This document shows, piece by piece, positions 1-64,000 of a stretch of DNA of 64,000 nt (its first letter is position 1; each line of letters opens with the position of its first letter). The position numbers and the translations under genes are program-made. Origin of the DNA: a virus. Under the pieces are notes generated by a model. The model was not told the origin of the DNA. It saw only the letters and a list, made by a program, of their open reading frames with translations, and did not search any database. The stretch covers positions 20,696 through 84,695 of the IMG/VR virus record IMGVR_UViG_3300009128_000008. One strand, written 5' to 3'.

Positions 1-422
1 CCGGCCGTACCAGGATCAATGCCTGAATCTATAGGTTCTGTTGTTATGTCCTCCGGAAACCAATCATAATAATAAGAGCCTGGATGAATTGACTTGGCTA
101 AAACTGGAAAAAAACATCCTATATCTCCTTCCCCAGGTTTTTCATACCCATACGCTATCATCATATCACTTGGATGATAACCAACACAATGGGCCGCAGT
201 TAATACAAGATCTGGTTTTATTAATGTTCCCGTACAGTTAGGCGTCTTGCTCGAACCAACCATTAACGCCACAATAGAAGGGTATTCAGAATGATTAGCT
301 GGCGCGCCGTTTATGATTGGCAGCTGATTATAGGACTCGTTTTCTGAATCAACTCCGGGATTATATCCACAGCCCAAACAAAATAACAAAGTAACTAATA
401 AACATAAAAACTTCTTATACAT
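1..422 (-). CDS. trypsin-like (S1) serine protease lipoprotein, 3' part missing
   Basis: Open from an ATG at 422 to the window edge, so only about 140 N-terminal residues are visible. The first 18 residues are a basic start plus a Leu-rich stretch ending LFCLGC, a lipobox typical of secreted lipoproteins (signal peptidase II, Cys18 lipidated). Then follow PIING (the mature trypsin N-terminus pattern), C-T-G-T-L-I and VLTAAHC, the signature around the catalytic His of chymotrypsin-fold S1 proteases. The Asp and Ser of the triad should lie beyond the edge. The ATG overlaps the stop of the upstream gene by 8 nt (ATGTATAA), which suggests coupled translation. S1 proteases are rare in phages. A secreted, membrane-anchored protease could act on the host envelope or extracellular milieu; that role is inference. 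The family call is firm. Confidence 0.82.
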   Translation of the reverse strand, partial: MYKKFLCLLVTLLFCLGCGYNPGVDSENESYNQLPIINGAPANHSEYPSIVALMVGSSKTPNCTGTLIKPDLVLTAAHCVGYHPSDMMIAYGYEKPGEGDIGCFFPVLAKSIHPGSYYYDWFPEDITTEPIDSGIDPGTA

Positions 423-705
423 TCTTTCTCCCACACAGCTCATCACAAAATTCTCTTCTTTTATCGGCGCTCATAATTAATTCTCTAAGATCTTCCTTCT
501 CCTCGCCATCCATACAATCAAAACAACGCTTTAGATCTATTAAATCAATATACCAACGCTTCTCGGCCTCAAAGCACATAAAGCCAATCCTACGTTTAAA
601 CGGATCATCTGATGGAACTATATTAGCATTTTCGACACTCTTTACATGATCTTGCATCGAACACACCAGATCTTCCCAATTATCATATACGCTGTCTTCG
701 GACAT
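415..705 (-). CDS. hypothetical protein, 96 aa
   Basis: A charged protein with five cysteines scattered over its length (Cys16, Cys44, three or more in the C-terminal third), without a CxxC pair that would indicate a zinc ribbon. No family is recognised. It is sandwiched between the LAGLIDADG endonuclease (7 nt upstream) and the serine protease, whose start it overlaps by 8 nt, so it is probably co-transcribed with both. No signal peptide or membrane segment is visible. Confidence 0.65.
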   Translation of the reverse strand: MSEDSVYDNWEDLVCSMQDHVKSVENANIVPSDDPFKRRIGFMCFEAEKRWYIDLIDLKRCFDCMDGEEKEDLRELIMSADKRREFCDELCGRKNV

Positions 706-712
706 AATTCCC

Positions 713-2443
713 TCACGATAAATATTGGTTTATGTTATAAATCTCTACTGTATTTGTATATATCAATCTATAAGAGTTTTTGTTCTTGCGTCGTCGTATA
801 TTTTTAATTTTTGTACCACATTTATTATGAAAAATATTAGATAGTTGCCCCAAAAACATATCACTACCATTAATTTCCATATATCTCTCTGATCTACTAG
901 ACTTCGCGTCTAATCTTCCACGAATAAAATCACTTAAAAATTTGTGCGATAAAATATTACCCGGCATTTGATAATCCATATTTTTATCTGAGTTTATACC
1001 AAATCTAGTATTAAGATCCTGCACTATTTGATCAGATGATATTGATATTCTGAAAGCATTACGCATCTTATTTATTGGGGCGCTTGTCATACCGGATTGC
1101 ACAAAATTTTCCAACTCAGACTTATTTTTTGAAGTTAAAATTATAGTACTCCCATCAATCGTAGACTTTCCCAATATCCTACCAGCAAAATAAAATTGTT
1201 TCCTGCTCTCATTATCAATAGAGAAAAAATTATGATCATGCTTGTTAGACTCAGTAGAACGTTTTTCTATGCCATACTGATGAATATATTTGCGAACAGT
1301 CTCAAACGAACATCCTAATTCTTCCGCCACCTTTTCCATTGATTGATACTTATTATACAATTGCCGAAGCTTTGATTCATCTAAATTTAACTCACGCTTA
1401 ATTAACTCTACACCACAATCTAATAATAATTGCTTTGTAGTTTTTTGTCTCTTCTGTATAATTTGGGCAATCTTTTGAATTGATTGATGCTCCTGATATA
1501 ATTTTGCCAAATTTTCTTTATCTAAACTGATGTGACAAGAAGTCATCCATTTATGTGCTGCTTTGCGAAATTGCTTTAATTCCCGCTCCTTTTTTCGTTT
1601 TTCTTCTAATTTTAGCTTTTTAGAATATCTGGTTATAATTTGTTGTGCTATCTCGCGTTTTCTATCCAAACATACTGTGGCATCCTTATATAGAAAATTA
1701 CATATCTTGGCAGTAACATCGTTTCCCCCATATTCTAATACTCCAATCCCGCTATTTACGCGAATATCTTTGTTTCGTTTCGGTAAGGCACATTGCGTTT
1801 CTAATATCATACGGAAAACCTCTAAAAATTTAGTGGTACCTCGTAAGCTAAAAAATAATTGCCTCTCTGTTCTACCGCCATATATCTTAGAATAATATAG
1901 ACTTCCATCTCCATCAAAATATCCTCGCATAAAATGACGAACTAATTTATGATCTATCAACCATTCCGGAAAAGTATATATGTGAGACTTACGCGGAACT
2001 ATATTAAAACGCTTAAGATCTGAGCACAACCGATCAGATGTTATTCGCAACTCACAGCTAGGATAGTCCTTATGATAGCTACCTATAGGGTTTTGTGCTG
2101 CCAAAGCCTTTTTAATTTTAATTAAATGTTGATGATCTTTTTCAGATAACCCAATAAACAAAATATTTGAAGCTCTTTGGTCTAATACGCAACCATCGGC
2201 GGCGATAAACCCCGCCCAATAAAAAGATTGTTCATTATTTATAGAGAAAAAATCATGATTACAATTATATCTTATTTGTGGCTTAACATATAGACCACAT
2301 TCCAACATATAACTTTTGACTGTACCTCCGGCACAACCCATCTCACGCCCAACAGCTTTGCAAGATCCTAAGCGGCTATATGCTTCTGCCAACTTGTCCT
2401 TTGTTAGTTTATTTTGTAATGTATTATCTTTTCCTCGTGCCAT
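713..2443 (-). CDS. LAGLIDADG homing endonuclease with internal duplication and three HTH-like modules
   Basis: 576 aa. Residues 75-84 (YWAGFIAADG) and 171-180 (FMRGYFDGDG) are the two LAGLIDADG helices with their acidic residues intact, enough for a monomeric homing endonuclease. The second half repeats the architecture: HNFFSIDNE at 404-412 mirrors HDFFSINNE at 63-71, followed by degenerate helices at 417-431 and 505-514 that have lost most acidic positions. Three similar helix-turn-helix-like segments (about 14-50, 308-344, 354-391; pattern KLAxxYxxxxSxxKVAxExGCxxxTVxxY) precede and link the halves and may give DNA specificity. The start is supported by an AGGAGG site 5 nt upstream. It is free-standing: the neighbours are not an obvious split gene, so whether it lives in a former intron is unknown. 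Confidence 0.87.
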   Translation of the reverse strand: MARGKDNTLQNKLTKDKLAEAYSRLGSCKAVGREMGCAGGTVKSYMLECGLYVKPQIRYNCNHDFFSINNEQSFYWAGFIAADGCVLDQRASNILFIGLSEKDHQHLIKIKKALAAQNPIGSYHKDYPSCELRITSDRLCSDLKRFNIVPRKSHIYTFPEWLIDHKLVRHFMRGYFDGDGSLYYSKIYGGRTERQLFFSLRGTTKFLEVFRMILETQCALPKRNKDIRVNSGIGVLEYGGNDVTAKICNFLYKDATVCLDRKREIAQQIITRYSKKLKLEEKRKKERELKQFRKAAHKWMTSCHISLDKENLAKLYQEHQSIQKIAQIIQKRQKTTKQLLLDCGVELIKRELNLDESKLRQLYNKYQSMEKVAEELGCSFETVRKYIHQYGIEKRSTESNKHDHNFFSIDNESRKQFYFAGRILGKSTIDGSTIILTSKNKSELENFVQSGMTSAPINKMRNAFRISISSDQIVQDLNTRFGINSDKNMDYQMPGNILSHKFLSDFIRGRLDAKSSRSERYMEINGSDMFLGQLSNIFHNKCGTKIKNIRRRKNKNSYRLIYTNTVEIYNINQYLS

Positions 2444-2547
2444 TTTGTCCTCCTGTATATGTATATAACACAGGAAATAACAAATTTAGCGTGCTCGAAG
2501 AAAAAGATACAAGAAACCCTCCAAAATCACCTAAGTGCTTGATATCA

Positions 2548-3450
2548 TTAAATAATTTGCCTTGCTCTCAGGTGCCTAAGCCTTGCCAGAGCAGGATGTC
2601 TAGCCGTGCTTATCGTCAAAGTGCCCAAGCCAATCGGTCCTGGTTTCATGTTGAACTTAATCAATTTAACTTTTTCAAAATGATTAGCCAACTCAGCAGC
2701 CCATTCAGTTTGCATTAAGTCAGACACGCCGGGAGGAGTAAATTGAATCCCCTGATCATTAATCTGGAACTCTCTACCTCTCTCCAATAACGCCTTGCTA
2801 GATAGAGCCATTAATGTTGCGCCTTGAACAATTACATCATGGAATTGAGCAATAATTTCCGTATCTTCAAATGTAAAAAAAGTAAAATGCGGAATCTCAT
2901 TAAACAGGCTTAATGAGTTGGCGATAAAAGAGACTAACGAGTCTATATTGTAAATATCACAATCTACATATACGTCATTTCCCCATTGGTCTGTAGACTT
3001 TACCTTGCCTCTACTATCCAGTCTGGCTCGTAATGTTTTAATTAGAAGGTTTATATTATGTATAGCAATTTGGCTATAATTGAACCCAGGATCATCTCCT
3101 AAATGCTCATAACCGTCAGTATTTACGGCTGGCATTTGTGTGTTCTGAACCACAAAATTAAATGATCCTGAGACACGATACCCATTCATAACACCATCCC
3201 AGATATCATTCCAAACGCCCAAAGCGGCATTAAAACCTACGGCGAAATCATATCCATATAATCCGGTGCTAACTCTATATACACCGGCATTTGTAGGTCC
3301 AATAACTACATTACCACTAGGCTCTTCAATAGTAACGGTAGGAAGAGCATCCAAATCTGCAGGGTTACCATCAGCGCCACGAAATAAAGCGCGCAATTGT
3401 ACGGTTTCAGTGTGCCCTACAGTTTGTCCTCTAGACCTCAATACTACCAT
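2548..3450 (-). CDS. putative virion protein with N-terminal Ig-like domain, 300 aa
   Basis: The N-terminal ~105 residues look like a beta-sandwich: VxLRALFRGADG, a Pro-flanked PTVTIEEPSGNVV, then GVYRVSTGLYGYDF, the same layout as the neighbouring 119-aa protein (strand, 'P-G' turn, RxSxGxY strand). The remainder is mixed helical and ends in a basic tail (residues 285-300). It is last in the run of structural genes and separated from the endonuclease by about 100 nt. A tail or neck component, or adhesin-like surface protein, is a guess from position and fold only. Confidence 0.55.
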   Translation of the reverse strand: MVVLRSRGQTVGHTETVQLRALFRGADGNPADLDALPTVTIEEPSGNVVIGPTNAGVYRVSTGLYGYDFAVGFNAALGVWNDIWDGVMNGYRVSGSFNFVVQNTQMPAVNTDGYEHLGDDPGFNYSQIAIHNINLLIKTLRARLDSRGKVKSTDQWGNDVYVDCDIYNIDSLVSFIANSLSLFNEIPHFTFFTFEDTEIIAQFHDVIVQGATLMALSSKALLERGREFQINDQGIQFTPPGVSDLMQTEWAAELANHFEKVKLIKFNMKPGPIGLGTLTISTARHPALARLRHLRARQII

Positions 3451-3518
3451 GATATACCTCAGTTAAATGTCAAAATATTACGATAAACTTCGGGTATATA
3501 ATATGAAATATGAAATAA

Positions 3519-3878
3519 TTAAGATGGGTACACCGCCAAATTACCTAAGGGCAATGAAACATTAATTAAATACGTATCATAAAAATTAGCCACTCCAGTA
3601 TGAGGATCTGGCACTGGACCCTGGTACACAACTCTCAATATATACGTTCCCAAATTAGTAGTACTACTAGGAACAACAAAAGAACCACGATATGTTCCAA
3701 CAGAAATTCTAGTAAGTGGAACAGGGTAGCCACCTACTGCAGCTCCAGTTGGATCTATCACTGATTCAATAAATGGCATATAGCCATCTACAAGATTTCC
3801 CCAAAGCCCTTGAGACAACACATTTGCGGAAAATGAAATCGTTTGTCCTGGGTTCGCATTAATATTAACTGTACTCAT
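3519..3878 (-). CDS. putative Ig-like virion protein, 119 aa
   Basis: Nearly the whole protein is beta-strand-like: an N-terminal GQTISFSANVL strand, PFIESVIDPTGAAV, LTRISVGTYRGSFVV and a closing YLINVSLP strand. This resembles the macroglobulin-type or Ig-like modules found on phage capsids and tails and parallels the first third of the next gene downstream (2548-3450), so the two may be paralogous. No signal peptide. Function on the virion is inferred from fold and neighbourhood. Confidence 0.55.
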   Translation of the reverse strand: MSTVNINANPGQTISFSANVLSQGLWGNLVDGYMPFIESVIDPTGAAVGGYPVPLTRISVGTYRGSFVVPSSTTNLGTYILRVVYQGPVPDPHTGVANFYDTYLINVSLPLGNLAVYPS

Positions 3879-3903
3879 ATCAACATGCCAAATTATGCAA
3901 AAT

Positions 3904-4263
3904 CTATTCTAATTTCTCTTTAAACAACTCAGACATTTCTTCCGCGTATTTCTCGTCGGAAAATACAATCTCTTCATACTGCGGCATATCAACTTTGGCA
4001 GGAGCTTTTCGTCTCATTTGCATAGGTTGATTTGCTTTATGCTTCCTGGGGTTGCCCGGAAAATTTGGCTCCTCATAACTTACTTTAATTAAACCGTTTT
4101 TCTTGCATAAAGATCCGGTTTTTTTAGACTTTTCCAACCTATCGACGGAATAAGAGAAGTGTTTTTTATCAAGTAAATTATAATATCTACCCGCCGGAAT
4201 AGTTAAATTTAGGTCCGACAAACAAACATTCTTCTTTGAAATATTGATTACCCAGAATTCCAT
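3904..4263 (-). CDS. hypothetical protein, 119 aa
   Basis: Starts with a short beta-rich segment (EFWVINISKKNVCLSDLNLTI, residues 2-22, shown here only to indicate the strand-rich start), then a lysine-rich centre (KKTGSLCKKNGLIKV) and an acidic C-terminus. The beginning resembles small phage proteins that deal with 'baseline' values in virion components, but no family can be named. Its ATG overlaps the stop of the cold-shock gene by 1 nt (TAATG), so the two are likely translationally coupled. Confidence 0.6.
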   Translation of the reverse strand: MEFWVINISKKNVCLSDLNLTIPAGRYYNLLDKKHFSYSVDRLEKSKKTGSLCKKNGLIKVSYEEPNFPGNPRKHKANQPMQMRRKAPAKVDMPQYEEIVFSDEKYAEEMSELFKEKLE

Positions 4264-4499
4264 TATTCTATTACTTTTACATCGATTGCCTTATCATCTC
4301 CAGAGTTGTTTTTACCAATAGAAAATGATACTCTCTGTCCTGCCTTTAGAATTTTAAATCCCGTCATATTTATATCACTATAATGACAAAACATATCTTT
4401 TTGCTTTACTTTATCTTTTTCCCAATTAAGGAATCCAAACCCCATCTTGGAATCAAACCAATCTACTACGCCCTCAAAAACTTCCTTGTCTTCGCTCAT
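4263..4499 (-). CDS. cold-shock-domain protein
   Basis: 78 aa, a single cold-shock domain that binds single-stranded RNA or DNA through aromatic residues on an OB fold. GVVDWFDSKMGFGFL carries the RNP1-type motif (normally KGFGFI) and MFCHYSDI the RNP2-type motif (normally VFVHFSAI). The C-terminal GQRVSFSIGK completes the usual 65-75-residue length. An in-frame ATG eight codons upstream exists, but the start at 4499 has AAGGAG spaced 7 nt and gives the usual Csp length, so it is preferred. It lies between HNH genes and virion genes. Roles consistent with the family are RNA chaperoning or transcription antitermination of phage messages. Confidence 0.85.
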   Translation of the reverse strand: MSEDKEVFEGVVDWFDSKMGFGFLNWEKDKVKQKDMFCHYSDINMTGFKILKAGQRVSFSIGKNNSGDDKAIDVKVIE

Positions 4500-4540
4500 A
4501 TCTTTCTCCTTACAAATGTACAAATATGCAAACTTATGCG

Positions 4541-4828
4541 CTATTTAGGATCTTGTTCTTTGCCTACATCTTCTGGCGGAATAACAGCCTCACCATTAAT
4601 TGTAAGGCCTCCATAACAATCAAATAATTTATATAGCTCAGCAATCGCGACCTTACCCATATGTTCACGCTCAACCTCATTAGTACAATTTTGTATCAAT
4701 TTATCATACTTATCCAATAGTCTTACAACATCAGTATAACAGCCAAAATTCCTTGCCTGATTTAGTAATGCTCGGCGGAACTCTACCTCAGATACAACTT
4801 TTCCCTCTGGTTTAAATTTATTACTCAT
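4541..4828 (-). CDS. hypothetical protein, 95 aa
   Basis: Mostly helical with a central charged stretch and a Pro/Asp-rich end. No family is recognised. The start at 4828 is chosen because ATGAGTAA overlaps the HNH gene stop by 8 nt, the same overlap form seen at other junctions here. A start four codons earlier is possible. It probably belongs to the HNH/cold-shock transcription unit. Confidence 0.6.
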   Translation of the reverse strand: MSNKFKPEGKVVSEVEFRRALLNQARNFGCYTDVVRLLDKYDKLIQNCTNEVEREHMGKVAIAELYKLFDCYGGLTINGEAVIPPEDVGKEQDPK

Positions 4829-5162
4829 TGTCTTCCTCATCTTTTACAAATGTAACTCTAGATTGTTTGGGTTTATGTGTAAAATACGGCTCATCTATAT
4901 CAATATTCTTTTTGCCGTCTAATTCATAAACTAACGTTCTAGCATATGGTAATTGTGTACTTGGGTATAGACCGATTATTTTTAGACGATTAGTATTATG
5001 TAGTAAATAATGATGGTTAGAACATAAAATTGCCGTATTAAAATTATGATTACTAGTTCCGATTTCAGTGCGGCCTATTATATGATGCTTGTGGAGCATG
5101 GCAGGATCTGACACGCTACAGCCATCTATCTCACATACTATTTTTTTCAATTTCTTCTTCAT
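4821..5162 (-). CDS. small HNH endonuclease-like protein
   Basis: 113 aa. A Cys pair (CEIDGC, residues 10-15), then LHKHHIIGR (25-33), FNTAILCSNHHYLLH (41-55) fit a zinc-stabilised HNH nuclease: the HH of KHHIIG supplies the catalytic His, the CxxHH segment the metal ligands. The reading frame overlaps the end of the next HNH gene by 32 nt in another frame, and the ribosome site is weak, so expression may depend on coupling. Likely a mobile nuclease gene; target unknown. Confidence 0.72.
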   Translation of the reverse strand: MKKKLKKIVCEIDGCSVSDPAMLHKHHIIGRTEIGTSNHNFNTAILCSNHHYLLHNTNRLKIIGLYPSTQLPYARTLVYELDGKKNIDIDEPYFTHKPKQSRVTFVKDEEDNE

Positions 5163-6018
5163 ACATGTCCAATATATCTTTTGCCCACTTTACCAAATCT
5201 TCCGGCGTTTGTCCCGGAGGATGGCGAGAGACCCATATTTCCAAGTTTTCAGGCCTATTATCATGACGAATGCCATTTTTATGATGAACATATTCAAATT
5301 TTCTTAATGGCCTGCCTATTTTTTCACTCATAACAAATCTATGTTCTAAAATTCTACCTCCAACCTGGGCATTAGGATGATCTGGCTTATAAACTAATCT
5401 ATATCCATATTCATTTATACTTCCGGCGCCATTTTCTGCAATTAACATTTTTAACGGATCTTTAAATTTTAAAAATCTAGTATAATGTTTACTACAATAA
5501 CCTTTAGATCTTACTTTGCCAAAACACCTATATACACTACATATATCAGATACTTTATGTAACTCTAAATTCTCAAGCCTATTATCTAATTTGTCGCCAT
5601 TTTTATGGATAACTTTCTCATCTTTATTTATTGGCCTATTTATATTTTCACTCATTATATATACGTGCTCTTGTATCCTGCCATTTTTAAAAGAGTTTGG
5701 ATGATTTGGTTTATAAATATATCTTATATTTCCATCCACATACCCTGAGCCATTTTTATTAAATAATGTAAAGTTAGGATCTCCATGCTTTTTATAGCGA
5801 TAATAATGTTTTTGACAATATCCTAACGCACAATGTATTTTGTTACATCCGTCCAAAGAACATAATCTTATTTTTTTTGTTGTCTTTTTTCTATTTTTAT
5901 AATTAGGCTTTTTAACAATTAATGGATCTCCATGTTTTTTATATCTTACAGAATGTTTATTGCAATAACCATATCTGCGCTGTTTTTCATCACACCCTTC
6001 AACATTACACTTTTTCAT
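5131..6018 (-). CDS. HNH homing endonuclease with three Cys-His fingers and two HNH domains
   Basis: 295 aa in a repeated layout. Three finger-like units of form CxxxxCxxxxxxxGYCxKHxxRxxKxxDP occur at about 4-32, 53-80 and 157-185. Two HNH_3-type units follow the second and third fingers: GRIQEH...IHKNGDKLDNRLENLEL (about 113-152) and GRILEH...VHHKNGIRHDNRPENLEI (about 221-260). Both keep the His, Asn-Gly and DNR-NLE elements; the first has IH instead of HH. So it reads as a duplicated phage HNH nuclease with DNA-binding fingers. Such genes usually spread by homing. No interrupted host gene is seen beside it. Confidence 0.85.
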   Translation of the reverse strand: MKKCNVEGCDEKQRRYGYCNKHSVRYKKHGDPLIVKKPNYKNRKKTTKKIRLCSLDGCNKIHCALGYCQKHYYRYKKHGDPNFTLFNKNGSGYVDGNIRYIYKPNHPNSFKNGRIQEHVYIMSENINRPINKDEKVIHKNGDKLDNRLENLELHKVSDICSVYRCFGKVRSKGYCSKHYTRFLKFKDPLKMLIAENGAGSINEYGYRLVYKPDHPNAQVGGRILEHRFVMSEKIGRPLRKFEYVHHKNGIRHDNRPENLEIWVSRHPPGQTPEDLVKWAKDILDMYEEEIEKNSM

Positions 6019-6081
6019 ATTAAAATGTCACAATATTACCACATATTACTGTTTATACATTACATGGTAATTTTAAACTTA

Positions 6082-7155
6082 TTATACCATCTTTCTTAAT
6101 TGGTTTATAAAACATTCCGCATCTAATTTATTATACTCGCCCCACTGACTTACCCGGATATAATCTTGACCATCACTAGGACGATTTAAAGCCTGCATCA
6201 AAGGGGAGCCACCAGTATATAATGATCCGCAGGCACTCCCAAGCCCAATATGTACTCCAGAATTTCCTAATAAATTCAATATCCTAAAAGCATCACCAGT
6301 TTTGGGCGTCTTGGCAAATGTTGTATTTGGACATCTATCAGCCTTCTCTCCAATTATCTCAAAACCCATATTACTCAGTTCTGGCTCTATAACGTCCCTA
6401 AAAGAAATCATATTATCTCTACGTTCATCTAATGTATTTATCGCGTGCTCCAATGCCACCGCTGTAGCAGCTATTCCACCAACATTCGGTGTGCCTGGAG
6501 TATCCATTACATATCTCGACCCGGTGCCATATTCTTTCCAGCAATCAGTGTTTTTTAAATAAATCCACCCCACACCAGAAGGGCCTCCAAATTTATGAGC
6601 GCCAAAAACCGCAATATCAACATCTAAATCAGATACATTAACAGATATTTTCCCTAAAGATTGAGACATATCAGAGAATAAATATTTTTTATTAAACTTG
6701 CCGATATCTTGTATGGTGCCTATTTCATTTTGCATGTGGATACAAATAATATTATCTTGCCTTTTATACGAAACCTGGCCATCAGAATTTACTGGTATTT
6801 TCTGGATTTGTTTGCCAAATATATCCTCGGCAGCAGTATAAACAGCTGGATGTTCTATTTGAGATAGCCAAATATCATCAATAAACCCAGTTAGTTCGAC
6901 CAGTAATAATAAACCCCACTCACACGCAGAAGTACATCCACTAGTAAATATTATTTGACTAGATTTTTGCGCTCCAATTAATTTCGCAATCTTTCCGCGA
7001 GCTTCTTCTATAGCGCTGGCAGCCGCTCGACCTAACTTAGATGGAGATAGCGGATGTCCATGACCAGCAACAGAATCATTGAATTTACAATAAAAATCTA
7101 TTACGCCCTGGCTCATAGGTAGATGAGCATTAGCATCTAAAAATAGTTCTTTCAT
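6082..7155 (-). CDS. cysteine desulfurase-like class V aminotransferase (NifS/IscS family)
   Basis: 357 aa, PLP enzyme that removes sulfur from cysteine as a persulfide. The family landmarks are in order: FLDANAHLP (1-13, cf. YLDNAATTP), FTSGCTSACEW (70-80), EHPAV with His102, MQNEIGTIQ (141-149), Asp162, GAHKFGGPSGVG with Lys188 as the PLP lysine, and GLGSACGS with Cys309 as the active-site cysteine. It lacks a long tail and is slightly shorter than IscS (~404). No Isc/Suf scaffold, ThiI/MnmA or Dnd genes are in the window, so the sulfur acceptor is unknown. tRNA thiolation, Fe-S repair for the Cas4-like nuclease, or DNA modification are possibilities. Confidence 0.85.
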   Translation of the reverse strand: MKELFLDANAHLPMSQGVIDFYCKFNDSVAGHGHPLSPSKLGRAAASAIEEARGKIAKLIGAQKSSQIIFTSGCTSACEWGLLLLVELTGFIDDIWLSQIEHPAVYTAAEDIFGKQIQKIPVNSDGQVSYKRQDNIICIHMQNEIGTIQDIGKFNKKYLFSDMSQSLGKISVNVSDLDVDIAVFGAHKFGGPSGVGWIYLKNTDCWKEYGTGSRYVMDTPGTPNVGGIAATAVALEHAINTLDERRDNMISFRDVIEPELSNMGFEIIGEKADRCPNTTFAKTPKTGDAFRILNLLGNSGVHIGLGSACGSLYTGGSPLMQALNRPSDGQDYIRVSQWGEYNKLDAECFINQLRKMV

Positions 7156-7203
7156 GCTATATATATATAACGATAATATTTGTTTTTTTACACAATCACA
7201 CTA

Positions 7204-7509
7204 TTACATAGCAGCCCAGGCTTCAACTCTAATCTGCTGACCTGGATTTGCCGTTCTAAACCAAATATAGCTCACTCGCCGATTATTAAAAAATAATGCG
7301 GATGTGTCTGTACCAGGCATTAAATCGCCATGAAGAGTGCGCCCATTAAAACTATACTCTACCCTTTGAGTACCTTCGTTAATTAAAGAAAAGGAAGACA
7401 ATCCACGGAAATTAAACTCAATTTGTGAATTAGCTGGAAAAGCTGCCGGAGTAACATTTACTCTCCTAAAAAAATTAAAATCTTTTCCTTGTGTTATTGG
7501 TGCTGCCAT
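7204..7509 (-). CDS. small virion-like protein, 101 aa
   Basis: Beta-rich, Asn/Phe-rich protein with evenly spaced strands (IEFNFRGLSSFSLINEG, VEYSFNGRTLHGDLM, VSYIWFRTA, RVEAWAAM) and no cysteine, consistent with a small capsid or tail beta-barrel. It is the first gene after the capsid terminator and appears to have its own promoter (7558-7584), so it may be made in large amounts. Family not recognised. Confidence 0.55.
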   Translation of the reverse strand: MAAPITQGKDFNFFRRVNVTPAAFPANSQIEFNFRGLSSFSLINEGTQRVEYSFNGRTLHGDLMPGTDTSALFFNNRRVSYIWFRTANPGQQIRVEAWAAM

Positions 7510-7557
7510 AATTACCCCTATACCTGTTGTAAATTCACTTCACTATTATGTTTTTTT

Positions 7558-7584
7558 ATTATAAGTGAAACCTAAATAAAACAA
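7558..7584 (-). promoter_or_regulatory. promoter candidate for the 101-aa virion gene
   Basis: On the minus strand TTGTTT is followed after 15 nt by a perfect TATAAT, about 50 nt before the start codon at 7509. The -35 region overlaps the T-tract of the capsid terminator, so transcription would restart right where the upstream message ends. Confidence 0.5.
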
Positions 7585-7614
7585 AAAAGCCCGCATAATA
7601 ATTTATACGGGCTT
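7582..7614 (-). terminator. intrinsic terminator after the major capsid gene
   Basis: AAGCCCG (7587-7593) pairs with CGGGCTT (7608-7614), AT-rich loop, followed on the minus strand by six T. It lies 38 nt after the capsid stop codon. Confidence 0.8.
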
Positions 7615-7651
7615 AAATTTAAGTCAGTAGACTATTTTGTAGTAATCTAGC

Positions 7652-8662
7652 TTATGCGCCAATTACAGTGCTCTTGTTACCAGCAGATACGCCGCGAGGA
7701 TTGACAATACCAAGACCAATGATCTCGGAAACAACCCAGCCCAACTTAAGCTGCTTGGGTTCATCAGCAGGAAGAACCTCAATATCCTGTCGAACGGGCA
7801 TTACGCCTACGAACTCAGGATCGGCACAAGCAAATACTGTACCAGCAGGAACGATCTTGGAAACCATAAGATCGGCGCCCCAAATATGAGCATGCAGACC
7901 AGTCTGTAGAATCTCACGATGGGTCACAGGATCAATATCACCAACACCAACAGCACCACCACCGGACGACCAATTAAGGATGTCGGTGAATTCGTTGATA
8001 TTCATGAAGAACTTGGTCGTAACAAGGTCCCAACGGTCAACTTGCTGCTTTAGCTCGACAAGGTCGCGCCTTAGCATACCACCGTCAGCAATGTCTTGTA
8101 GGGTGTTCTCAGCCTGAGCAGCAGCATTAAGAGCCGCAAAACCATTAGCATCTTCTTGTGCCATGATTTCTTGACGGGCCTTCTGCACTGCACGGTCAAT
8201 AACGTTAAATCTTCGCCTCTTAACCTCAGCAATACGAACTGTTGGATTTGAGTAAATCTCAAACTCAGGAACAGTTACACGATCGCCAAATACGCGACTC
8301 TCTGGGCCAGTACCATTGCTAGAAATAACAACAGCAGCCACATCGATATCACGATCATAAACAGGGAGTGCACCCTGAGGTAGCGGATCAACAACTAGCG
8401 CCCTACGAAAGATACCTTGATAGTCAAGATTCCTACGAATTGGATTAGCCATAGCTTGAGCCAAAGCGATTTTGCCGTCATGACTCATAATAGCACGGGA
8501 AATTAGCTCATCACGTGCATCATCTGTCAGGCCTGGCTGACCACTTAGAGCTAGATTTGAAGGTGTGTTATCTTCAATAATTGAAGCGTACTTAGTTAGG
8601 GTAGTAAGTGCATCCTTAAGACTGGAAGCATTAATTTCTCCCTGGGTATTAAACATATTCAT
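7652..8662 (-). CDS. major capsid protein (HK97-fold, putative)
   Basis: 336 aa. The call rests on size, composition and position: after portal and protease genes, preceded by a decoration-like gene, followed by a strong terminator. Sequence features fit an HK97-type coat protein: a helical N-terminal stretch (15-90), then LVVDPLPQGALPVYDRD, VTVPEFEIYSNPTVRIAEV (E-loop/P-domain beta strands), a long spine-like helix (RAVQKARQEIMAQED) and a C-terminal A-domain with LMVSKIVPAGTVFACADPEF and IGLGIVNPRGV. The upstream start MNMFNTQ has AGGAG about 9 nt away. Whether the N-terminus is cleaved by the protease (19697-23398) cannot be told. Confidence 0.75.
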   Translation of the reverse strand: MNMFNTQGEINASSLKDALTTLTKYASIIEDNTPSNLALSGQPGLTDDARDELISRAIMSHDGKIALAQAMANPIRRNLDYQGIFRRALVVDPLPQGALPVYDRDIDVAAVVISSNGTGPESRVFGDRVTVPEFEIYSNPTVRIAEVKRRRFNVIDRAVQKARQEIMAQEDANGFAALNAAAQAENTLQDIADGGMLRRDLVELKQQVDRWDLVTTKFFMNINEFTDILNWSSGGGAVGVGDIDPVTHREILQTGLHAHIWGADLMVSKIVPAGTVFACADPEFVGVMPVRQDIEVLPADEPKQLKLGWVVSEIIGLGIVNPRGVSAGNKSTVIGA

Positions 8663-8730
8663 AGTATATATACTCCTACGAGGTTAAAAGGCTACTCGCT
8701 AAGCCAGTAACCGTGATTAAAACTTGAACA

Positions 8731-8755
8731 ATCGGGCGCCCGATCACGGGCGCCC
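8731..8755 (-). repeat. GC-rich double palindrome between decoration and capsid genes
   Basis: GGGCGCCC occurs twice (8734-8741 and 8748-8755) with a 6-nt loop, so the RNA can form an 8-bp all-GC hairpin; the first copy is also the core of a perfect 14-bp palindrome, ATCGGGCGCCCGAT (8731-8744). No clear U-tract follows, so it is better read as an RNA-processing or stabilising hairpin, or protein site, than a simple terminator. Confidence 0.6.
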
Positions 8756-8772
8756 ATTCAACTTAGGTTAGA

Positions 8773-9447
8773 TTATAGTTCAGGATGGAAATGAATCACA
8801 GCCTCAGTGAACAGCATCTGAGCAGCAGCAGCACCAGGCGGAGAGTTCAACGCAGAGGTTAGATACCGTGGGGTAGTAACCAAGCTTCCATTAGTCTGGA
8901 ACTCAACAAACCTAGCAACAACGACCGCCTCAAAAGCAGCGCCAACAGTGGGTGTCAATAGACCAGTGGCAGTAGCATATAGAGCATCATTACCAACAAG
9001 AGTGCCATTACCAGGTACAAGACCTGTTCCTGCAGTCTCATCGACAGCGTCTAATGTTACAGCGTATAGACCAGGCTTATCCCAAAGGGTTACCTTACCA
9101 CTACCAGTAGCAGTGTGCGGGCCTAACTGAGCACCAGTATTGACTACTTGACCAGCAATTCCGCCAACGACCTGACCAAACAAAGTACCATAATTTGTGG
9201 TCCCATCATCCGTTAGGAATAGAGGACGAACACCAGCGGTAAGATTGGTAGTAACAGCAGGACGAACCTGATTTACTACGCCAACATAGCCATCACCAAT
9301 ATCGGAAGTTGCAAGATCCACATTTGCAGCGGTGCTTACATAACCGAATTGAGCTACCTCACCACCAAGAATGGTTAGATAATCATTGTCGTAACCGTCG
9401 AACTGACCAAGCGGCTGGATTCCGGGTTGTAAAATTCTAAGAGCCAT
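8773..9447 (-). CDS. putative capsid decoration/stabilisation protein, 224 aa
   Basis: Gly/Thr/Val-rich beta protein directly upstream of the capsid gene. It begins MALRILQPGIQPLG, closely matching the MTLRIVQAGNALPF start of the 230-aa protein at 16958-17650; both then have a 'GGEVAQFGYVST..' / 'PGMIAQLTLHGN..' strand and a GYVGVV / IGVIDD turn, so the two are paralogues. Small beta proteins in this position commonly decorate the capsid exterior. Function inferred. Confidence 0.6.
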   Translation of the reverse strand: MALRILQPGIQPLGQFDGYDNDYLTILGGEVAQFGYVSTAANVDLATSDIGDGYVGVVNQVRPAVTTNLTAGVRPLFLTDDGTTNYGTLFGQVVGGIAGQVVNTGAQLGPHTATGSGKVTLWDKPGLYAVTLDAVDETAGTGLVPGNGTLVGNDALYATATGLLTPTVGAAFEAVVVARFVEFQTNGSLVTTPRYLTSALNSPPGAAAAQMLFTEAVIHFHPEL

Positions 9448-9603
9448 TTTTTATCCTTTTGAGCACGATTAGTTGGTGTGCTCCTATTAAAGTCTTACAT
9501 CTTTCGGTCTTACTTACAATAATAGTCATTGGACAATTATTCACATTTATATATATTTATTAGTATAATGATCTAAAAAATCTACTTTTATTTTTTTTTT
9601 ATT

Positions 9604-9630
9604 TATCGAATTTTCGATATCTATATCGAA
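9604..9630. repeat. overlapping inverted repeats around the stop of the 208-aa gene
   Basis: TATCGAA-TT-TTCGATA (9604-9619) and TTCGATAT-CT-ATATCGAA (9613-9630) share an arm, giving two exclusive hairpins. On the minus strand they are followed by an A-rich, not T-rich, run (9589-9602), so neither is a normal terminator. The flanking 9448-9603 holds no gene and is very AT-rich. Confidence 0.5.
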
Positions 9631-10247
9631 TTAGCGATAATTTGTAATTTTTCTTTCCTGGAAGCTTCTTTTTTACTAGATTTATATTTGGCGATCAGGC
9701 TTAGAGCGCTTTCCAAATCACCAGGGTTTGTTAAGAATTTTTTGCTAGAACTGATAATGGCGCCGGACATTTTGCCACTTACCTCACTAACTAGAATAGA
9801 TTCGACAGCCTTGGCAGCGCTATATAATTGCGGGTTCATCTTGCCGTCTATAGGACCACCATATGGAGCGCCAATAAGAGGATGAGAAGCGCCTAAAAAA
9901 GATTGCCAAGATTTAATTAAATTAGACGCGCTTGTGTCTTTTTTCTCATCTTTTTTCTTTTTATCGTCTGTTTCCTCGGGCTTCTCATCAACATCTGGTT
10001 TTTCTTCCGCCTCAAGCTCCTCCACCTTCTTTTTTACTTCATCAAGTTTCTTCTTTCTTTCTGGTGGTAGGATATATCTCAAATATGAAAAACTTTCCTC
10101 ATCATCTAGCGATTGTAAATCAAGCGGACTTGTGCTGGCTATAAAAGGCTCACGAGGACGAGAAAAATTCCTCTCGTCCGACATAACTACCGGCTTAAAA
10201 TAGGATCCATACTCCCAGCTGGATGGCATGTCTATTAATCCGCTCAT
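9621..10247 (-). CDS. hypothetical head-associated protein, 208 aa
   Basis: N-terminal ~60 residues are Ser/Pro/aromatic-rich, followed by LPPERKKKLDEVKKKVEELE (about 61-80) and a Lys/Glu/Asp coiled-coil linker to about 105, then a compact C-terminal domain (SWQSFLGASHPLIGAP... to the end). It ends in TAG. It is set between the decoration gene and a membrane-segment-containing protein. No family recognised; a scaffold or internal virion role is possible. Confidence 0.55.
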   Translation of the reverse strand: MSGLIDMPSSWEYGSYFKPVVMSDERNFSRPREPFIASTSPLDLQSLDDEESFSYLRYILPPERKKKLDEVKKKVEELEAEEKPDVDEKPEETDDKKKKDEKKDTSASNLIKSWQSFLGASHPLIGAPYGGPIDGKMNPQLYSAAKAVESILVSEVSGKMSGAIISSSKKFLTNPGDLESALSLIAKYKSSKKEASRKEKLQIIANSI

Positions 10248-10259
10248 GTATTTGATTAC

Positions 10260-11465
10260 CTATACATACCGAAGATATGTGCGCTCTTTCTTTTTCTTTC
10301 CTTCTGTTGGGAAGCGCACATAAACTCCCTCTTCTTTTTCTTTAGTAACTTTTGGCGTCTTGCCCTCTAATGCGCTTTCTTGCCTCTTTAATACTTTATA
10401 CGAGGCTTTAATATCGGTCATCACATCTTCTTCATTGTTAAAATACTTAATCAACTCCTCGTGACTACTAATTTGCTTGGAATTTTCAGCTATAGCCTCA
10501 TTTAATGCCTCAAGAGCGTCTGTCACGTCTTCAACATCACTCTGTACAATAAACTCTTTAACTTTACGAAGCATCCTGTATATAGAGGTTTCCTTCGATC
10601 TATATTGTGTTTCCCTGAGCTGTATTAATTTAATAAATTTTGGAATAATCCTGCTAACATGCCGCGCTAATTTCTTATACGCCCTAAGCATTTTTACAGC
10701 ATCTTGTTTGTATAATACCCTTGCCTGTATTGCAGCATTACGAACATCCGCCGAAGTAACCCCCTCATCATCATCAACCTCGGGACCAGATCGAATCTTA
10801 ATGGACTTTACAGCTTCTGCAGCATCACGTAGCCTTGTTATACTGTTAACTAGCGGACGAAGATCGGGTTCCATTTGAGGATAATCATCAACCAACATAT
10901 CTGAGATTTCTTCTAGAGCAATTATGGCATTTTGTTCAACGCCTTGTACCAATGTTGTGTTAGAGAAAAGCTTTGTAAGACCTCCAACAGCAAACACAAC
11001 ACCAGCAACAATTCCCGCTATTGCTAATGGTGGCAAAGCTTCTTTAACCAATCTGCCAGAACAAGAATCAGCCAATGTCATTAAGTTTTCATTCTTGGTG
11101 CGATCTAGCATAAATGCACCCTTAACAAGTTCATCTACTAATTCTTTTTGCGCTTTTACATATCTGTGTTGAGTAAGCTTTCCATCATTAGGCTTTAAAG
11201 CAATATATGCCATCATGTCATGACGCTCTTTTAAATTCTCCACTAATGCATTGAAGCGATCATATGACGGAGCTACTACTACGGGTTCTGGATGAGCTTT
11301 GTCCAATATATCATCATCCTTTCCGTTTGGTTGTACACCATAAAGAGCTTCCACGGCAGAAAGATCCCGAGATTCATAACTGGGATTTGTTTCCTCTGCA
11401 GCTTCCTTTACTAATCCCTTCTCCTTAGCAATCTTGGTATATTCATCAAAAATTTCGCTATTCAT
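10260..11465 (-). CDS. putative internal virion protein with AHP module and one membrane segment, 401 aa
   Basis: Residues 52-100 carry the module shared with two other virion proteins: ILDKAHP (53-59), VVVAPS (62-67), ALVENLKERH (73-82), then KPNDGK (91-96). A hydrophobic segment LPPLAIAGIVAGVVFAVGG (144-162) could cross a membrane; the rest is helical (200-340) with a Lys-rich C-terminus. One use of such a layout would be a protein packaged in the capsid and inserted into the host membrane at infection; this is inference. Its ATG overlaps the upstream stop by 8 nt (ATGAATAG). Confidence 0.55.
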   Translation of the reverse strand: MNSEIFDEYTKIAKEKGLVKEAAEETNPSYESRDLSAVEALYGVQPNGKDDDILDKAHPEPVVVAPSYDRFNALVENLKERHDMMAYIALKPNDGKLTQHRYVKAQKELVDELVKGAFMLDRTKNENLMTLADSCSGRLVKEALPPLAIAGIVAGVVFAVGGLTKLFSNTTLVQGVEQNAIIALEEISDMLVDDYPQMEPDLRPLVNSITRLRDAAEAVKSIKIRSGPEVDDDEGVTSADVRNAAIQARVLYKQDAVKMLRAYKKLARHVSRIIPKFIKLIQLRETQYRSKETSIYRMLRKVKEFIVQSDVEDVTDALEALNEAIAENSKQISSHEELIKYFNNEEDVMTDIKASYKVLKRQESALEGKTPKVTKEKEEGVYVRFPTEGKKKKERTYLRYV

Positions 11466-12681
11466 TTTTACCCTCTGCAGATTTTTTATTCCTTATGGCT
11501 CTGCGTGCCGGTCCAGAAAACTTATCTACTATTTTTCTTATTCTTGTCTTTGGCGCATCAGCTGGACGATAATGTTTCGGTGGAATTACCAGTCTATTCG
11601 GCATTGCACTAGAATAATTCCTTTCGAAATCCCTAACTACACGCCGAAATGATGGGGACGACATTATAATATCATCATATCCCACCAAATCACGATATAT
11701 ATCTGTCGCCCAAACTAGCAACATATTCTCTACTGAGCCGCCCACTAATGGAACAACCCAATAACTACCACTAGAAACTGTCCCAGGTGCCGCCTTAGGA
11801 GTTGTTGTGGTCCTCCTTGTGGGTGTCCTTGCAGTTGCTGGAGCGGTATATGAAGCCGGCACAATAGTTTCTGTCGTTTCTCGTCTTGCGCTAGGTGTCT
11901 CCGGTTGCTCCTTTTTCCCTTTATCGCGGCCCATCAACCCTCTTAAAGCGCCTGCGCCAGCTATTAACCCGGCACCAATTAAAGCAGTTTTAAGAGTCCA
12001 TAATAACAGTCCGCCTCCAAACCACTTTAACAGACTGGCACCACGTGGTCTTTTAAATAAATTGCCAAATATTCGACCAATTACACCAACGTTTCCACCA
12101 AATCCCTTTCTCTTCGGAAATAAACCGGGAATATCTGGTGTTTGTTTGCGGCGACCAAAAAGAGCAAAAGACACTAATGGTGATGGATCGTCCAAGCTAT
12201 CTAACGAATCCTCGTCACAATATTTTCGCAGACCATAAAACATATCATTGCAAGCGGAACTACTTAATGCGCCAGCCTCAGATTGAATTACAGACTGCCC
12301 AATTGAAGATACCTCGGCGCTACTAATAGGTTTGCCACTTTCAATTTTGGGCTTTAACTTATCAACCATTTTGCCCAACAGCGCACCAAGATTAAACCCA
12401 AAAATCGAATCTAATAGCAATGAAACAATACCTAAAACAGGATTTATTCTAAATAATACAGTGGGAACTAGAAAATTAAGTACAGTCCCAGCAGTTCCAC
12501 CGCCACTTTCACCAACCTTTTCAGCAAAATGATTCTTAATAGACGATGCTATCCCGCCTAATCCTAGTTCACCGAAAATACCAGCACCTTTAATGATCTC
12601 GGCATCAGCTCTGGCCAATTTCTCAACCAAAATGGTATCTGCAATATACTGTAAATCATCTTTTCTTTGTATATTATTCAT
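11458..12681 (-). CDS. putative virion protein with two hydrophobic regions, 407 aa
   Basis: Two Gly-rich hydrophobic stretches, about 65-100 (VPTVLFRINPVLGIVSLLL) and 220-250 (GGGLLLWTLKTALIGAGLIA), suggest membrane-active helices. Between them lie Ser-rich and basic segments, then a Thr/Pro-rich linker (260-300) and a basic C-terminal domain (KIVDKFSGPARRAIRNKK). The ATG at 12681 is chosen over an in-frame TTG three codons earlier. Together with its neighbours (10260-11465, 12700-16494) it looks like a set of large ejected or internal proteins. Family not recognised. Confidence 0.55.
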   Translation of the reverse strand: MNNIQRKDDLQYIADTILVEKLARADAEIIKGAGIFGELGLGGIASSIKNHFAEKVGESGGGTAGTVLNFLVPTVLFRINPVLGIVSLLLDSIFGFNLGALLGKMVDKLKPKIESGKPISSAEVSSIGQSVIQSEAGALSSSACNDMFYGLRKYCDEDSLDSLDDPSPLVSFALFGRRKQTPDIPGLFPKRKGFGGNVGVIGRIFGNLFKRPRGASLLKWFGGGLLLWTLKTALIGAGLIAGAGALRGLMGRDKGKKEQPETPSARRETTETIVPASYTAPATARTPTRRTTTTPKAAPGTVSSGSYWVVPLVGGSVENMLLVWATDIYRDLVGYDDIIMSSPSFRRVVRDFERNYSSAMPNRLVIPPKHYRPADAPKTRIRKIVDKFSGPARRAIRNKKSAEGKNE

Positions 12682-12699
12682 AGTATACAAATGCCTTAG

Positions 12700-15600
12700 T
12701 TATCTTCCGCCGCCTTTTTGATATATATCAGTTTTTACTTCCTGATACCTTTGCGCAATCATATCCAACCATTCGTTATAATACCAATACACACCAGGTT
12801 TTCCACCTTCGCCTTGTAGAATTCTCTTGCGTAAAGATCTTGGTACCATTCGTTCAAATTCAGTTTTAATTCTACGCAACTCTTCATACAATAAATCACA
12901 GAACTTCAAAAACTGGGCTGACGCAGTTTGTCCAGACCAATCTTGAGCCATCGCCTCCACCTCTCTAATGTTGCGAAGTAGTACCGGTCGTTTTAATTTT
13001 TTGCCCTTCTTTTCTGTGGCTACATAATAATCACCACCAGGACCACGCTCAACCTCCAATTTATACCCTAACTCTCGCGCTGCTCGTTCGCGCGCCCTAG
13101 GAGTAGCCCTTGCCCTTCCAATAATTTTTGAAACTAACTGTGGTCCCTCAGCGCCTACCCAGTCACCTAATGACAATATTGTCCTCTGATTTGTAGGAAT
13201 GCGTGGCCACCATTCAGTATCATTTAGATCTAATGTTTTCCAAATAGGAGATCTGTTTGGATCAAAATCGGGTCCTATACGTACATCACGCCCAACAATA
13301 TCTCGGCCGCCTACTCCTCGGTCTCTGCCAGTTCCACGGCCGGCGGGTACCCTGGCTCCACCAGGTCTTCCGGCGCCTCCAGGGCCAACTCCAGCTCCAG
13401 GAGCGGGTCGGGCAGAAATTATTAATATAACACTATTTCTCTGATCTGCCTTTGGGGCTTGCTCCGCCACAACGGTCGTCAGCTCGCCAAATAAAGCTGG
13501 AATCATCCCAGAAAGTATGCGAGCATTTTTTTGATATGTTGCCGCATCAACCTTATCCGCTCCACCTGGCAACAGACTCTTAACCGTCTCTATAAAAGAT
13601 TCTAATCTAGTTGGCTCTGCCATATACGCTGCTTCGAGCTGTTTATTCAAAAGGGCCAGAGCAAACATCCACTGATTAGATGTCAGACCAACCCCGGTAG
13701 GAGCAACATATGGCTCATCCTTCATATAAAGCCACTGACCATATGCATATACAAATCTGAATCCTTGAGGCTTCGCTGGCCATATGCTAGTGCGAGTGAC
13801 TGGGTTAATTCCTTTACGCTTCTCCTCTGGAGATTGTTCCAAACCCGGCTCGGCCCGCTGCTGCTCCTTAGTAATAGGAGTACGCGTTTCCCTCTTTCCA
13901 GCTTCATCACCATATTGGCGAATTACCCTTGTAACCAATCTTTCCTCATCCAGCTTATGGGCGGCCATCCAGCGCTTTACAATTCCGTGCTTCTCTAAAT
14001 ATAATTGCAGCGCAGATAAAGAAGCCAGATCTTGATTCGTAATTTTAACGTTAGGAGGTCCTTGAAGTTTAGACAGATCAACAACAACAGATATCAGCTG
14101 TGTTTTCCCTACATACTTCTTGCTCACAGCATAATTGACCGACTTATCCATAGCCTCTACAATCTTTTTGTTTGTAGGCGCGTACATCTTGGCAGATCTT
14201 ACATCATGTAAATACCCGCGGCCAGCAGGGCCGGGAGTAATAGTGCCTGATATTGTTGATGCTTTTGCCGCTGTTAATACATCATTCCATTTGCGCCTAA
14301 AAGACTCTATTTGCTCTAGTGCAAATGCTGTTTTCTTTCCCCACTTACCATCTGCTGGGCTTGTGCTTCTTGGCCCGGATGTTCCCATCTGAGACACAGC
14401 GGAAAACACACGATCTATCTCTGGTTTAGTAATTTTAACTTGCGCCAACACTCTCTGAGTATCGCCTTTGTTCAATGTATCTTTAAGTTTAAGCATGGAA
14501 GTTTGCATTTCCATTACCTTGTTAACTATAGGGATCTGAGCGGCACTAGGAGTTTTACCACTGGGTCCGCGAGGCCTAGGAGAGCCTGATGGAGGGGCAT
14601 CAAGAGGAGCTGGTACTGGTGGAACAGGATTTGCCTGCTTAACAATATCATCTAAAGCTGAATTAGCTCTGCGACGACGTGTTGGTGGTTTTGTTCCCTC
14701 ATTCCACTGTTTGGACCACGACAACACATCTTCTTGACTCATGCCGGCAAACTCAGGCCCCAAAGCGGAGATTGTATCAAAAAATTTCTTACTCTGATTT
14801 CCAGCTTTCACGGCAGCCATATAATTTATAGTTGCTTTATAATTAGTTAGTGTTGTTTCATAGTTTTTGGTACCTTCTTCATATCTGTCCAACAATCCTC
14901 TTAACCTAACTGCCGCCGAACTTAAATTATTATAAGTTTCGCGTGATATATCTATATAATAAGGCTTATCTGATGCCAAGTGTATATATGGTGTAAACTT
15001 TCTTATGGCAGCCGTAATCTTTGTAATTGCTTGCGCTATCATAGGGCCATATTTTACATAGCCCCACTCAAACCCCAAAAACTTTGCCAATCGATCAATC
15101 CGCCTTGTCCACCTTCCACCAACTTTAAACGTTGTTTCAAGTTTCTTTTTAACAGCCTGCAATAATGAAATCACAGCAGCAACAGATGCAGCAAATTCCT
15201 TCTTACCACTAGTGTTTATTTCTGGCGATTCAGAAATGGGGCCCATAGCGCTTGTAAACTTGGCGGCAATCTTTTTTAACTTGGCACTTGTCTTTTCATT
15301 TAATTCCTCACACGGCTTCCAAAATTTAGCATTAAACTCAGCAACCAAATAGTTGTAAATAGCAAGTGCAGCCGCATTTACTTGTTTTGTGTCAAGTCTA
15401 AACCAGGAATATAAATTATCCTCAGATTTTTCAGCGTCTCCTGGTAAAGGCGCCCAAACAGATTGGGCGTTATCTGCCCAAATATCATGGGCAGTATTTG
15501 GCGGAGAAACTAACGACCACGAAACATCGCCCTTCTGTCGAATTTTTAGAATGCTGGGCCCTAATACATCGCCGGGACCCCATTTGGTACCCCTCTTCTT

Positions 15601-16494
15601 TCCTGAACCAGGTTGAGATCCCCAAAAGAATTTAGATTGGCCAGTTTCATTTCCTATTGCAGCTAAGTGTTCGTAATTTCCTTTTAATTTATTAGCAATG
15701 CGCCGCGGACCTTGAGAAGGATGAAAGTCTCCTACAATATACTTATTATAAAGCGCCACATATTTGTTTAAATCTTCAGGAGACTGGCCGGTAGCTTTTG
15801 CAAAACTATCGCGCGCTTTTTGATCTTTCAATAAGGCTCTAGCATTCAATGTCCATATGGGCCAATTTAAACCTAAGGCGGAGAGAGCCCCAAAAACTAA
15901 GGGGCCAATCTCAGCATACGTATCTTCCAACTCGCCTGCAACAGAATCCATATCAACCGGTCCTGTTGGCATTTTTGGTGGTTCTTCTTTTTTAGGCTCC
16001 ACCGACATTTTCGGCTTGTCCGAAGGTAGGCGCCACTCTTTAGGCAGATTAGGGTAATCAGCAGTTTTCTCTAAATCCACGCCCAAAGCCACAGCGGCAG
16101 ATCGTATAGCATCATCAATTACCTCAGCATATTTACCAGTTGGTTTTTTATTTACAATGTCTAAAATCTTCTTATGAGCACTCTCTTCAGTCTCAACAAC
16201 ACCATATCCGCCCTGTGATGGAGCAACCTCAACATCACCATCAGGATGAGCGCTTTCTAACACATCCTCGCCATCTTCATCTATAGCGCGATACAAATGA
16301 GTTTCGGCCATTTTGAAAGTATGGATTTTGTCTTCAAGAGATTCAGCCTCTTTTTCAAAACCTTTCTCCCTCATTGCATTGGCCAAACGCACCATATCCG
16401 CAAACAAATCTTCAGTTGGCTCATACGATACACTATCTGATGCCTTTTTAACAACTTCCTTCAACTCTGCTTCTTTAATCATGTTTTTTTCCAT
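12700..16494 (-). CDS. very large virion-associated protein with AHP module, 1264 aa
   Basis: N-terminus: a helical hairpin LFADMVRLANAMREKGFEKE (30-49), then the AHP module, VLESAHP (78-84), VEVAPSQGG (88-96), VVETEESAHKK (99-109), KPTGKY (117-122). The centre is long and helical; near residue 715 ADGKWGKKTAFAL resembles the core of peptidoglycan-binding (PGBD-type) repeats. A Pro-rich linker lies near 615-640 and a Gly/Arg/Pro-rich linker near 1035-1080 before a helical C-terminal domain. It could be a tape-measure-like, internal or ejected protein. No enzyme motif is seen. Size and position support a structural role, not a particular one. Confidence 0.6.
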   Translation of the reverse strand: MEKNMIKEAELKEVVKKASDSVSYEPTEDLFADMVRLANAMREKGFEKEAESLEDKIHTFKMAETHLYRAIDEDGEDVLESAHPDGDVEVAPSQGGYGVVETEESAHKKILDIVNKKPTGKYAEVIDDAIRSAAVALGVDLEKTADYPNLPKEWRLPSDKPKMSVEPKKEEPPKMPTGPVDMDSVAGELEDTYAEIGPLVFGALSALGLNWPIWTLNARALLKDQKARDSFAKATGQSPEDLNKYVALYNKYIVGDFHPSQGPRRIANKLKGNYEHLAAIGNETGQSKFFWGSQPGSGKKRGTKWGPGDVLGPSILKIRQKGDVSWSLVSPPNTAHDIWADNAQSVWAPLPGDAEKSEDNLYSWFRLDTKQVNAAALAIYNYLVAEFNAKFWKPCEELNEKTSAKLKKIAAKFTSAMGPISESPEINTSGKKEFAASVAAVISLLQAVKKKLETTFKVGGRWTRRIDRLAKFLGFEWGYVKYGPMIAQAITKITAAIRKFTPYIHLASDKPYYIDISRETYNNLSSAAVRLRGLLDRYEEGTKNYETTLTNYKATINYMAAVKAGNQSKKFFDTISALGPEFAGMSQEDVLSWSKQWNEGTKPPTRRRRANSALDDIVKQANPVPPVPAPLDAPPSGSPRPRGPSGKTPSAAQIPIVNKVMEMQTSMLKLKDTLNKGDTQRVLAQVKITKPEIDRVFSAVSQMGTSGPRSTSPADGKWGKKTAFALEQIESFRRKWNDVLTAAKASTISGTITPGPAGRGYLHDVRSAKMYAPTNKKIVEAMDKSVNYAVSKKYVGKTQLISVVVDLSKLQGPPNVKITNQDLASLSALQLYLEKHGIVKRWMAAHKLDEERLVTRVIRQYGDEAGKRETRTPITKEQQRAEPGLEQSPEEKRKGINPVTRTSIWPAKPQGFRFVYAYGQWLYMKDEPYVAPTGVGLTSNQWMFALALLNKQLEAAYMAEPTRLESFIETVKSLLPGGADKVDAATYQKNARILSGMIPALFGELTTVVAEQAPKADQRNSVILIISARPAPGAGVGPGGAGRPGGARVPAGRGTGRDRGVGGRDIVGRDVRIGPDFDPNRSPIWKTLDLNDTEWWPRIPTNQRTILSLGDWVGAEGPQLVSKIIGRARATPRARERAARELGYKLEVERGPGGDYYVATEKKGKKLKRPVLLRNIREVEAMAQDWSGQTASAQFLKFCDLLYEELRRIKTEFERMVPRSLRKRILQGEGGKPGVYWYYNEWLDMIAQRYQEVKTDIYQKGGGR

Positions 16495-16538
16495 TGCCGT
16501 TTTTTAAAGCTTTGGGTTGCTATTTATTGCTATTATGA

Positions 16539-16829
16539 TTATTCCTGATCCTCGTCCAGATCAAGTAACATCACGCCATCCACAAAAATAGGATTAACCT
16601 TCTCCCTATAACTAGTATCTGTGGCAAACTTCTCTTGCAAAGCCTTAAAAGCCACTCTCAATTTTGGATCACTCTTCACACGCCGTTCAAACTCATCCAA
16701 ATCACCCAATACATCATTAATATTCGGGGCTTCTGCTTTCTTCTGCTGCTTCTCTAGAGCCTCTCTTTTTAGCTCATTTTTAACATACTCCCTAAAGATT
16801 TCGGATGACATTGCTGCAGTCCAATCCAT
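16539..16829 (-). CDS. hypothetical protein, 96 aa
   Basis: Helical and charged, with QQKKAEAPNINDVLGDLDEF in the middle (about 30-49) and an acidic C-terminus LLDLDEDQE. The ATG at 16829 has GGAG spaced 6 nt, better than the ATG four codons upstream, so it is used. Starts a transcription unit or follows a 116-nt gap without a gene. No family recognised. Confidence 0.55.
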   Translation of the reverse strand: MDWTAAMSSEIFREYVKNELKREALEKQQKKAEAPNINDVLGDLDEFERRVKSDPKLRVAFKALQEKFATDTSYREKVNPIFVDGVMLLDLDEDQE

Positions 16830-16957
16830 AATATTCTCCATAATCTACATACAGGTATACTGGTCTATAATAATATTAAGTTATGCGCTCATTATTTATA
16901 AATGCGCGCTTTATTTAGAGAAAAACTAGCCTATTCCCTTATTATCTACATGCTGAT

Positions 16958-17650
16958 TTATAGCCACAAACACTCTATGCTGGAATGAACACTACTAGGC
17001 GGAGCCGTTACAAGAGCGATAGCTGGATAGTCCGTGCTGATCTGTCTTGTAGTTAATAGGCCGCTCTCATTCACAAAAAGAGGAGCATTTAATGGATATC
17101 TTTGGTTGCTTTCAAATTGGTCCGTTTGAAAAATCATCCTCATAAACCACACTGTCATTCTAGAACTAGCTAATGTAGAATCATCGCCAGGAACATTTGG
17201 AACCTGATAAGTATAATTAACTACTGTTCTTATGGCGTCCATAGTAGAGCCACCTGTTTGACTAAAATTTAGCTCCGTTCCAGCCAAAAATGTTACTACT
17301 CCATTTCGCGGTATAAGCTCAACATCTACCGGATTGGACATAAACGAAACCGCCATAACATTTGGATTTCTAAGCTCAACTTTAACGTCCACCGGAGTAA
17401 CCAATCTACCATGAGACATAACTCCTTGAGCCGGAGCTATAACCACCTCATCTATTGCGACCGATGAAAATGCATTCTTTTTAATATCATCAATTACACC
17501 AATTGGAGCAGATCCATCGCTAGTGCCACAAACTACCTGATTACCATGTAAGGTAAGCTGTGCAATCATTCCCGGTTCAAATTCTGCGCTGGGGTCTACT
17601 GGAAAGGAAAAAGGCAAGGCATTTCCAGCCTGTACAATCCTAAGTGTCAT
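16958..17650 (-). CDS. putative capsid decoration-type protein, 230 aa
   Basis: Begins MTLRIVQAGNALPFSF and is beta-rich throughout (VVCGTSDGSAPIGVIDD, VTFLAGTELNFSQTGGS). The start and the first 60 residues parallel the protein at 8773-9447, so these are divergent paralogues on the two sides of the large internal-protein genes. A terminator lies directly upstream (17711-17750), so it should have its own promoter. A surface decoration or stabilising role is inferred. Confidence 0.6.
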   Translation of the reverse strand: MTLRIVQAGNALPFSFPVDPSAEFEPGMIAQLTLHGNQVVCGTSDGSAPIGVIDDIKKNAFSSVAIDEVVIAPAQGVMSHGRLVTPVDVKVELRNPNVMAVSFMSNPVDVELIPRNGVVTFLAGTELNFSQTGGSTMDAIRTVVNYTYQVPNVPGDDSTLASSRMTVWFMRMIFQTDQFESNQRYPLNAPLFVNESGLLTTRQISTDYPAIALVTAPPSSVHSSIECLWL

Positions 17651-17710
17651 CTTATCACCTCTTAAATATTTGGAGTTATTCTCTCATATATATAACAGAA
17701 TACAGCAAGA

Positions 17711-17750
17711 GAAAAAGAAAAAGCCGGCCATTAAAAAAATAGCCGGCTTA
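17711..17750 (-). terminator. intrinsic terminator after the small acidic paralogue run
   Basis: AAGCCGGC (17721-17728) pairs with GCCGGCTT (17742-17749), 13-nt AT loop, then TTTCTTTTTC on the minus strand. It closes the operon that ends with the 115-aa gene. Confidence 0.8.
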
Positions 17751-17768
17751 AGCTAATATATTTATTAT

Positions 17769-18116
17769 TTACTCAATTTCTTCTTCTTGTGTAAACCTTT
17801 TGTCGTCTTCGTCATAAGTGTTATCTACATCATCTACATTAAATACCCAGCCTTTATTCTTTAAATTTTCAAGCATCTTTTCGCTGGTCAATCCCTCAGT
17901 AGCCGGGTCATCAAGCTTTTTAGAAACCATTAAAATTAACTGTGCTTCTTTTTTTAAGTTGTTCTCATTTAGTATATTAGCAGCTTTATTAAGATAAGAT
18001 AGTATTTTGTATTTAGTATTATTTTTACTATGAGCTTCTTTTTTATTTTGAAGCTTAATTAATTCGCTTTCAAGATCGGAAAGGAATTCATTTTCTGACT
18101 GCTTATTAAAAAACAT
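17769..18116 (-). CDS. small acidic virion-run paralogue, 115 aa
   Basis: Contains the recurring helical hairpin: YLNKAANILNENNLKKEAQL (about 45-64) and a C-terminal acidic tail (DDVDNTYDEDDKRFTQEEE). The start overlaps the upstream stop by 1 nt (TAATG). Together with the next three genes it forms a row of small acidic proteins sharing this hairpin, just downstream of the protease-scaffold gene, so an assembly role is plausible. Confidence 0.6.
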   Translation of the reverse strand: MFFNKQSENEFLSDLESELIKLQNKKEAHSKNNTKYKILSYLNKAANILNENNLKKEAQLILMVSKKLDDPATEGLTSEKMLENLKNKGWVFNVDDVDNTYDEDDKRFTQEEEIE

Positions 18117-18388
18117 TATTTATCCATTTTCGAGGATAATATTTCCATTACATTTGTAATAGCTTCTGATGCCATACTCTTATTTTCTATCCGTCCTAAT
18201 AAATCAGCCGCCTTATTCAAATATTCCATGGCAAACAGAACGGCATAATGGTCCATTACTTCTTGTGGGACATTGGCTGGAGCATCTTCTTCCTCCAATC
18301 CAACCACTGATTCAGTTTCTGGTTCGTCCTCAGTCTGTCCTAAAATTTCAGCCATTTCTTTGGCTATATCATATTCTTCTTCCGGCAT
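18116..18388 (-). CDS. small acidic virion-run paralogue, 90 aa
   Basis: Very acidic first half (QTEDEPETESVVGLEEED) and the helical hairpin EYLNKAADLLGRIENKSMAS (about 54-73) in the second. Abuts the 301-aa gene and overlaps the 115-aa gene by one base. Compared with its neighbours it is the hairpin plus an acidic arm only. Confidence 0.6.
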   Translation of the reverse strand: MPEEEYDIAKEMAEILGQTEDEPETESVVGLEEEDAPANVPQEVMDHYAVLFAMEYLNKAADLLGRIENKSMASEAITNVMEILSSKMDK

Positions 18389-19294
18389 TTATTTTTCATC
18401 CTCAAATGATGATTCTGTTGATGGTTGTGCTGATGATTTTGTCACAAATTTTTCTCTAAACTTTTCTAACCATTTTCGCGCTTCTTGTTGGGCGCGTTCT
18501 TTCTTAAATTCTTTTTCGAACTCGGCTTCTTCCTCTGCTTCAAGCTGTTCCTGGTATTCTTGTTCTTCTGCTTCTTCCGCTTCTTCTTGTTCCAACATCT
18601 GAGTGAGATCTTGAACCAATTTATCTAACTCCTCTTCTTCTGGATCAAATTCGCGCTCTATTTCTTCTGTAGTTTCCTCTACCTCAACATCAACATCAGG
18701 ATCATCGGGATCGTCACCCTCATAAGACTCAAATAAGCTACCCGGTTCATCTTCTGCTAAAAATTTATCTAATTCTCTTTCGGCATCTTGTGCTTCGCCA
18801 ATATCATAAACATCAACCATATACTCTGCTAAATCTTCAGTTGGCGTATCACCCTCCGGTTCAAAAGCATATTCTTCTGGTTTTACCCCGACTCCCCTAA
18901 GAAGATCTTCGAACTTGCTTTTCCTTTCGCCTCTTTCAACGCTTTTGAGCTGCTCCAATAATTCCTGCTCTGTTTCTTCCGGCATTATATCTGGCAAACC
19001 AGCCAATCCCGGGTCATCCTCAGCGGCCTCAGCCAACATACCTTGAACACCATTTAGCACCAACGCAGATGCCTTTTCTAAACCAATATTATCCAAATCT
19101 GAAGATACACTAATAAATAATTCGGCTAGCTTACTTACAGCAGCTGCAAATTTTTCCTCTACACTGCACTCATCTGGAACAAGGGGGTCCTCACTCTCTT
19201 CCGCTTTTTTATAAAACATCTGAGTATGTGAGTCACTAGCAATTATTTTGCTCATCTCAGAGGCAACTGCTTCACTAACGCTATATTTTGACAT
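18389..19294 (-). CDS. acidic coiled-coil paralogue, 301 aa
   Basis: Starts MSKYSVSEAVASEMSKIIAS, similar in layout to the 105-aa neighbour (MSSNDKNVGDMLAQSMIDIL). The hairpin KLAELFISVSSDLDNIGLEK lies at about 55-74. The remainder is extraordinarily acidic (Glu/Asp runs 150-270) and ends in a Lys/Arg helix and Ser-rich tail, reminiscent of scaffolding proteins. Scaffold role is inference from composition and place beside the protease fusion. Confidence 0.6.
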   Translation of the reverse strand: MSKYSVSEAVASEMSKIIASDSHTQMFYKKAEESEDPLVPDECSVEEKFAAAVSKLAELFISVSSDLDNIGLEKASALVLNGVQGMLAEAAEDDPGLAGLPDIMPEETEQELLEQLKSVERGERKSKFEDLLRGVGVKPEEYAFEPEGDTPTEDLAEYMVDVYDIGEAQDAERELDKFLAEDEPGSLFESYEGDDPDDPDVDVEVEETTEEIEREFDPEEEELDKLVQDLTQMLEQEEAEEAEEQEYQEQLEAEEEAEFEKEFKKERAQQEARKWLEKFREKFVTKSSAQPSTESSFEDEK

Positions 19295-19302
19295 AATTAT
19301 CC

Positions 19303-19620
19303 CTATTCTTGCGCTTTGTCGCTCTCTGACACAACAATATCGGCTTTCTCTTCTTCCACAGGTCGCTCAATACTCATTATGTCTTTGGCGGCCAATAGTA
19401 CATTAGCAGCGCTCTTCGGCAGTCCTATGCTATCTAAAATTTCGGATGCCTCTATTAATTTAGTACAGGCATCCGTTAATATCTCTTCCTTAGTTTTCTC
19501 TTTGGCAGCGGCTTTCTTTACTTTGGGCTGTTCAAAAATTTTATTGTAATTCTCATCACTTAATATATCGATCATAGACTGGGCTAACATATCGCCCACA
19601 TTTTTATCGTTTGAACTCAT
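19303..19620 (-). CDS. small acidic virion-run paralogue, 105 aa
   Basis: N-terminal helix, a basic KVKKAAAKEK link, and the hairpin LIEASEILDSIGLPKSAANV (about 58-77), acidic C-terminus. It is the first of four tandem hairpin proteins after the protease-scaffold gene and follows a 22-nt hairpin in the DNA (19643-19664). Confidence 0.6.
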   Translation of the reverse strand: MSSNDKNVGDMLAQSMIDILSDENYNKIFEQPKVKKAAAKEKTKEEILTDACTKLIEASEILDSIGLPKSAANVLLAAKDIMSIERPVEEEKADIVVSESDKAQE

Positions 19621-19642
19621 TGAATCCCCATTGATACGGCAA

Positions 19643-19664
19643 GGGGCAAGTAAAAACTTGCCCC
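19643..19664 (-). repeat. perfect 8-bp hairpin after the protease-scaffold gene
   Basis: GGGGCAAG (19643-19650) and CTTGCCCC (19657-19664), loop of six. On the minus strand the hairpin is followed by TTGCCG, not a T-run, so it is a weak or partial terminator, or an mRNA-end processing structure that sets expression of the downstream small genes. Confidence 0.6.
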
Positions 19665-19696
19665 AGTTAATATTATATTTTTGGGTTTGTTTTCAA

Positions 19697-22600
19697 TTAT
19701 ACTTTTCTGCCAGCCCAAATCTTATTAAGCTCTGTCTGAAGATCAGATGCAGCCGCTTCAGGCTCGGGTAGTGTAATTGAATCGCCGGTGCCCATCATAC
19801 CAACTTGCGGTATGGAGGCTTGCTTTTTCATAGGAGTCTGTGTAGATACCCATCGCTTCATGCTATTAAATGCCTCGTCATTAAAGCTCATAAGCTCTTT
19901 GACTTGCTCATTTACAGCAGTACGAACTAGCATTCCACGGTCTACCATGTCATGTGCTAATTCATAAGCTCTGGCAATCTTTACCTTGTATGATTCCTGT
20001 TTTTCCGCAAGCTTCTGGGACTCATGCTCCTTCGTAAGCTCAGATGCAAATTGAGAACATTCAGCATCTCCCTCGCCATAATACTGTTTCCAGTAACTAA
20101 CAGCCTCGGCATCCAAACCATGAGCAACCAGTCCGTCAAAATCCTTCTCAGGATCAATCTTGCCGGCGGTTACCATCTGCTGAATCTCTTCGGCCATCTT
20201 ACGGACTCTAGGAGGCGCCGTGGCAACATCCATTACCTTGTCATGAGCCTCTTCTAATGTCTCAACCTTGCCTAATTCACCAGTAGGTGCAACATCCAGT
20301 TGGGTTGTGACACCACCGCCGGGATGTGCTTCATCTAATACATTAGAAAATGTCAATCCTTGTTGTGCCATTTTTGATAATTCCTCTCTATATGCTACGC
20401 GCCCTTCCTTTGTTGTTAGGTCAAACTTTTCACTTGCGCCAGTCATTTTTGCCAAATCATCTGGAGTGGGACCCTCTACCTTTAAACTGCCATCTGGACC
20501 AAGCGTCGCTGCAGTTGCTGCATTGTCATCATCATCTGCTCCAAAGCCCTTGCCTACCATTGGATATACTTCTTTTGGTTTATATTCAAGTTTTGCCGGG
20601 CGTTCTGGCGTTGGTCCAACATCGATTCCGCCCAATGGATATGCGGTTGTGCTCTCAACTGGCTCAGCTGGCGCAGCTTCATCCTCTTCAAGCGCCCCAT
20701 AAAATTCAGCCGAACCCGGAGCATTTACTGGCGCTTCTAATTCAGCATCAACTTCCTTCTCAATTTCTTTAAGAAACTCTGGCGAAGGCGTAATTACATC
20801 TTCCTCTAACACCACATCAGCATCGGCAACATCAACATCGGCAGCATCAGCTGTGTCAGCAGCATCAGCAGCATCAGCAGCATCAGCAGTAGCGCATTCA
20901 CACTTATCATCGCCACACTCTTCGCAGGCGTCTTCAGCTTTCTTCTTCAGCTGCTCTTTTGTCTGCTTAGATTTCTTGGTTAGCATTTCTGCTCCTCGGG
21001 CGTACTTGACAAATGCTTCCATCAGCTTATAACAATCGGCAATAGTTGATTTGGCATCATCGCAAGCGTCCTTGACCAAAGTGTTTACAGAGCTAGCGTC
21101 TTTCTCGTCTAGCTTCTTCTCATTCTTGTAAATATGCTCGGCCAAACGCAACTCTTCAATATGCTCTGCCATATCAGCGCCGACCTTCTTCATACCTACA
21201 ACCAGAGACTTTCCTAGTTTCTTATGCATTTTAACCATCGCGCCAACAGGTGGTAATGCTCCTTCACCAGGACCTTCACCTTCAGCCTCGACTTCTTCTG
21301 CTATTCCGCCAAACTCATCTAGCTCTTCACCCTCTTCTAACAGGGCTTCAACAGCTTCCCGGACATCAGAAACGTTATTTTCTAGTTCGTTAAGAAGACC
21401 TGGCAGCTCTTCCTTGGGATCGCCAGTTCCGCCTTCATCAGGAACAGGTTCTCCTTCAGGCTCAAGTGCTTCAGGAGCTGCGCCTAATTCCTCAGGTGCA
21501 ACAGGCTCTTCTGCAGTAGCAGGTGCTGGTGGTGCAGGCGGTGGAGTTAATTGTGCACTCTTTAGCATTGCATCTGCTTTCTCAAACCCTTCAGACCTCA
21601 ACACGTCCAAAATTTTACGGCCATATTTTTCAGTTGCCACAAAATCGTAAAAAGCTTCTACTTTGCCGTCAGTGATCTCTTGGACAGTTGAGCTGAGAAT
21701 AAGCTTGTCATCAGCATATACCTGCCAACGACTATTTGCCGGATCCTCAGTTCCGTCTGATTTGGCCGCCTTAATAAATTTGGCGGTCAATTTGGCTCGA
21801 AGAAGCATCTTTTTACGAGCCTCATCGTCACCATATAGTCCTTCCACATCACCAACATCAGGAAAAGGAGCCTCTCCTACCATCTGCTTATCTTCCTTAT
21901 CGCGGGTAGTTTGATAGTCCTCTTTAGGATACGTTGGCTTTCCTGGGGTGGGTTCATTACCCTCTCCACCACCTTGGAAGTAGGCCTTGCGAGTCTTAAG
22001 CGCTTCTTTGGCTTTTTCCACCGCAGCCTGACGACGCATTGCCCGCTCTTCTTCCTCAGCTAAACGTTGCAATCGCTTTTTGCGCTCTACTTCAGATTCG
22101 CCAGCACTGTCAGGTCCGGGAGCCATCCCGTCGACAGGACCAGTATCCATCTGACCCACCATCTGTTTATCCTCATTATCACGGGTGCCCTGATAATCTT
22201 CTTTGGGATACTTTGGTGCGCCAGGTGTAGGCTCATTTACTCCACCACCACCTTGAAAATAAGCTTTCTTTTCAGTCATTTTACCCTCGTTTTGATTTTG
22301 TGACAACAAACTATCTACGTCATTTTGTAATTTGTTTAAACTTGTATGAATGCCATTAACGACACTAGCAAACTTTCCTAATTCTACATCTGTTGAGGCG
22401 TCTTTTTCTTCTTTCGTCTCTATTGGCGCCTCGCAAACATCATCAGCTTCTTGTTTTTCTTGCGACATCTCTTCACCTTCTTCGGCTTCTTCCACTGTTT
22501 CCGCCTTTTGTTCAAGTGCCTCAAGCTTTTCACAAGCTCGCTCTAAATCTTTTTTAATTTCAGCTACTGCTTCAGGATCAACTAATTCGTTCATATCGGC

Positions 22601-23398
22601 CAACTTTGAAATAAGTTCTTCTTTGGAATCTACATACTGCGCAATACTGTGTGCTGCAGCAACTATATGTCTAATTTTTGCCTTACCATCCGCTCCGCTT
22701 ACCACTATTGATAATTCGATTGGGTTAAGATCGCAATTTATTTCCCCATAACAACTCTTCTGTCTCATATGGGGGCAAAAATCATTTTCTGTTCGCGCTA
22801 CTTTGCCACATTCGGAACAAATTGCTCGTCCAACAGCAGTTCCCATAGAAACTGATGTAGCATAGCCAGTTGAAACTTTTCTAGCCAAATCTGGATAGTT
22901 TACCTTGTCAAGAGCACATAAGGCAATAATTCTTTTCTTGGGATAATCATAATAAGTATCAACAATAACACCACGGACCATATCCACAGAACTTGATTTA
23001 TGATCCAGACAAAGCGGTCGTCCTATCCATTTCTTATAAGCCTTAAGTAATTCCTCTTCTGGAAATATATCATTATTAGAATTCTTATATGGCTGCATAT
23101 TAGGATCTGAACAAACCCACTTCCATGAATCGCCCTTCTTTTCCCAATGGGCGTTTATCTCTTCGCCATTAGCATCTTTCTTAATAGTTCCGTCGTCATT
23201 TAGCAATACAGATTCGGCCGCATGCATCATAATGGCGGAAAAATATAAAAAGTCTTTCGCCCTAGGAGCGATCACTTTTAAATCGGCCGCAATCTTCTCG
23301 AACCTCTCCAAAATAGCAGGATTAGACATAACGCTTTCCTGCGATTGAATCGCGTCCGGTGTGATAGTAACGGCTTCTCCTAATTTGATTATAGTCAT
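19697..23398 (-). CDS. prohead protease-scaffold fusion (putative), with repeats and AHP module, 1233 aa
   Basis: Residues 110-245 look like a prohead serine protease: GRPLCLDH (His133), MVRGVIVDTYYD, then STGYATSVSMGT with Ser184, as in HK97/U35-type proteases where His and a Ser-x-Gly follow in that order. A Cys cluster (C194, C197, C208, C216, C222, with H210) inserts a zinc-like knuckle. Beyond about 300 the chain is acidic, coiled and scaffold-like. A repeat, KAYFQGGG..NEPTPG.P.YPKEDY..TRD..DKQMVG, occurs at about 376 and 473, with a decayed third copy at about 915. A second Cys cluster (about 813-830), an Ala/Asp repeat and the AHP module (VLDEAHPGG near 1020) follow. Protease call is moderate; the fusion layout is direct. 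Confidence 0.6.
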   Translation of the reverse strand: MTIIKLGEAVTITPDAIQSQESVMSNPAILERFEKIAADLKVIAPRAKDFLYFSAIMMHAAESVLLNDDGTIKKDANGEEINAHWEKKGDSWKWVCSDPNMQPYKNSNNDIFPEEELLKAYKKWIGRPLCLDHKSSSVDMVRGVIVDTYYDYPKKRIIALCALDKVNYPDLARKVSTGYATSVSMGTAVGRAICSECGKVARTENDFCPHMRQKSCYGEINCDLNPIELSIVVSGADGKAKIRHIVAAAHSIAQYVDSKEELISKLADMNELVDPEAVAEIKKDLERACEKLEALEQKAETVEEAEEGEEMSQEKQEADDVCEAPIETKEEKDASTDVELGKFASVVNGIHTSLNKLQNDVDSLLSQNQNEGKMTEKKAYFQGGGGVNEPTPGAPKYPKEDYQGTRDNEDKQMVGQMDTGPVDGMAPGPDSAGESEVERKKRLQRLAEEEERAMRRQAAVEKAKEALKTRKAYFQGGGEGNEPTPGKPTYPKEDYQTTRDKEDKQMVGEAPFPDVGDVEGLYGDDEARKKMLLRAKLTAKFIKAAKSDGTEDPANSRWQVYADDKLILSSTVQEITDGKVEAFYDFVATEKYGRKILDVLRSEGFEKADAMLKSAQLTPPPAPPAPATAEEPVAPEELGAAPEALEPEGEPVPDEGGTGDPKEELPGLLNELENNVSDVREAVEALLEEGEELDEFGGIAEEVEAEGEGPGEGALPPVGAMVKMHKKLGKSLVVGMKKVGADMAEHIEELRLAEHIYKNEKKLDEKDASSVNTLVKDACDDAKSTIADCYKLMEAFVKYARGAEMLTKKSKQTKEQLKKKAEDACEECGDDKCECATADAADAADAADTADAADVDVADADVVLEEDVITPSPEFLKEIEKEVDAELEAPVNAPGSAEFYGALEEDEAAPAEPVESTTAYPLGGIDVGPTPERPAKLEYKPKEVYPMVGKGFGADDDDNAATAATLGPDGSLKVEGPTPDDLAKMTGASEKFDLTTKEGRVAYREELSKMAQQGLTFSNVLDEAHPGGGVTTQLDVAPTGELGKVETLEEAHDKVMDVATAPPRVRKMAEEIQQMVTAGKIDPEKDFDGLVAHGLDAEAVSYWKQYYGEGDAECSQFASELTKEHESQKLAEKQESYKVKIARAYELAHDMVDRGMLVRTAVNEQVKELMSFNDEAFNSMKRWVSTQTPMKKQASIPQVGMMGTGDSITLPEPEAAASDLQTELNKIWAGRKV

Positions 23399-23411
23399 AC
23401 TAGTGCCCTGA

Positions 23412-23576
23412 TTATTTATCAGATTCTTTATTTAATTTGATTTTATTACCATCTTTGTTAATATTTTTAGCATCTTGCTTGGCCTTCTTGAGAGCCTTTT
23501 TGGTCTCCTTATCGTCTAGCTCTTCATCGTCGTCCAATATATGCAAAATCTTTACCTGACCACGTTTAATAATCAT
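23412..23576 (-). CDS. short basic protein, 54 aa
   Basis: Fits the gap between its neighbours with no overlap: ATG at 23576 four bases after the upstream stop, AGGGG nine bases before it, and stop 13 nt ahead of the protease-scaffold start. The sequence is IIKRGQVKILHILDDDEEL followed by a Lys-rich stretch. No family recognised. The position and ribosome site argue for a real gene. Confidence 0.6.
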   Translation of the reverse strand: MIIKRGQVKILHILDDDEELDDKETKKALKKAKQDAKNINKDGNKIKLNKESDK

Positions 23577-23580
23577 ATAA

Positions 23581-24315
23581 TTATTCCCCTATATGCATTG
23601 TTCTAACAAAGTCAGGATAAGTTATTTTTTGAGCATCACTTGGATTTAGTGCCTGAGTATCTTTCTCGGGCTCCGCCATATTGCCATTACCAACACCTTC
23701 TATCACATTTTGTCTTTCTGTAAATAGCCTTACGATTAATGGTATCTTATCCTTTATTTTAGAACTTAACTCATCTCCTGCAGACTCTACCCAGTTTGTT
23801 GCAAGAATATTCGCATCTATATGCTCTATTATCCTATCTTTTATTAAATTTTCTGCTTGTTCGGATTGCTTTTTTATATTATCTATTGCCGAAATAACCT
23901 GCTCTCTAAAATCAGGAGCACGATAATCTTTTAATACTTTCAGAAATATATTAACTTGTTCTTCCACTTCCTGTATGCTATCAATAAAAGAATTAATTAA
24001 TTCTTGTATTTTTGAGTCCGGGGTGAAATAATTTAATTCTTTTACAGCTAAAAAGGCTCGTCTTATTACTTTGTTGTAATTTTCCTTTACCTTCTGTTTA
24101 TATCTGTTAATGACGCCCCTTCTTTCTATAACAGCTTCCGTCGAAATATTATCGAATTTCTTAAAAGGATCATACATAATATCCAAATGCTCTTCGGCAT
24201 TATCTAAAGCACCGAGAACCTTCTTAAATCTTTCGGACGCACGGATAGCGATTTCCTTTTCAGCTTCGGGAACATCAAATGCCATTTCGATACTACTTGC
24301 TATTTTTTCTAACAC
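23581..24315 (-). CDS. coiled-coil protein, 244 aa
   Basis: Almost entirely helical with heptad-like hydrophobic spacing from about 15 to 200 (for example KIQELINSFIDSIQEVEEQV), ending in a short Pro/Thr tail. No Cys. Between the tyrosine phosphatase and the protease-scaffold gene. It may be a structural or scaffold coiled coil; no family recognised. Confidence 0.6.
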   Translation of the reverse strand: MLEKIASSIEMAFDVPEAEKEIAIRASERFKKVLGALDNAEEHLDIMYDPFKKFDNISTEAVIERRGVINRYKQKVKENYNKVIRRAFLAVKELNYFTPDSKIQELINSFIDSIQEVEEQVNIFLKVLKDYRAPDFREQVISAIDNIKKQSEQAENLIKDRIIEHIDANILATNWVESAGDELSSKIKDKIPLIVRLFTERQNVIEGVGNGNMAEPEKDTQALNPSDAQKITYPDFVRTMHIGE

Positions 24316-24388
24316 GATTATACTCTTTTTAGATATAAAACTCTTACATAAAAATATTTTACTATTAGTAGCGATATATGCCTAGATA

Positions 24389-25147
24389 CTAATATAAACT
24401 CACAAAGCCTTGATTTTCGACAGGGCCCACACCTCTAATGCCAGAATAATTATCATATTGACCAACTAACGGCACTTCTTCTAGATCTATCCCATATTCC
24501 CGCAACAAATCCTGCAAACGCATCTTACGGAGCCCCATTCTCCTTCTTTTTCGATTAGCAAATGGAAATTGCGCCGATGGCCTGTTTACATCAGTCTTCG
24601 GAGCCCATGATTGTTGAGGCATAAATGCGGGAGGAACATTACCCATATTGAACCAATCACGCTCAAGACTTACTATGTCTTCATCGGTTACGTCATTTGC
24701 GTCTGTTTTATGACGCTTAATGAATAATGTATAAAACGCCTTAGTACTAGGGTCCAAATCTTTGCCAAAATCTATTTGCTTTGCCTCTTCTAATGCTTTG
24801 TCTACATCCCAATTATCATGTTTTATACGATACAGGGCTGCAGCAGTACCGGTTCTATCCTTTCCATGTAAACAGTGGATATAAGACGGTTTATTGTCGG
24901 TCAATAAATCAACTATATTGTCGGAAAGGTAATTAAATAAATGTATTGTCTCTGGTCCCTGTAAAGGAATGATGATATGTTCGATACCAAGCTCCTTAAC
25001 TATCGGGGATATTTTATTACCAACCTTTTCATCAAGGCTAATTATACGCTTTATCCCAAAAATATTAGATAATATTTGCAGATCTTTCCCACTAGGAGCG
25101 CCGCCCCTATAAATACCATCATCTATTTCTGAAAAACGCTCCGGCAT
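24389..25147 (-). CDS. dual-specificity/tyrosine phosphatase-like protein
   Basis: 252 aa. Residues 91-100 HCLHGKDRTG are the P-loop of Cys-dependent phosphatases (HCxxGxxRT/S-G; Cys92 nucleophile, Arg98 phosphate binding). The preceding GIYRGGAPSGKDLQIL and IKRIISLDE (1-40) are the typical start of atypical DSP/Siw14-like enzymes. The C-terminal 100 residues form a non-catalytic extension rich in Pro, Arg and aromatic residues. The gene abuts the 245-aa gene inside the structural operon, so the enzyme may be virion-bound or modify capsid or host phosphoproteins (or inositol phosphates). The family call is good; substrate unknown. Confidence 0.85.
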   Translation of the reverse strand: MPERFSEIDDGIYRGGAPSGKDLQILSNIFGIKRIISLDEKVGNKISPIVKELGIEHIIIPLQGPETIHLFNYLSDNIVDLLTDNKPSYIHCLHGKDRTGTAAALYRIKHDNWDVDKALEEAKQIDFGKDLDPSTKAFYTLFIKRHKTDANDVTDEDIVSLERDWFNMGNVPPAFMPQQSWAPKTDVNRPSAQFPFANRKRRRMGLRKMRLQDLLREYGIDLEEVPLVGQYDNYSGIRGVGPVENQGFVSLY

Positions 25148-25885
25148 TTAATACAAAAACCTTCCTACGTTGTTTAAAACCTGTCTTATAAACTCTGGAT
25201 TCTGTCCGCTTAAAATATTCTTGATAAAAGCAATCGATTGTCCCATTGCGGCTGATATCGGAGTCTGTTTTGAGGCCACTTCATGTTCATTTATAGCTAA
25301 TATTTTGCCCCGAAGATTTGTTATAGAATCAGTTTTACCAGCATCTGTCATTCGCTTCATGATAAACTTCACAACGCTGGCTATGCTTTTGCCTGCCATC
25401 ATCGGATCTCCCATCTCAATGACGGACTGGGCCATTTTAACAATCCGCGCATTAACAATAGAAGCCTCTTTATCAGAAAAATCATAATCTACAGATTGTA
25501 TTGTCTGGAGCAACGCCGCTTCTTCCGGATAATCAATATCTTCATGCACCGCGTCATCAAATGCGGACTTAAATTCCGACATAAAATCTTTAACCTTATC
25601 AGGAGCATTCTTATTTAGCCGCCTCATTAGTTCGGAATAGGTCAGTCTTGTGTTCTTTTTGTTATCAGACTCTTTGATAACGCCATATAAATCATTTAAG
25701 GCTTTCTTTCTCTTCTTTTTCTTCTTTTTCCTCTTATTTTTCATATGTTTAAACATTTCGACCTGAGCAAGGCGCTCCTCAGCAGCGGCACGAGTATCAT
25801 ATGTGCCTAAATTTCTGTCGGATCTAGAAAGCACTCTCCACTTTCCGCCCGGCAGTTTTTTTATATATGACCTTTTAACAATCAC
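25148..25885 (-). CDS. virion-operon protein with N-terminal 'GKWRV...NLGTYD' mini-domain, 245 aa
   Basis: The first ~47 residues (KLPGGKWRVLSRSDRNLGTY and AAAEERLAQVEMFKH) are a small alpha/beta module that recurs in unrelated phage and bacterial proteins. A Lys-rich stretch KNKRKKKKKKRKK follows (about 49-62), and the rest is helical. The start overlaps the stop of the upstream gene by 4 nt (ATGA). Role unknown. Confidence 0.6.
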   Translation of the reverse strand: MIVKRSYIKKLPGGKWRVLSRSDRNLGTYDTRAAAEERLAQVEMFKHMKNKRKKKKKKRKKALNDLYGVIKESDNKKNTRLTYSELMRRLNKNAPDKVKDFMSEFKSAFDDAVHEDIDYPEEAALLQTIQSVDYDFSDKEASIVNARIVKMAQSVIEMGDPMMAGKSIASVVKFIMKRMTDAGKTDSITNLRGKILAINEHEVASKQTPISAAMGQSIAFIKNILSGQNPEFIRQVLNNVGRFLY

Positions 25886-26220
25886 CTATGACGCCTCACA
25901 GTTCGTTCTTCATCCCAGTATACATCCTTCATTCTTAGTCCGCCATTTACCGGAACAATTGACACAATAGACCAACAATTAAGAAATACATGGTTCGATT
26001 TTCCTGTCCCTTTATCATAACACTCTACAACCAAGCAATCACCCATTAAATCTATTATCCTACCACGCACCACACTCTTTTGGTCCATATCACAATCACT
26101 GAACTTAAATGTAGTATGCGCATCGCCACAATACACTTCCACCATCTCATCTTGGAGGTAATGCATTATTGCCGCGCCATAAGAGCTTATTTCTACTACT
26201 GGAGATTTTGCTTTAGCCAT
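25882..26220 (-). CDS. hypothetical small beta-rich protein, 112 aa
   Basis: Strand-rich sequence (VRGRIIDLMGDCLVVECYDK, VFLNCWSIVSIVPVN), similar in outline to small SH3/Sm-like barrels, but no signature allows a family call. ATG overlaps the previous stop by one base; the C-terminus is basic (ERTVRRHR). Confidence 0.6.
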   Translation of the reverse strand: MAKAKSPVVEISSYGAAIMHYLQDEMVEVYCGDAHTTFKFSDCDMDQKSVVRGRIIDLMGDCLVVECYDKGTGKSNHVFLNCWSIVSIVPVNGGLRMKDVYWDEERTVRRHR

Positions 26221-28244
26221 TACATTATCCTATTCAGCGTAAATGCCCGTCTAGACCTATTCAATTGGTCAAAACTTGTTTCCGCACACTTAGAAATTAA
26301 CCCCGGAACCACTGTTGAGGTAATTTTTATTTTCTTATCACAATCTGTAATTATGCTTAATCCGTCCGAAACACAATCACACAATGCTTGCACGGCATCT
26401 ACTACAATTGTTTCGCTACCTAATACAGAACACTGCAGTTCTACCGTATTATCACTCGCTGAACTGTGAATAGAAACCTTGGCATCAGCAATTTTCATTA
26501 ACAAATCAGAAGCTACTCTAGCAAACTCCACCTTATTGAAAAATGATTCGGTTTCCGCCTCTATTTTAATTAGAACATCTGTGGTGGGAAGCTCTCTATT
26601 TAATATGCTATTTTTCACTATACTCTCCAACGGACCATTAGCCTCTCTGAACAAAGACTTTATAAATGACACAACCTCACCCCATATACCCTTTTCTGTA
26701 GTCTTATCCTCTTGTGGAACTAATTTTGCTGTGGATTTTCCTGTTTTTACATCTTTTAGTTCTTCTGGCGAATACTGATCATGCCACTCTTTAACGGCTG
26801 GTTTTCTTCCTGGGGGCGGTGCTGGTTGCGATACAATTCCCGATAATTGAGGTAATATTTTCTTAACAAAAGTATTATATAATGAAGTAACCTCACCAGA
26901 ATATCCCTTGATATTTGCGGTAAAATACTTATTCAAACCTAATACTACTGTAGCGCTCGTGGGATCGCCCGCTTCCATCCATTCCAAAGCCTTATCATAA
27001 CGGCCACCAATCAGCCTCCAATATCCCTCCGCACCATCTTCCGGGGTATCATAAGCTCTCCATTCTGCGCCTGTATGAGCATATTGTTTTCCGGAGCCGG
27101 TAAAGTCCGTTGTAGACATCACATAATAAGGCTTTCCAGACTTAATCCATGCTGGGAACGCCTTAATATTACCAACATTATTACAAGGCAATTTAATTGG
27201 ATTGCGCCCGCTCTCTAAAACAACTTGCGCCCACGCTACACCTAAAGTCTCGGCTGTTGGATCTTTTCCAAATGCCCTTCTATATCCCTCTCTTAAAACA
27301 TTAGCAAAACCAACCTCGCTCAAATGAGTCATCTTACGCGGGACTCGCTCTGCTAATTTGATAAGCTCGTCTTTTCTATTAGCATATACATTCATTATCT
27401 TCTGTAGCCGCAATTTATCTCGCGGTCTAACAGAAGTTCTTTGATCCATCACCCATACTCTTGCTTGGAAAGAAAATTGTGAGCCCGGCATTGCAAATCT
27501 ATCCGTCATAACCTGAATAATAGTTTCTCCGGCAGCAATATTGGGAGCCCTCTTATGCGGCTTTCTAACATCAGCCGTCATTAGAGTTCCATTAGCAATA
27601 GCTTCTTTTAGATTTTCGGCCAATAGTGCAATATTCTGGTCCGAAAACATTGCATCCATATATTCCGGCGACAAATCTGTAAGACCTTCTATCCGAGTAA
27701 AAAGCTCATCTGCCAATCTTTTCAATGGAGATCCTTCCGATAAGCCTCCCACTTCTATATCGGCCGCTGTCAATCCGCTATACCAAGAAAAATCTTTAAG
27801 CTTCTTTCCATAACTCTTTTGAAGCTCGATATCATAACTCTCGGGCATTACCTTTTTTATTTTATCAAGAAATCCGGGCTCTTCCATTTCTTTAAAAGTA
27901 TAATACCAAACTTTATTCGCATCGCCCTCTACTTTATGAATTTCTGTCCAGAGCTGTTTTGTAAGATCTTTAACTTCTTCTAATGCTTCTCCGTATGCAT
28001 TTACCTCGCCATCTCTAATAATCTCAGATAAGTTATTGATCTTTATTTCTAATTCTTCAACTATCTTACCTGTATATTCGGTTTCTTTATTTAATTTAGC
28101 AACTTCGGCTCTGTAGTCTGAGTCTGTTATTCTGCGTAAAAAATTCTTAAATCTGCGCAAAATTCCAGCGACTTTGACAACTTTTTTGTTATCAACGGCC
28201 TGTAATTCAATAGCAATTTTCCTTATCTCATCAGTATTATGCAT
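26220..28244 (-). CDS. virion protein with lysozyme-like domain, 674 aa
   Basis: N-terminal 330 residues are coiled coil. Residues about 325-480 hold a muramidase/glucosaminidase-like fold: ETLGVAWAQVVLESGR with the catalytic-type Glu near 341, NNVGNIKAFP (about 354-363), WRAYDTPEDGAEGYWRLIGG, RYDKALEW and NKYFTA, the pattern of glycan-cleaving lysozyme-like proteins (FlgJ/LysM-associated type). The C-terminal part after a Pro linker is a separate helical-beta domain. Such a domain in an internal virion protein would locally open peptidoglycan during DNA entry. ATG overlaps the upstream stop (ATGCATAA). The wall-lysis role is inferred. Confidence 0.65.
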   Translation of the reverse strand: MHNTDEIRKIAIELQAVDNKKVVKVAGILRRFKNFLRRITDSDYRAEVAKLNKETEYTGKIVEELEIKINNLSEIIRDGEVNAYGEALEEVKDLTKQLWTEIHKVEGDANKVWYYTFKEMEEPGFLDKIKKVMPESYDIELQKSYGKKLKDFSWYSGLTAADIEVGGLSEGSPLKRLADELFTRIEGLTDLSPEYMDAMFSDQNIALLAENLKEAIANGTLMTADVRKPHKRAPNIAAGETIIQVMTDRFAMPGSQFSFQARVWVMDQRTSVRPRDKLRLQKIMNVYANRKDELIKLAERVPRKMTHLSEVGFANVLREGYRRAFGKDPTAETLGVAWAQVVLESGRNPIKLPCNNVGNIKAFPAWIKSGKPYYVMSTTDFTGSGKQYAHTGAEWRAYDTPEDGAEGYWRLIGGRYDKALEWMEAGDPTSATVVLGLNKYFTANIKGYSGEVTSLYNTFVKKILPQLSGIVSQPAPPPGRKPAVKEWHDQYSPEELKDVKTGKSTAKLVPQEDKTTEKGIWGEVVSFIKSLFREANGPLESIVKNSILNRELPTTDVLIKIEAETESFFNKVEFARVASDLLMKIADAKVSIHSSASDNTVELQCSVLGSETIVVDAVQALCDCVSDGLSIITDCDKKIKITSTVVPGLISKCAETSFDQLNRSRRAFTLNRIM

Positions 28245-30336
28245 CCAAAATACCTTCAGCTATAGCTATAAATTTTAAGCTATCTTCTGGGCGTTTGTCT
28301 TCTATATATTCAGAATACTTTAACAACATTGAGGCGATTAGTTTTGGATTATTAGATTTTGCGGCCTTTACCAACAATTTAACAAACTCCTTATTCTCAG
28401 CATTTGTGGCAGGCTCAAATTCTATAACATCAGCGCCGCCTTCCTGCTGATAATGTTTCCATCCAGGAGAATGTTTTGTTCCTTTTTGCTCCTTGATTTT
28501 AACTCGACCTGGCGGCGGTGCCTCCGGCTCTCGATATTTAGGAGGAAATTCTGGAGAGACTTGGGTTCTTGGCACTCCCTCTTCCTCGGGAGCAGGCAAT
28601 GGTTCAAACACCGTCCCTGGCTCAGACTCTATTCCTGGATCAGACTCTACTTCTGTCTCTGATGCAGCAGGTATTTCTGGCGCCGGAGTGGTTGGAGCTG
28701 ATTCCCCAACAGTCTCTGGAGCCCATGACGACTCTGGAACTGTTTTTGGTGCATCCTCTTCCCCTAATCCAGTTTGATCTATCATAGTTAGTGCCATCTG
28801 CTCTAATTGCTTTGCCCAATTATATACTTCTTGTGGCGTAATATTTTGAGCCGATTTTGTTATTTGATCTACTAGTCTTTTTTGGGTCTCTACCTTAACT
28901 TCAGGGGGCGGTGGTGCTTCATAAGGCACTGTGAGTTCTTGAGACCTCTGTGTTCTTTGAATGGGTTCTGTTTCAGGTTCAGATCTTGGTGGTCGCGGGA
29001 TATCTACCTTAGCTGGAACTACTGGCGTCTCGCTAACCGGCTTTGGATGTTCAACTCTAACTGGCTGTCTCGGGCCCCTTTTCTTATACTGTTGAATAAG
29101 TCGTTTAAGCTCAGCAGAAGGCATCGCCCTATATTTAGAATAAGATTCTGCTTGTTCTGGTGCCGGGGGAAGCGGTACCGTTTCATCTTCTCTAGGATAT
29201 TCCTCTGGTATTTTTTCTGTTTGTGGCCACCGCCCCTTATACGGATCGTCAGATGGCCCTTCAGACGGTAATGGAGGTGGCCTAGGAATTCGCCTTGTAT
29301 AACCCTTGGGAACCGGCTCTTCTTCTCCAGCTAACTCGCCTGCCGGCATTTCACCTGGCGCAACCTCTCCTGAAGGCTCTATTAACTCAACATCTTCTTC
29401 GCCCACTTCTATCACTTCAGATTTCGGCGCCTCACCTTCCCCTGGAGCTGTCACTTCCTGTTGCGCCTCTTCCTCTGCTCTTTGCTCTTCTTTTTGAGCT
29501 TCGCGTCGAGCCTCTAATATGGGCACGGCTCTTGCTTGTATATGCTTCGCAAAGACATTGGCATATTTGGTACTAAATTTTGCTTGTTCCTCAGAAATCT
29601 TTTTAATGGTGTCCGTATAAGTAACAAGATCACCTTTCGCTACAGCCGCACTAAGTGTCTTGAGGTGAGCTTTAATCTTTTTTGCGGTCGAGTCTGCCAA
29701 AGAAATTAATGATTTGACAGCTATTTTGTATTTTCTATCTATAGGAGGTATAACTCTTTTTTCAACAAGGCCTTTAGTAAGTTTGTCAGTGATATAATCG
29801 AGAATGCCCGCCGTAGACACTTTGTCAGATGCTTTTATCTGCTGTAACATCTCCATTATCTCTTCGTCATCCTTGCCCATAGCCTTTATAGCTGCCAACA
29901 AGTTCAATAATTCCTGATCATCTTTGGTAGGCCCCTTTACTGCCGCCAATAATTCTTCATCCGTGCCAGTACCAAAATCCCCCAAATATTGTTTGCCAAA
30001 ATCTCTAACGGCTTGCTGGTGATGAGGCTGAACTCGTTGACCACTCATTACAATGGCTCTAAGTCTAAGATTAAGCTGCGCCAGTAATACAGCAAGATTA
30101 GCTGGGCGCTTATATTCTGCTTTCATGCTTTTAACAATAGAACTTATTTCGGTCGCCCACCGTTCCACATCATCATGTATTTTTTCTAATTGTTCAATCT
30201 TTTCGGCATAAGCTTCGTCGCCTCTTTCAGCCAACATTCGCCCCCAACCACCTGGCGTAAGAACTTTTCGCATCCAAATGCCAGGCCGCGCCGCAGTAAT
30301 AATAATAATCTCTTCATTTGTATAGTTTTGCATCAT
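28237..30336 (-). CDS. large Pro-rich virion-associated protein, 699 aa
   Basis: Helical N-terminal half (coiled coil from about 30 to 310), then an extended Pro/Glu-rich linker (about 310-620: repeats of EPEP, PPPLPSEGPSD), and a C-terminal hairpin MLLKYSEYIEDKRPEDSLKF. No enzyme motif. It follows a promoter-like site (30371-30397). The second ATG of ATGATG could be the start. Probably a portal-associated or internal protein. Confidence 0.6.
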   Translation of the reverse strand: MMQNYTNEEIIIITAARPGIWMRKVLTPGGWGRMLAERGDEAYAEKIEQLEKIHDDVERWATEISSIVKSMKAEYKRPANLAVLLAQLNLRLRAIVMSGQRVQPHHQQAVRDFGKQYLGDFGTGTDEELLAAVKGPTKDDQELLNLLAAIKAMGKDDEEIMEMLQQIKASDKVSTAGILDYITDKLTKGLVEKRVIPPIDRKYKIAVKSLISLADSTAKKIKAHLKTLSAAVAKGDLVTYTDTIKKISEEQAKFSTKYANVFAKHIQARAVPILEARREAQKEEQRAEEEAQQEVTAPGEGEAPKSEVIEVGEEDVELIEPSGEVAPGEMPAGELAGEEEPVPKGYTRRIPRPPPLPSEGPSDDPYKGRWPQTEKIPEEYPREDETVPLPPAPEQAESYSKYRAMPSAELKRLIQQYKKRGPRQPVRVEHPKPVSETPVVPAKVDIPRPPRSEPETEPIQRTQRSQELTVPYEAPPPPEVKVETQKRLVDQITKSAQNITPQEVYNWAKQLEQMALTMIDQTGLGEEDAPKTVPESSWAPETVGESAPTTPAPEIPAASETEVESDPGIESEPGTVFEPLPAPEEEGVPRTQVSPEFPPKYREPEAPPPGRVKIKEQKGTKHSPGWKHYQQEGGADVIEFEPATNAENKEFVKLLVKAAKSNNPKLIASMLLKYSEYIEDKRPEDSLKFIAIAEGILDA

Positions 30337-30370
30337 AAACCCTCAAAAAGACACACCAACACCACTAATC

Positions 30371-30397
30371 AATATAATATAATAATATGCCTGTCAA
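30371..30397 (-). promoter_or_regulatory. promoter candidate in the portal-downstream gap
   Basis: Minus strand: consensus TTGACA (30397-30392), 15-nt spacer, TATATT (30376-30371), in the 82-nt gap after the portal stop, and GAGGG before the next ATG. The -35 is exact; spacing is shorter than the usual 17. Confidence 0.5.
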
Positions 30398-30418
30398 ACA
30401 TCAAATTATATTGTATGA

Positions 30419-32278
30419 TTAAATTGCCGGAACCTCTCCTCCGCCACCTTCTGCAGCAGCCGCGGGAGCCTCAGCGGCCTCACCACCGCCCCCTTCCATT
30501 GGAGGCATTTCAGGAGGGGCGCCTAAATCTGGAGGTGCTCCTGGGGGCATACCGGGCAATCCCATATCGCCCATTCCAGCTTCTTCACCGCCAACACCCT
30601 CTCCACCAGCAGCTTCACCAGGTAATGGTTGTTCCGCGGGCTCTTGAATCTCATCATCAGGGCCTAAAGAGCGCAATTCATTAAGATCCATCTTGGCCAT
30701 AATCTCACTTTCCTTCGCCATAATCTGTTCTTCGATGGATTCTTCTTTAATTCTCCTAACTTCATCCTCCCAATCCAAGCCCATGGATCTATAGAGAGTC
30801 TGTAGTGATGCTTTCTTTGTCTCACCCTGCACTACTAATTGAGATAAAGCTTGAATGTAGTCAGTTGTGTCAAACAATGACATATGATTCCACTCGACCT
30901 CGGGAACAATCAAGACTTTTTCGCCATCGGTATATTCATAAAAATCATTAATCTTAGAAATCGGAGCAAAAATCTTTCTTCGCAACCAAGCAGACAACAT
31001 ATTTCTAAATTGCATGTAACGCTGACGCAAAACATCAAGGGTCACACCACCATTAGCATAAGTAACATCCGCTCCGCCGTCCATTAATACCTGAGGAACC
31101 AACAGCCCGATATAAATTTCTTTCATTAACTGTGTAACATCATTAGCAATATCTATAATTGCGCCTTGAGCACCAATACGTTCTACAACAACTTGTTCAT
31201 GACAGAAAATCTTAAAATCTTTATCATATTGTGCGCTCTCCCAAAGCTCACGCCATGCCTCTAGATCTGCCGGAGATGGTTTATAACTTTCTCCGCCCAC
31301 CTTAATTAAAGTAACGGGATTTATTAAATTATAAGCCTGAGCAAACTTAGACTCTCTTAATAGGTCAAACAACATTAACTGGCGGAAACACGATACCACC
31401 AATCCAGTTCCCCTAATTTCGTAAGGACTAATCTTCCTGGCTAAATGAGAAGCGTAAAAATTACTTAACGGAATATTCTCGCCACGCTTCACATGCTCTA
31501 TAATACTTTGATCTAATCGTTTCCTTTGCTGAACATCCGCCGGCCGATTAGAAGTTACAATTCTTTTGAGATTCTCATCAGGACGCAAACTAATAATGGG
31601 CTCTCCAGCTACAACAGAATGCTTAACAACGATATAATCTGGGTTTTGTATAATCAGTCTATCCCATTTTCCAGCATTTTCATCAATTTCCGCATAAACA
31701 AATGCCTCGCCAAGAGTCCAATATTCTTGAGCAAGTTGGGTACACACATTCATAAGATCGATCTCTTCCGCCATATTAGCGAAAAAATCCTCAATCTTTT
31801 TATTTTTACATCTAATATTTAGTTTAGAAATTGGATATGTTGAATGTAATGATATAGCATTTTGTACAATAGGATTTAAAGCAAAAAACGCTCTACACCA
31901 AGCGTTAATTGTTGCCCTATCTCGCGGCAAGTTTAGATTACTAGTTAGCCAAAGAGGGCTATAGATCTCCGGAACCTGACGGACAGCTCCACCAGGACCG
32001 CGAAAACTATTAGTACCAGCGGCCCCACCAGCTCCTAAAGAAGAAGTCTGTGCATATTTTCTAAAAGAAGAAGATACAGCATGGCTCGCCTCAGTTGTTC
32101 CAAATCTACCTGGAATTTGATACTGACCAGAACTACCCTCTTCTCGATACTGACCGCTAGCAACCTCATCATCTAAAACCGTCCTTCTATAAGGGGTAAC
32201 AGACGTTGCCATTTTGCGGGTAGCTACAGGCGCAACTGACCTTCTACGCATAAATCTTTCGGAATTTGTTTCTACCAT
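30419..32278 (-). CDS. portal protein (putative)
   Basis: 619 aa. The middle, about 110-510, carries the expected portal features: a long helix region NPIVQNAISLHSTYPISKLN, LGEAFVYAEIDENAGKWDRL, a stem region DLMRE..AYNLINPVTLIKVGG, IYIGLLVPQVLMDG, and a wing-like RQRYMQFRNMLSAWLRRKIF before an acidic region and a Gly/Pro/Ala low-complexity tail (about 550-619). N-terminal 90 residues are low-complexity. Position directly upstream of the internal-protein and protease genes, and next to the terminase with a lone PhoH gene between, supports the call. SD AGGAAC five bases before ATG. Confidence 0.75.
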   Translation of the reverse strand: MVETNSERFMRRRSVAPVATRKMATSVTPYRRTVLDDEVASGQYREEGSSGQYQIPGRFGTTEASHAVSSSFRKYAQTSSLGAGGAAGTNSFRGPGGAVRQVPEIYSPLWLTSNLNLPRDRATINAWCRAFFALNPIVQNAISLHSTYPISKLNIRCKNKKIEDFFANMAEEIDLMNVCTQLAQEYWTLGEAFVYAEIDENAGKWDRLIIQNPDYIVVKHSVVAGEPIISLRPDENLKRIVTSNRPADVQQRKRLDQSIIEHVKRGENIPLSNFYASHLARKISPYEIRGTGLVVSCFRQLMLFDLLRESKFAQAYNLINPVTLIKVGGESYKPSPADLEAWRELWESAQYDKDFKIFCHEQVVVERIGAQGAIIDIANDVTQLMKEIYIGLLVPQVLMDGGADVTYANGGVTLDVLRQRYMQFRNMLSAWLRRKIFAPISKINDFYEYTDGEKVLIVPEVEWNHMSLFDTTDYIQALSQLVVQGETKKASLQTLYRSMGLDWEDEVRRIKEESIEEQIMAKESEIMAKMDLNELRSLGPDDEIQEPAEQPLPGEAAGGEGVGGEEAGMGDMGLPGMPPGAPPDLGAPPEMPPMEGGGGEAAEAPAAAAEGGGGEVPAI

Positions 32279-32333
32279 TTCGTTCCTATATATTTTAAAA
32301 CCTTACCTAAAGACCTAAATATTGATATTGATT

Positions 32334-32362
32334 ATCATAACTTGGCCTGTTCGCACCGTAAA
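32334..32362 (-). promoter_or_regulatory. promoter candidate for the portal operon
   Basis: Minus strand TTTACG, spacer 17, TATGAT, in the 258-nt divergent gap between the portal and PhoH genes, about 60 nt before the portal start. The gap also contains an imperfect dyad (ACATG...CATGT, 32389-32412) and AAGGAG at about 32494 that is too far from the PhoH ATG to serve it. Confidence 0.4.
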
Positions 32363-32536
32363 ATGTAGGCATTAAAACTCGACATGTATTAATTAAAATG
32401 CATGTATGTAGAGTGTTTTATATCGATATTGGATAAACTATGACAAATAATTTTCTAAAACAAAACATTACATAAGCTATATAACACAAGCAGAAGGAGT
32501 TAAAACAACAAAACCCTACAAAGATAGACGCAAAAT

Positions 32537-33868
32537 ATGAAATATACATATGTACTAGATACCTCTGTAATAATTTATGACCCCTATTGTGTAGAAAAAT
32601 TTCCAGATTCAAATATAATACTCCAAGTGTTCGTTCTAAACGAATTGGATAAAATTAAAAAGATGTCAAGTGATGCTGGGAAAAATGCTCGCACATTTAT
32701 TCGTCTGTTAGATGAAATATGCGGCAACGGCAAATTACATAAAGGCGTAAAGCTACAGAACAAATCAATTATTAAAGTAGACACAACACAGCATGATGTG
32801 TCTAAATTTGGAGACACCGGATACGTAGACAATCAAATACTATCTTGCGCAAATTCTCTGTCTAAAAAACTCAGAGGAACCAGGGTTGTATTGATTAGCA
32901 AGGATATTAATCTTCGCGTACGGGCTCAATCTTTTAATATTGCAGCCGAAGATTATGAAAAAGACGGAATAAAAATTAGAAAAAGAAACGACAGATTATA
33001 TTCTGGCGTGGTTACAATAGAAAGCCCTGTATTAAGCGGAGAATTGTGTAATGAAAAATTTCTAGAGTGTAAAAAACACCCAGAACTAAAAAACATATTA
33101 CCAAATGAATGCGTACACTTTGCCGACAAGTACGGAAATGGAAACACTCTTGGAAGAAGATCTGGTGGTGATATTAATATTGTTCGAGATAATGACCTTT
33201 GGACAATAAATACCAGAAATAAAGAACAAGCATTCGCGGCCGATCTCCTATTAGATCCCGATATTTCGCTTGTATCATTAATAGGAAAAGCAGGCACAGG
33301 AAAAACTTTGCTCTCAATAGCCGCGGGATTAGAATTATTAATAAATCAAAAAATATATAATAAATTTATAATATATCGACCAATGCAAGCAGTTGGTAAC
33401 GAGTTGGGATATCTACCGGGTAATATGGAAGAAAAGCTTGAGCCTTGGATGGAAGCTATTAAAGACAGCTTGGATTATTTAACATCATTCAAAAAGAAAA
33501 GGCGAGGCAAAAAAGCGGCCATTAAAGATAATTGGCGAGATAATCTTGGACAATATTCTGATAGTATCTTTTTGGAGCCAATAACTTACATTCGGGGTAG
33601 AAGTATTCCAAATGCCTATATGATGATAGATGAAGCTCAGAATTTGTCTAAGAGCGAAATCAAAACCGTCCTTACCCGCGTTGGTCCTGGTACAAAAATA
33701 GTGCTTACAGGAGATATTGAGCAAACAGATGGACCGCACCTAGATGCCATAAATAATGGATTAACTCATGTTGCATCTGCCTTTAGAAGCTCAACATTAT
33801 CCGGACATATAACGCTAATAAAGGGTGAGAGAAGCAAGCTGGCAACTGAAGCCTCAAATATTTTATAA
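32537..33868 (+). CDS. PIN-PhoH ATPase (PhoH2-type)
   Basis: 443 aa. N-terminal PIN ribonuclease domain: YVLDTSVIIYDP (Asp8), FVLNELDKIK (about 32-41), GYVDNQILSC, VVLISKDINLRVRA with the acidic cluster Asp. C-terminal PhoH ATPase: LIGKAGTGKTLL (Walker A, about 247-258), RPMQAVGNELGYLPG, and MMIDEAQN (Walker B, about 361), TGDIEQ. PIN-PhoH proteins act as RNA helicase/nuclease pairs. The only plus-strand gene among the head genes. Its stop directly abuts the terminase stop with no terminator, so the mRNAs may overlap. No close SD; AAGGAG is 40 nt upstream. Confidence 0.92.
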   Translation: MKYTYVLDTSVIIYDPYCVEKFPDSNIILQVFVLNELDKIKKMSSDAGKNARTFIRLLDEICGNGKLHKGVKLQNKSIIKVDTTQHDVSKFGDTGYVDNQILSCANSLSKKLRGTRVVLISKDINLRVRAQSFNIAAEDYEKDGIKIRKRNDRLYSGVVTIESPVLSGELCNEKFLECKKHPELKNILPNECVHFADKYGNGNTLGRRSGGDINIVRDNDLWTINTRNKEQAFAADLLLDPDISLVSLIGKAGTGKTLLSIAAGLELLINQKIYNKFIIYRPMQAVGNELGYLPGNMEEKLEPWMEAIKDSLDYLTSFKKKRRGKKAAIKDNWRDNLGQYSDSIFLEPITYIRGRSIPNAYMMIDEAQNLSKSEIKTVLTRVGPGTKIVLTGDIEQTDGPHLDAINNGLTHVASAFRSSTLSGHITLIKGERSKLATEASNIL

Positions 33869-35797
33869 TTATCTGTTCCGATTTAACGGGTTCATAAATG
33901 GTAAATATCCACCGACGGCAGGAATTCCAGTTGGTGCCGACGGATCATTGTCCTGATCGTCTGGATGTATAATTTTAAAACCACCACTAATATCGAATTT
34001 ATAAGCAAGATAAGCATTCAATAACGCCATAAATCCATCATTAGGCGTAGACCCTTTTACATATCTAATATTAATATTGCCGCCACGATCCATTGTTGGT
34101 TTAACCTCCATGGACGAGCAATGCTGTACCAACCAGCCAATCTGCTCATAACTGCCATATGGAAATCTAATCTGTCCCTTCTTCATCATAGAAAATAGTT
34201 CTTCAATATAAAAATCTCTTTCAAAAATAATTTCTTTTGGATATACATCGTCAGAAAACTTTACATGATGCTTTATTTTTCCTCCAGCACGACTAGCTAA
34301 GAACCTATCGCCATACTCTCTCTGCAAATTAGCGGTGAGATCATTAGCATAACCAATATCACCAATTGCCTGTGTTACACTATATTGTCGCAACAACTGA
34401 TCCACTATTGCTTTTTTATACTCTGGATCATTTTTTTTCAACAATAAAGCAAAATCAACAGACAATAGATCTGGGCCCTCAAGAGTAAGAACTACTGCTG
34501 AACTATATGATTGTCCTTGCTGTCTTTTCTCTCTATCACCTATAACCATCTGGCCAGCATCTATTTTTTGTCCCCAGTCCAGCCCTAAATATACACGCTT
34601 GCTTTCCTCTAACAAAATAGTCTTTCTAAATTTCCTGCCCATATCCGCACAAAGCTCGTGAATTTCGTCGGCGGTAATTGGAGAGGCATCACCAGTAAAG
34701 AACTCTCCCAAAACTTCTGTTTGATATAAGCGCTCAGTATTAGTTGGATGATTCTCCGGTTTTTCAGAGATAATTTTGCTCCTAGGAAAATGCGGCATAT
34801 ACAGCTGATTCAAATGATAACCGACAAAATCTGCATCTTTATCAGCATTAACCGCCACCCATTTTCCTCGCTCAGCAGCCGGACGCTTATCTTGCTCATG
34901 GCCGCAATGAATACATTTTACTATAAATCCATGACTAGGATGATCTGGTGGCAAATCATCCTCTATCCAAATCTCTTCCCAATCAGACGACTCGGGGGTA
35001 TACAATGGAAAATGCTCACCACACTTTTCACATCCTAAGTAATAATATTGCTGAGTTGAAGATAGCCAAATCTTATGAAAATCTGAGCCCTTTGCTTTTG
35101 GGGTTCCAAAATATACCTGAATCCCCTCACCAACCGCTCCATATTTAGCTTGTGACAAACACTTGACAGCATTAGACAGGGCTACTCCTGGAATATCCTG
35201 GACCTCATCAAAAAACATGGCATCAACTGTACGACCACGAATCCTATCTCCGGTTAACCCTACCGAATCTACCAATATATGATTTCCATACTCAAATTGT
35301 TTGTACTGCAAGGAATCGTTTGAAGATGCAGAACGGTCTAATCTCGCCTCTATATAAGATTTGGGTTTTGCGGTTTTTATCTGGCTGCTGTCGGAAGGTA
35401 CAGCCATCTTAATCATAGTATTCAGTTTGGTTTTAGTATAAATATACCCCAAATCTAATAACGGAAAACAATGCATTACACGCATTGGCGCCCTATTATT
35501 AGTGCCAAATAAGCCCGAGCACATAAAGAATAACTCCAATGCGCCTGCCATGGTAGTCGCGCCAATCTGTCGTCCCTTAGTAATAACTACAGGTTTCGAG
35601 TCTGATTCTAATGCTTTTATCCCAATATATCTATAGACATCCGCTAATGGCTTATAACCATTGCCATGCAAACTAAACTGGTCGCCGTCTAATGTTAAAT
35701 ATCTCTCGCAAAAACCACACGGATCTATAGATAAGACACCATCGCGCATCTTGGCAAACAGATCCTGCCCGTCTTTAATTTCACTTAAACTATCCAT
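33869..35797 (-). CDS. terminase large subunit (GpA-like)
   Basis: 642 aa. ATPase: KGRQIGATT (Walker A-type, 74-82), MFFDEVQD (Walker B, 194-201). Residues C256-C259 and C295-C298 form a zinc ribbon between the two domains, as in lambda GpA-type terminases. Nuclease: VYLGLDWGQK (Asp407) starts the RNase H-fold domain, and IGDIGY (about 486-491) carries the second acidic residue. It pumps DNA into the prohead through the portal. The C-terminus is Pro/Asn-rich. Set apart from the portal only by the PhoH gene. Confidence 0.92.
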   Translation of the reverse strand: MDSLSEIKDGQDLFAKMRDGVLSIDPCGFCERYLTLDGDQFSLHGNGYKPLADVYRYIGIKALESDSKPVVITKGRQIGATTMAGALELFFMCSGLFGTNNRAPMRVMHCFPLLDLGYIYTKTKLNTMIKMAVPSDSSQIKTAKPKSYIEARLDRSASSNDSLQYKQFEYGNHILVDSVGLTGDRIRGRTVDAMFFDEVQDIPGVALSNAVKCLSQAKYGAVGEGIQVYFGTPKAKGSDFHKIWLSSTQQYYYLGCEKCGEHFPLYTPESSDWEEIWIEDDLPPDHPSHGFIVKCIHCGHEQDKRPAAERGKWVAVNADKDADFVGYHLNQLYMPHFPRSKIISEKPENHPTNTERLYQTEVLGEFFTGDASPITADEIHELCADMGRKFRKTILLEESKRVYLGLDWGQKIDAGQMVIGDREKRQQGQSYSSAVVLTLEGPDLLSVDFALLLKKNDPEYKKAIVDQLLRQYSVTQAIGDIGYANDLTANLQREYGDRFLASRAGGKIKHHVKFSDDVYPKEIIFERDFYIEELFSMMKKGQIRFPYGSYEQIGWLVQHCSSMEVKPTMDRGGNINIRYVKGSTPNDGFMALLNAYLAYKFDISGGFKIIHPDDQDNDPSAPTGIPAVGGYLPFMNPLNRNR

Positions 35798-35807
35798 AAA
35801 TTATATA

Positions 35808-36452
35808 TTAGGTGTTTGGCATAAATGGAGCGAAGAAATCACTATTATCTTCGTCTGACTCCATATCATCAACGCCAACACCTCGCCCGATATTAGACTC
35901 ATTAGCATTATCGGACGGATTCAACTTAATCTCCTCTGTAATCAGATTATTAATATAAATGGCAACTTTATCGCTGTCAAACTGATCTGGAGAAATATAC
36001 TTCTTAAACACACCAGCGGCATCACTTTGAACAGCAGGAACTGATATTTGTCCCCTATGCGTTTTTATATAATTTTTAATAAATGTTTTAATTTCATCTT
36101 GCACACTTGCCGGAACATCTGCGTCAAACACATCTTCTTCTTGCTGTGCGGTTTTTTGGGCTCCCTCATCGCCTGACGAAACTCTTTTAAGATATTCAGT
36201 TAGCCCAACTCTATCTTGCAACTCTTTAACGGCGCTCTCTACAGTAGCATGATGAGGTTTATTTCTAACAACATAATTAATTTGGTCATATAATGATTGC
36301 TGACTGCGCTTTCTTCCAACGTCTACAGCAGATTCATTCCCTTTTTCTTTTGCTGCTAAATTATCTGCAAAGCTATCTAGCCAACTAACACGCTCACTGG
36401 ACGCTCTTTCATGTGCGTCACCCCTATTAAATTTGAAATTACCCCTGCTCAT
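35808..36452 (-). CDS. hypothetical protein next to the terminase, 214 aa
   Basis: Charged protein with helices at about 50-90 and 115-160, ending in an acidic tail DMESDEDNSDFF. Its first residues overlap the end of the 69-aa gene by 14 nt. Position directly upstream of the large terminase makes a small-terminase role possible, but no HTH is evident; alternatives are head-assembly proteins. Confidence 0.55.
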   Translation of the reverse strand: MSRGNFKFNRGDAHERASSERVSWLDSFADNLAAKEKGNESAVDVGRKRSQQSLYDQINYVVRNKPHHATVESAVKELQDRVGLTEYLKRVSSGDEGAQKTAQQEEDVFDADVPASVQDEIKTFIKNYIKTHRGQISVPAVQSDAAGVFKKYISPDQFDSDKVAIYINNLITEEIKLNPSDNANESNIGRGVGVDDMESDEDNSDFFAPFMPNT

Positions 36453-36648
36453 TATTTTTACCTTCTAATTGTGTTAGCTTATTTTTCGTTGCAATCAATT
36501 CTTCCGCTAAAAACATACGATTCTGTACTTCCCACCTCAAAAGCACCAGCAAATCATCTCGCGATAATATTCCCAGAAAATCTAAATAATCTGACAAAAT
36601 TGCTTCAGATTTTGCCGTGTTTTTTAGCACTTCGTTTGCTTCCCTCAT
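36439..36648 (-). CDS. hypothetical small helical protein, 69 aa
   Basis: Short, all-helical and Leu-rich (LSDYLDFLGILSRDDLLVLL). It exactly fills the space between its two neighbours and overlaps the downstream start by 14 nt, so it is kept as real. No family recognised. Confidence 0.5.
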   Translation of the reverse strand: MREANEVLKNTAKSEAILSDYLDFLGILSRDDLLVLLRWEVQNRMFLAEELIATKNKLTQLEGKNNEQG

Positions 36649-36656
36649 ATGATTCC

Positions 36657-37586
36657 TTAGCCGGGATAATTGGCCATATAGTCCAGATTATCCACAGAAG
36701 TTGTATCAATCTCAGCATCAAGCGGATATCCTCGCGGCCTTCTCATTGCATAACCCATATCGGCCAATAGCTGAATTAATTCCGCCTCTTCTCGCTTGGT
36801 AAACTCATACTCCTTGGCTAATTTCTGAAAACAGTCCTCAATATCTTTGCCGGCAGAAACCATGGAGTTAATACATGTTCGGGCCATGGAAGCAATAAAC
36901 AATGGAACAACAACTGTAAACTTAGCCGCCTTTGCCGCCTCTTTAACTAAGGCTTCCTCGTCGCTTGACTCTTTCTTCTTTTTCTTTTTCTTTGAATACC
37001 TGGTTTCCATCAGTTTGTCATAGCGCTTATCAAGCCGCTTTATCCCATCGTGGATAGATTCCCTAGCCTTCTCTAAATCACTAATAGGCAAAACACCATC
37101 TAAATCAGTTTTAACAGCATTAGAAATTTCTCTATCAAGCCTGTGCAGATATGCTATAGCTCTCTCTATTCCGGTAGTATCTTTTCCAGTATGCTTTGGG
37201 ATACCAACCATCTTTGCATTGAGCCACTCGATAAAATCTCCCAGGGACCACTTCCAAGGATCCGTCTCAACAACAATATCGTCTTCTGGAGCCTCCACTA
37301 AAATTTCTGCGGGCTCTTCTAATTCTGCCTGCTCCTCACCGCCCGGAACTAGCGGAAGAACAAAAGAGAATCCCTCGCCTACAGGTTCGTCTTCATCTAT
37401 TTGTAGGGCTACTCGTCCCTCGCCGGAAAGAAAATCATCTGCCAAATAATTTTCATCCATCATTCCTTCTACCTGGCCTTCTTCGGCGGCTGGGGGAATT
37501 ACCTCACCAACTCCAAGCGGTCCGACCTCCACACTAAATTCCGTAACAGGAACGTTTGCGCTTTTAATATTATCAGCTGATTTCAT
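36657..37586 (-). CDS. hypothetical virion-operon protein, 309 aa
   Basis: N-terminal half is acidic/Pro-Glu-rich; the middle has helical segments (WSLGDFIEWLNAKMVG), a Lys run (SKKKKKKKESSDEE, about 205-218) and a hydrophobic C-terminal domain. The start at 37586 is chosen since AAGGA lies five bases before it; an ATG seven codons upstream also exists. No family recognised. Confidence 0.5.
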   Translation of the reverse strand: MKSADNIKSANVPVTEFSVEVGPLGVGEVIPPAAEEGQVEGMMDENYLADDFLSGEGRVALQIDEDEPVGEGFSFVLPLVPGGEEQAELEEPAEILVEAPEDDIVVETDPWKWSLGDFIEWLNAKMVGIPKHTGKDTTGIERAIAYLHRLDREISNAVKTDLDGVLPISDLEKARESIHDGIKRLDKRYDKLMETRYSKKKKKKKESSDEEALVKEAAKAAKFTVVVPLFIASMARTCINSMVSAGKDIEDCFQKLAKEYEFTKREEAELIQLLADMGYAMRRPRGYPLDAEIDTTSVDNLDYMANYPG

Positions 37587-37657
37587 TGTCATCCTTAAAA
37601 ATGTCAAAAAGATACAAGTTTTCTATTATATTAGTTTTTATTAGCAGATTGCGATGT

Positions 37658-38608
37658 TTAATACAGTAAAGAATGAACTGGCTTTCCATCAATTAAGCAC
37701 CCCGATAATAACCACTCCCTATATGATTTATAACCCTTTGCGCCAGATTCTTTCGCAATCTTAAGCACATATTTATTTGTTAAGACTTTTCCATATGTAT
37801 CTTGCCACCAAATCCCCAGCGGAGATGTCTCAAATAAAATAGATCCTGGATGGCAAAACTTTTCCGCATGACCAGATGCCGTTTTGTCTAACTTATTATT
37901 TGCATCATAATATAATATTCCACATTTTGAATCTTCCATCCCATTGGGGGATTTTGGTGAACAAAATGCTAAATAATTAAAAAATTCTGCGTATTCTGCA
38001 TTCTTAAATGGGCCATAATAATGCATATCGCCTTTAATTTCATGGGGATGCCGTACATATACTCCGCTCTGGCCCGCATTACCAACTACGTAATGCCTCC
38101 ATGAAGTTTCCGAAATTTTCTTTACCATATTTTTACTCTCATTACATTGACCCGGAGACTCCAATGAATACATTCCATAATACATTCCGCGATCAATTGA
38201 ATTATCTGTATAATACCCTAATGGAAAACTATATAGGCCATCTATGCCGATACCAGAAAAATGTCTATAATAATATGGAGACCCAAGTAAAGAGCCTTTT
38301 TCTTCAGTGCCAGAAACATTTGTGTCCCAATTGCACTCTACAACATCTCTTCCCTCAAATAATTTACCAGCATATCTACAACGCTTGCAGGGATTCTTCC
38401 ACAAAAACAAATGGTTATTGGCCATTGCTACTTCAGTTAACTCTTCTTCTGTAGCATCCTTGCCCAATATAGCTAGCGGAGCCATCCTTCTCACTACATT
38501 ACCGGCACTATTACAAGCTTCCGGAACTGTCAGACCAAACGGACAAGGCTCCGACTCATTAGATCTTATAACGGCTTTCTTTATAATATTTTGATTTTTT
38601 TTCGACAT
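37658..38608 (-). CDS. Cys-rich conserved phage-type protein, 316 aa
   Basis: Starts MSKKNQN; a longer start 21 codons upstream would overlap the 870-aa gene. A Cys cluster CPFGLTVPEAC (about 22-32) and CKRCRYAGKLFEGRDVVEC (about 74-92) suggests a metal site (zinc or Fe-S). The rest is aromatic and Gly/Tyr-rich (SPYYYRHFSGIGIDG). Similar Cys-start proteins occur in other large phages as conserved hypotheticals; role unknown. Confidence 0.55.
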   Translation of the reverse strand: MSKKNQNIIKKAVIRSNESEPCPFGLTVPEACNSAGNVVRRMAPLAILGKDATEEELTEVAMANNHLFLWKNPCKRCRYAGKLFEGRDVVECNWDTNVSGTEEKGSLLGSPYYYRHFSGIGIDGLYSFPLGYYTDNSIDRGMYYGMYSLESPGQCNESKNMVKKISETSWRHYVVGNAGQSGVYVRHPHEIKGDMHYYGPFKNAEYAEFFNYLAFCSPKSPNGMEDSKCGILYYDANNKLDKTASGHAEKFCHPGSILFETSPLGIWWQDTYGKVLTNKYVLKIAKESGAKGYKSYREWLLSGCLIDGKPVHSLLY

Positions 38609-38621
38609 TTTATTAATACCG

Positions 38622-41234
38622 TTAACTCGGCTCGCTGTGGAAGCTGTATTTCCTAGAAAAACCAGTACCATTTTCTAACGCATCAATAATATACATTATT
38701 CTTTCCATTTGTTTTCTCTTGAAATCATACAGGGCCTTTCTGCGACGCACTTTTATGGCTTCCGGATAATCTTCAGGAAAAGAAAACTTATCTCCAAGAA
38801 CAGGCTTCCAGTTTCTCACTACGTCCAATTGCTTCTTAAAATACGGAATAAATTGACGACCCTGCGCTCCCAGCCTAGCTATTGGCCAGCCCAAATCATG
38901 TATAGTTAAAGTTTTGTCTATATCTCCTCTTGAGAGAGGCCGTCTATCAAATAATAAAGATTGTATTTCTTGAACTTGATCTTCTTCCTCGGCTTTAGCT
39001 CCCTTCGGTAACACTCTAAAACTTGGTAATAAACCCTCATAAAACTTTTGAACCGCAGGAGTGTCCGCCTTTGACATAGCAAATTTATGCACTATGTGTT
39101 TGGTTATATTGTTTTTGATCTTGTCGGGTATCTTCTCATCATTAGATACGGCATTCCCAAAATCAATTATTTGTTTTGCCAGCTCATCAGGCACTTGATC
39201 AAATGCCTCCAACACATCTATCCTATCAGTAACATTACCAACTGCATGCCAACCATCTTTGCGTATCTTATCAATATTTTCCAGCGATATACCTTTCTGT
39301 AATTCGCTTAATAATGTTTGCTTTACCCTTTCTTTCTTATCGCCGTCTGGCAGGGATTTATAAAGCTCTACGGTTAGATCTATATCGCTTTTAATTGGAA
39401 GGGGCGTTACATCACCTTCTAAATTTATAATATCCTCAGCTATTTCCGGGAATCTAGAGGAAAACCTTGATACAAATCGTTTTTTTAGATCGGGGTCATG
39501 AAGTAAACTCTCATCAAATAATATATCTCTAAGTGTTAAAACAACTTCCGGAGAATATGTCCCACTTGGCGCATCAATAATTTTGCCCGCAATAGCTCTT
39601 CGTATCATCTTGGTATTATCGTCCCTATCTTTTTCAACTTTAAAGCGCTTAAAATCATCATCTAAATATTCTTTGTGTTGAGAGTGTTTTCTGTACTCCC
39701 CACTTTCGATGTTTTCCTCTATCTGTTCCTGCGATAACCCTTCATATTGCGCCTCACTTTCATATTCTCTTTGGGCCTGTGACTCTAGATCCCACATCAT
39801 ATCCATCATCCAAGATGAATTATTCATAATATCAGCATACCTTATGGCCTCAGCCTCATCATCAAAATATTTCTCCGTTGGCCAATCGCCATAATAACCA
39901 GGAAGAAAAGCCTCTCCACCATACTCATCCTCTCCATATCCAATTAATTCTTCGTCATCCCTCATAACATCTGTCACAACCCAATAATCATAAATAGCTC
40001 CCTCTACTTCCTGTGGAGTCTTCAACCACGCCAATAATTCCTCATCACTATTAATATCTTCAACATCAGGAGTTACCACCATATTGCCAGAAAATGTATC
40101 TGACCATTGACCACCTTCCAACTTATACACTCCCATTGGGGCTTTTTGCTTGCTATTTATCCACCCTTTCACTACTTCAGCAAATTTGGCTACATCATCG
40201 CCATACATTGTGTCCTCTTGCTGTGCGAAAGATTTGCCAGCGATATTCGTAAATCTTCGAATCCTAATCCTGGATATAGGGTTCTTAATATCCCGATCAT
40301 TCGCTTTTATTAAATACGCAATAAGGCCGCCCTCAGCAACATCACAAAACACATCTTGATGATGAGTGCCTGTGCCTAATGTCATACAAGACACCCAACT
40401 TCTGCCGGTAGACATCTGAGCTATATCATGCGGGTTTTGAGAAATTACAACAAAATATTTGGCATCTTGGCCTGTTGATCTGGTTCTGGCTGGAGAATTA
40501 ACAAAAGAATTGATTACATCTGTCCAGTATTGCTCTTGTTTTTCAGCTTTGATTTTAACCTCAAGATATTTAGGATCAAGCTCATCACCGTTTTCCTGAT
40601 TAAGCTGTTCTAACTCTCGATACAATTCTTTTAACTCTCTGTTTTTGGCTGAATTTAAAAGTTTACCAATCCTATATTTATTCTTTCCACTCATACAGGT
40701 GCCAGACACAAAATCTATTTCCTGACACTTTTCTGGAAACTTTTCTTTAAGCACATTAACAACATCCTGTTCCTCTCCTCCGCTTACGGTAGTTGGAGGG
40801 CCCATTTCAAACGGAATATAAACTCTGTCCTGTCCACCAAACCAATCATTAAATGGTCGCGGATTATTTTGCGCTTTTTGCTCTATAATATCAAACCACT
40901 TTTCCTCATATTCCGAGGCCAATTTTAAAATATAATCTGAAATACAAGTTAAAGATTTAGAGGCAAGCCTTATTATTCCAAAAGAATCTATGATGCCGGC
41001 TAAAGCTTTTTTACGCTTTTTGCGCATCCGTTTTCTAGACTTTTCAATAAAATCTTTTACACTCTTATACTTATCCATCCTGCCAAAATAAAGACCGGTA
41101 CCAGGACTTACCTCTGTTTCTCCTTCTTCAGGGCCGCCATAATCATAATTGCGCCAAAAGGGAGAGGGCCAAGGTCTAATATCTTTATCTACTCGCTTTT
41201 TTCGCTTTTTATTTTTTTTCTTTTCCTTCGCCAT
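38622..41234 (-). CDS. large conserved-looking phage protein, 870 aa
   Basis: N-terminal 14 residues are basic and Lys/Arg-rich. The core near 275-330 contains DIAQMSTGRSWVSCMTLG, CDVAEGGLIAYLI and RIRIRRFTN, a compact beta-rich unit with conserved-looking Ser/Thr/Cys that could be catalytic or metal-binding; no known family is claimed. C-terminal 350 residues are helical repeats. Gene order beside the CCA-adding enzyme and the terminase neighbourhood gives no function. Confidence 0.55.
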   Translation of the reverse strand: MAKEKKKNKKRKKRVDKDIRPWPSPFWRNYDYGGPEEGETEVSPGTGLYFGRMDKYKSVKDFIEKSRKRMRKKRKKALAGIIDSFGIIRLASKSLTCISDYILKLASEYEEKWFDIIEQKAQNNPRPFNDWFGGQDRVYIPFEMGPPTTVSGGEEQDVVNVLKEKFPEKCQEIDFVSGTCMSGKNKYRIGKLLNSAKNRELKELYRELEQLNQENGDELDPKYLEVKIKAEKQEQYWTDVINSFVNSPARTRSTGQDAKYFVVISQNPHDIAQMSTGRSWVSCMTLGTGTHHQDVFCDVAEGGLIAYLIKANDRDIKNPISRIRIRRFTNIAGKSFAQQEDTMYGDDVAKFAEVVKGWINSKQKAPMGVYKLEGGQWSDTFSGNMVVTPDVEDINSDEELLAWLKTPQEVEGAIYDYWVVTDVMRDDEELIGYGEDEYGGEAFLPGYYGDWPTEKYFDDEAEAIRYADIMNNSSWMMDMMWDLESQAQREYESEAQYEGLSQEQIEENIESGEYRKHSQHKEYLDDDFKRFKVEKDRDDNTKMIRRAIAGKIIDAPSGTYSPEVVLTLRDILFDESLLHDPDLKKRFVSRFSSRFPEIAEDIINLEGDVTPLPIKSDIDLTVELYKSLPDGDKKERVKQTLLSELQKGISLENIDKIRKDGWHAVGNVTDRIDVLEAFDQVPDELAKQIIDFGNAVSNDEKIPDKIKNNITKHIVHKFAMSKADTPAVQKFYEGLLPSFRVLPKGAKAEEEDQVQEIQSLLFDRRPLSRGDIDKTLTIHDLGWPIARLGAQGRQFIPYFKKQLDVVRNWKPVLGDKFSFPEDYPEAIKVRRRKALYDFKRKQMERIMYIIDALENGTGFSRKYSFHSEPS

Positions 41235-41246
41235 AACAGACTCTAA

Positions 41247-42005
41247 TTAAGTTCGTAACAGCCTAGACGGCACATATGAAGCAAGATCTTTAACTAATGG
41301 TATCTCTCCCCATATATCCAAAAGATCTAATAGTTCTATGGTTCTTTCTTTATCATATTTTAATGCCTTGCTTAATTTATCAGCAAAATACTTTTGTTTT
41401 ATATTGGCAACGGCCCCTTTATTATTTTTTACCCAGTTTACTATTCCCGAATCTAAACTGAACCCTAACTTTGCGGCCAGATATATCGCTCTAACTATTC
41501 TATTATTATCATACGCTAACGTTTGTTCTGGAGCCAAGCATGTTCTTATGACTTTACGCCCAATATCATCTATTGCTAAGCCTGTTGGATCTAAAATTCT
41601 CTTCAAATCCATGGACATCAACGCTGTGTTGCATGTAAAGTCTCGACTATACAGCTCTTTTTGCATTTCTGTTGGGTGTTGTATATTAGCTTTTTCTAAT
41701 AAATGCGTTATACCAGGAATTCTAAAATTACTAGAAAAATCCAAGCGCAAACCTCCAGACAAACTAATATTAGTATGGCCATCTGGCATAACTTTATAAG
41801 ACATTATCGGCGACTTTAATCTCGTCGCAACTTCTCTGGACAAATAATGTATGCCAGCATCTCCTGTAGTAATATCTACATCGTTAAATTCATTAGGATT
41901 ACCCAATATTCTATCCCTAGGCAAACCTCCCACAATAAATGGCTCAGAAATGCCTTTCGCTTTGGCTAAATCCTTTATGAAAATTAACAGTTTAGATAAC
42001 TTCAT
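41247..42005 (-). CDS. tRNA nucleotidyltransferase (CCA-adding)/poly(A) polymerase head, 252 aa
   Basis: Class II pattern: FIVGGLPRDRILG (23-35) with GG and R30-D31, NDVDIT (41-46) with Asp42 and Asp44 as the metal carboxylates, SRDFTCNTALMS (about 119-130) and DPTGLAIDDIG, then RIVRAIYLAAKLGFSLD in the neck. These match the head and neck of bacterial CCA/poly(A) polymerases. At 252 aa it lacks most of the body/tail of typical 380-450 aa enzymes, so it may have altered tRNA selection. Stop sits 12 nt before the 870-aa gene. See the tRNA findings. Confidence 0.85.
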   Translation of the reverse strand: MKLSKLLIFIKDLAKAKGISEPFIVGGLPRDRILGNPNEFNDVDITTGDAGIHYLSREVATRLKSPIMSYKVMPDGHTNISLSGGLRLDFSSNFRIPGITHLLEKANIQHPTEMQKELYSRDFTCNTALMSMDLKRILDPTGLAIDDIGRKVIRTCLAPEQTLAYDNNRIVRAIYLAAKLGFSLDSGIVNWVKNNKGAVANIKQKYFADKLSKALKYDKERTIELLDLLDIWGEIPLVKDLASYVPSRLLRT

Positions 42006-42009
42006 GTTA

Positions 42010-43962
42010 TTATCTTATAGGCGCTGGAGGAACCGGTGCAGCTGGTGCAGCTGGTGCGGCTGGCGCTACTCTTGCTGGAGGGGCCTTTTCAACAGTTACG
42101 GGGGCGCCCAACTCTTCCATTTCAATTGGAACGGCGGGAGGGCTTTCTTCTACTTCAGCTTCTTCTCGCCTTTGCTTGCGTTTTTCCTTTAACTCTTCTT
42201 CTTTTTCCTCAGCCCTTTCTAGATTCTCTTTAACCGCCTCTAACGTATCAGAGGTTCTCTCTGCGTCACCCTCTGTAGTTACCAGATCTAATTCTTCTTC
42301 TGGCTGCAACGATCCTCTAAGTCTAGATAAAATCTCCTCTATTCTAGTAGTCATATACTGATTAGACTCTAGAGCAGATTTTTGCGCCTCTCCCAAAGCC
42401 GGAAAATACGACGCAATTCCCAATCTATCCATCATCAAATCAATTATGCTCAGCTGTCTTGGTATCTCTCTGTTCTTAAGTATATTGGAAATAACTTCCA
42501 ACCTAGCAACAACATCTGCCGTGGTAACACTGTCCAAATCAACATCTAGATCGGTTACTTTCTTTGTCGGAACATCATCGCCAACCTCTATCTCAGGAAC
42601 AACATCCTCCGCCATTGGCATATCCGGAGTTACAACAACATCCTCTGGTGTTGGGGGTGTTTCTTCTGGAAGCGGAGCTGGCACAGGAGCTGGTGGCGGA
42701 GCCTGAGCCACAACAGTAATTTCCGCCTGGTCATCTTCTGCCTCGTCTGAATCATCTACTTTCTTTGCCTCTTCTTCCGTCTCTTCCGGAATATCGTAAT
42801 TTAGAAGCTGAACAAACTCTTTCATAGCATCCTCATCTTCATCACCCGCTCCCGCCATAGGATCTACAGTTAATGCCTGGGCCCACTTTTTGATACACTT
42901 ACCGGTCTTGGGGAAACCATCACTAATTAATATATTGCCCTTCCTAATAATTAAATCTTCAAAAATAGACGACGCAGCGAAACGTGCAGGAGCAGTTTGT
43001 ACCTGTATTTTTAGATCTTGCACCGCTCTTAACAGTGGCACTATACCGCCATCCAATCCTTCCCTCATTGCTTCCTGCACCCCAGGATCGGAAATTAAAC
43101 GTTCTGCGGAATTCAACCTACCAAGAATGGCCTCTATCTTCTTTAATACATCCTCTCGTCTCTGCTCTGCCTCTGCCCGCTCTTTTGCCTGCCGTCTTTC
43201 CTCTCGCTCTTCTTCACGCCTCTTTTTCTCCTCAGCTCTCTCGGCTGGATTAAGTTCAACAAACTGACTTACATCCGAAGCCGATGGCGATGGAGGCAAT
43301 TTAGCCATTAAATGATCCATTGGTAATAATGGCGCTCCGCTATGATCGCTATAGTACCTTTCATCCTCTTCTGCCGCCGTCTTATATTTATTCTGAGCGT
43401 CTTCTTGATAAAACCGCATCCAATGTTTAAATTTCTGTTGTGACATATTATCCCAATCTTTGGTTATTATGTTAAATGCGTCGGAGAAGCCAAAACCCCT
43501 ATGAACCAGGGCATAAATCTCCCGCATTGACTGAGCCCATTTATATACATTGTAGGGCTCCTGTGCTCTTATATCATCTGTGCTCCGAGGATATGCAATC
43601 TTCCTAATAGATATATTCAATTCACCAAACGCATTAGCAACAGCCTTATAAAAATTAAAAATAGTATCTATTGGATATTTATCAGCGTTCTTAAAAACAA
43701 TATGCGACAATCTAGATAATTTTTCTTTATCTAAATGTTTGCCGCATAAATCTTCCCCTATACCTCTTATATGTCTAAAAACATAATAGAAATTTTTATG
43801 ATCTTCCTCGGACTCTACGCCAATAGATGACAGTATAACGGCATCTTTTATCAGCCTATTTTTCAGCTCTTCCGGACAAACCGCCATTTTATCCACAAGC
43901 TGTTTGTGCACATATGGAGTTAATTTACCGTCATTTTTAAGTTTTTCAATCTTTTCGAGCAT
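42010..43962 (-). CDS. large coiled-coil virion-operon protein, 650 aa
   Basis: N-terminal helical domain (1-200), Glu/Arg coiled coil (about 235-280), then Pro/Glu-rich linker, a helical domain (about 490-540), a second coil and a Pro/Ala C-terminal tail (VAPAAPAAPAAPVPPAPIR). It resembles internal or scaffold proteins in composition only. The gene downstream begins 5 nt later. Confidence 0.5.
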   Translation of the reverse strand: MLEKIEKLKNDGKLTPYVHKQLVDKMAVCPEELKNRLIKDAVILSSIGVESEEDHKNFYYVFRHIRGIGEDLCGKHLDKEKLSRLSHIVFKNADKYPIDTIFNFYKAVANAFGELNISIRKIAYPRSTDDIRAQEPYNVYKWAQSMREIYALVHRGFGFSDAFNIITKDWDNMSQQKFKHWMRFYQEDAQNKYKTAAEEDERYYSDHSGAPLLPMDHLMAKLPPSPSASDVSQFVELNPAERAEEKKRREEEREERRQAKERAEAEQRREDVLKKIEAILGRLNSAERLISDPGVQEAMREGLDGGIVPLLRAVQDLKIQVQTAPARFAASSIFEDLIIRKGNILISDGFPKTGKCIKKWAQALTVDPMAGAGDEDEDAMKEFVQLLNYDIPEETEEEAKKVDDSDEAEDDQAEITVVAQAPPPAPVPAPLPEETPPTPEDVVVTPDMPMAEDVVPEIEVGDDVPTKKVTDLDVDLDSVTTADVVARLEVISNILKNREIPRQLSIIDLMMDRLGIASYFPALGEAQKSALESNQYMTTRIEEILSRLRGSLQPEEELDLVTTEGDAERTSDTLEAVKENLERAEEKEEELKEKRKQRREEAEVEESPPAVPIEMEELGAPVTVEKAPPARVAPAAPAAPAAPVPPAPIR

Positions 43963-44034
43963 TACAGCCTCTTAAATATACACATCCGTAAATATATCAT
44001 TTAATTACTATAATGCTTGAATTCAAATTATAAA

Positions 44035-44793
44035 TTAGGAATCATCATCTGCCTTTGCGTCAATAATCTTCTCGCGCAATACCTTGGCATCTTTCACCCT
44101 ATCATCATGAGACATGTCATCTGTTGGTGGTGCGTTTAAGTTCTTTAATTTACTATAAAAAAGATCCATAAATAACAACGAAGCCTCAGAATCCATCTGA
44201 GCCAATGTCTCACGTATAGCCTCCAATATAGCGTTTGTATTGCTTTCTACCGCTTGCAATGTAATATTATGTTGAATGATTTGATCTGGAGCGCTATTTA
44301 ATAATTTTTCATGCTTTTCGAACATATTAAATATTTTTTCCAAATATTCTAGAAAAATTCGGTCACCCTTAAAATTGCGCGGGTCTTCCTGTATACGATC
44401 AAACACCTGCTCCATTCTTTCGTAGCTGGCAAATATCAAGCTCTGCATCATCTGCTTAATATCAACTATTTCAACTTCTTTTTCGGCAACTTCATTTAAT
44501 CGTTCTTGATATGTTTTATTATTTAAAAGAGAATCCGCTACTTTGCGATTTATTTTACCGCCAGTTTTGTGTGTCGTCAAATCCTTAGCAAACTGGGTGT
44601 AACAATCTGTATATTGACTGGTAGAAAAATCCTTCAGACACTTAATAGTTAATCTCAAATGTCCCTGATCTTTATCTGGATATTTGAGTTTTAACCATTG
44701 ATTCACCTGTCTTGGTGATTCGCCTCTTTTTAATAATCTAGCTACAATCTCTTCACTATCTGGGTGCTCTAATATATTGCTGAAATCAGACAT
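44035..44793 (-). CDS. putative small-terminase candidate or head protein, 252 aa
   Basis: An N-terminal segment EEIVARLLKRGESPRQVNQW (about 14-33) has the spacing of a helix-turn-helix as in small terminase subunits that recognise packaging sites, followed by long helices (about 95-220) like an oligomerisation core. Small terminases of 150-250 aa are usual. Nine genes separate it from the large subunit. Role is suggested, not shown. Confidence 0.4.
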   Translation of the reverse strand: MSDFSNILEHPDSEEIVARLLKRGESPRQVNQWLKLKYPDKDQGHLRLTIKCLKDFSTSQYTDCYTQFAKDLTTHKTGGKINRKVADSLLNNKTYQERLNEVAEKEVEIVDIKQMMQSLIFASYERMEQVFDRIQEDPRNFKGDRIFLEYLEKIFNMFEKHEKLLNSAPDQIIQHNITLQAVESNTNAILEAIRETLAQMDSEASLLFMDLFYSKLKNLNAPPTDDMSHDDRVKDAKVLREKIIDAKADDDS

Positions 44794-44844
44794 AATTATC
44801 CTATATTACACGTTACAATGTATAATATATCAAATGAAAATAAA

Positions 44845-45606
44845 TTATCGATCGTTTAATACAGAGTCTCGTGTTGAAAATGACATTTCTTCTTTAGGCT
44901 GCTCTCTTAAAGATCTCGTCTGCTCAGAAACATCGCCGCCAGGAACATCATTGCCCTTTAATGTTGTGAATCCTTCGTGATAATTATAAATCTTATTATC
45001 GGCCGAACACTGGAAAACACCATCACCAATACGGCCCATCTGCGCTCCAGGATGATCTGGGCAAGTTCTTGTACTTAACGCAGCCTCTAATGGTCGATAT
45101 CGTTTCACCTGACCATCAATCGCTTTTACCGAATCAGCCGCATTAATGTCTTTCTCTAAAGTTTTAGTCGGTCCTTTATAGCACTCTTCGCTACATTGCT
45201 CTCGCTGCTTAGCTCGTAATCTTTCAATCTCTTTATCGTCAGCTAGTTTTGCAGCGCTTTTGTGATCTTTTTGTCCAAAATTAACTAATATTTGATCTAA
45301 TACAGACGCCTGCTTCTGCAAAAACGGATCCTTACTCTTATCAAACTCTTCAGCCAGTACTGCTATTTCATCAATATCTGACTCCTCAAGCTCACCAAAA
45401 GACTTATTGGCCGCCTTATCAATATCTAATACTGCTGACTTGATAATTTCCTTAGAATTCACTAATGCTGTCGCGACTATATCTAAAACAGTATTATCTC
45501 CGGATTCTTCTGCGGCAATTATAGCCTCATGCTCCAAAAGATTATCAAAATTACTAAACTGTTGTTTTAATAGCCTAGAAACCTTTTTAATTTTGCTGTA
45601 CGCCAT
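44845..45606 (-). CDS. virion-operon protein with C-terminal Cys unit, 253 aa
   Basis: Helical N-terminal part with an Ala/Glu-rich stretch and the hairpin-like VLAEEFDKSKDPFLQKQASV (about 82-101). The C-terminal 75 residues hold CPDHPGAQMGRIGDGVFQCS, a zinc-ribbon-like pair (about 182-201), and a NYHEGFTTLKG tail. Part of the 45-48 kb gene set with the 549-aa and 160-aa proteins. Confidence 0.5.
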   Translation of the reverse strand: MAYSKIKKVSRLLKQQFSNFDNLLEHEAIIAAEESGDNTVLDIVATALVNSKEIIKSAVLDIDKAANKSFGELEESDIDEIAVLAEEFDKSKDPFLQKQASVLDQILVNFGQKDHKSAAKLADDKEIERLRAKQREQCSEECYKGPTKTLEKDINAADSVKAIDGQVKRYRPLEAALSTRTCPDHPGAQMGRIGDGVFQCSADNKIYNYHEGFTTLKGNDVPGGDVSEQTRSLREQPKEEMSFSTRDSVLNDR

Positions 45607-45618
45607 AATTACCTTTTC

Positions 45619-47268
45619 TTAGTCCAAAAATACTTTGGAGTGCAAGAATGTGACATCCTCGCCACCATCGCTAGTTTCGCTCATAGACTTTCTGTACATG
45701 GGTTTGCAATCGCCATTTTCATCTTGATAAACCTGATGCACTGGCAAACCGGTATGACTGCAAATCAAATATTTACTGTTTGGAGATTTTACGGTAGCGG
45801 CGCATTTACATTGTACTGCCGCCTCCTTTTTAAGATCTCCCTTTAAGCCAGCCACATAGGCTGCATAACCAGTTCTATACGCTGTATCATCTCCTGTGCT
45901 CTTTAACACGTTAAGAGCTTCTTCTGCGGTCTTATAATTACCTTCGCTTAAGGACTGGCGAATCTGTTCTATTAGTTGGGCCGGCTTCATATAATATAAG
46001 GAAGAAGCCTTGGCGGCAGTAGAAGAATCTGCCCCCTGGCTAAGTAATTCCCCAACTCCATCCGATGATAAATCAAATACTCCGGCCGAAGAAACAGCAA
46101 CACCAGGAACTTGCGGAACCTTATTAGCCACCTTTACCGGAACAGTAAAGCCATTCGCGCCATCAGTAGAAACTGCATAAAAAATAGTATTGTCATCTGT
46201 ATCAGAAATGCCAATTTGTGTGTTTTTATACCCCGCGCTTGCCATTGCTAATTTAACTGAACTTCTGCCACGCTCTACGGCCTCTCTGCCAAAAACAAAT
46301 TCAGCAACACCAGCAGCACTTGTCAATGCTTTAGCGAATTCTTGAACCTCATCTGATTGTTCAAACTCAGGCGTCTCTACATTGGGAGCGGCCGGGTCAA
46401 CCTCTTGATATAACACAGCATTTACTGTATGTGTATTAGGGGTTTCCGCATCCGCACTAGCAGCCATTACGATTCGTTCTAATTCGGTCATTTCTTTTTG
46501 TGGGCCTCTTTTAGCCTCCGTGATATCATTCAATAGCATTTGAACATCAACTCTAAAAGACTTACCAGCTGTCTTTTTTATATGATCCTCTAATGCCTTT
46601 GCTGTTATTTCAACGAACCCATCTTGGCTCAAAAACATGGAGGGCATCAATGTTTTGTCCCCGGATATCTCGACAGGAATTAATACATGAGCCTCTCCAG
46701 CCGGCGTATCATATGTTGCCTTACAAATCAACACATCCTCCTTACCGGCTACCACGCTAGTCTTTTTGGGAAGGGCGCCACAACAATTTAATTCATGGGC
46801 ACAAGTTCTCTTTGCATCTTTAGCGACCTTCTCGGAATATGGCATATATGGTACGTCTTTATCAAATGCAGCTTTTAACTGATTAGATAAAATCGGATTA
46901 GCCTGGCTGTCATATGCTCCCTGGACTAAATCTTGACCCTCTTTCGGATCTCGCACCATCACATTTCTAGCAGCTTGTTTTTCAAGGCCAAATTCCTCAG
47001 CGAAATGCTCTGAGAATTTGTTGTTAGAAGTGGCCAATTTGCCATACACCTCTCTCAACTCTGACCTACGCATAAACAGCTGTCCAGAAGATGCGCGTTT
47101 ATTTAAGAAATTATAAATACTAACAGAGGTCTGATCCGCTGGATAAGCCTCAGCTAATTTACGCGCTTTTACTGCTAACACCTCAAGAGGGAGCTGTTCA
47201 TTATCCCTCAATGCTTTCGCGGCCTTGTTAACAATATCGTTTAATTCAAACCATTCGTGAGAACTCAT
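45619..47268 (-). CDS. virion-operon protein, 549 aa
   Basis: Beta/alpha protein with helical hairpin near the start (NDIVNKAAKALRDNEQLPLE, about 11-30), a CAHELNCCG Cys group (about 151-159) and a C-terminal Cys unit (CKCAATVKSPNSKYLICSH, about 486-504). The middle looks globular and beta-rich with Gly/Ala runs. Co-transcribed with 44845-45606 (gap 12 nt). It may be a head or tail structural protein. Confidence 0.5.
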   Translation of the reverse strand: MSSHEWFELNDIVNKAAKALRDNEQLPLEVLAVKARKLAEAYPADQTSVSIYNFLNKRASSGQLFMRRSELREVYGKLATSNNKFSEHFAEEFGLEKQAARNVMVRDPKEGQDLVQGAYDSQANPILSNQLKAAFDKDVPYMPYSEKVAKDAKRTCAHELNCCGALPKKTSVVAGKEDVLICKATYDTPAGEAHVLIPVEISGDKTLMPSMFLSQDGFVEITAKALEDHIKKTAGKSFRVDVQMLLNDITEAKRGPQKEMTELERIVMAASADAETPNTHTVNAVLYQEVDPAAPNVETPEFEQSDEVQEFAKALTSAAGVAEFVFGREAVERGRSSVKLAMASAGYKNTQIGISDTDDNTIFYAVSTDGANGFTVPVKVANKVPQVPGVAVSSAGVFDLSSDGVGELLSQGADSSTAAKASSLYYMKPAQLIEQIRQSLSEGNYKTAEEALNVLKSTGDDTAYRTGYAAYVAGLKGDLKKEAAVQCKCAATVKSPNSKYLICSHTGLPVHQVYQDENGDCKPMYRKSMSETSDGGEDVTFLHSKVFLD

Positions 47269-47293
47269 TTATATGCCCTTATAAATTATCAGT

Positions 47294-47773
47294 TTATGAC
47301 AAATCATCATTTAGTTCTGGGTATTTGCTCAACAATTCCGCCTTCTCATCAGCAGAAAGTTCATTTAGCAAGCCTGATCGTAACGTTGTGTTAGATGCTA
47401 GTTTTTGAGGTAAATATGTACATACCAAATAAGCCTCTTCTTTAGGAATCCCGCAAGAGGCAGTTGCCACCTTCTTAACTGGAATGTCTTTGTAGAAAAC
47501 GCTAAGATTTTCGCCAGTTTTGTCAGACATTACAGTCCAGTCTGAGCTGGTTTTTTCAGTCTGAACATCCTCTCCATCATACGTGGCAACAATATATTCG
47601 CCATCATCGCACTCTTGTATCTGCCATAGCCCATCTATATTTTCACTATCCACAAACCGAACGACATCAAAAGCTACCTTTCGAATACGATCCTTCACAT
47701 CGGCTAATCTATATACTTTTTTCGGGTTAAGACTGTTGTCCAAATGACTGTAATCAACAGGAAATTTATCCAT
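47294..47773 (-). CDS. hypothetical virion-operon leader gene, 159 aa
   Basis: Beta-rich first part (FVDSENIDGLWQIQECDDGE, YIVATYDGEDV) and a helical C-terminus. Start at 47773: GGAG spaced six bases; the ATG four codons earlier lacks spacing. It heads the head-protein operon, just downstream of the terminator and promoter-like site. Confidence 0.6.
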   Translation of the reverse strand: MDKFPVDYSHLDNSLNPKKVYRLADVKDRIRKVAFDVVRFVDSENIDGLWQIQECDDGEYIVATYDGEDVQTEKTSSDWTVMSDKTGENLSVFYKDIPVKKVATASCGIPKEEAYLVCTYLPQKLASNTTLRSGLLNELSADEKAELLSKYPELNDDLS

Positions 47774-47833
47774 CATATACTCCATACATTATCTGGCATA
47801 TTTTAGCAACAAACACACTATCACTGATTATGC

Positions 47834-47860
47834 CTTATAATTACATGATTTATTTGTTAA
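47834..47860 (-). promoter_or_regulatory. promoter candidate at the head of the 47.8-33.9 kb operon
   Basis: Minus strand TTAACA, spacer 15, TATAAG, lying between the terminator (47931-47963) and the first gene start at 47773. Same 15-bp spacing as two other candidates here. Confidence 0.45.
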
Positions 47861-47930
47861 AATAATAGTTTATGCCTATGTGCCGACATACCACTATGTA
47901 AATATAACGAGTAATAATTAATCTTAAAAA

Positions 47931-47963
47931 TAAAAAAGCCGCATATGTGAAAACATATGCGGC
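47931..47963 (-). terminator. intrinsic terminator ending the replication operon
   Basis: GCCGCATATG (47938-47947) pairs with CATATGCGGC (47954-47963), 6-nt loop, then TTTTTT on the minus strand. It is 30 nt after the regulator gene stop and separates the replication and head modules. Confidence 0.85.
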
Positions 47964-47993
47964 CCGGTCCACAAGGGACTTCAACGGAAAATA

Positions 47994-48491
47994 TTAGTAT
48001 GGAAATTCGCCCTGTATTTCTGCTATCTGCGTCAATATAGTTTGTATTTCTTCGTCTTGTGCAGCAATCTTTCTAAGCTTCTTTTTTGCTCCACCATAAA
48101 TGCGGCGGCCATTCCTATAGTCACAATTACCGTTTATACTCTTGGTTATGGATGATTGGTTCACATTCAATATCTTGGCGATCTCTGTCTGCGTATAGCC
48201 ATCAGCATAAAGTTGAATTACCTCACACTGCCTTTTAGTCAGTCTTGTCTTAATAATTCTCCAAAACGCCGCCTTCAGCCTATCCTGCAGCTCATATAAT
48301 TCCTCGTTATATTCTGCATGATTCAACAAACCGCCAATACCACGCGCATCTGAAAATTCAGTTAGAACGTCAGGCGCACATGGTGACTCTAATAGAACGT
48401 GTTGATATTTGTCGCTTCTGTTCTTTGTAAAGTCTCTCCTGATTTTTATCCGTGTCAACAGCTCTCCTCTATAGATTTCCTGGGTTAACAT
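47994..48491 (-). CDS. sigma region-4/LuxR-like HTH protein, 165 aa
   Basis: Residues 83-120 (LTKRQCEVIQLYADGYTQTE then IAKILNVNQSSITK) form a region-4-type helix-turn-helix, the -35-binding domain of sigma factors and of NarL/LuxR regulators. The 80 N-terminal residues and basic C-terminal part (RNGRRIYGGAKKKLRKI) have no recognisable region 2, so it is not a complete sigma factor. It could switch phage transcription, for instance onto the 15-bp-spacer promoters (inference). The start overlaps the primase stop by 7 nt. Confidence 0.7.
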   Translation of the reverse strand: MLTQEIYRGELLTRIKIRRDFTKNRSDKYQHVLLESPCAPDVLTEFSDARGIGGLLNHAEYNEELYELQDRLKAAFWRIIKTRLTKRQCEVIQLYADGYTQTEIAKILNVNQSSITKSINGNCDYRNGRRIYGGAKKKLRKIAAQDEEIQTILTQIAEIQGEFPY

Positions 48492-49297
48492 GTATCAAAT
48501 ATATCACACATACTTCCATTGTGCAGATATTCGTCTATATCTCCATACTCTTCCGGGAGATGTAGCTTTTTTATATTTATATATTTTGAATATTTGCTAA
48601 TTATTTTCTTTTCTGCTTTTTTTCCAGCAGAATCATTGTCTAATAATAAATAAAGATTGTCAGTTGCTTTTTTAAGCCTATGGAAATGATACCGGCTCAA
48701 ATTTGTGCCACCAAGTGCAACAGTATTCTGAAAACCACTACCATGACAACTAATACAATCTATTTGGCCTTCCACTAGAATAACTCCTCCTCTTTTATGG
48801 ATGGCCTTCTTTGCTTGGTATAGGCCAAATAAATATAACGATTTGTTAAATATCGTATTTTTATACTTTGGTATTTCCAACTCAACTTGCTCACGATCTG
48901 AGAGCATAGTTCTGCCAGTCAATGCCAAAATATTACCATATTCATCCTTATATGGAAAAATAATATTATGATGCCCAAAATACCCTTTTCTTTTCGATAT
49001 GATATGAGATCTATCTTGAGCAAACCACGTCCCCATTAGACGTAAATCAGACAAAGTTTTTTCGCCTACTTCTGAAATTAATACGTCCAAATGTTCATCA
49101 TCCGGAAAATATCCCACATCAAATTTGTTTATATTGTACTGTGATATACGAGGGGCAATATACTCCCTTACTCCGGCTGCTATATCACTATATGCTAGCA
49201 ACTTTTTACAAGAATATACGACCTCCGCATACATTTCTGATTGCGCAAGAAAGTCGCGCGATACCTGTATGTCGCGAGATATATTTGCTACAATCAT
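48485..49297 (-). CDS. DnaG-type primase core (TOPRIM), lacking zinc domain
   Basis: 270 aa. TOPRIM elements: VILVEGQIDCISCHGSGFQN (catalytic Glu near 176), LLLDNDSAGKKA (Asp-x-Asp near 218-220). The preceding YPFKDEYGNILALTGRTM-type segment (PYKDEYGNILALTGR, about 115-129) is the usual DnaG RNAP-like subdomain. The N-terminal zinc-ribbon of DnaG is missing; a separate zinc-ribbon protein (49298-49648) is encoded directly before it. It probably primes phage replication with the DnaE polymerase. Confidence 0.85.
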   Translation of the reverse strand: MIVANISRDIQVSRDFLAQSEMYAEVVYSCKKLLAYSDIAAGVREYIAPRISQYNINKFDVGYFPDDEHLDVLISEVGEKTLSDLRLMGTWFAQDRSHIISKRKGYFGHHNIIFPYKDEYGNILALTGRTMLSDREQVELEIPKYKNTIFNKSLYLFGLYQAKKAIHKRGGVILVEGQIDCISCHGSGFQNTVALGGTNLSRYHFHRLKKATDNLYLLLDNDSAGKKAEKKIISKYSKYINIKKLHLPEEYGDIDEYLHNGSMCDIFDTC

Positions 49298-49648
49298 TTA
49301 CTGTGGGCGCTGGGTTCGCAAAAATTCTAAAACTGTCTGACGATACGGAGCACTAAGCTTATCTAGTTCTTTTCCGCACTTAAAACACACGAGCTTATCC
49401 TCCTTATCAACCTTAATAAGCTTAGGTGGCCCTTCTGTGTTACATTTATCACATTTCACCGCAAATGCCTGCTGACGCTTATCATCGCGCCTAATTTGCC
49501 CCAAGGCTCTCATCTGCGTCTTAGCAAATTCAGTAACACTCTTAATGGGCTCGCCACATTCAGCACAAATAGCCTCATTTGTCTCAAGATCCAATTTCGG
49601 CTCTTGATGCTTTCCACAACCCTTATTATCACAATATACTACAAACAT
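49298..49648 (-). CDS. double zinc-ribbon protein next to primase, 116 aa
   Basis: Two CxxC-type ribbons: YCDNKGCGK...CAECGE (about 5-33) and VKCDKCNTEG...CFKCGKE (about 67-95). Its stop is followed immediately by the primase ATG, and its start overlaps the DnaJ stop by one base. It could provide the template-binding zinc function missing from the primase, or regulate transcription. The pairing is inferred from contiguity. Confidence 0.7.
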   Translation of the reverse strand: MFVVYCDNKGCGKHQEPKLDLETNEAICAECGEPIKSVTEFAKTQMRALGQIRRDDKRQQAFAVKCDKCNTEGPPKLIKVDKEDKLVCFKCGKELDKLSAPYRQTVLEFLRTQRPQ

Positions 49649-50661
49649 TATTTTTCCTTATCTTCCTCTTTTAATACTTCCATTAATTTAGAAACATCCT
49701 TTGGATACTTAATATCTAACACGAAAAAATGATCTCCCCTATTAGGAACGCCATATCCAGCTAACCTTATCTTTTCCCTATTCCTAACGCCAGCTCGAAC
49801 TTTTAAATCCTTTTCTCCTTTTACAGTCCTTACCTTTTTTGTTACACCCGCTAGAGCTTCATATAATGTTAGCTCTAATTTAGAAGAAACATTATTCTCT
49901 TCCAGTGTCATATCCTTATCAGAATCTACAGAAATCTTAACAAAAGCATCATCTCTTGCTCGGCCCAATATATTACCACCGCCACGCACCCTTAGCGTCC
50001 AACCATCTTGAACCCCTCCAGGCACCTGTATTTCAAGCTCAGCCTCTTCTTGGTTAAACCCGTCATTACACCCATCACATTTTTTTAACAATTTACCGAT
50101 GCCCATACACTGGCCACACTGTGTATGTACCGCCACTCTCTGAAAACCATTGCCAAATGTTTCATTTTTCCCACCAGTTCCTCCGCAACCGGGACATGGC
50201 GCATTCATAATTTCCTTGCCAATACCGCTACACTTATCACACAAAGTATGTCGTTTGATATCGATTTTCTTTTCACACCCAAGAACAGATTCGTTAAAAG
50301 AGATTCTTACATGTGACCTTACTGCCGGCGGAGTTGCAATGGGACGATTAACATTAAACCCTCCAAAACCACCCATGCCGCCCATACCGCCCATACCACC
50401 AGACGCCCTAGCCCTATTAATAAAATCATTAAGATTACTAAAGTCATGTTGCTCCCAATGACCCGAGCTAGAATGATAACTTTTTGGATCTTTTAGATAT
50501 TCAAATGCAGAAGATAATTTTTTATACTCCTCTTCGGCATTTTCTTCTTTATTAACATCGGGGTGCTTCTTGGCGGCCAATTTGCGGAACTGCTTCTTAA
50601 TATCTTCATCTGAAGCCGAAGCATCTAATCCTAATATCTTTAACGCTTCTGCTCGGTTCAT
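49648..50661 (-). CDS. dnaJ: DnaJ co-chaperone
   Basis: 337 aa, type I DnaJ. J domain with KKHPDVN (HPD 33-35) at 1-65, Gly/Phe region (ASGGMGGMGGMGGFGGF, 86-102), four CxxCxGxG zinc repeats (C141-C144, C156-C159, C182-C185, C195-C198) and a C-terminal substrate domain. It would stimulate a DnaK; none is in the window, so it likely acts on host DnaK. Full length except a short C-terminus. The start overlaps the ruvC stop by 4 nt (ATGA). Confidence 0.95.
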   Translation of the reverse strand: MNRAEALKILGLDASASDEDIKKQFRKLAAKKHPDVNKEENAEEEYKKLSSAFEYLKDPKSYHSSSGHWEQHDFSNLNDFINRARASGGMGGMGGMGGFGGFNVNRPIATPPAVRSHVRISFNESVLGCEKKIDIKRHTLCDKCSGIGKEIMNAPCPGCGGTGGKNETFGNGFQRVAVHTQCGQCMGIGKLLKKCDGCNDGFNQEEAELEIQVPGGVQDGWTLRVRGGGNILGRARDDAFVKISVDSDKDMTLEENNVSSKLELTLYEALAGVTKKVRTVKGEKDLKVRAGVRNREKIRLAGYGVPNRGDHFFVLDIKYPKDVSKLMEVLKEEDKEK

Positions 50662-51296
50662 TTTTTAGTCTTCCTTTTCTTCCTTGTTTTCTTTTTGGCA
50701 GTTTTCTTTTTACTTTTCTTTTTTCGTGATTTAGGTTTCTTTATCTGCTCATGATCTAAACCGCCCTGTTCTATTTTAACATAACACAATCCCACCGCAA
50801 TCGAATCAGCAATATCATAATTTTCTACAGCTATATTTTTAATTCTATTTAAAAAATAAGGATATTCTATTTTTAATATACTAGCAACTAAATCAGGAAT
50901 ATCTTCTTTTTGCGGCGTCTCATCTGCTAGTTTAATAGTTTTCCTTATAAATTCAACCGGATATAAATAGGGCGGTCGGCCCAACCACTCAAAAATAGTG
51001 ATCCCAATTACACGATTCACAGCAGATAAAAGAGTAGTAGTATGGGCCGTACTTTTCCCTCTCATATACAATATAATATCCTCTAGTGCCACCTCATCCG
51101 GATTAAACTCATCCAACTTACTCCATATATACTGTCGGATTTTGAACAGCCTCTCGAAGATATTTCCTTTTTTTGGCGGCTTGAAAAATTCTTTATGCTC
51201 TAATTTTATATTCGCATCACTATAAGACAACACACAAAGCCCTATTGTTGTTGAGCTTGCGTCTATTCCCATGACATATTTTCTTTTACTTCCCAT
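50658..51296 (-). CDS. RuvC-like Holliday-junction resolvase
   Basis: RNase H-fold resolvase: YVMGIDASSTTIGLCVL with Asp (about 12 from this start), DEVALEDII (Glu near 72), VENYDIADSIAVGL with the final two acidic residues (about 161-164). The Asp/Glu/Asp/Asp set is complete. The C-terminal ~28 residues are a Lys/Arg-rich tail (KKPKSRKKKSKKKTAKKK), possibly DNA-binding. A start six codons upstream lies right in the terminator T-tract, so the GSKRKYV start is preferred. It sits between SSB and DnaJ. Confidence 0.85.
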   Translation of the reverse strand: MGSKRKYVMGIDASSTTIGLCVLSYSDANIKLEHKEFFKPPKKGNIFERLFKIRQYIWSKLDEFNPDEVALEDIILYMRGKSTAHTTTLLSAVNRVIGITIFEWLGRPPYLYPVEFIRKTIKLADETPQKEDIPDLVASILKIEYPYFLNRIKNIAVENYDIADSIAVGLCYVKIEQGGLDHEQIKKPKSRKKKSKKKTAKKKTRKKRKTKK

Positions 51297-51311
51297 ATAT
51301 ATGTAATATAA

Positions 51312-51348
51312 CATAAAAAAATAGCCCCAATATTAAATCGGGGCTATT
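51312..51348 (-). terminator. intrinsic terminator after the SSB gene
   Basis: ATAGCCCC (51321-51328) pairs with GGGGCTAT (51340-51347), followed by TTTTTTTA on the minus strand. It lies within 20 nt of the ruvC start, so it may be an attenuator instead of an end point. Confidence 0.8.
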
Positions 51349-51379
51349 TAAGAACAGAAAAATAATAAATCAGTTCACA

Positions 51380-52096
51380 CTAGTTTACAGCGGGAAACGT
51401 ATAATCACTTTCATTTTCCTGTTGGGCCGGTTGTGGTGCAGAATCTGTCTCAGGCGCTGGCGCGGCTGCTACAGCTTCCTTATTTGACCCTTTATTGCGC
51501 TTGTTGTTGTTTCGATCTTTGATAAACGCTAATTTAGCCAACACCTTGTCCGGAGTTGGAGGAGAGCATTTACGCTTCAGCTCATCAGAATCAGCATGGC
51601 TCTTTTTAATCTCAACGTCTTCTGTGGACAAATTGGTTGGAGGCTGAGGAATAACCGTGTAATATCCGGTTGCGCCGCCATCCTTATCCACAACAACATC
51701 AATATCATATCGTCCAGGATCTCCCCAAGCATCATTCTTATTTAGTTTCTTTAAAGCAAAGAAAATGCTCGGACTCATATCCAAAACCTTATAACTCTGG
51801 GTTTTACGATCAATGACCCCAATATACCAACGTCTAGTCCTCTTCACGCCCATATCACAAAGCGGGCAAGAATCATGATACTTACTGCACATGACTTTGT
51901 CGCCATATCCAGGATCGCTAGCATTCTCCTTATACTTATGATACCAATATTGAAACGGCTGTGTTACTACGCGAAGTAAATTACTACCTTCGCTCAACCG
52001 AATAAACTCATCCTTACGCTTATTACCATTATTACCCGAAGGATAATCATCTGCGCCCCATGTTACCAAACCAAAATCTTCTCTTTCTTCACTCAT
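51380..52096 (-). CDS. single-stranded DNA-binding protein (gp32-like)
   Basis: 238 aa. Layout of a T4 gp32-type SSB: basic N-terminus, OB core with zinc site C70-x3-H74-x2-C77-x2-C80 (MCSKYHDSCPLCDMG), KRTRRWYIGVI, then an Ala/Pro/Glu linker and acidic end (ENESDYTFPAVN) that recruits partners. Followed by a terminator. Confidence 0.85.
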   Translation of the reverse strand: MSEEREDFGLVTWGADDYPSGNNGNKRKDEFIRLSEGSNLLRVVTQPFQYWYHKYKENASDPGYGDKVMCSKYHDSCPLCDMGVKRTRRWYIGVIDRKTQSYKVLDMSPSIFFALKKLNKNDAWGDPGRYDIDVVVDKDGGATGYYTVIPQPPTNLSTEDVEIKKSHADSDELKRKCSPPTPDKVLAKLAFIKDRNNNKRNKGSNKEAVAAAPAPETDSAPQPAQQENESDYTFPAVN

Positions 52097-52113
52097 TGTA
52101 TTACTCCTTTAAA

Positions 52114-52437
52114 TTACGCTTTTGTCCTATATGTTACATTTTGAACGCTAATTACTACATGCCAAGGAAAGACCATACTCGACAACGAAAATCCATCCTT
52201 ATTAACTCTATCAACAGCGTCCTCATATGTTTTTATTATCTCTACACGCGTGGGTTTTATTTCATATCCGATACACTCTAAAACAAAGTTTCCTTGTGTA
52301 ACGTTATTGGATATGAAAGCCCGAATCTTACCTGTTTCTCCGGGCTCCTTAACCCTTATTAAATATACGATTTTATTACCAGATCCACCGGGCAGATCCT
52401 TAATTTTTGTGCTCATTTTACTAGTAGTTCTTGCCAC
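52114..52437 (-). CDS. hypothetical protein, 107 aa, between SSB and RecA
   Basis: Beta-rich small protein (KIVYLIRVKEPGETGKIRAF, VLECIGYEIK) with a helical middle. It uses a GTG start with GAGGTGA at 5 nt. Wedged between SSB and RecA, it may take part in recombination (for instance as a loader), but no family supports this. Confidence 0.6.
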   Translation of the reverse strand: MARTTSKMSTKIKDLPGGSGNKIVYLIRVKEPGETGKIRAFISNNVTQGNFVLECIGYEIKPTRVEIIKTYEDAVDRVNKDGFSLSSMVFPWHVVISVQNVTYRTKA

Positions 52438-52462
52438 TTTCTCACCTCGACAAATCTAATAA

Positions 52463-53467
52463 TTATTCTCCATCCCAGCCGTCTTCATTATCATCCTCCT
52501 CCTCAATGTCGGCGGCTGATTGGAAGTCTTTGCCCACCAACTTATAAGCAGGATCTTTCTTGTTCACACTAACTCCGCCAGCTGTAATATCTAATATCAT
52601 TTCGGCAATAGTATCTTCGCCTTCAAATAAGTGGTTCTTTTTAACTCGGGCTCTGGTAGATATGCCAATTTTTCGCTTTACCTTGTCCCGAACTTTAAAA
52701 AGATCTGCCTTTCTAGTTAACTGCGTAATCAGGCTAGAAAAATATGCCACCTTTTGACCGCCAGACTCAACCTGCCCGGGAGCGCCAATATTAGCATATG
52801 TCTGATTAATTAACAGCGTTCCAATATTATACTTGTTTGTACTCCTGTTCCTATATGTCTCCATCAGCTGCACAAACCCCCGACAAACAATGGCATTTTC
52901 TTTTGAAGCCTCAGCCATTTGCCTGGAATCACGCTTAGATTTTGTCATTTCCGCCGTAGGTAATGAACCGCCAACAGAATCCCACACCAACAGAACCTTT
53001 TGATCGGGATTAATTTCCATCGTAGAATGCACATACGCATCTAATAAATCTGCACCTTCTAAAATCATCTTATTTGGGACTAGTAACAGGTCATCCGAAC
53101 AGCCCCCAAAATAATTATCAAACCTCTTAGCGCTAAATTTGCCCTCAGCATCCCATAAAATTACCACATCGCCTTGTTTTTGCGCTCGTGTCATAAATTC
53201 CATAGCATGTGTACTCTTACCAGAATCAGGCTTTCCAGATATCTGTACAATCTTACCATATGGAATGCCGCGAATACTTGTTAACAACTCCCACGGCGAA
53301 TCCTTCCAACAAACAAAATCAGAATCTTCACTTGGCTTAACAATGCCAGAGCCACGAACTAACTGTTCCCCAAACGCCTTTTCCTTGTTCTTAAATCTTG
53401 CGCGGGATTTCTCTACTATTTTATCTAAATCTATTTTTACTACACCATTACGGTCATTACTAGTCAT
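52463..53467 (-). CDS. RecA/UvsX recombinase
   Basis: 334 aa. Walker A SGKPDSGKST (77-86), WDAEGKF with Glu108, Walker B LLVWDSVG (159-166), then LLINQTYANIGAPG (L2-type) and a C-terminal Asp/Glu tail (IEEEDDNEDGWDGE). Strand exchange and recombination-dependent replication. Clusters with SSB, the 169-aa coil protein and RuvC. Confidence 0.92.
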   Translation of the reverse strand: MTSNDRNGVVKIDLDKIVEKSRARFKNKEKAFGEQLVRGSGIVKPSEDSDFVCWKDSPWELLTSIRGIPYGKIVQISGKPDSGKSTHAMEFMTRAQKQGDVVILWDAEGKFSAKRFDNYFGGCSDDLLLVPNKMILEGADLLDAYVHSTMEINPDQKVLLVWDSVGGSLPTAEMTKSKRDSRQMAEASKENAIVCRGFVQLMETYRNRSTNKYNIGTLLINQTYANIGAPGQVESGGQKVAYFSSLITQLTRKADLFKVRDKVKRKIGISTRARVKKNHLFEGEDTIAEMILDITAGGVSVNKKDPAYKLVGKDFQSAADIEEEDDNEDGWDGE

Positions 53468-53475
53468 TTTATCAC

Positions 53476-53985
53476 CTATGCTTTATTTAAATTTCTAAAA
53501 AAAACATGGGCCTCTTTTAAAATCTCATAAACATAACGCCATTTTTTGCTTTCTTTCTCTAACTTTACAAATGCTTTTTTAGCGTCTTTAACTTCTGGAG
53601 CATAAGAGGCCATACGTTTTATCGATGCTTCTGTTATTTTTGTGCCACTATCGACTGCCTTTGCTTTATAATCATCAGCCATCGCGCCTTCTATATAATC
53701 AGTCTCATATTTGGCACTCTTGGCGGTTGACTCAGCATCAGCATAAAACTCCGCAAGTTCTATTTGGCCTTCTAAAGCCAAAGCAGCAACCTGGGAACAT
53801 TTGGATAAATCAAAATTTCCAGTCCTTACTCGCACTATTTGTTGTTGAATCACATCAACTAATTTCTGAACTTTAGCTGCACGAGTATAACCGTTCCAAT
53901 CTTTAGGTAGGGCATTTAAACTGTCGTCCCCTGGAGATACAGCATCATCCCATCCGACAGCATCATCCTGCTTGTTATCGGTCAT
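53476..53985 (-). CDS. hypothetical helical protein before RecA, 169 aa
   Basis: Helical (AAKVQKLVDVIQQQIVRVRT, 36-55; ending KKWRYVYEILKEAHVFF). Contiguous with RecA. It could be a recombination mediator in the manner of UvsY, but only position and helical content point that way. Confidence 0.6.
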   Translation of the reverse strand: MTDNKQDDAVGWDDAVSPGDDSLNALPKDWNGYTRAAKVQKLVDVIQQQIVRVRTGNFDLSKCSQVAALALEGQIELAEFYADAESTAKSAKYETDYIEGAMADDYKAKAVDSGTKITEASIKRMASYAPEVKDAKKAFVKLEKESKKWRYVYEILKEAHVFFRNLNKA

Positions 53986-54018
53986 AATACACCTTCTTAA
54001 ATATAAATTATAAATACG

Positions 54019-54363
54019 TTATTTCTTGTCCGACTCGACTAATTTAAGCTTCTTAATCAGTTGTTTTGCCTCTTTGATTACACGCCTTCCCTCCTGCACC
54101 ACGCTCTCTACCTCAGTACACGCATCGCCTAAATGTTGGTGAACCATAACATTCACCAAAAACATATAAACCTCCATGCTTGTATATTTAGACTTGGGTG
54201 GAATTAAAAATACTATACGCCCCTGCCCATCAGTCTCAAACAATCCTTGAAACAAATCTTTGCCATCAAAATTCGGACGATCGTAGGACTTACAAATCTC
54301 CTGATATAGTTTAAACTCAGAATCAGTTAAGTCTATCCTTTTATTATCAATGACTCTAAGCAT
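54019..54363 (-). CDS. hypothetical protein, 114 aa
   Basis: Starts with a strand/helix unit (MLRVIDNKRIDLTDSEFKLY), then FDGKDLFQGLFETDGQGRIV and a helical C-terminus with Lys-rich end. No family recognised. It is between the Zn-ribbon protein and the 169-aa protein in the replication operon. Confidence 0.6.
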   Translation of the reverse strand: MLRVIDNKRIDLTDSEFKLYQEICKSYDRPNFDGKDLFQGLFETDGQGRIVFLIPPKSKYTSMEVYMFLVNVMVHQHLGDACTEVESVVQEGRRVIKEAKQLIKKLKLVESDKK

Positions 54364-54368
54364 ATTTG

Positions 54369-55094
54369 TTAATAGCCTCTGCGAAATGAGTTCTTTCCGC
54401 CACCACCATCTAATGCAGCTTTTTGTTTCTGCAACTTAGCCATTCTAGCTGCCTGTAATGGCGCCGGGATATCTCCAGAAACTCCCGGATCACCCTGGCT
54501 TAATGTCTCCATAATCGCCGCTTGTTCTTGTGGTGATAAAGGAGGCCCCTCGCTACCACCACCACCTAATACCACGCTGTTGTTAGCTAATACCTTCTTG
54601 GCTAACGGCTCTGCCGACTGATGTTCTTCTTGATAATCCTCTGGGTATTCATCTTCTATTTCTTCGGGGTTCACATACATATTTGCGCTTTCATCAGAAC
54701 CAGCCGCCTGCTTTAATCTACTTGCAATTGCTCGCAAATCCTTCTTCTTGCTATATCCAGCACGGTCCAAATATTCTTTCACCGGATTGTCAGCAACCTT
54801 TACAGTCGGAATATCGCCACGCTCTTGAGCCTGAGCCTGAACTTGATTCGGTTTTCTATGGAATTGTGTTGGTTCCGCTTCGCCAATCTTAGTTAGTCTA
54901 TAATTCGATAATAGCCACCCAGTAATACTTTCGGCATCTGCGGACTTCATCTCTTCCATGGCGGTGCGCAACTCTTCTAATAACTGTTTGTGTTCATCAG
55001 AGTACATCTGACCACCACATCCTGGACACACCCCGCTATTTATCGCGGCAACCCACTCCGGCGGAATTTCTGCATTACACGTCATACATTTCAT
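54369..55094 (-). CDS. zinc-ribbon protein, 241 aa
   Basis: Residues 3-26 hold CMTCNAEIP...CPGCGG, a rubredoxin-type zinc ribbon. The rest is helical then a Pro/Gly-rich end with a basic tail (FRRGY). ATG at 55094 is used since GGAG is spaced 6 nt; a TTG four codons upstream would be the alternative. Just after the DnaE gene, so a polymerase-associated factor is possible. Confidence 0.6.
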   Translation of the reverse strand: MKCMTCNAEIPPEWVAAINSGVCPGCGGQMYSDEHKQLLEELRTAMEEMKSADAESITGWLLSNYRLTKIGEAEPTQFHRKPNQVQAQAQERGDIPTVKVADNPVKEYLDRAGYSKKKDLRAIASRLKQAAGSDESANMYVNPEEIEDEYPEDYQEEHQSAEPLAKKVLANNSVVLGGGGSEGPPLSPQEQAAIMETLSQGDPGVSGDIPAPLQAARMAKLQKQKAALDGGGGKNSFRRGY

Positions 55095-55110
55095 ATTATT
55101 CTCCAATTTA

Positions 55111-58100
55111 TTATATATCAGCGTGTCCTTCTTCGATCAGCTCATCCTCAATAGTTTCTAATAATTTTTCTCGATCAATTTTTGAGACCTTCTTTCTCTT
55201 CCTCTTGCCTACCACCCTCATAGAAACTTTCCTAGCTTTTAGGTCAGATGGCTTGGGTGGAATTGGGGCCACGCGTTTTAAGTCACTGAATATTAATGAC
55301 AAATTATTCTCATACCAATTAGCCGATGCAGCACAATGAACAGCAATTCCAGGTTCCAATGTCATATTTTTAGATCCTAATAATTTTATTCTATTATTAA
55401 ATTTTTCTAAACCACTAGGAAATATTGTCATAGCTACGACATTGCCATAAGGATCTTCTAAATCCACTTTTGCCATTATCTCGCCAAAAATCTTACTATC
55501 CTCTTTCTTAACCTTAAATTCAAAATAATTACGAATCACTCCCTCAACAATACCATCAGACGCTGTAATCTCATAGCGATCGTTTGATTCCTCATCCTCT
55601 GGAAATAATTCCGGCAACTTAGAAAAATCCAACGCCCTACTATTAAAAAACCCGGGATATGCCTCTCTTATTCCACAGCATAACCCTTCGCCAATATAAT
55701 AATGCTCCATTGCATATTTTTCGGGAACTGTCCACTCGCCAACATCATCGGGCCATGGATATTCAAATTCACGTACATCAGTTTCAGGATTTCTCTTGAC
55801 CCATACCTGCAGCTTTTTCTTATAATCACTGGCATATAAAAACATCCTCTTCCTGGATATGCCAAACGAATCAAGACCACCGCTGGCCGCTAATGCCTGA
55901 ATAGATCTGGCCGACACTTTTCTGCCCTCAACTCTAGATAAAAAATCCTCAAAACTATTAAACGGACGCTTATTAAGAATCTCAGGAATTGCATCTTTAC
56001 CCATAAACTTTAAAGCATCTAAGCCTGTCATCAATGTTTTTTCATCAATAATTTTATAGGTTGTGTCTGATTTATTCACGTCTGGCGGCAAAATAGTTAC
56101 ATCCCAGCCACGAATCTCATCTTTGATCTTAGCAATATTATCTTCCGAAATCTTAGCCCCAGAATTCACCTCAAACATCAAGTTTGCCGTCATAAATTCT
56201 AATGGAAAATGAGCCTTTAGATACGCAGATTGATATCCTAAAAAGCTATAGAATATCGCATGACTCTTATTAAAAGCATATCCCTGGAATTTTTCTACAA
56301 TCTTGTCCCAGATTTGTGTGGCTGTCTTCCTAGGAACATATTTATTATTTACAGCTCCCTCAATAAAATCTTTTCTCCACACTCTAACCTTGGCCGGATC
56401 TTTGCCCTTTTCCTTGGTTAATTTGCGCAAACGATCCGCCTCATGCATATCCCACCCGGCAACATCTTGGGCAACATACATCAAACACTCTTCAAATACG
56501 GCAAATCCATAAGTGCTTTCAAACGCCCTTTTAAGATATGGATGTAATAATTCGGTTTCCTCACCACTATCGCGAGCTTTAATAAATGGCTTGCGAACAC
56601 TTTTTGCGTTTGGTCTTAATAACGCATTGATAAGCGCCAAGTCTTCTATACATTTCGGCTTTATTCGCTTACATAAATCAATTGCCCCGCCACTAGTACC
56701 TAATTGAAAGATACAAAAAGTATCTCCCCTAGAAATCATCTCATATGTCTTCGGATCATTTGCGTCATAATCAATTATTTCCTTAATCGGAGGTGTTTTA
56801 CCAGCCAGCTTAATTAACTGTAAAGTATTAATTATGATGTCTAATGTTGAAACACCAAGAATATCCATCTTAACCAGACCATTGGCTTCAGTTCTTTTCT
56901 TCTCATATTCTAGCGCAACAGTACCATCTTTATCTCGTCTAAGCGGAACACATTCTGCCAAAGGACGTTTGCCAATTACCAACCCGCCAGCATGTGTAGA
57001 CCATACCTTAGCTATACCTCCCAAATCACCCGCAAATTTCTTTAATTCCGGATACTTCAGAGAATTAGCATACTCTTGAAATAATGGAGCTTTATTAAGA
57101 GCTGAATCCAATGTTGTAATATCAGCGGGAATGGCATCTGCTATAGCCGTACCCATTTCCACAGCTGCTTTCTGATTGCCACCATATTCAAATGCTCTAG
57201 CAATATCTCTAGCGAAAACCTTAGGAGTCATTGTATTAACATTACTAATATGAGCTACCTTATCATCCCCGTATTTATCGCGAATATATTGCTGAACTAA
57301 CTCTTTGCCATATGACGCAAAATCCAAATCAATATCTGGATATTCTCCTTTAAACTTGTTTAAGAATCTGGCAAAAATCAATCCGTATTTAATGGGATCT
57401 GCCGTATGAATTCCCATCAAATATGTAGTTAAACTTCCTCCGGCAGAACCGCGGCCAGGACCAACCGGAATATCATTTTTATGACAATACTGAACATAGT
57501 CCGCCACAATTAACATATACGAAGAGAAACCCAGATAATCAATAACCTCAAATTCCTCGTCTAGCCTGTCAAGATACTCCTGCCGCTTGTCTTGTGGTGT
57601 TTTATATGGCATTTCCTTCAGACACCAATACCTAAGGTATGCAGAATCTTCTCTTAATTTGCGCACTTCCTCTGGCTGTTCTGACAACCAATCAAGAAAA
57701 ATGCTATAATCCCGCTGATCTGGAACTGGAAACTCTGGCAGTTCATTTCCAGATGGATTAGAATATTTAGGATTAATCCATTCTGGCTCTTCGCACATAT
57801 TGGCAAAATACAAAGAATTATCACAAAATTCCTCAGCTCTGTCTTTGTATCTGCGGGCAAAAAATTTAACTACTTCCTCGCGGCTTTTTAGATAAAATTC
57901 ATGAGAGGTATACTTAAGCCTAGAAATAGCTCTGGCAGGCATTCTTGTCCCAATTGCTAATAAAGCGTCATGAGCCTCCCAGCCGTCCTTATTCAAATAA
58001 TGAGCATCAGTAGCAGCCACCACTTTAATACCAAGCTCGTCTCCAAATTTAATTAAGGTATGATTAACTAATGTTTGATCCTCATAATCATTATACTGCG

Positions 58101-58650
58101 TAGCATTCCTTCTCATAGCATGCGGCTGTATTTCCAACGCCAAAGAATCTCCGAATATATCTTTTAAACGCTGGGCCTGTGCTTTAGCTTTATCAATTTG
58201 TCTTGTATTTATTAGCTGGGACAGAATGCCTCCACCGCAAGCAGTAGTGCAAATTAGACCATCACTACACCGCTCAAGAACATTCCAATCTATCCTTGGT
58301 AAAACTTTCTTAAATAATATAATGTGATTATCATTAGCTAGTTTATTTGCCAATAATAGATTTTTATATCCCTGATAATTCTTTGCTAACAAGATAACAT
58401 GGCGAATTTTTGAATTTTCATCAGAGACATCATCTACAAAATAAAATTCGCACCCAAATATTAGCTTCACCCCAACCTGTTTAGAATACTTTAGGCCATC
58501 CCAAGCGCCGGCAAGAGTTCCATGATCAGTAATAGCAATAGAAGACTGTCCTAATTCTTTAGCCCGTTGAAATAATTCCTTAGGCTTAATTAGGCTGTCC
58601 ATCAATGAAAATGTAGTATGATTATGTAGCGAACAATAATCAGTTGTCAT
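55111..58650 (-). CDS. dnaE: DNA polymerase III alpha subunit (C family)
   Basis: 1179 aa, full length. N-terminal PHP domain: YCSLHNHTTFSL (metal His 9 and 11), ITDHGT (Asp42, His43), other His downstream (IQPHAMRR, TDAHYL). Palm: GPGRGSAGGSL near 397-407, PDIDLDF near 438-444 (catalytic Asp pair), MDILGVSTLD near 593 for the third. C-terminal HhH and OB region (VEGVIRNYFEFKVKK) and a Lys-rich tail. The PHP metal ligands look intact, so it may carry exonuclease activity. Main phage replicase, together with the primase; no clamp or loader in the window. Confidence 0.95.
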   Translation of the reverse strand: MTTDYCSLHNHTTFSLMDSLIKPKELFQRAKELGQSSIAITDHGTLAGAWDGLKYSKQVGVKLIFGCEFYFVDDVSDENSKIRHVILLAKNYQGYKNLLLANKLANDNHIILFKKVLPRIDWNVLERCSDGLICTTACGGGILSQLINTRQIDKAKAQAQRLKDIFGDSLALEIQPHAMRRNATQYNDYEDQTLVNHTLIKFGDELGIKVVAATDAHYLNKDGWEAHDALLAIGTRMPARAISRLKYTSHEFYLKSREEVVKFFARRYKDRAEEFCDNSLYFANMCEEPEWINPKYSNPSGNELPEFPVPDQRDYSIFLDWLSEQPEEVRKLREDSAYLRYWCLKEMPYKTPQDKRQEYLDRLDEEFEVIDYLGFSSYMLIVADYVQYCHKNDIPVGPGRGSAGGSLTTYLMGIHTADPIKYGLIFARFLNKFKGEYPDIDLDFASYGKELVQQYIRDKYGDDKVAHISNVNTMTPKVFARDIARAFEYGGNQKAAVEMGTAIADAIPADITTLDSALNKAPLFQEYANSLKYPELKKFAGDLGGIAKVWSTHAGGLVIGKRPLAECVPLRRDKDGTVALEYEKKRTEANGLVKMDILGVSTLDIIINTLQLIKLAGKTPPIKEIIDYDANDPKTYEMISRGDTFCIFQLGTSGGAIDLCKRIKPKCIEDLALINALLRPNAKSVRKPFIKARDSGEETELLHPYLKRAFESTYGFAVFEECLMYVAQDVAGWDMHEADRLRKLTKEKGKDPAKVRVWRKDFIEGAVNNKYVPRKTATQIWDKIVEKFQGYAFNKSHAIFYSFLGYQSAYLKAHFPLEFMTANLMFEVNSGAKISEDNIAKIKDEIRGWDVTILPPDVNKSDTTYKIIDEKTLMTGLDALKFMGKDAIPEILNKRPFNSFEDFLSRVEGRKVSARSIQALAASGGLDSFGISRKRMFLYASDYKKKLQVWVKRNPETDVREFEYPWPDDVGEWTVPEKYAMEHYYIGEGLCCGIREAYPGFFNSRALDFSKLPELFPEDEESNDRYEITASDGIVEGVIRNYFEFKVKKEDSKIFGEIMAKVDLEDPYGNVVAMTIFPSGLEKFNNRIKLLGSKNMTLEPGIAVHCAASANWYENNLSLIFSDLKRVAPIPPKPSDLKARKVSMRVVGKRKRKKVSKIDREKLLETIEDELIEEGHADI

Positions 58651-58695
58651 AAAACACCAAGCTTAATTTTTTAATATTAAAATAATTTGTCTATA

Positions 58696-58980
58696 TTACG
58701 AACTAATAGCTTTCTCCAACACCTTTTGAAACTCATCCAACTGATGCGAACAATTATTACCAGAACATCTAACATTTATTCTGGTGGCTCCGAACGAAGA
58801 GGTAGCAACCAATCCCTTTCCACGGACATAAAACACCCCGGCATTAGAAAAACTTGGAGGCGCCACATATCCGGCATCAGTAAATATCCGAAGCTGTGGC
58901 TTAAGGATTGGCCTACTTGTCTCAAAAATAAATGATTTTGATCTACAACAAGATTTTACCGGATGTCTAACGATTGACAT
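58696..58980 (-). CDS. hypothetical Cys-containing protein, 94 aa
   Basis: Basic N-terminus with CCRSKS, middle beta-strand-like (AGVFYVRGKGLVATSSFG), then RCSGNNCSHQL (a CxxxxC). No family recognised. The start directly touches the stop of the 94-aa helical protein. Confidence 0.55.
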   Translation of the reverse strand: MSIVRHPVKSCCRSKSFIFETSRPILKPQLRIFTDAGYVAPPSFSNAGVFYVRGKGLVATSSFGATRINVRCSGNNCSHQLDEFQKVLEKAISS

Positions 58981-59264
58981 TACAAGCCGCGTTTCTCAAG
59001 CGTATAAATTAAATACTTAATCATAGCATTGTTTACCACTATAACCTCTTTATACGTCTCTTCAACCTCTTTCTTTTGCTCTTTTAAATCGTTCAGCTTT
59101 ACATCACCCTTCATATCACGCTCAGTTTCAACAATTGTGCGTTGAGACTCAATCATTTTCGTCTTAATCTCGTCAGCGCCCATTGAATCAGCAGAATCCG
59201 CAAAGCCAGCAGGTAATTTTGTTTTTAGCCTAGCCGGAAATGAAATGTCTTTATTATCACTCAT
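58980..59264 (-). CDS. hypothetical helical protein, 94 aa
   Basis: Glu/Lys-rich coil (MIESQRTIVETERDMKGDVK; DLKEQKKEVEETYKEVIVVN). Between trigger factor and the DnaE-side genes. No family recognised. Confidence 0.6.
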   Translation of the reverse strand: MSDNKDISFPARLKTKLPAGFADSADSMGADEIKTKMIESQRTIVETERDMKGDVKLNDLKEQKKEVEETYKEVIVVNNAMIKYLIYTLEKRGL

Positions 59265-59278
59265 TTTTTTGTATTCCT

Positions 59279-60529
59279 TTACTCAATTATTTTGCTTTTC
59301 TCAACTATCCATTGAATAGTCGCCTCATCCCTTAATGAGGCTATCATACCAAATAGAGATCCGTCTTTCTGAGCCCTCGACAAAACTTCATCACCATTTT
59401 GTCCCATGGCATCTGCTCTCGCTTTAATATTTCGAAGCAACTCGTCATCTGAAAACATTGCCTCAGGTTCGGCCTCTCTAATCGAATCTAGAATTAAAGA
59501 TAATTTAACACTCTGCTTTGCCCTCTCATTCAAAGCCGCTTTATGTTCATCCTCTAACTTTTCCCAGTCCATGCGCTGCTGTCTGGCCAGATTCTGAGAC
59601 TCCATAAGCATCAACCAAGGAGGTACCTCAAAATCATGTGCCTCTACCAATTTAGTAATAATCTGCTGAGCAATCATTTGATGTTTTACCAAATCCAGCT
59701 GTCTGCATGCTGTTGCTTGTACTTCTTGTCTTAGCTTATCATATGATTCTTGCCCCAGTTTCTTGGCAAACTCATCATCTAATGCGCAGGGAATAGTTTT
59801 TGTGCCCATATGTACGGTGGCATCAAACTTAGCTCGCTTGTCACGATACTTTTCAACCGGCATATCGTCACCAAAAATTATATCAAACTTTCTATTCTCT
59901 CCGGCCGTCATTCCGTATAACTGCTTATCAAAATCCGGTATTAAGTTCTGGCCAACATCATACAACATACCCTCTTTGGACATCTCTTCAACTTTTTCGC
60001 CGTCTATCATGCAGCTAAAATCTAAAGTAATCTGATCTCCCGCCTGTACAAAATCACCATCACCATATGGAACCACGTCTCCATGACGAACGCGTAAATC
60101 CTGCATCATCTTTTCAGTTAAATCAGCTGAAGTATGCTCCTGATGTGGCTTGGGAATTTCAAACTCAGTATATTGCTTCAGCTCAAACTCGGGCTTTTTA
60201 AGAAACACCAAATCACACCAAAAATTAGACCCATCAATAACCGTATTAAATACCTGAGGATATCCAATTGGCTTCATTTTAGTCTCGAACACCACGTCAT
60301 CATAAGCGTGTGCAACTAATTCTTGAATCACCGCCTCATCAATCTGCTTTTTATATGCAGAAATAATTGCGGCATCACTCGCTTTACCCGGACGAAAGCC
60401 TGGGACCTTTAATTTTTGCTTCTTAATATTTTTGACAATACTTTCCCGTTTCTCATCTACTACATCGGGGTCAGCAACATAATGTACTTTTACCTTACAA
60501 TATTCAAACTCATCACATTGGAGTGGCAT
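59279..60529 (-). CDS. tig: trigger factor-like chaperone
   Basis: 416 aa. Ribosome-docking signature GFRPGKA (44-50, KVPGFRPGKAS), as in bacterial trigger factor N-terminal domains. Then a PPIase/FKBP-like middle (DFSCMIDGEKVEEMSKEGML, about 170-189; FGDDMPVEKYRDKRAKFDAT) and a long helical C-terminal arm region. Nascent-chain chaperone at the ribosome exit. Length is close to cellular Tig (~430). Upstream of DnaE, downstream of the RecB-like nuclease. Confidence 0.92.
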   Translation of the reverse strand: MPLQCDEFEYCKVKVHYVADPDVVDEKRESIVKNIKKQKLKVPGFRPGKASDAAIISAYKKQIDEAVIQELVAHAYDDVVFETKMKPIGYPQVFNTVIDGSNFWCDLVFLKKPEFELKQYTEFEIPKPHQEHTSADLTEKMMQDLRVRHGDVVPYGDGDFVQAGDQITLDFSCMIDGEKVEEMSKEGMLYDVGQNLIPDFDKQLYGMTAGENRKFDIIFGDDMPVEKYRDKRAKFDATVHMGTKTIPCALDDEFAKKLGQESYDKLRQEVQATACRQLDLVKHQMIAQQIITKLVEAHDFEVPPWLMLMESQNLARQQRMDWEKLEDEHKAALNERAKQSVKLSLILDSIREAEPEAMFSDDELLRNIKARADAMGQNGDEVLSRAQKDGSLFGMIASLRDEATIQWIVEKSKIIE

Positions 60530-60548
60530 AATATCACCTTTTTTCTAA

Positions 60549-61385
60549 TTACCAACTAGTTGCGCCAAACTTACTAACATCGCCCTTGCTTTTCTCAACA
60601 ATCTCCTGACCAGCCTCACAAACATCAGCGTGATCACAGAAACGACATAGAGGAGATGTACTAGGGCGCCATAATTTCTCTGCCCTAATTTCATCGGCAA
60701 ACTTTAAAAATTGTTTTTCTACAGACATTACCTCTTCTCGGGAATATTCTTTCATAATAGTCCCAAATTTATGTCGCATCAAAATATATGACGCGCGAAC
60801 TTTTTGTATGTCTGGATCCATCATACATATCGCATACGCATATGTCAAGAGCTGTAAATAATCACCAATCAAATATTTTTTATTCTTGGTGGTTTTATAG
60901 TCCGCAACATGAATAATATTATCATCATCGTTCTGTATGCGGTCAATAAATCCGTTCAGCAACACCTTTCCATCAATATCTATGTAGAACTTCTTTTCCA
61001 CATCGACAACTTCCGGAGCTTTTCCTGTCTTTTCTTCGTTGGAATAATTAATCAGATAGTCATTTAATAAGCCCCAGACCTCGCGCTTTTGTTCGTTATC
61101 CATCTTTCCAGAAAATGTTACACAAGAAATCTTAAAACATTCCGTCATCAGATCATTTAAAGATCCTTTATATCCCTCAATTATTTTGCGATGAAAATTT
61201 TCTACAACTTCATGAGCAAAACTTCCAAATATATGATGAGGCCATTCCTTTCTAGGTCGTTTTTCTATATATACATACCTATATTGGGCTTTGCACGTTT
61301 TAAATGTTTTTACCTTAGAAACACTTAGCCACATTCCATTATAGTTTTTCGGCTTATTTTTTAATACACTACTTTTAATTAACAT
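60549..61385 (-). CDS. PD-(D/E)XK nuclease of Cas4/RecB type with Fe-S cysteines
   Basis: 278 aa. His58 (SFAHEVV), Asp148 (GFIDRI), ADYKTTK with Asp162-x-Lys164, and Gln178 (YLQLLTYA) are the RecB-type active-site elements. Cys31, Cys247, Cys250 and Cys256 (TCKAQY; CRFCDHADVC) are placed to hold a [4Fe-4S] cluster as in AddB/Cas4. Likely a 5'-3' exonuclease in recombination or host DNA breakdown. It is not beside CRISPR elements. Confidence 0.88.
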   Translation of the reverse strand: MLIKSSVLKNKPKNYNGMWLSVSKVKTFKTCKAQYRYVYIEKRPRKEWPHHIFGSFAHEVVENFHRKIIEGYKGSLNDLMTECFKISCVTFSGKMDNEQKREVWGLLNDYLINYSNEEKTGKAPEVVDVEKKFYIDIDGKVLLNGFIDRIQNDDDNIIHVADYKTTKNKKYLIGDYLQLLTYAYAICMMDPDIQKVRASYILMRHKFGTIMKEYSREEVMSVEKQFLKFADEIRAEKLWRPSTSPLCRFCDHADVCEAGQEIVEKSKGDVSKFGATSW

Positions 61386-61417
61386 AATATCTTACTTAAT
61401 ATAACTTACAATCAAAT

Positions 61418-62410
61418 TTAAATTAATCGGCGGCCAGCAAACGGTCTCCATTTATATACATGTTGGTCTCCCTGATTCCTCGACGAAAAAACCAGCCCCG
61501 TCAATATACTGGTCTCTCTATTAGGTGTGTAAGGCTCCGTAGATATAATCCAACGCAAAACCTGGCTATCAAAATAATAATATGTCATCGTATTATCATT
61601 GGGATTAAAATATGTCCTAACCAAACTTCCAGTAACAGTTAGTCCCTCATACGCCGTGGTATCTTCTAATATACCGTCCTTAACTATCTCCGGATTCTCC
61701 AAAGAAAAATATTGGCGATTAATTATTGATGTACCCTCGTCAAATGGTTCGTCCCTAGAATCTTGATAAATTACCAGTGCTTTCGGATTAAAAAATCTGT
61801 CTTTGGGATTAGAAAATTCTGGCCTGTATTCCGTCTGAGGATCATCTATTATTACTTCCGCCGGCCTGGTTCCTATCCCATGCCCTCTTTCGCCTAAAAC
61901 GTTTGAATCCGAATATTTAATCTCGTATGATGTTATCGGCTCATCTGTCTCATTTGCATATGTTCCCGTTCCAGTTCCATCAAAGCCGTCAGGAATGCCG
62001 GGTACATCAGGGGCATCTACAGGTGGTTCGGCTATATTGCCATACACTACTGGTAATGTAGGTGTCGGATCACCATAAGGAAACATCGGAAGAGTGCCAG
62101 GGCCCTCTGTTGTCATGTCTACTTCGTCCTGAGCTTGACGCAAAATTACTATGTCTGGCTGATAAGTACGCGTAATTATTGAAGAAGAATCAACCCCATC
62201 TGTAGCAAACACCTTAAACACAACGGTTGTTTGGTTCGTGGGCAGCTCTAATTCGCCCCCTATATAAACGGAAGAGGATGTTGTGGGATCTGTTCCGTCC
62301 AAAGTATAGAAGATCGTTGACGGAATATTGGTCGTCATCGAAATACTTATAGGAATCCCAGAAATTAACTGGACAGACGACTCAGAGATGGTTATTGTAA
62401 CAACTGCCAT
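61418..62410 (-). CDS. virion surface protein with CHB_HEX_C-type N-terminal domain, 330 aa
   Basis: First ~85 residues match the Fn3/Ig-like chitobiase C-terminal domain: IPISISMTTN, STIFYTLDGTDPTTSS (YTLDGTxPT), VVFKVFATDGVDSSSI. Remainder is Pro/Gly/Asp-rich and strand-like. This domain type is common on phage fibres and surface proteins. It is the first gene of the replication-side transcription unit and its own promoter lies 48-74 nt before the start. Confidence 0.65.
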   Translation of the reverse strand: MAVVTITISESSVQLISGIPISISMTTNIPSTIFYTLDGTDPTTSSSVYIGGELELPTNQTTVVFKVFATDGVDSSSIITRTYQPDIVILRQAQDEVDMTTEGPGTLPMFPYGDPTPTLPVVYGNIAEPPVDAPDVPGIPDGFDGTGTGTYANETDEPITSYEIKYSDSNVLGERGHGIGTRPAEVIIDDPQTEYRPEFSNPKDRFFNPKALVIYQDSRDEPFDEGTSIINRQYFSLENPEIVKDGILEDTTAYEGLTVTGSLVRTYFNPNDNTMTYYYFDSQVLRWIISTEPYTPNRETSILTGLVFSSRNQGDQHVYKWRPFAGRRLI

Positions 62411-62457
62411 GATGAATTATATTTTCCTGCGCACAAATTTGTCGATGTGGTTATACT

Positions 62458-62484
62458 ATTATATACCATAAAAGCGGCAGACAA
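62458..62484 (-). promoter_or_regulatory. promoter candidate for the 62.4 kb leftward operon
   Basis: Minus strand TTGTCT, spacer 15, perfect TATAAT, in the 92-nt divergent gap with the 101-aa plus-strand gene. Confidence 0.5.
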
Positions 62485-62502
62485 TAATATTTGTAGGTAG
62501 TT

Positions 62503-62808
62503 ATGGCAAAGAAAAACTTAATGCAAAAGGCGGCGGCCAATTATTATAAAAAATACGCCACCAATCAAATAACAATAAATGAATTGTTAAAAGGATTAGC
62601 TGAAATATCTAACAAAAACTATGATGCCGATATGCTCATTATGACTATTTTAACTGATGTAATGGGTAAAGAGATTGCAGAACTTATGGCTAATGCGGAT
62701 AAACTAGAGCCAGAAGATTTAGAAAAATTAAAAGAAAATCGTGAGACCGCAGAAAAAAAGTTCGAGGAAGCAAAGAAAGTTACGGAAAACTTGGTTAAAG
62801 ATAAATAA
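62503..62808 (+). CDS. hypothetical helical protein, 101 aa
   Basis: N-terminal basic helix (LMQKAAANYYKKYATNQITI), then an acidic coil (LEPEDLEKLKENRETAEKKF). First gene of the plus-strand tRNA region; no family recognised. AGG precedes the ATG loosely. Confidence 0.6.
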   Translation: MAKKNLMQKAAANYYKKYATNQITINELLKGLAEISNKNYDADMLIMTILTDVMGKEIAELMANADKLEPEDLEKLKENRETAEKKFEEAKKVTENLVKDK

Positions 62809-62813
62809 TTTTT

Positions 62814-62841
62814 TTGTTATATATGAATAAAAGAATATAAT
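62814..62841 (+). promoter_or_regulatory. promoter candidate for tRNA-Tyr unit
   Basis: TTGTTA, spacer 16, perfect TATAAT (62836-62841). Just past it TTACAT-CTA-ATGTAA (62843-62857) forms a perfect dyad over the expected start of transcription, a plausible operator. Confidence 0.55.
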
Positions 62842-62842
62842 C

Positions 62843-62857
62843 TTACATCTAATGTAA
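62843..62857 (+). promoter_or_regulatory. perfect dyad TTACAT-CTA-ATGTAA, possible operator
   Basis: A 6-bp perfect inverted repeat with 3-nt loop starting two bases after the -10 element of the tRNA promoter. A regulator or an RNA 5' hairpin could use it. Between here and the tRNA (62858-62945) nothing else is recognised. Confidence 0.4.
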
Positions 62858-62945
62858 ATATTGGAGTATTTTTCACATGATTAGCTCAGTCAAAACCAGA
62901 ACCTATATTGCCGCACATTTGGCGTGCAATCTAGATTTGTGTTCT

Positions 62946-63036
62946 GGGGGTGCTGAGCATAGGCGGGCTCACCTGGCTGTAAACCAGACGTCACTTAACA
63001 GGGCCACTGCTGGTTCGACTCCGGCCGCCCCCACCA
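62946..63036 (+). tRNA. tRNA-Tyr (GUA)
   Basis: Class II tRNA with CCA encoded. Acceptor GGGGGTG pairs with CGCCCCC (one U-G), D stem GAGC/GCTC, anticodon loop CTGTAAA giving GUA, long variable arm (CGTCACTTAACAGGGCCACT), T arm GCTGG-TTCGACT-CCGGC, discriminator A, then CCA at 63034-63036. The top pair of the anticodon stem is a mismatch (C-A). Confidence 0.93.
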
Positions 63037-63127
63037 ATAAACCATGGCCCGGTATGTCAGCGGGAACAGGGTTATTTAGTATTCGTCAACATAAGTCTTT
63101 GGAACAGAATCTCGATACTACGTAACC

Positions 63128-63182
63128 CCGGCCAGTCTAATAAGTTTTTTAACCCAATGACTGGCCGGTCGTTGGGTTTTTT
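63128..63182 (+). terminator. terminator with competing antiterminator-like hairpin
   Basis: AACCCAA (63151-63157) pairs with TTGGGTT (63172-63178) over an inner GAC/GTC, followed by TTTTTT: an intrinsic terminator on the plus strand. The upstream CCGGCCAGTC (63128-63137) is perfectly complementary to GACTGGCCGG (63159-63168), which lies inside that stem, so forming one hairpin excludes the other. Confidence 0.75.
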
Positions 63183-63199
63183 GCTTTCTGGTGGCTAAA

Positions 63200-63466
63200 A
63201 TGACTAAAATCAAAATCTCAAAAAGAACTCTCAGCAAACTAAAAAGGAAAATTCTAAGAAAAGAATTCCTAAAACTATGTGAAAAAACCGGACCGCTTCC
63301 TACGGCTATGATTGTTCCAAAAGATTTTACAGAAGAAGATTTAAAACAAAAACGACAACAAGAGTTTTTCGAATTCGCAAAAGAAGTAGGCGAATTCCCT
63401 ACATCCGTACTAGCAACATCACAACCACCATCAGAAGGAGAAGATAAAGATGAGCAGGATGAGTAG
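63200..63466 (+). CDS. hypothetical basic protein, 88 aa
   Basis: N-terminus very basic (KIKISKRTLSKLKRKILRKE), then a conserved-looking CEKTGPLPTAMIVPKDF and a Glu/Asp-rich end. ATG at 63200 has GGTGG five nt upstream; a GTG three codons earlier is the alternative. Between the tRNA genes and directly after the two-state terminator, which would control its expression. Confidence 0.65.
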   Translation: MTKIKISKRTLSKLKRKILRKEFLKLCEKTGPLPTAMIVPKDFTEEDLKQKRQQEFFEFAKEVGEFPTSVLATSQPPSEGEDKDEQDE

Positions 63467-63495
63467 AAAGAAACATTCGGGTCCAAAACAAATTT

Positions 63496-63569
63496 GGGGC
63501 CGAAGCATTGTGGGGATGCACCTGGCTTTTAACCAGGAGAGCAGGGTTCGATTCCCTGTGGCCCTACCA
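63496..63569 (+). tRNA. tRNA-Lys (UUU)
   Basis: Acceptor GGGGCCG pairs with TGGCCCT (G-U at both ends), D stem GCAT/ATGC with loop TGTGGGG, anticodon stem CCTGG/CCAGG with loop CTTTTAA giving UUU, T arm CAGGG-TTCGATT-CCCTG, discriminator A, encoded CCA at 63567-63569. Confidence 0.93.
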
Positions 63570-63583
63570 AAGAAAGGTAAAAA

Positions 63584-63877
63584 ATGGAAATAGGCGGAGA
63601 CGATATTACTTTTGATGACATTCAACCAGATACAATAGTAAAAACTATACAAGCAATAAAAAGGTTTTGGCCAGATCATATAATAGAAAACGATGGAGAA
63701 ATCGAATACTTTATATACAAAGACTTAGATGCATATGATAGCTGGGAAAAATTCGGAGCAACAACAGAAAATGAAAATAGTATGATTTATGTAATAGTTT
63801 TAGGGTCTTCGGCAACTTTTGTAGTAGGCAATAGAGAATCAGATATTGGGAGGCTAATTATAGAAAGCGCAAAGTAA
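63584..63877 (+). CDS. hypothetical acidic protein, 97 aa
   Basis: Acidic with aromatic patches (IKRFWPDHIIENDGEIEYFI; IYVIVLGSSATFVVG). Strand-rich C-terminal part. AAAGG spaced 6 nt before ATG. 14 nt after tRNA-Lys. No family recognised. Confidence 0.65.
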   Translation: MEIGGDDITFDDIQPDTIVKTIQAIKRFWPDHIIENDGEIEYFIYKDLDAYDSWEKFGATTENENSMIYVIVLGSSATFVVGNRESDIGRLIIESAK

Positions 63878-63911
63878 CAGTTCGAATCTACGCATACCCC
63901 GCCAAATAAGT

Positions 63912-64000
63912 ATGACTACACGAAAATATACAATAAATAGGCGGGTATTTTTAAACGAGGATGAGTTATCATTCTATTTACTAGGAGCTATCATGTCAGA
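63912..64000 (+). CDS. start of a second LAGLIDADG endonuclease-like gene (runs off the window)
   Basis: Open to the right edge without stop (29 codons). Reads MTTRKYTINRRVFLNEDEL then SFYLLGAIMS, the start of a first LAGLIDADG helix (compare SFYWAGFIAADG in the gene at 713-2443). The ribosome site is weak; an alternate start could be the ATG at 63993 with AGGAG. The DNA start lies inside a long-loop hairpin (63894-63948). Call rests on the short motif alone. Confidence 0.5.
   Translation, partial: MTTRKYTINRRVFLNEDELSFYLLGAIMS

Follow-up and report, generated by a model that had tools for sequence, protein, structure and literature searches.

A conserved module of about 48 residues in three head-cassette proteins of an uncultured large bacterial virus: a candidate docking element of prohead assembly

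The window analysed here is a stretch of 64,000 nucleotides from an IMG/VR virus record (IMGVR_UViG_3300009128_000008, positions 20,696 to 84,695). On its minus strand lie three open reading frames, P1 (401 aa), P2 (1264 aa) and P3 (1233 aa), which encode proteins predicted to act in the head assembly of a large uncultured phage and have a module of about 48 residues in common (Table 1). The cassette runs in the order P3, P2, neighbouring genes and P1, and the major capsid gene follows.

Table 1 Features of the head cassette in the window with their positions and strand
Feature	Position	Strand	Remarks
Major capsid protein (MCP)	7652..8662	(-)	downstream of P1; 54% identical to phage G gp27
P1, 401 aa	10260..11465	(-)	N-terminal targeting-like arm (1-140), hydrophobic segment (~139-165), helical body
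Module copy in P1	11175..11318	(-)	residues 50-97; DILDKAHPEPVVVAPSYDRFNALVENLKERHDMMAYIALKPNDGKL
N-terminal motif of P1	11400..11465	(-)	SEIFDEYTKIAKEKGLVKEA; second element common to P1 and P2 orthologues
410-aa protein between P2 and P1	11458..12690	(-)	two hydrophobic segments; lacks the module; position as for the ~360-aa gene in relatives
P2, 1264 aa	12700..16494	(-)	corresponds to P2 plus proteins encoded by separate genes in most relatives
P2 residues 614-840	13975..14655	(-)	homologous to a separate ~385-aa gene (i1) of relatives, E 4e-9
Module copy in P2	16129..16272	(-)	residues 75-122; DVLESAHPDGDVEVAPSQGGYGVVETEESAHKKILDIVNKKPTGKY
P3, 1233 aa	19697..23398	(-)	predicted prohead protease-scaffold fusion
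C-terminal helical segment of P3	19841..20017	(-)	residues ~1128-1186; homologous to phage G gp21, E 1.5e-7
Module copy in P3	20201..20350	(-)	residues 1017-1066; NVLDEAHPGGGVTTQLDVAPTGELGKVETLEEAHDKVMDVATAPPRV
Protease part of P3	22619..23398	(-)	residues ~1-260; head maturation protease family

P3 is laid out as protease, variable linker, module and conserved helical tail, with the module near the C-terminus just ahead of the conserved C-terminal helices. Its N-terminal part matches phrog_18299 (head maturation protease, E 2e-14) and also gp19 of phage G, and with H133 and S184 invariant among four aligned relatives this part is a predicted head maturation protease with conserved His and Ser. 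As it is joined to a tail part homologous to gp21 of phage G the whole protein looks like a protease-scaffold fusion. In phage G gp21 is a separate gene between the protease and major capsid genes, and its position in that cassette suggests that it serves as the scaffold. Foldseek searches with models of the P3 tail and of P1 gave no significant match; the P1 body resembles generic helical bundles, and for the P3 tail there were weak viral matches, not significant, to capsid protease/scaffold proteins of other viruses. The linker of P3 holds two repeats of ~37 residues (AYFQGGGGxNEPTPGxPxY...EDKQMVG, at 21875-21985 and 22154-22264) that are conserved in relatives, and an enrichment of cleavage motifs in the linker (85 against a shuffle mean of 39) was set aside, as it stems from a handful of conserved sites that recur through shared descent.

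In most relatives a P2 of ~400 aa is followed by separate genes for proteins of ~385 and ~510 aa. For the ~510-aa family the match to the long P2 found in other genomes lies at E 1e-7 to 2e-5, with only a weak one (0.014) to the window P2. As judged by these matches the window P2 is a composite protein, pointing to a fusion or splitting of genes within the cassette. Only the first member (P2) carries the module, and since the ~385- and ~510-aa proteins of relatives lack it they would need another route into the head if they are packaged. Mean identity across P2 (reference L055) is 52% over residues 1-30, 51% over residues 51-94, 55% over the module and 14% over residues 171-366. No database family was found for P1 or P2, and Pfam matches to SKA1, WXG100 and TnsD fell below the curated cut-offs.

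For P1 the mean identity to the window protein is 54% over residues 1-22, 45% over the module, 38% over residues 98-140 and 14% over residues 141-401. In P1 and P2 the first ~140 residues are thus conserved with the remainder almost free to vary, a pattern like that of propeptide-bearing internal head proteins. Gene position and this arm pattern suggest an internal place in the head for P1 and P2, which would probably be ejected. The three proteins had been described from the window sequence as otherwise unalike, which does not hold for P1 and P2 as both have the additional N-terminal motif SEIFxxYxKIAxEKGL(V/I), clearest in relatives; no clear copy was found in P3. A form of this motif, SSEIFREYVK, occurs in the 100-aa protein encoded upstream of P2 (16539-16841), and the ~360-aa protein before P1 in relatives starts with SNSEIxxYVDxxIVE. 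The motif is a second candidate head tag.

The resemblance among the three module copies was compared with chance by Smith-Waterman alignment of the whole proteins with 500 shuffles, using the window trio alone. P1-P2 scored 80 against a null maximum of 66 and P2-P3 scored 98 against 82, the best alignment passing through the module in both cases, whereas P1-P3 scored 63, which was reached by 15 of the 500 shuffles and is not significant, and its alignment lay off the module. The trio of the window thus aligns better than shuffled sequence by way of P2, although the P1-P3 pair alone does not. When orthologues were included hhalign aligned P1-P2 at the module with E=9.6e-12, P2-P3 with E=4.2e-8 over 45 columns that are exactly the module, and P1-P3 again at the module with E=0.023, which is weak on its own. 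An HMM built from P2 only reached P1 in 23/39 cases at E<1e-3 and P3 in 8/74, and of the HMMs built from P1 only and from P3 only neither retrieved the other family. With P1-P2 and P2-P3 beating all 500 shuffles and the orthologue profiles in agreement, the module is present in P1, P2 and P3 and the homology of its three copies is confirmed. A chance or compositional resemblance, which the P1-P3 score in the window alone might suggest, is hardly conceivable as it is already refuted by orthologue conservation and by the profile-profile comparison. The copies lie where the sequence-only reading had placed them (residues 53-96, 78-122 and ~1020-1060) with their limits refined to those of Table 1, and in the searched loci the module begins at residue ~60 in P1, ~95 in P2 and ~1000 in P3.

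The most constant feature of the module is [GA]x[VIF]E[TDN], whose Glu is kept in 35/35 P1, 44/54 P2 and 63/65 P3 sequences. The His of AHP is kept in all 35 P1 and all 54 P2 sequences and in 38 of 65 P3 sequences, and in one subgroup AHP is lost from P3 and retained in P1 and P2, which argues that the scaffold and cargo copies are under different constraint. Among the hallmarks first proposed for the module, AHP stands for P1 and P2 and decays in P3, and VAP is not conserved in relatives. The predicted form is a short helix, an extended stretch and a capped helix (confidence moderate in P3 and low in P1), which would suit a docking peptide whose folding takes place on the binding partner. No significant profile match was found in Pfam or PHROG (the best E-values being 0.055 and 0.098, each for a single member) and the module is covered by no known family of either.

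A near-invariant Glu (complete in P1, all but two sequences in P3) would also be expected if the module served chiefly as a cleavage substrate for the P3 protease, a cut after the Glu of [GA]x[VIF]E[TDN] removing the arms of P1 and P2 and freeing the scaffold tail of P3. The prohead proteases of phiKZ, SPN3US and T4 all cleave after Glu (PMC5694885, PMC10052503, PMC9026906), the consensus of P1 around such a cut, LVE followed by N, resembles the (L/I)xE motif of T4, and the module Glu is the only conserved Glu of P3 in this context. We nevertheless consider this account unlikely. The Glu is substituted by H, L, M or P in 10/54 P2 sequences, the residue at cleavage position P3 varies between families, the major capsid protein of the window is without such a motif and the conserved ~48 residues far exceed the length of a protease motif; moreover the [TDN]xxE that follows the Glu reads as a helix-capping box, which would give its conservation a structural cause. 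A substrate site is also not exclusive of docking, as the capsid targeting sequences (CTS) of T4 combine targeting and cutting.

Searching IMG/VR with P3 yielded four near relatives. With a P3 profile the number rose to 168, and 80 of these were retained. The module HMM was seeded with seven sequences from the window and two relatives (L004 and L006) and run on 7,094 ORFs from 82 loci, some of them near-identical, where it found 74 P3, 60 P2-like and 39 P1-like entries, a recovery that is partly by construction as the seed was drawn from these families. The absence of any other carrier is not by construction, and among the same 7,094 ORFs no credible one was found beyond the orthologues of P1, P2 and P3. 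The profile thus retrieves three head-cassette families only and no cytoplasmic proteins, in keeping with the sequence-only reading. P1 and P2 both have the module in every locus where both genes are present. Exactly three copies, all inside the head cassette, were found in 18 of 19 viral records of the clade (85-459 kb, of which even large ones may be fragments), the remaining record having four through a tandem duplicate in P2, again all within the cassette, and further records agree with the three-copy pattern where their contigs are long enough. To call the module a transferable tag, as had been proposed, therefore goes too far, as it is fixed in the same three genes clade-wide with the tandem duplication in P2 as the sole change observed. 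The P2 orthologue with two tandem copies lies at L079:17222-19039, and the P3 copy of that locus is degenerate (E 0.1).

The module profile gave no match in Bacillus phage G, SPN3US, phiKZ, T4 or Motura, with positive controls working in the same run, and none in the distant capsid relatives Rctr197k, LR745208 and Tunturi_5. Searches of 50,697 GenBank phages by tblastn with P1, the P2 arm and the P3 tail returned nothing significant, and P2 as a single-sequence query of viral contigs gave no match, single sequences reaching near relatives only. The P3 profile found no relative in GTDB genomes, so that no host or provirus was identified there.

To our knowledge the selection of internal proteins entering the head is largely unknown in giant phages. 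As the module occurs in three copies, always in the same three genes and in nearly every related genome examined, its most likely role is that of a capsid-targeting or docking element of prohead assembly borne by scaffold and cargo alike, a role we hold to be just on the probable side. The idea that the module directs proteins into the prohead, or else marks a protease site, came with the sequence-only reading and is partly supported; restriction to head-cassette families fits the prohead-directing role, and packaging in the head, like a binding partner, cleavage and ejection, is what we infer. P3 would be the protease-scaffold around which the prohead forms, with one copy of the module near its C-terminus. 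P1 and P2 would join the prohead by the kind of contact made by the scaffold copy too, the partner being either the shell at its inner face or the scaffold, and the untagged neighbouring proteins may enter by contact with P2. Once the prohead is assembled, the scaffold would be degraded by the protease part of P3, which would probably also trim the P1 and P2 arms, freeing the cargo as in the CTS-bearing internal proteins of T4. Two versions can be envisaged, one in which the module attaches cargo as well as scaffold to the shell and one in which cargo binds scaffold; loss of AHP from P3 in a subgroup where P1 and P2 retain it tips the balance slightly towards a third partner common to both and away from a symmetrical contact between modules. 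In its fullest form, which we put forward tentatively and at somewhat less than an even chance, this would be an undescribed capsid-targeting domain present in three copies per genome across a large clade of uncultured jumbo phages, in which the scaffold-protease bears the label of its cargo and both compete for or share one docking surface. One compact element would then join cargo to scaffold in phages whose genomes reach 459 kb, and targeting would be testable by a single 48-residue fusion; if it works the module could serve as a cargo-loading tag.

The strong conservation of the P3 tail around the module would also suit a constant interaction site in the mature virion, for example with the portal, the DNA or the inner capsid surface, with part of the P3 tail staying in the head and the module not being an assembly tag. 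Scaffold regions of protease-scaffold proteins are however normally destroyed in maturation and the module lies in arm and linker parts of moderate to low predicted order, which makes a mature-virion site distinctly unlikely. A targeting role may be shared or owned by the SEIFxxYxKIAxEKGL motif, which is the most conserved part of P1 and has related N-termini in the two other cassette proteins named above, of 100 aa and ~360 aa. That this helix is the real signal and the AHP module a leftover of old duplication with family-specific roles is more doubtful still, as P3 is without a clear copy of the motif and a relic would not have been kept in three copies by each genome, invariant residues included, across a clade in which the bodies of P1 and P2 retain only ~14% identity.

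The docking element proposed here has its closest functional parallel in T4, where internal proteins carry a CTS with affinity for the core that is removed by the prohead protease (PMC9026906). As with the T4 CTS (e.g. that of IPIII) one element is found on otherwise different proteins, that of T4 acting through affinity for the scaffold core and being removed by a Glu-specific protease (PMC9026906). The CTS is however ~10 residues at the extreme N-terminus whereas the module is ~48 residues and lies 50-100 residues inside P1 and P2, the module is also present in the scaffold-protease, and the T4 genome has neither a match to it nor sequence homology to it in the CTS. By analogy the module would work like the T4 CTS but is unrelated in sequence, and we do not claim CTS membership for it as both sequence and position differ. 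The long N-terminal arms of P1 and P2 resemble those of the ejection and inner-body proteins of SPN3US and phiKZ (in SPN3US gp47, gp53 and gp54, with arms of 111-254 residues). SPN3US gp47 has a propeptide of ~111 residues followed by a transmembrane helix (PMC5694885), and in P1 a hydrophobic segment likewise comes directly after the arm; gp53 and gp54 are ejection proteins with long N-terminal propeptides whose first 15 residues are identical (PMC5694885, PMC10052503). Unlike in our clade the protease of these phages is not fused to a scaffold carrying the element, for which they show no match. It is noted in PMC5694885 that no T4 gp22-like scaffold had been confirmed in a giant phage and that what the long propeptides do is a matter of speculation. 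The cassette itself is most like that of Bacillus phage G with its related major capsid protein (gp27), gp19 corresponding to the protease part of P3 and gp21 to its tail; in contrast to the window the protease and gp21 of phage G are separate genes and its 497-kb genome is without the module.

Other genes were also observed in and around the head region. A dual-specificity/tyrosine phosphatase-like gene (24389-25147) lies inside the structural region between the portal and the protease-scaffold, and a 674-aa protein with a glucosaminidase-like domain (26220-28244) adjoins the head genes. In one relative a GIY-YIG homing endonuclease gene (L006:16363-17163) is inserted between P3 and P2.
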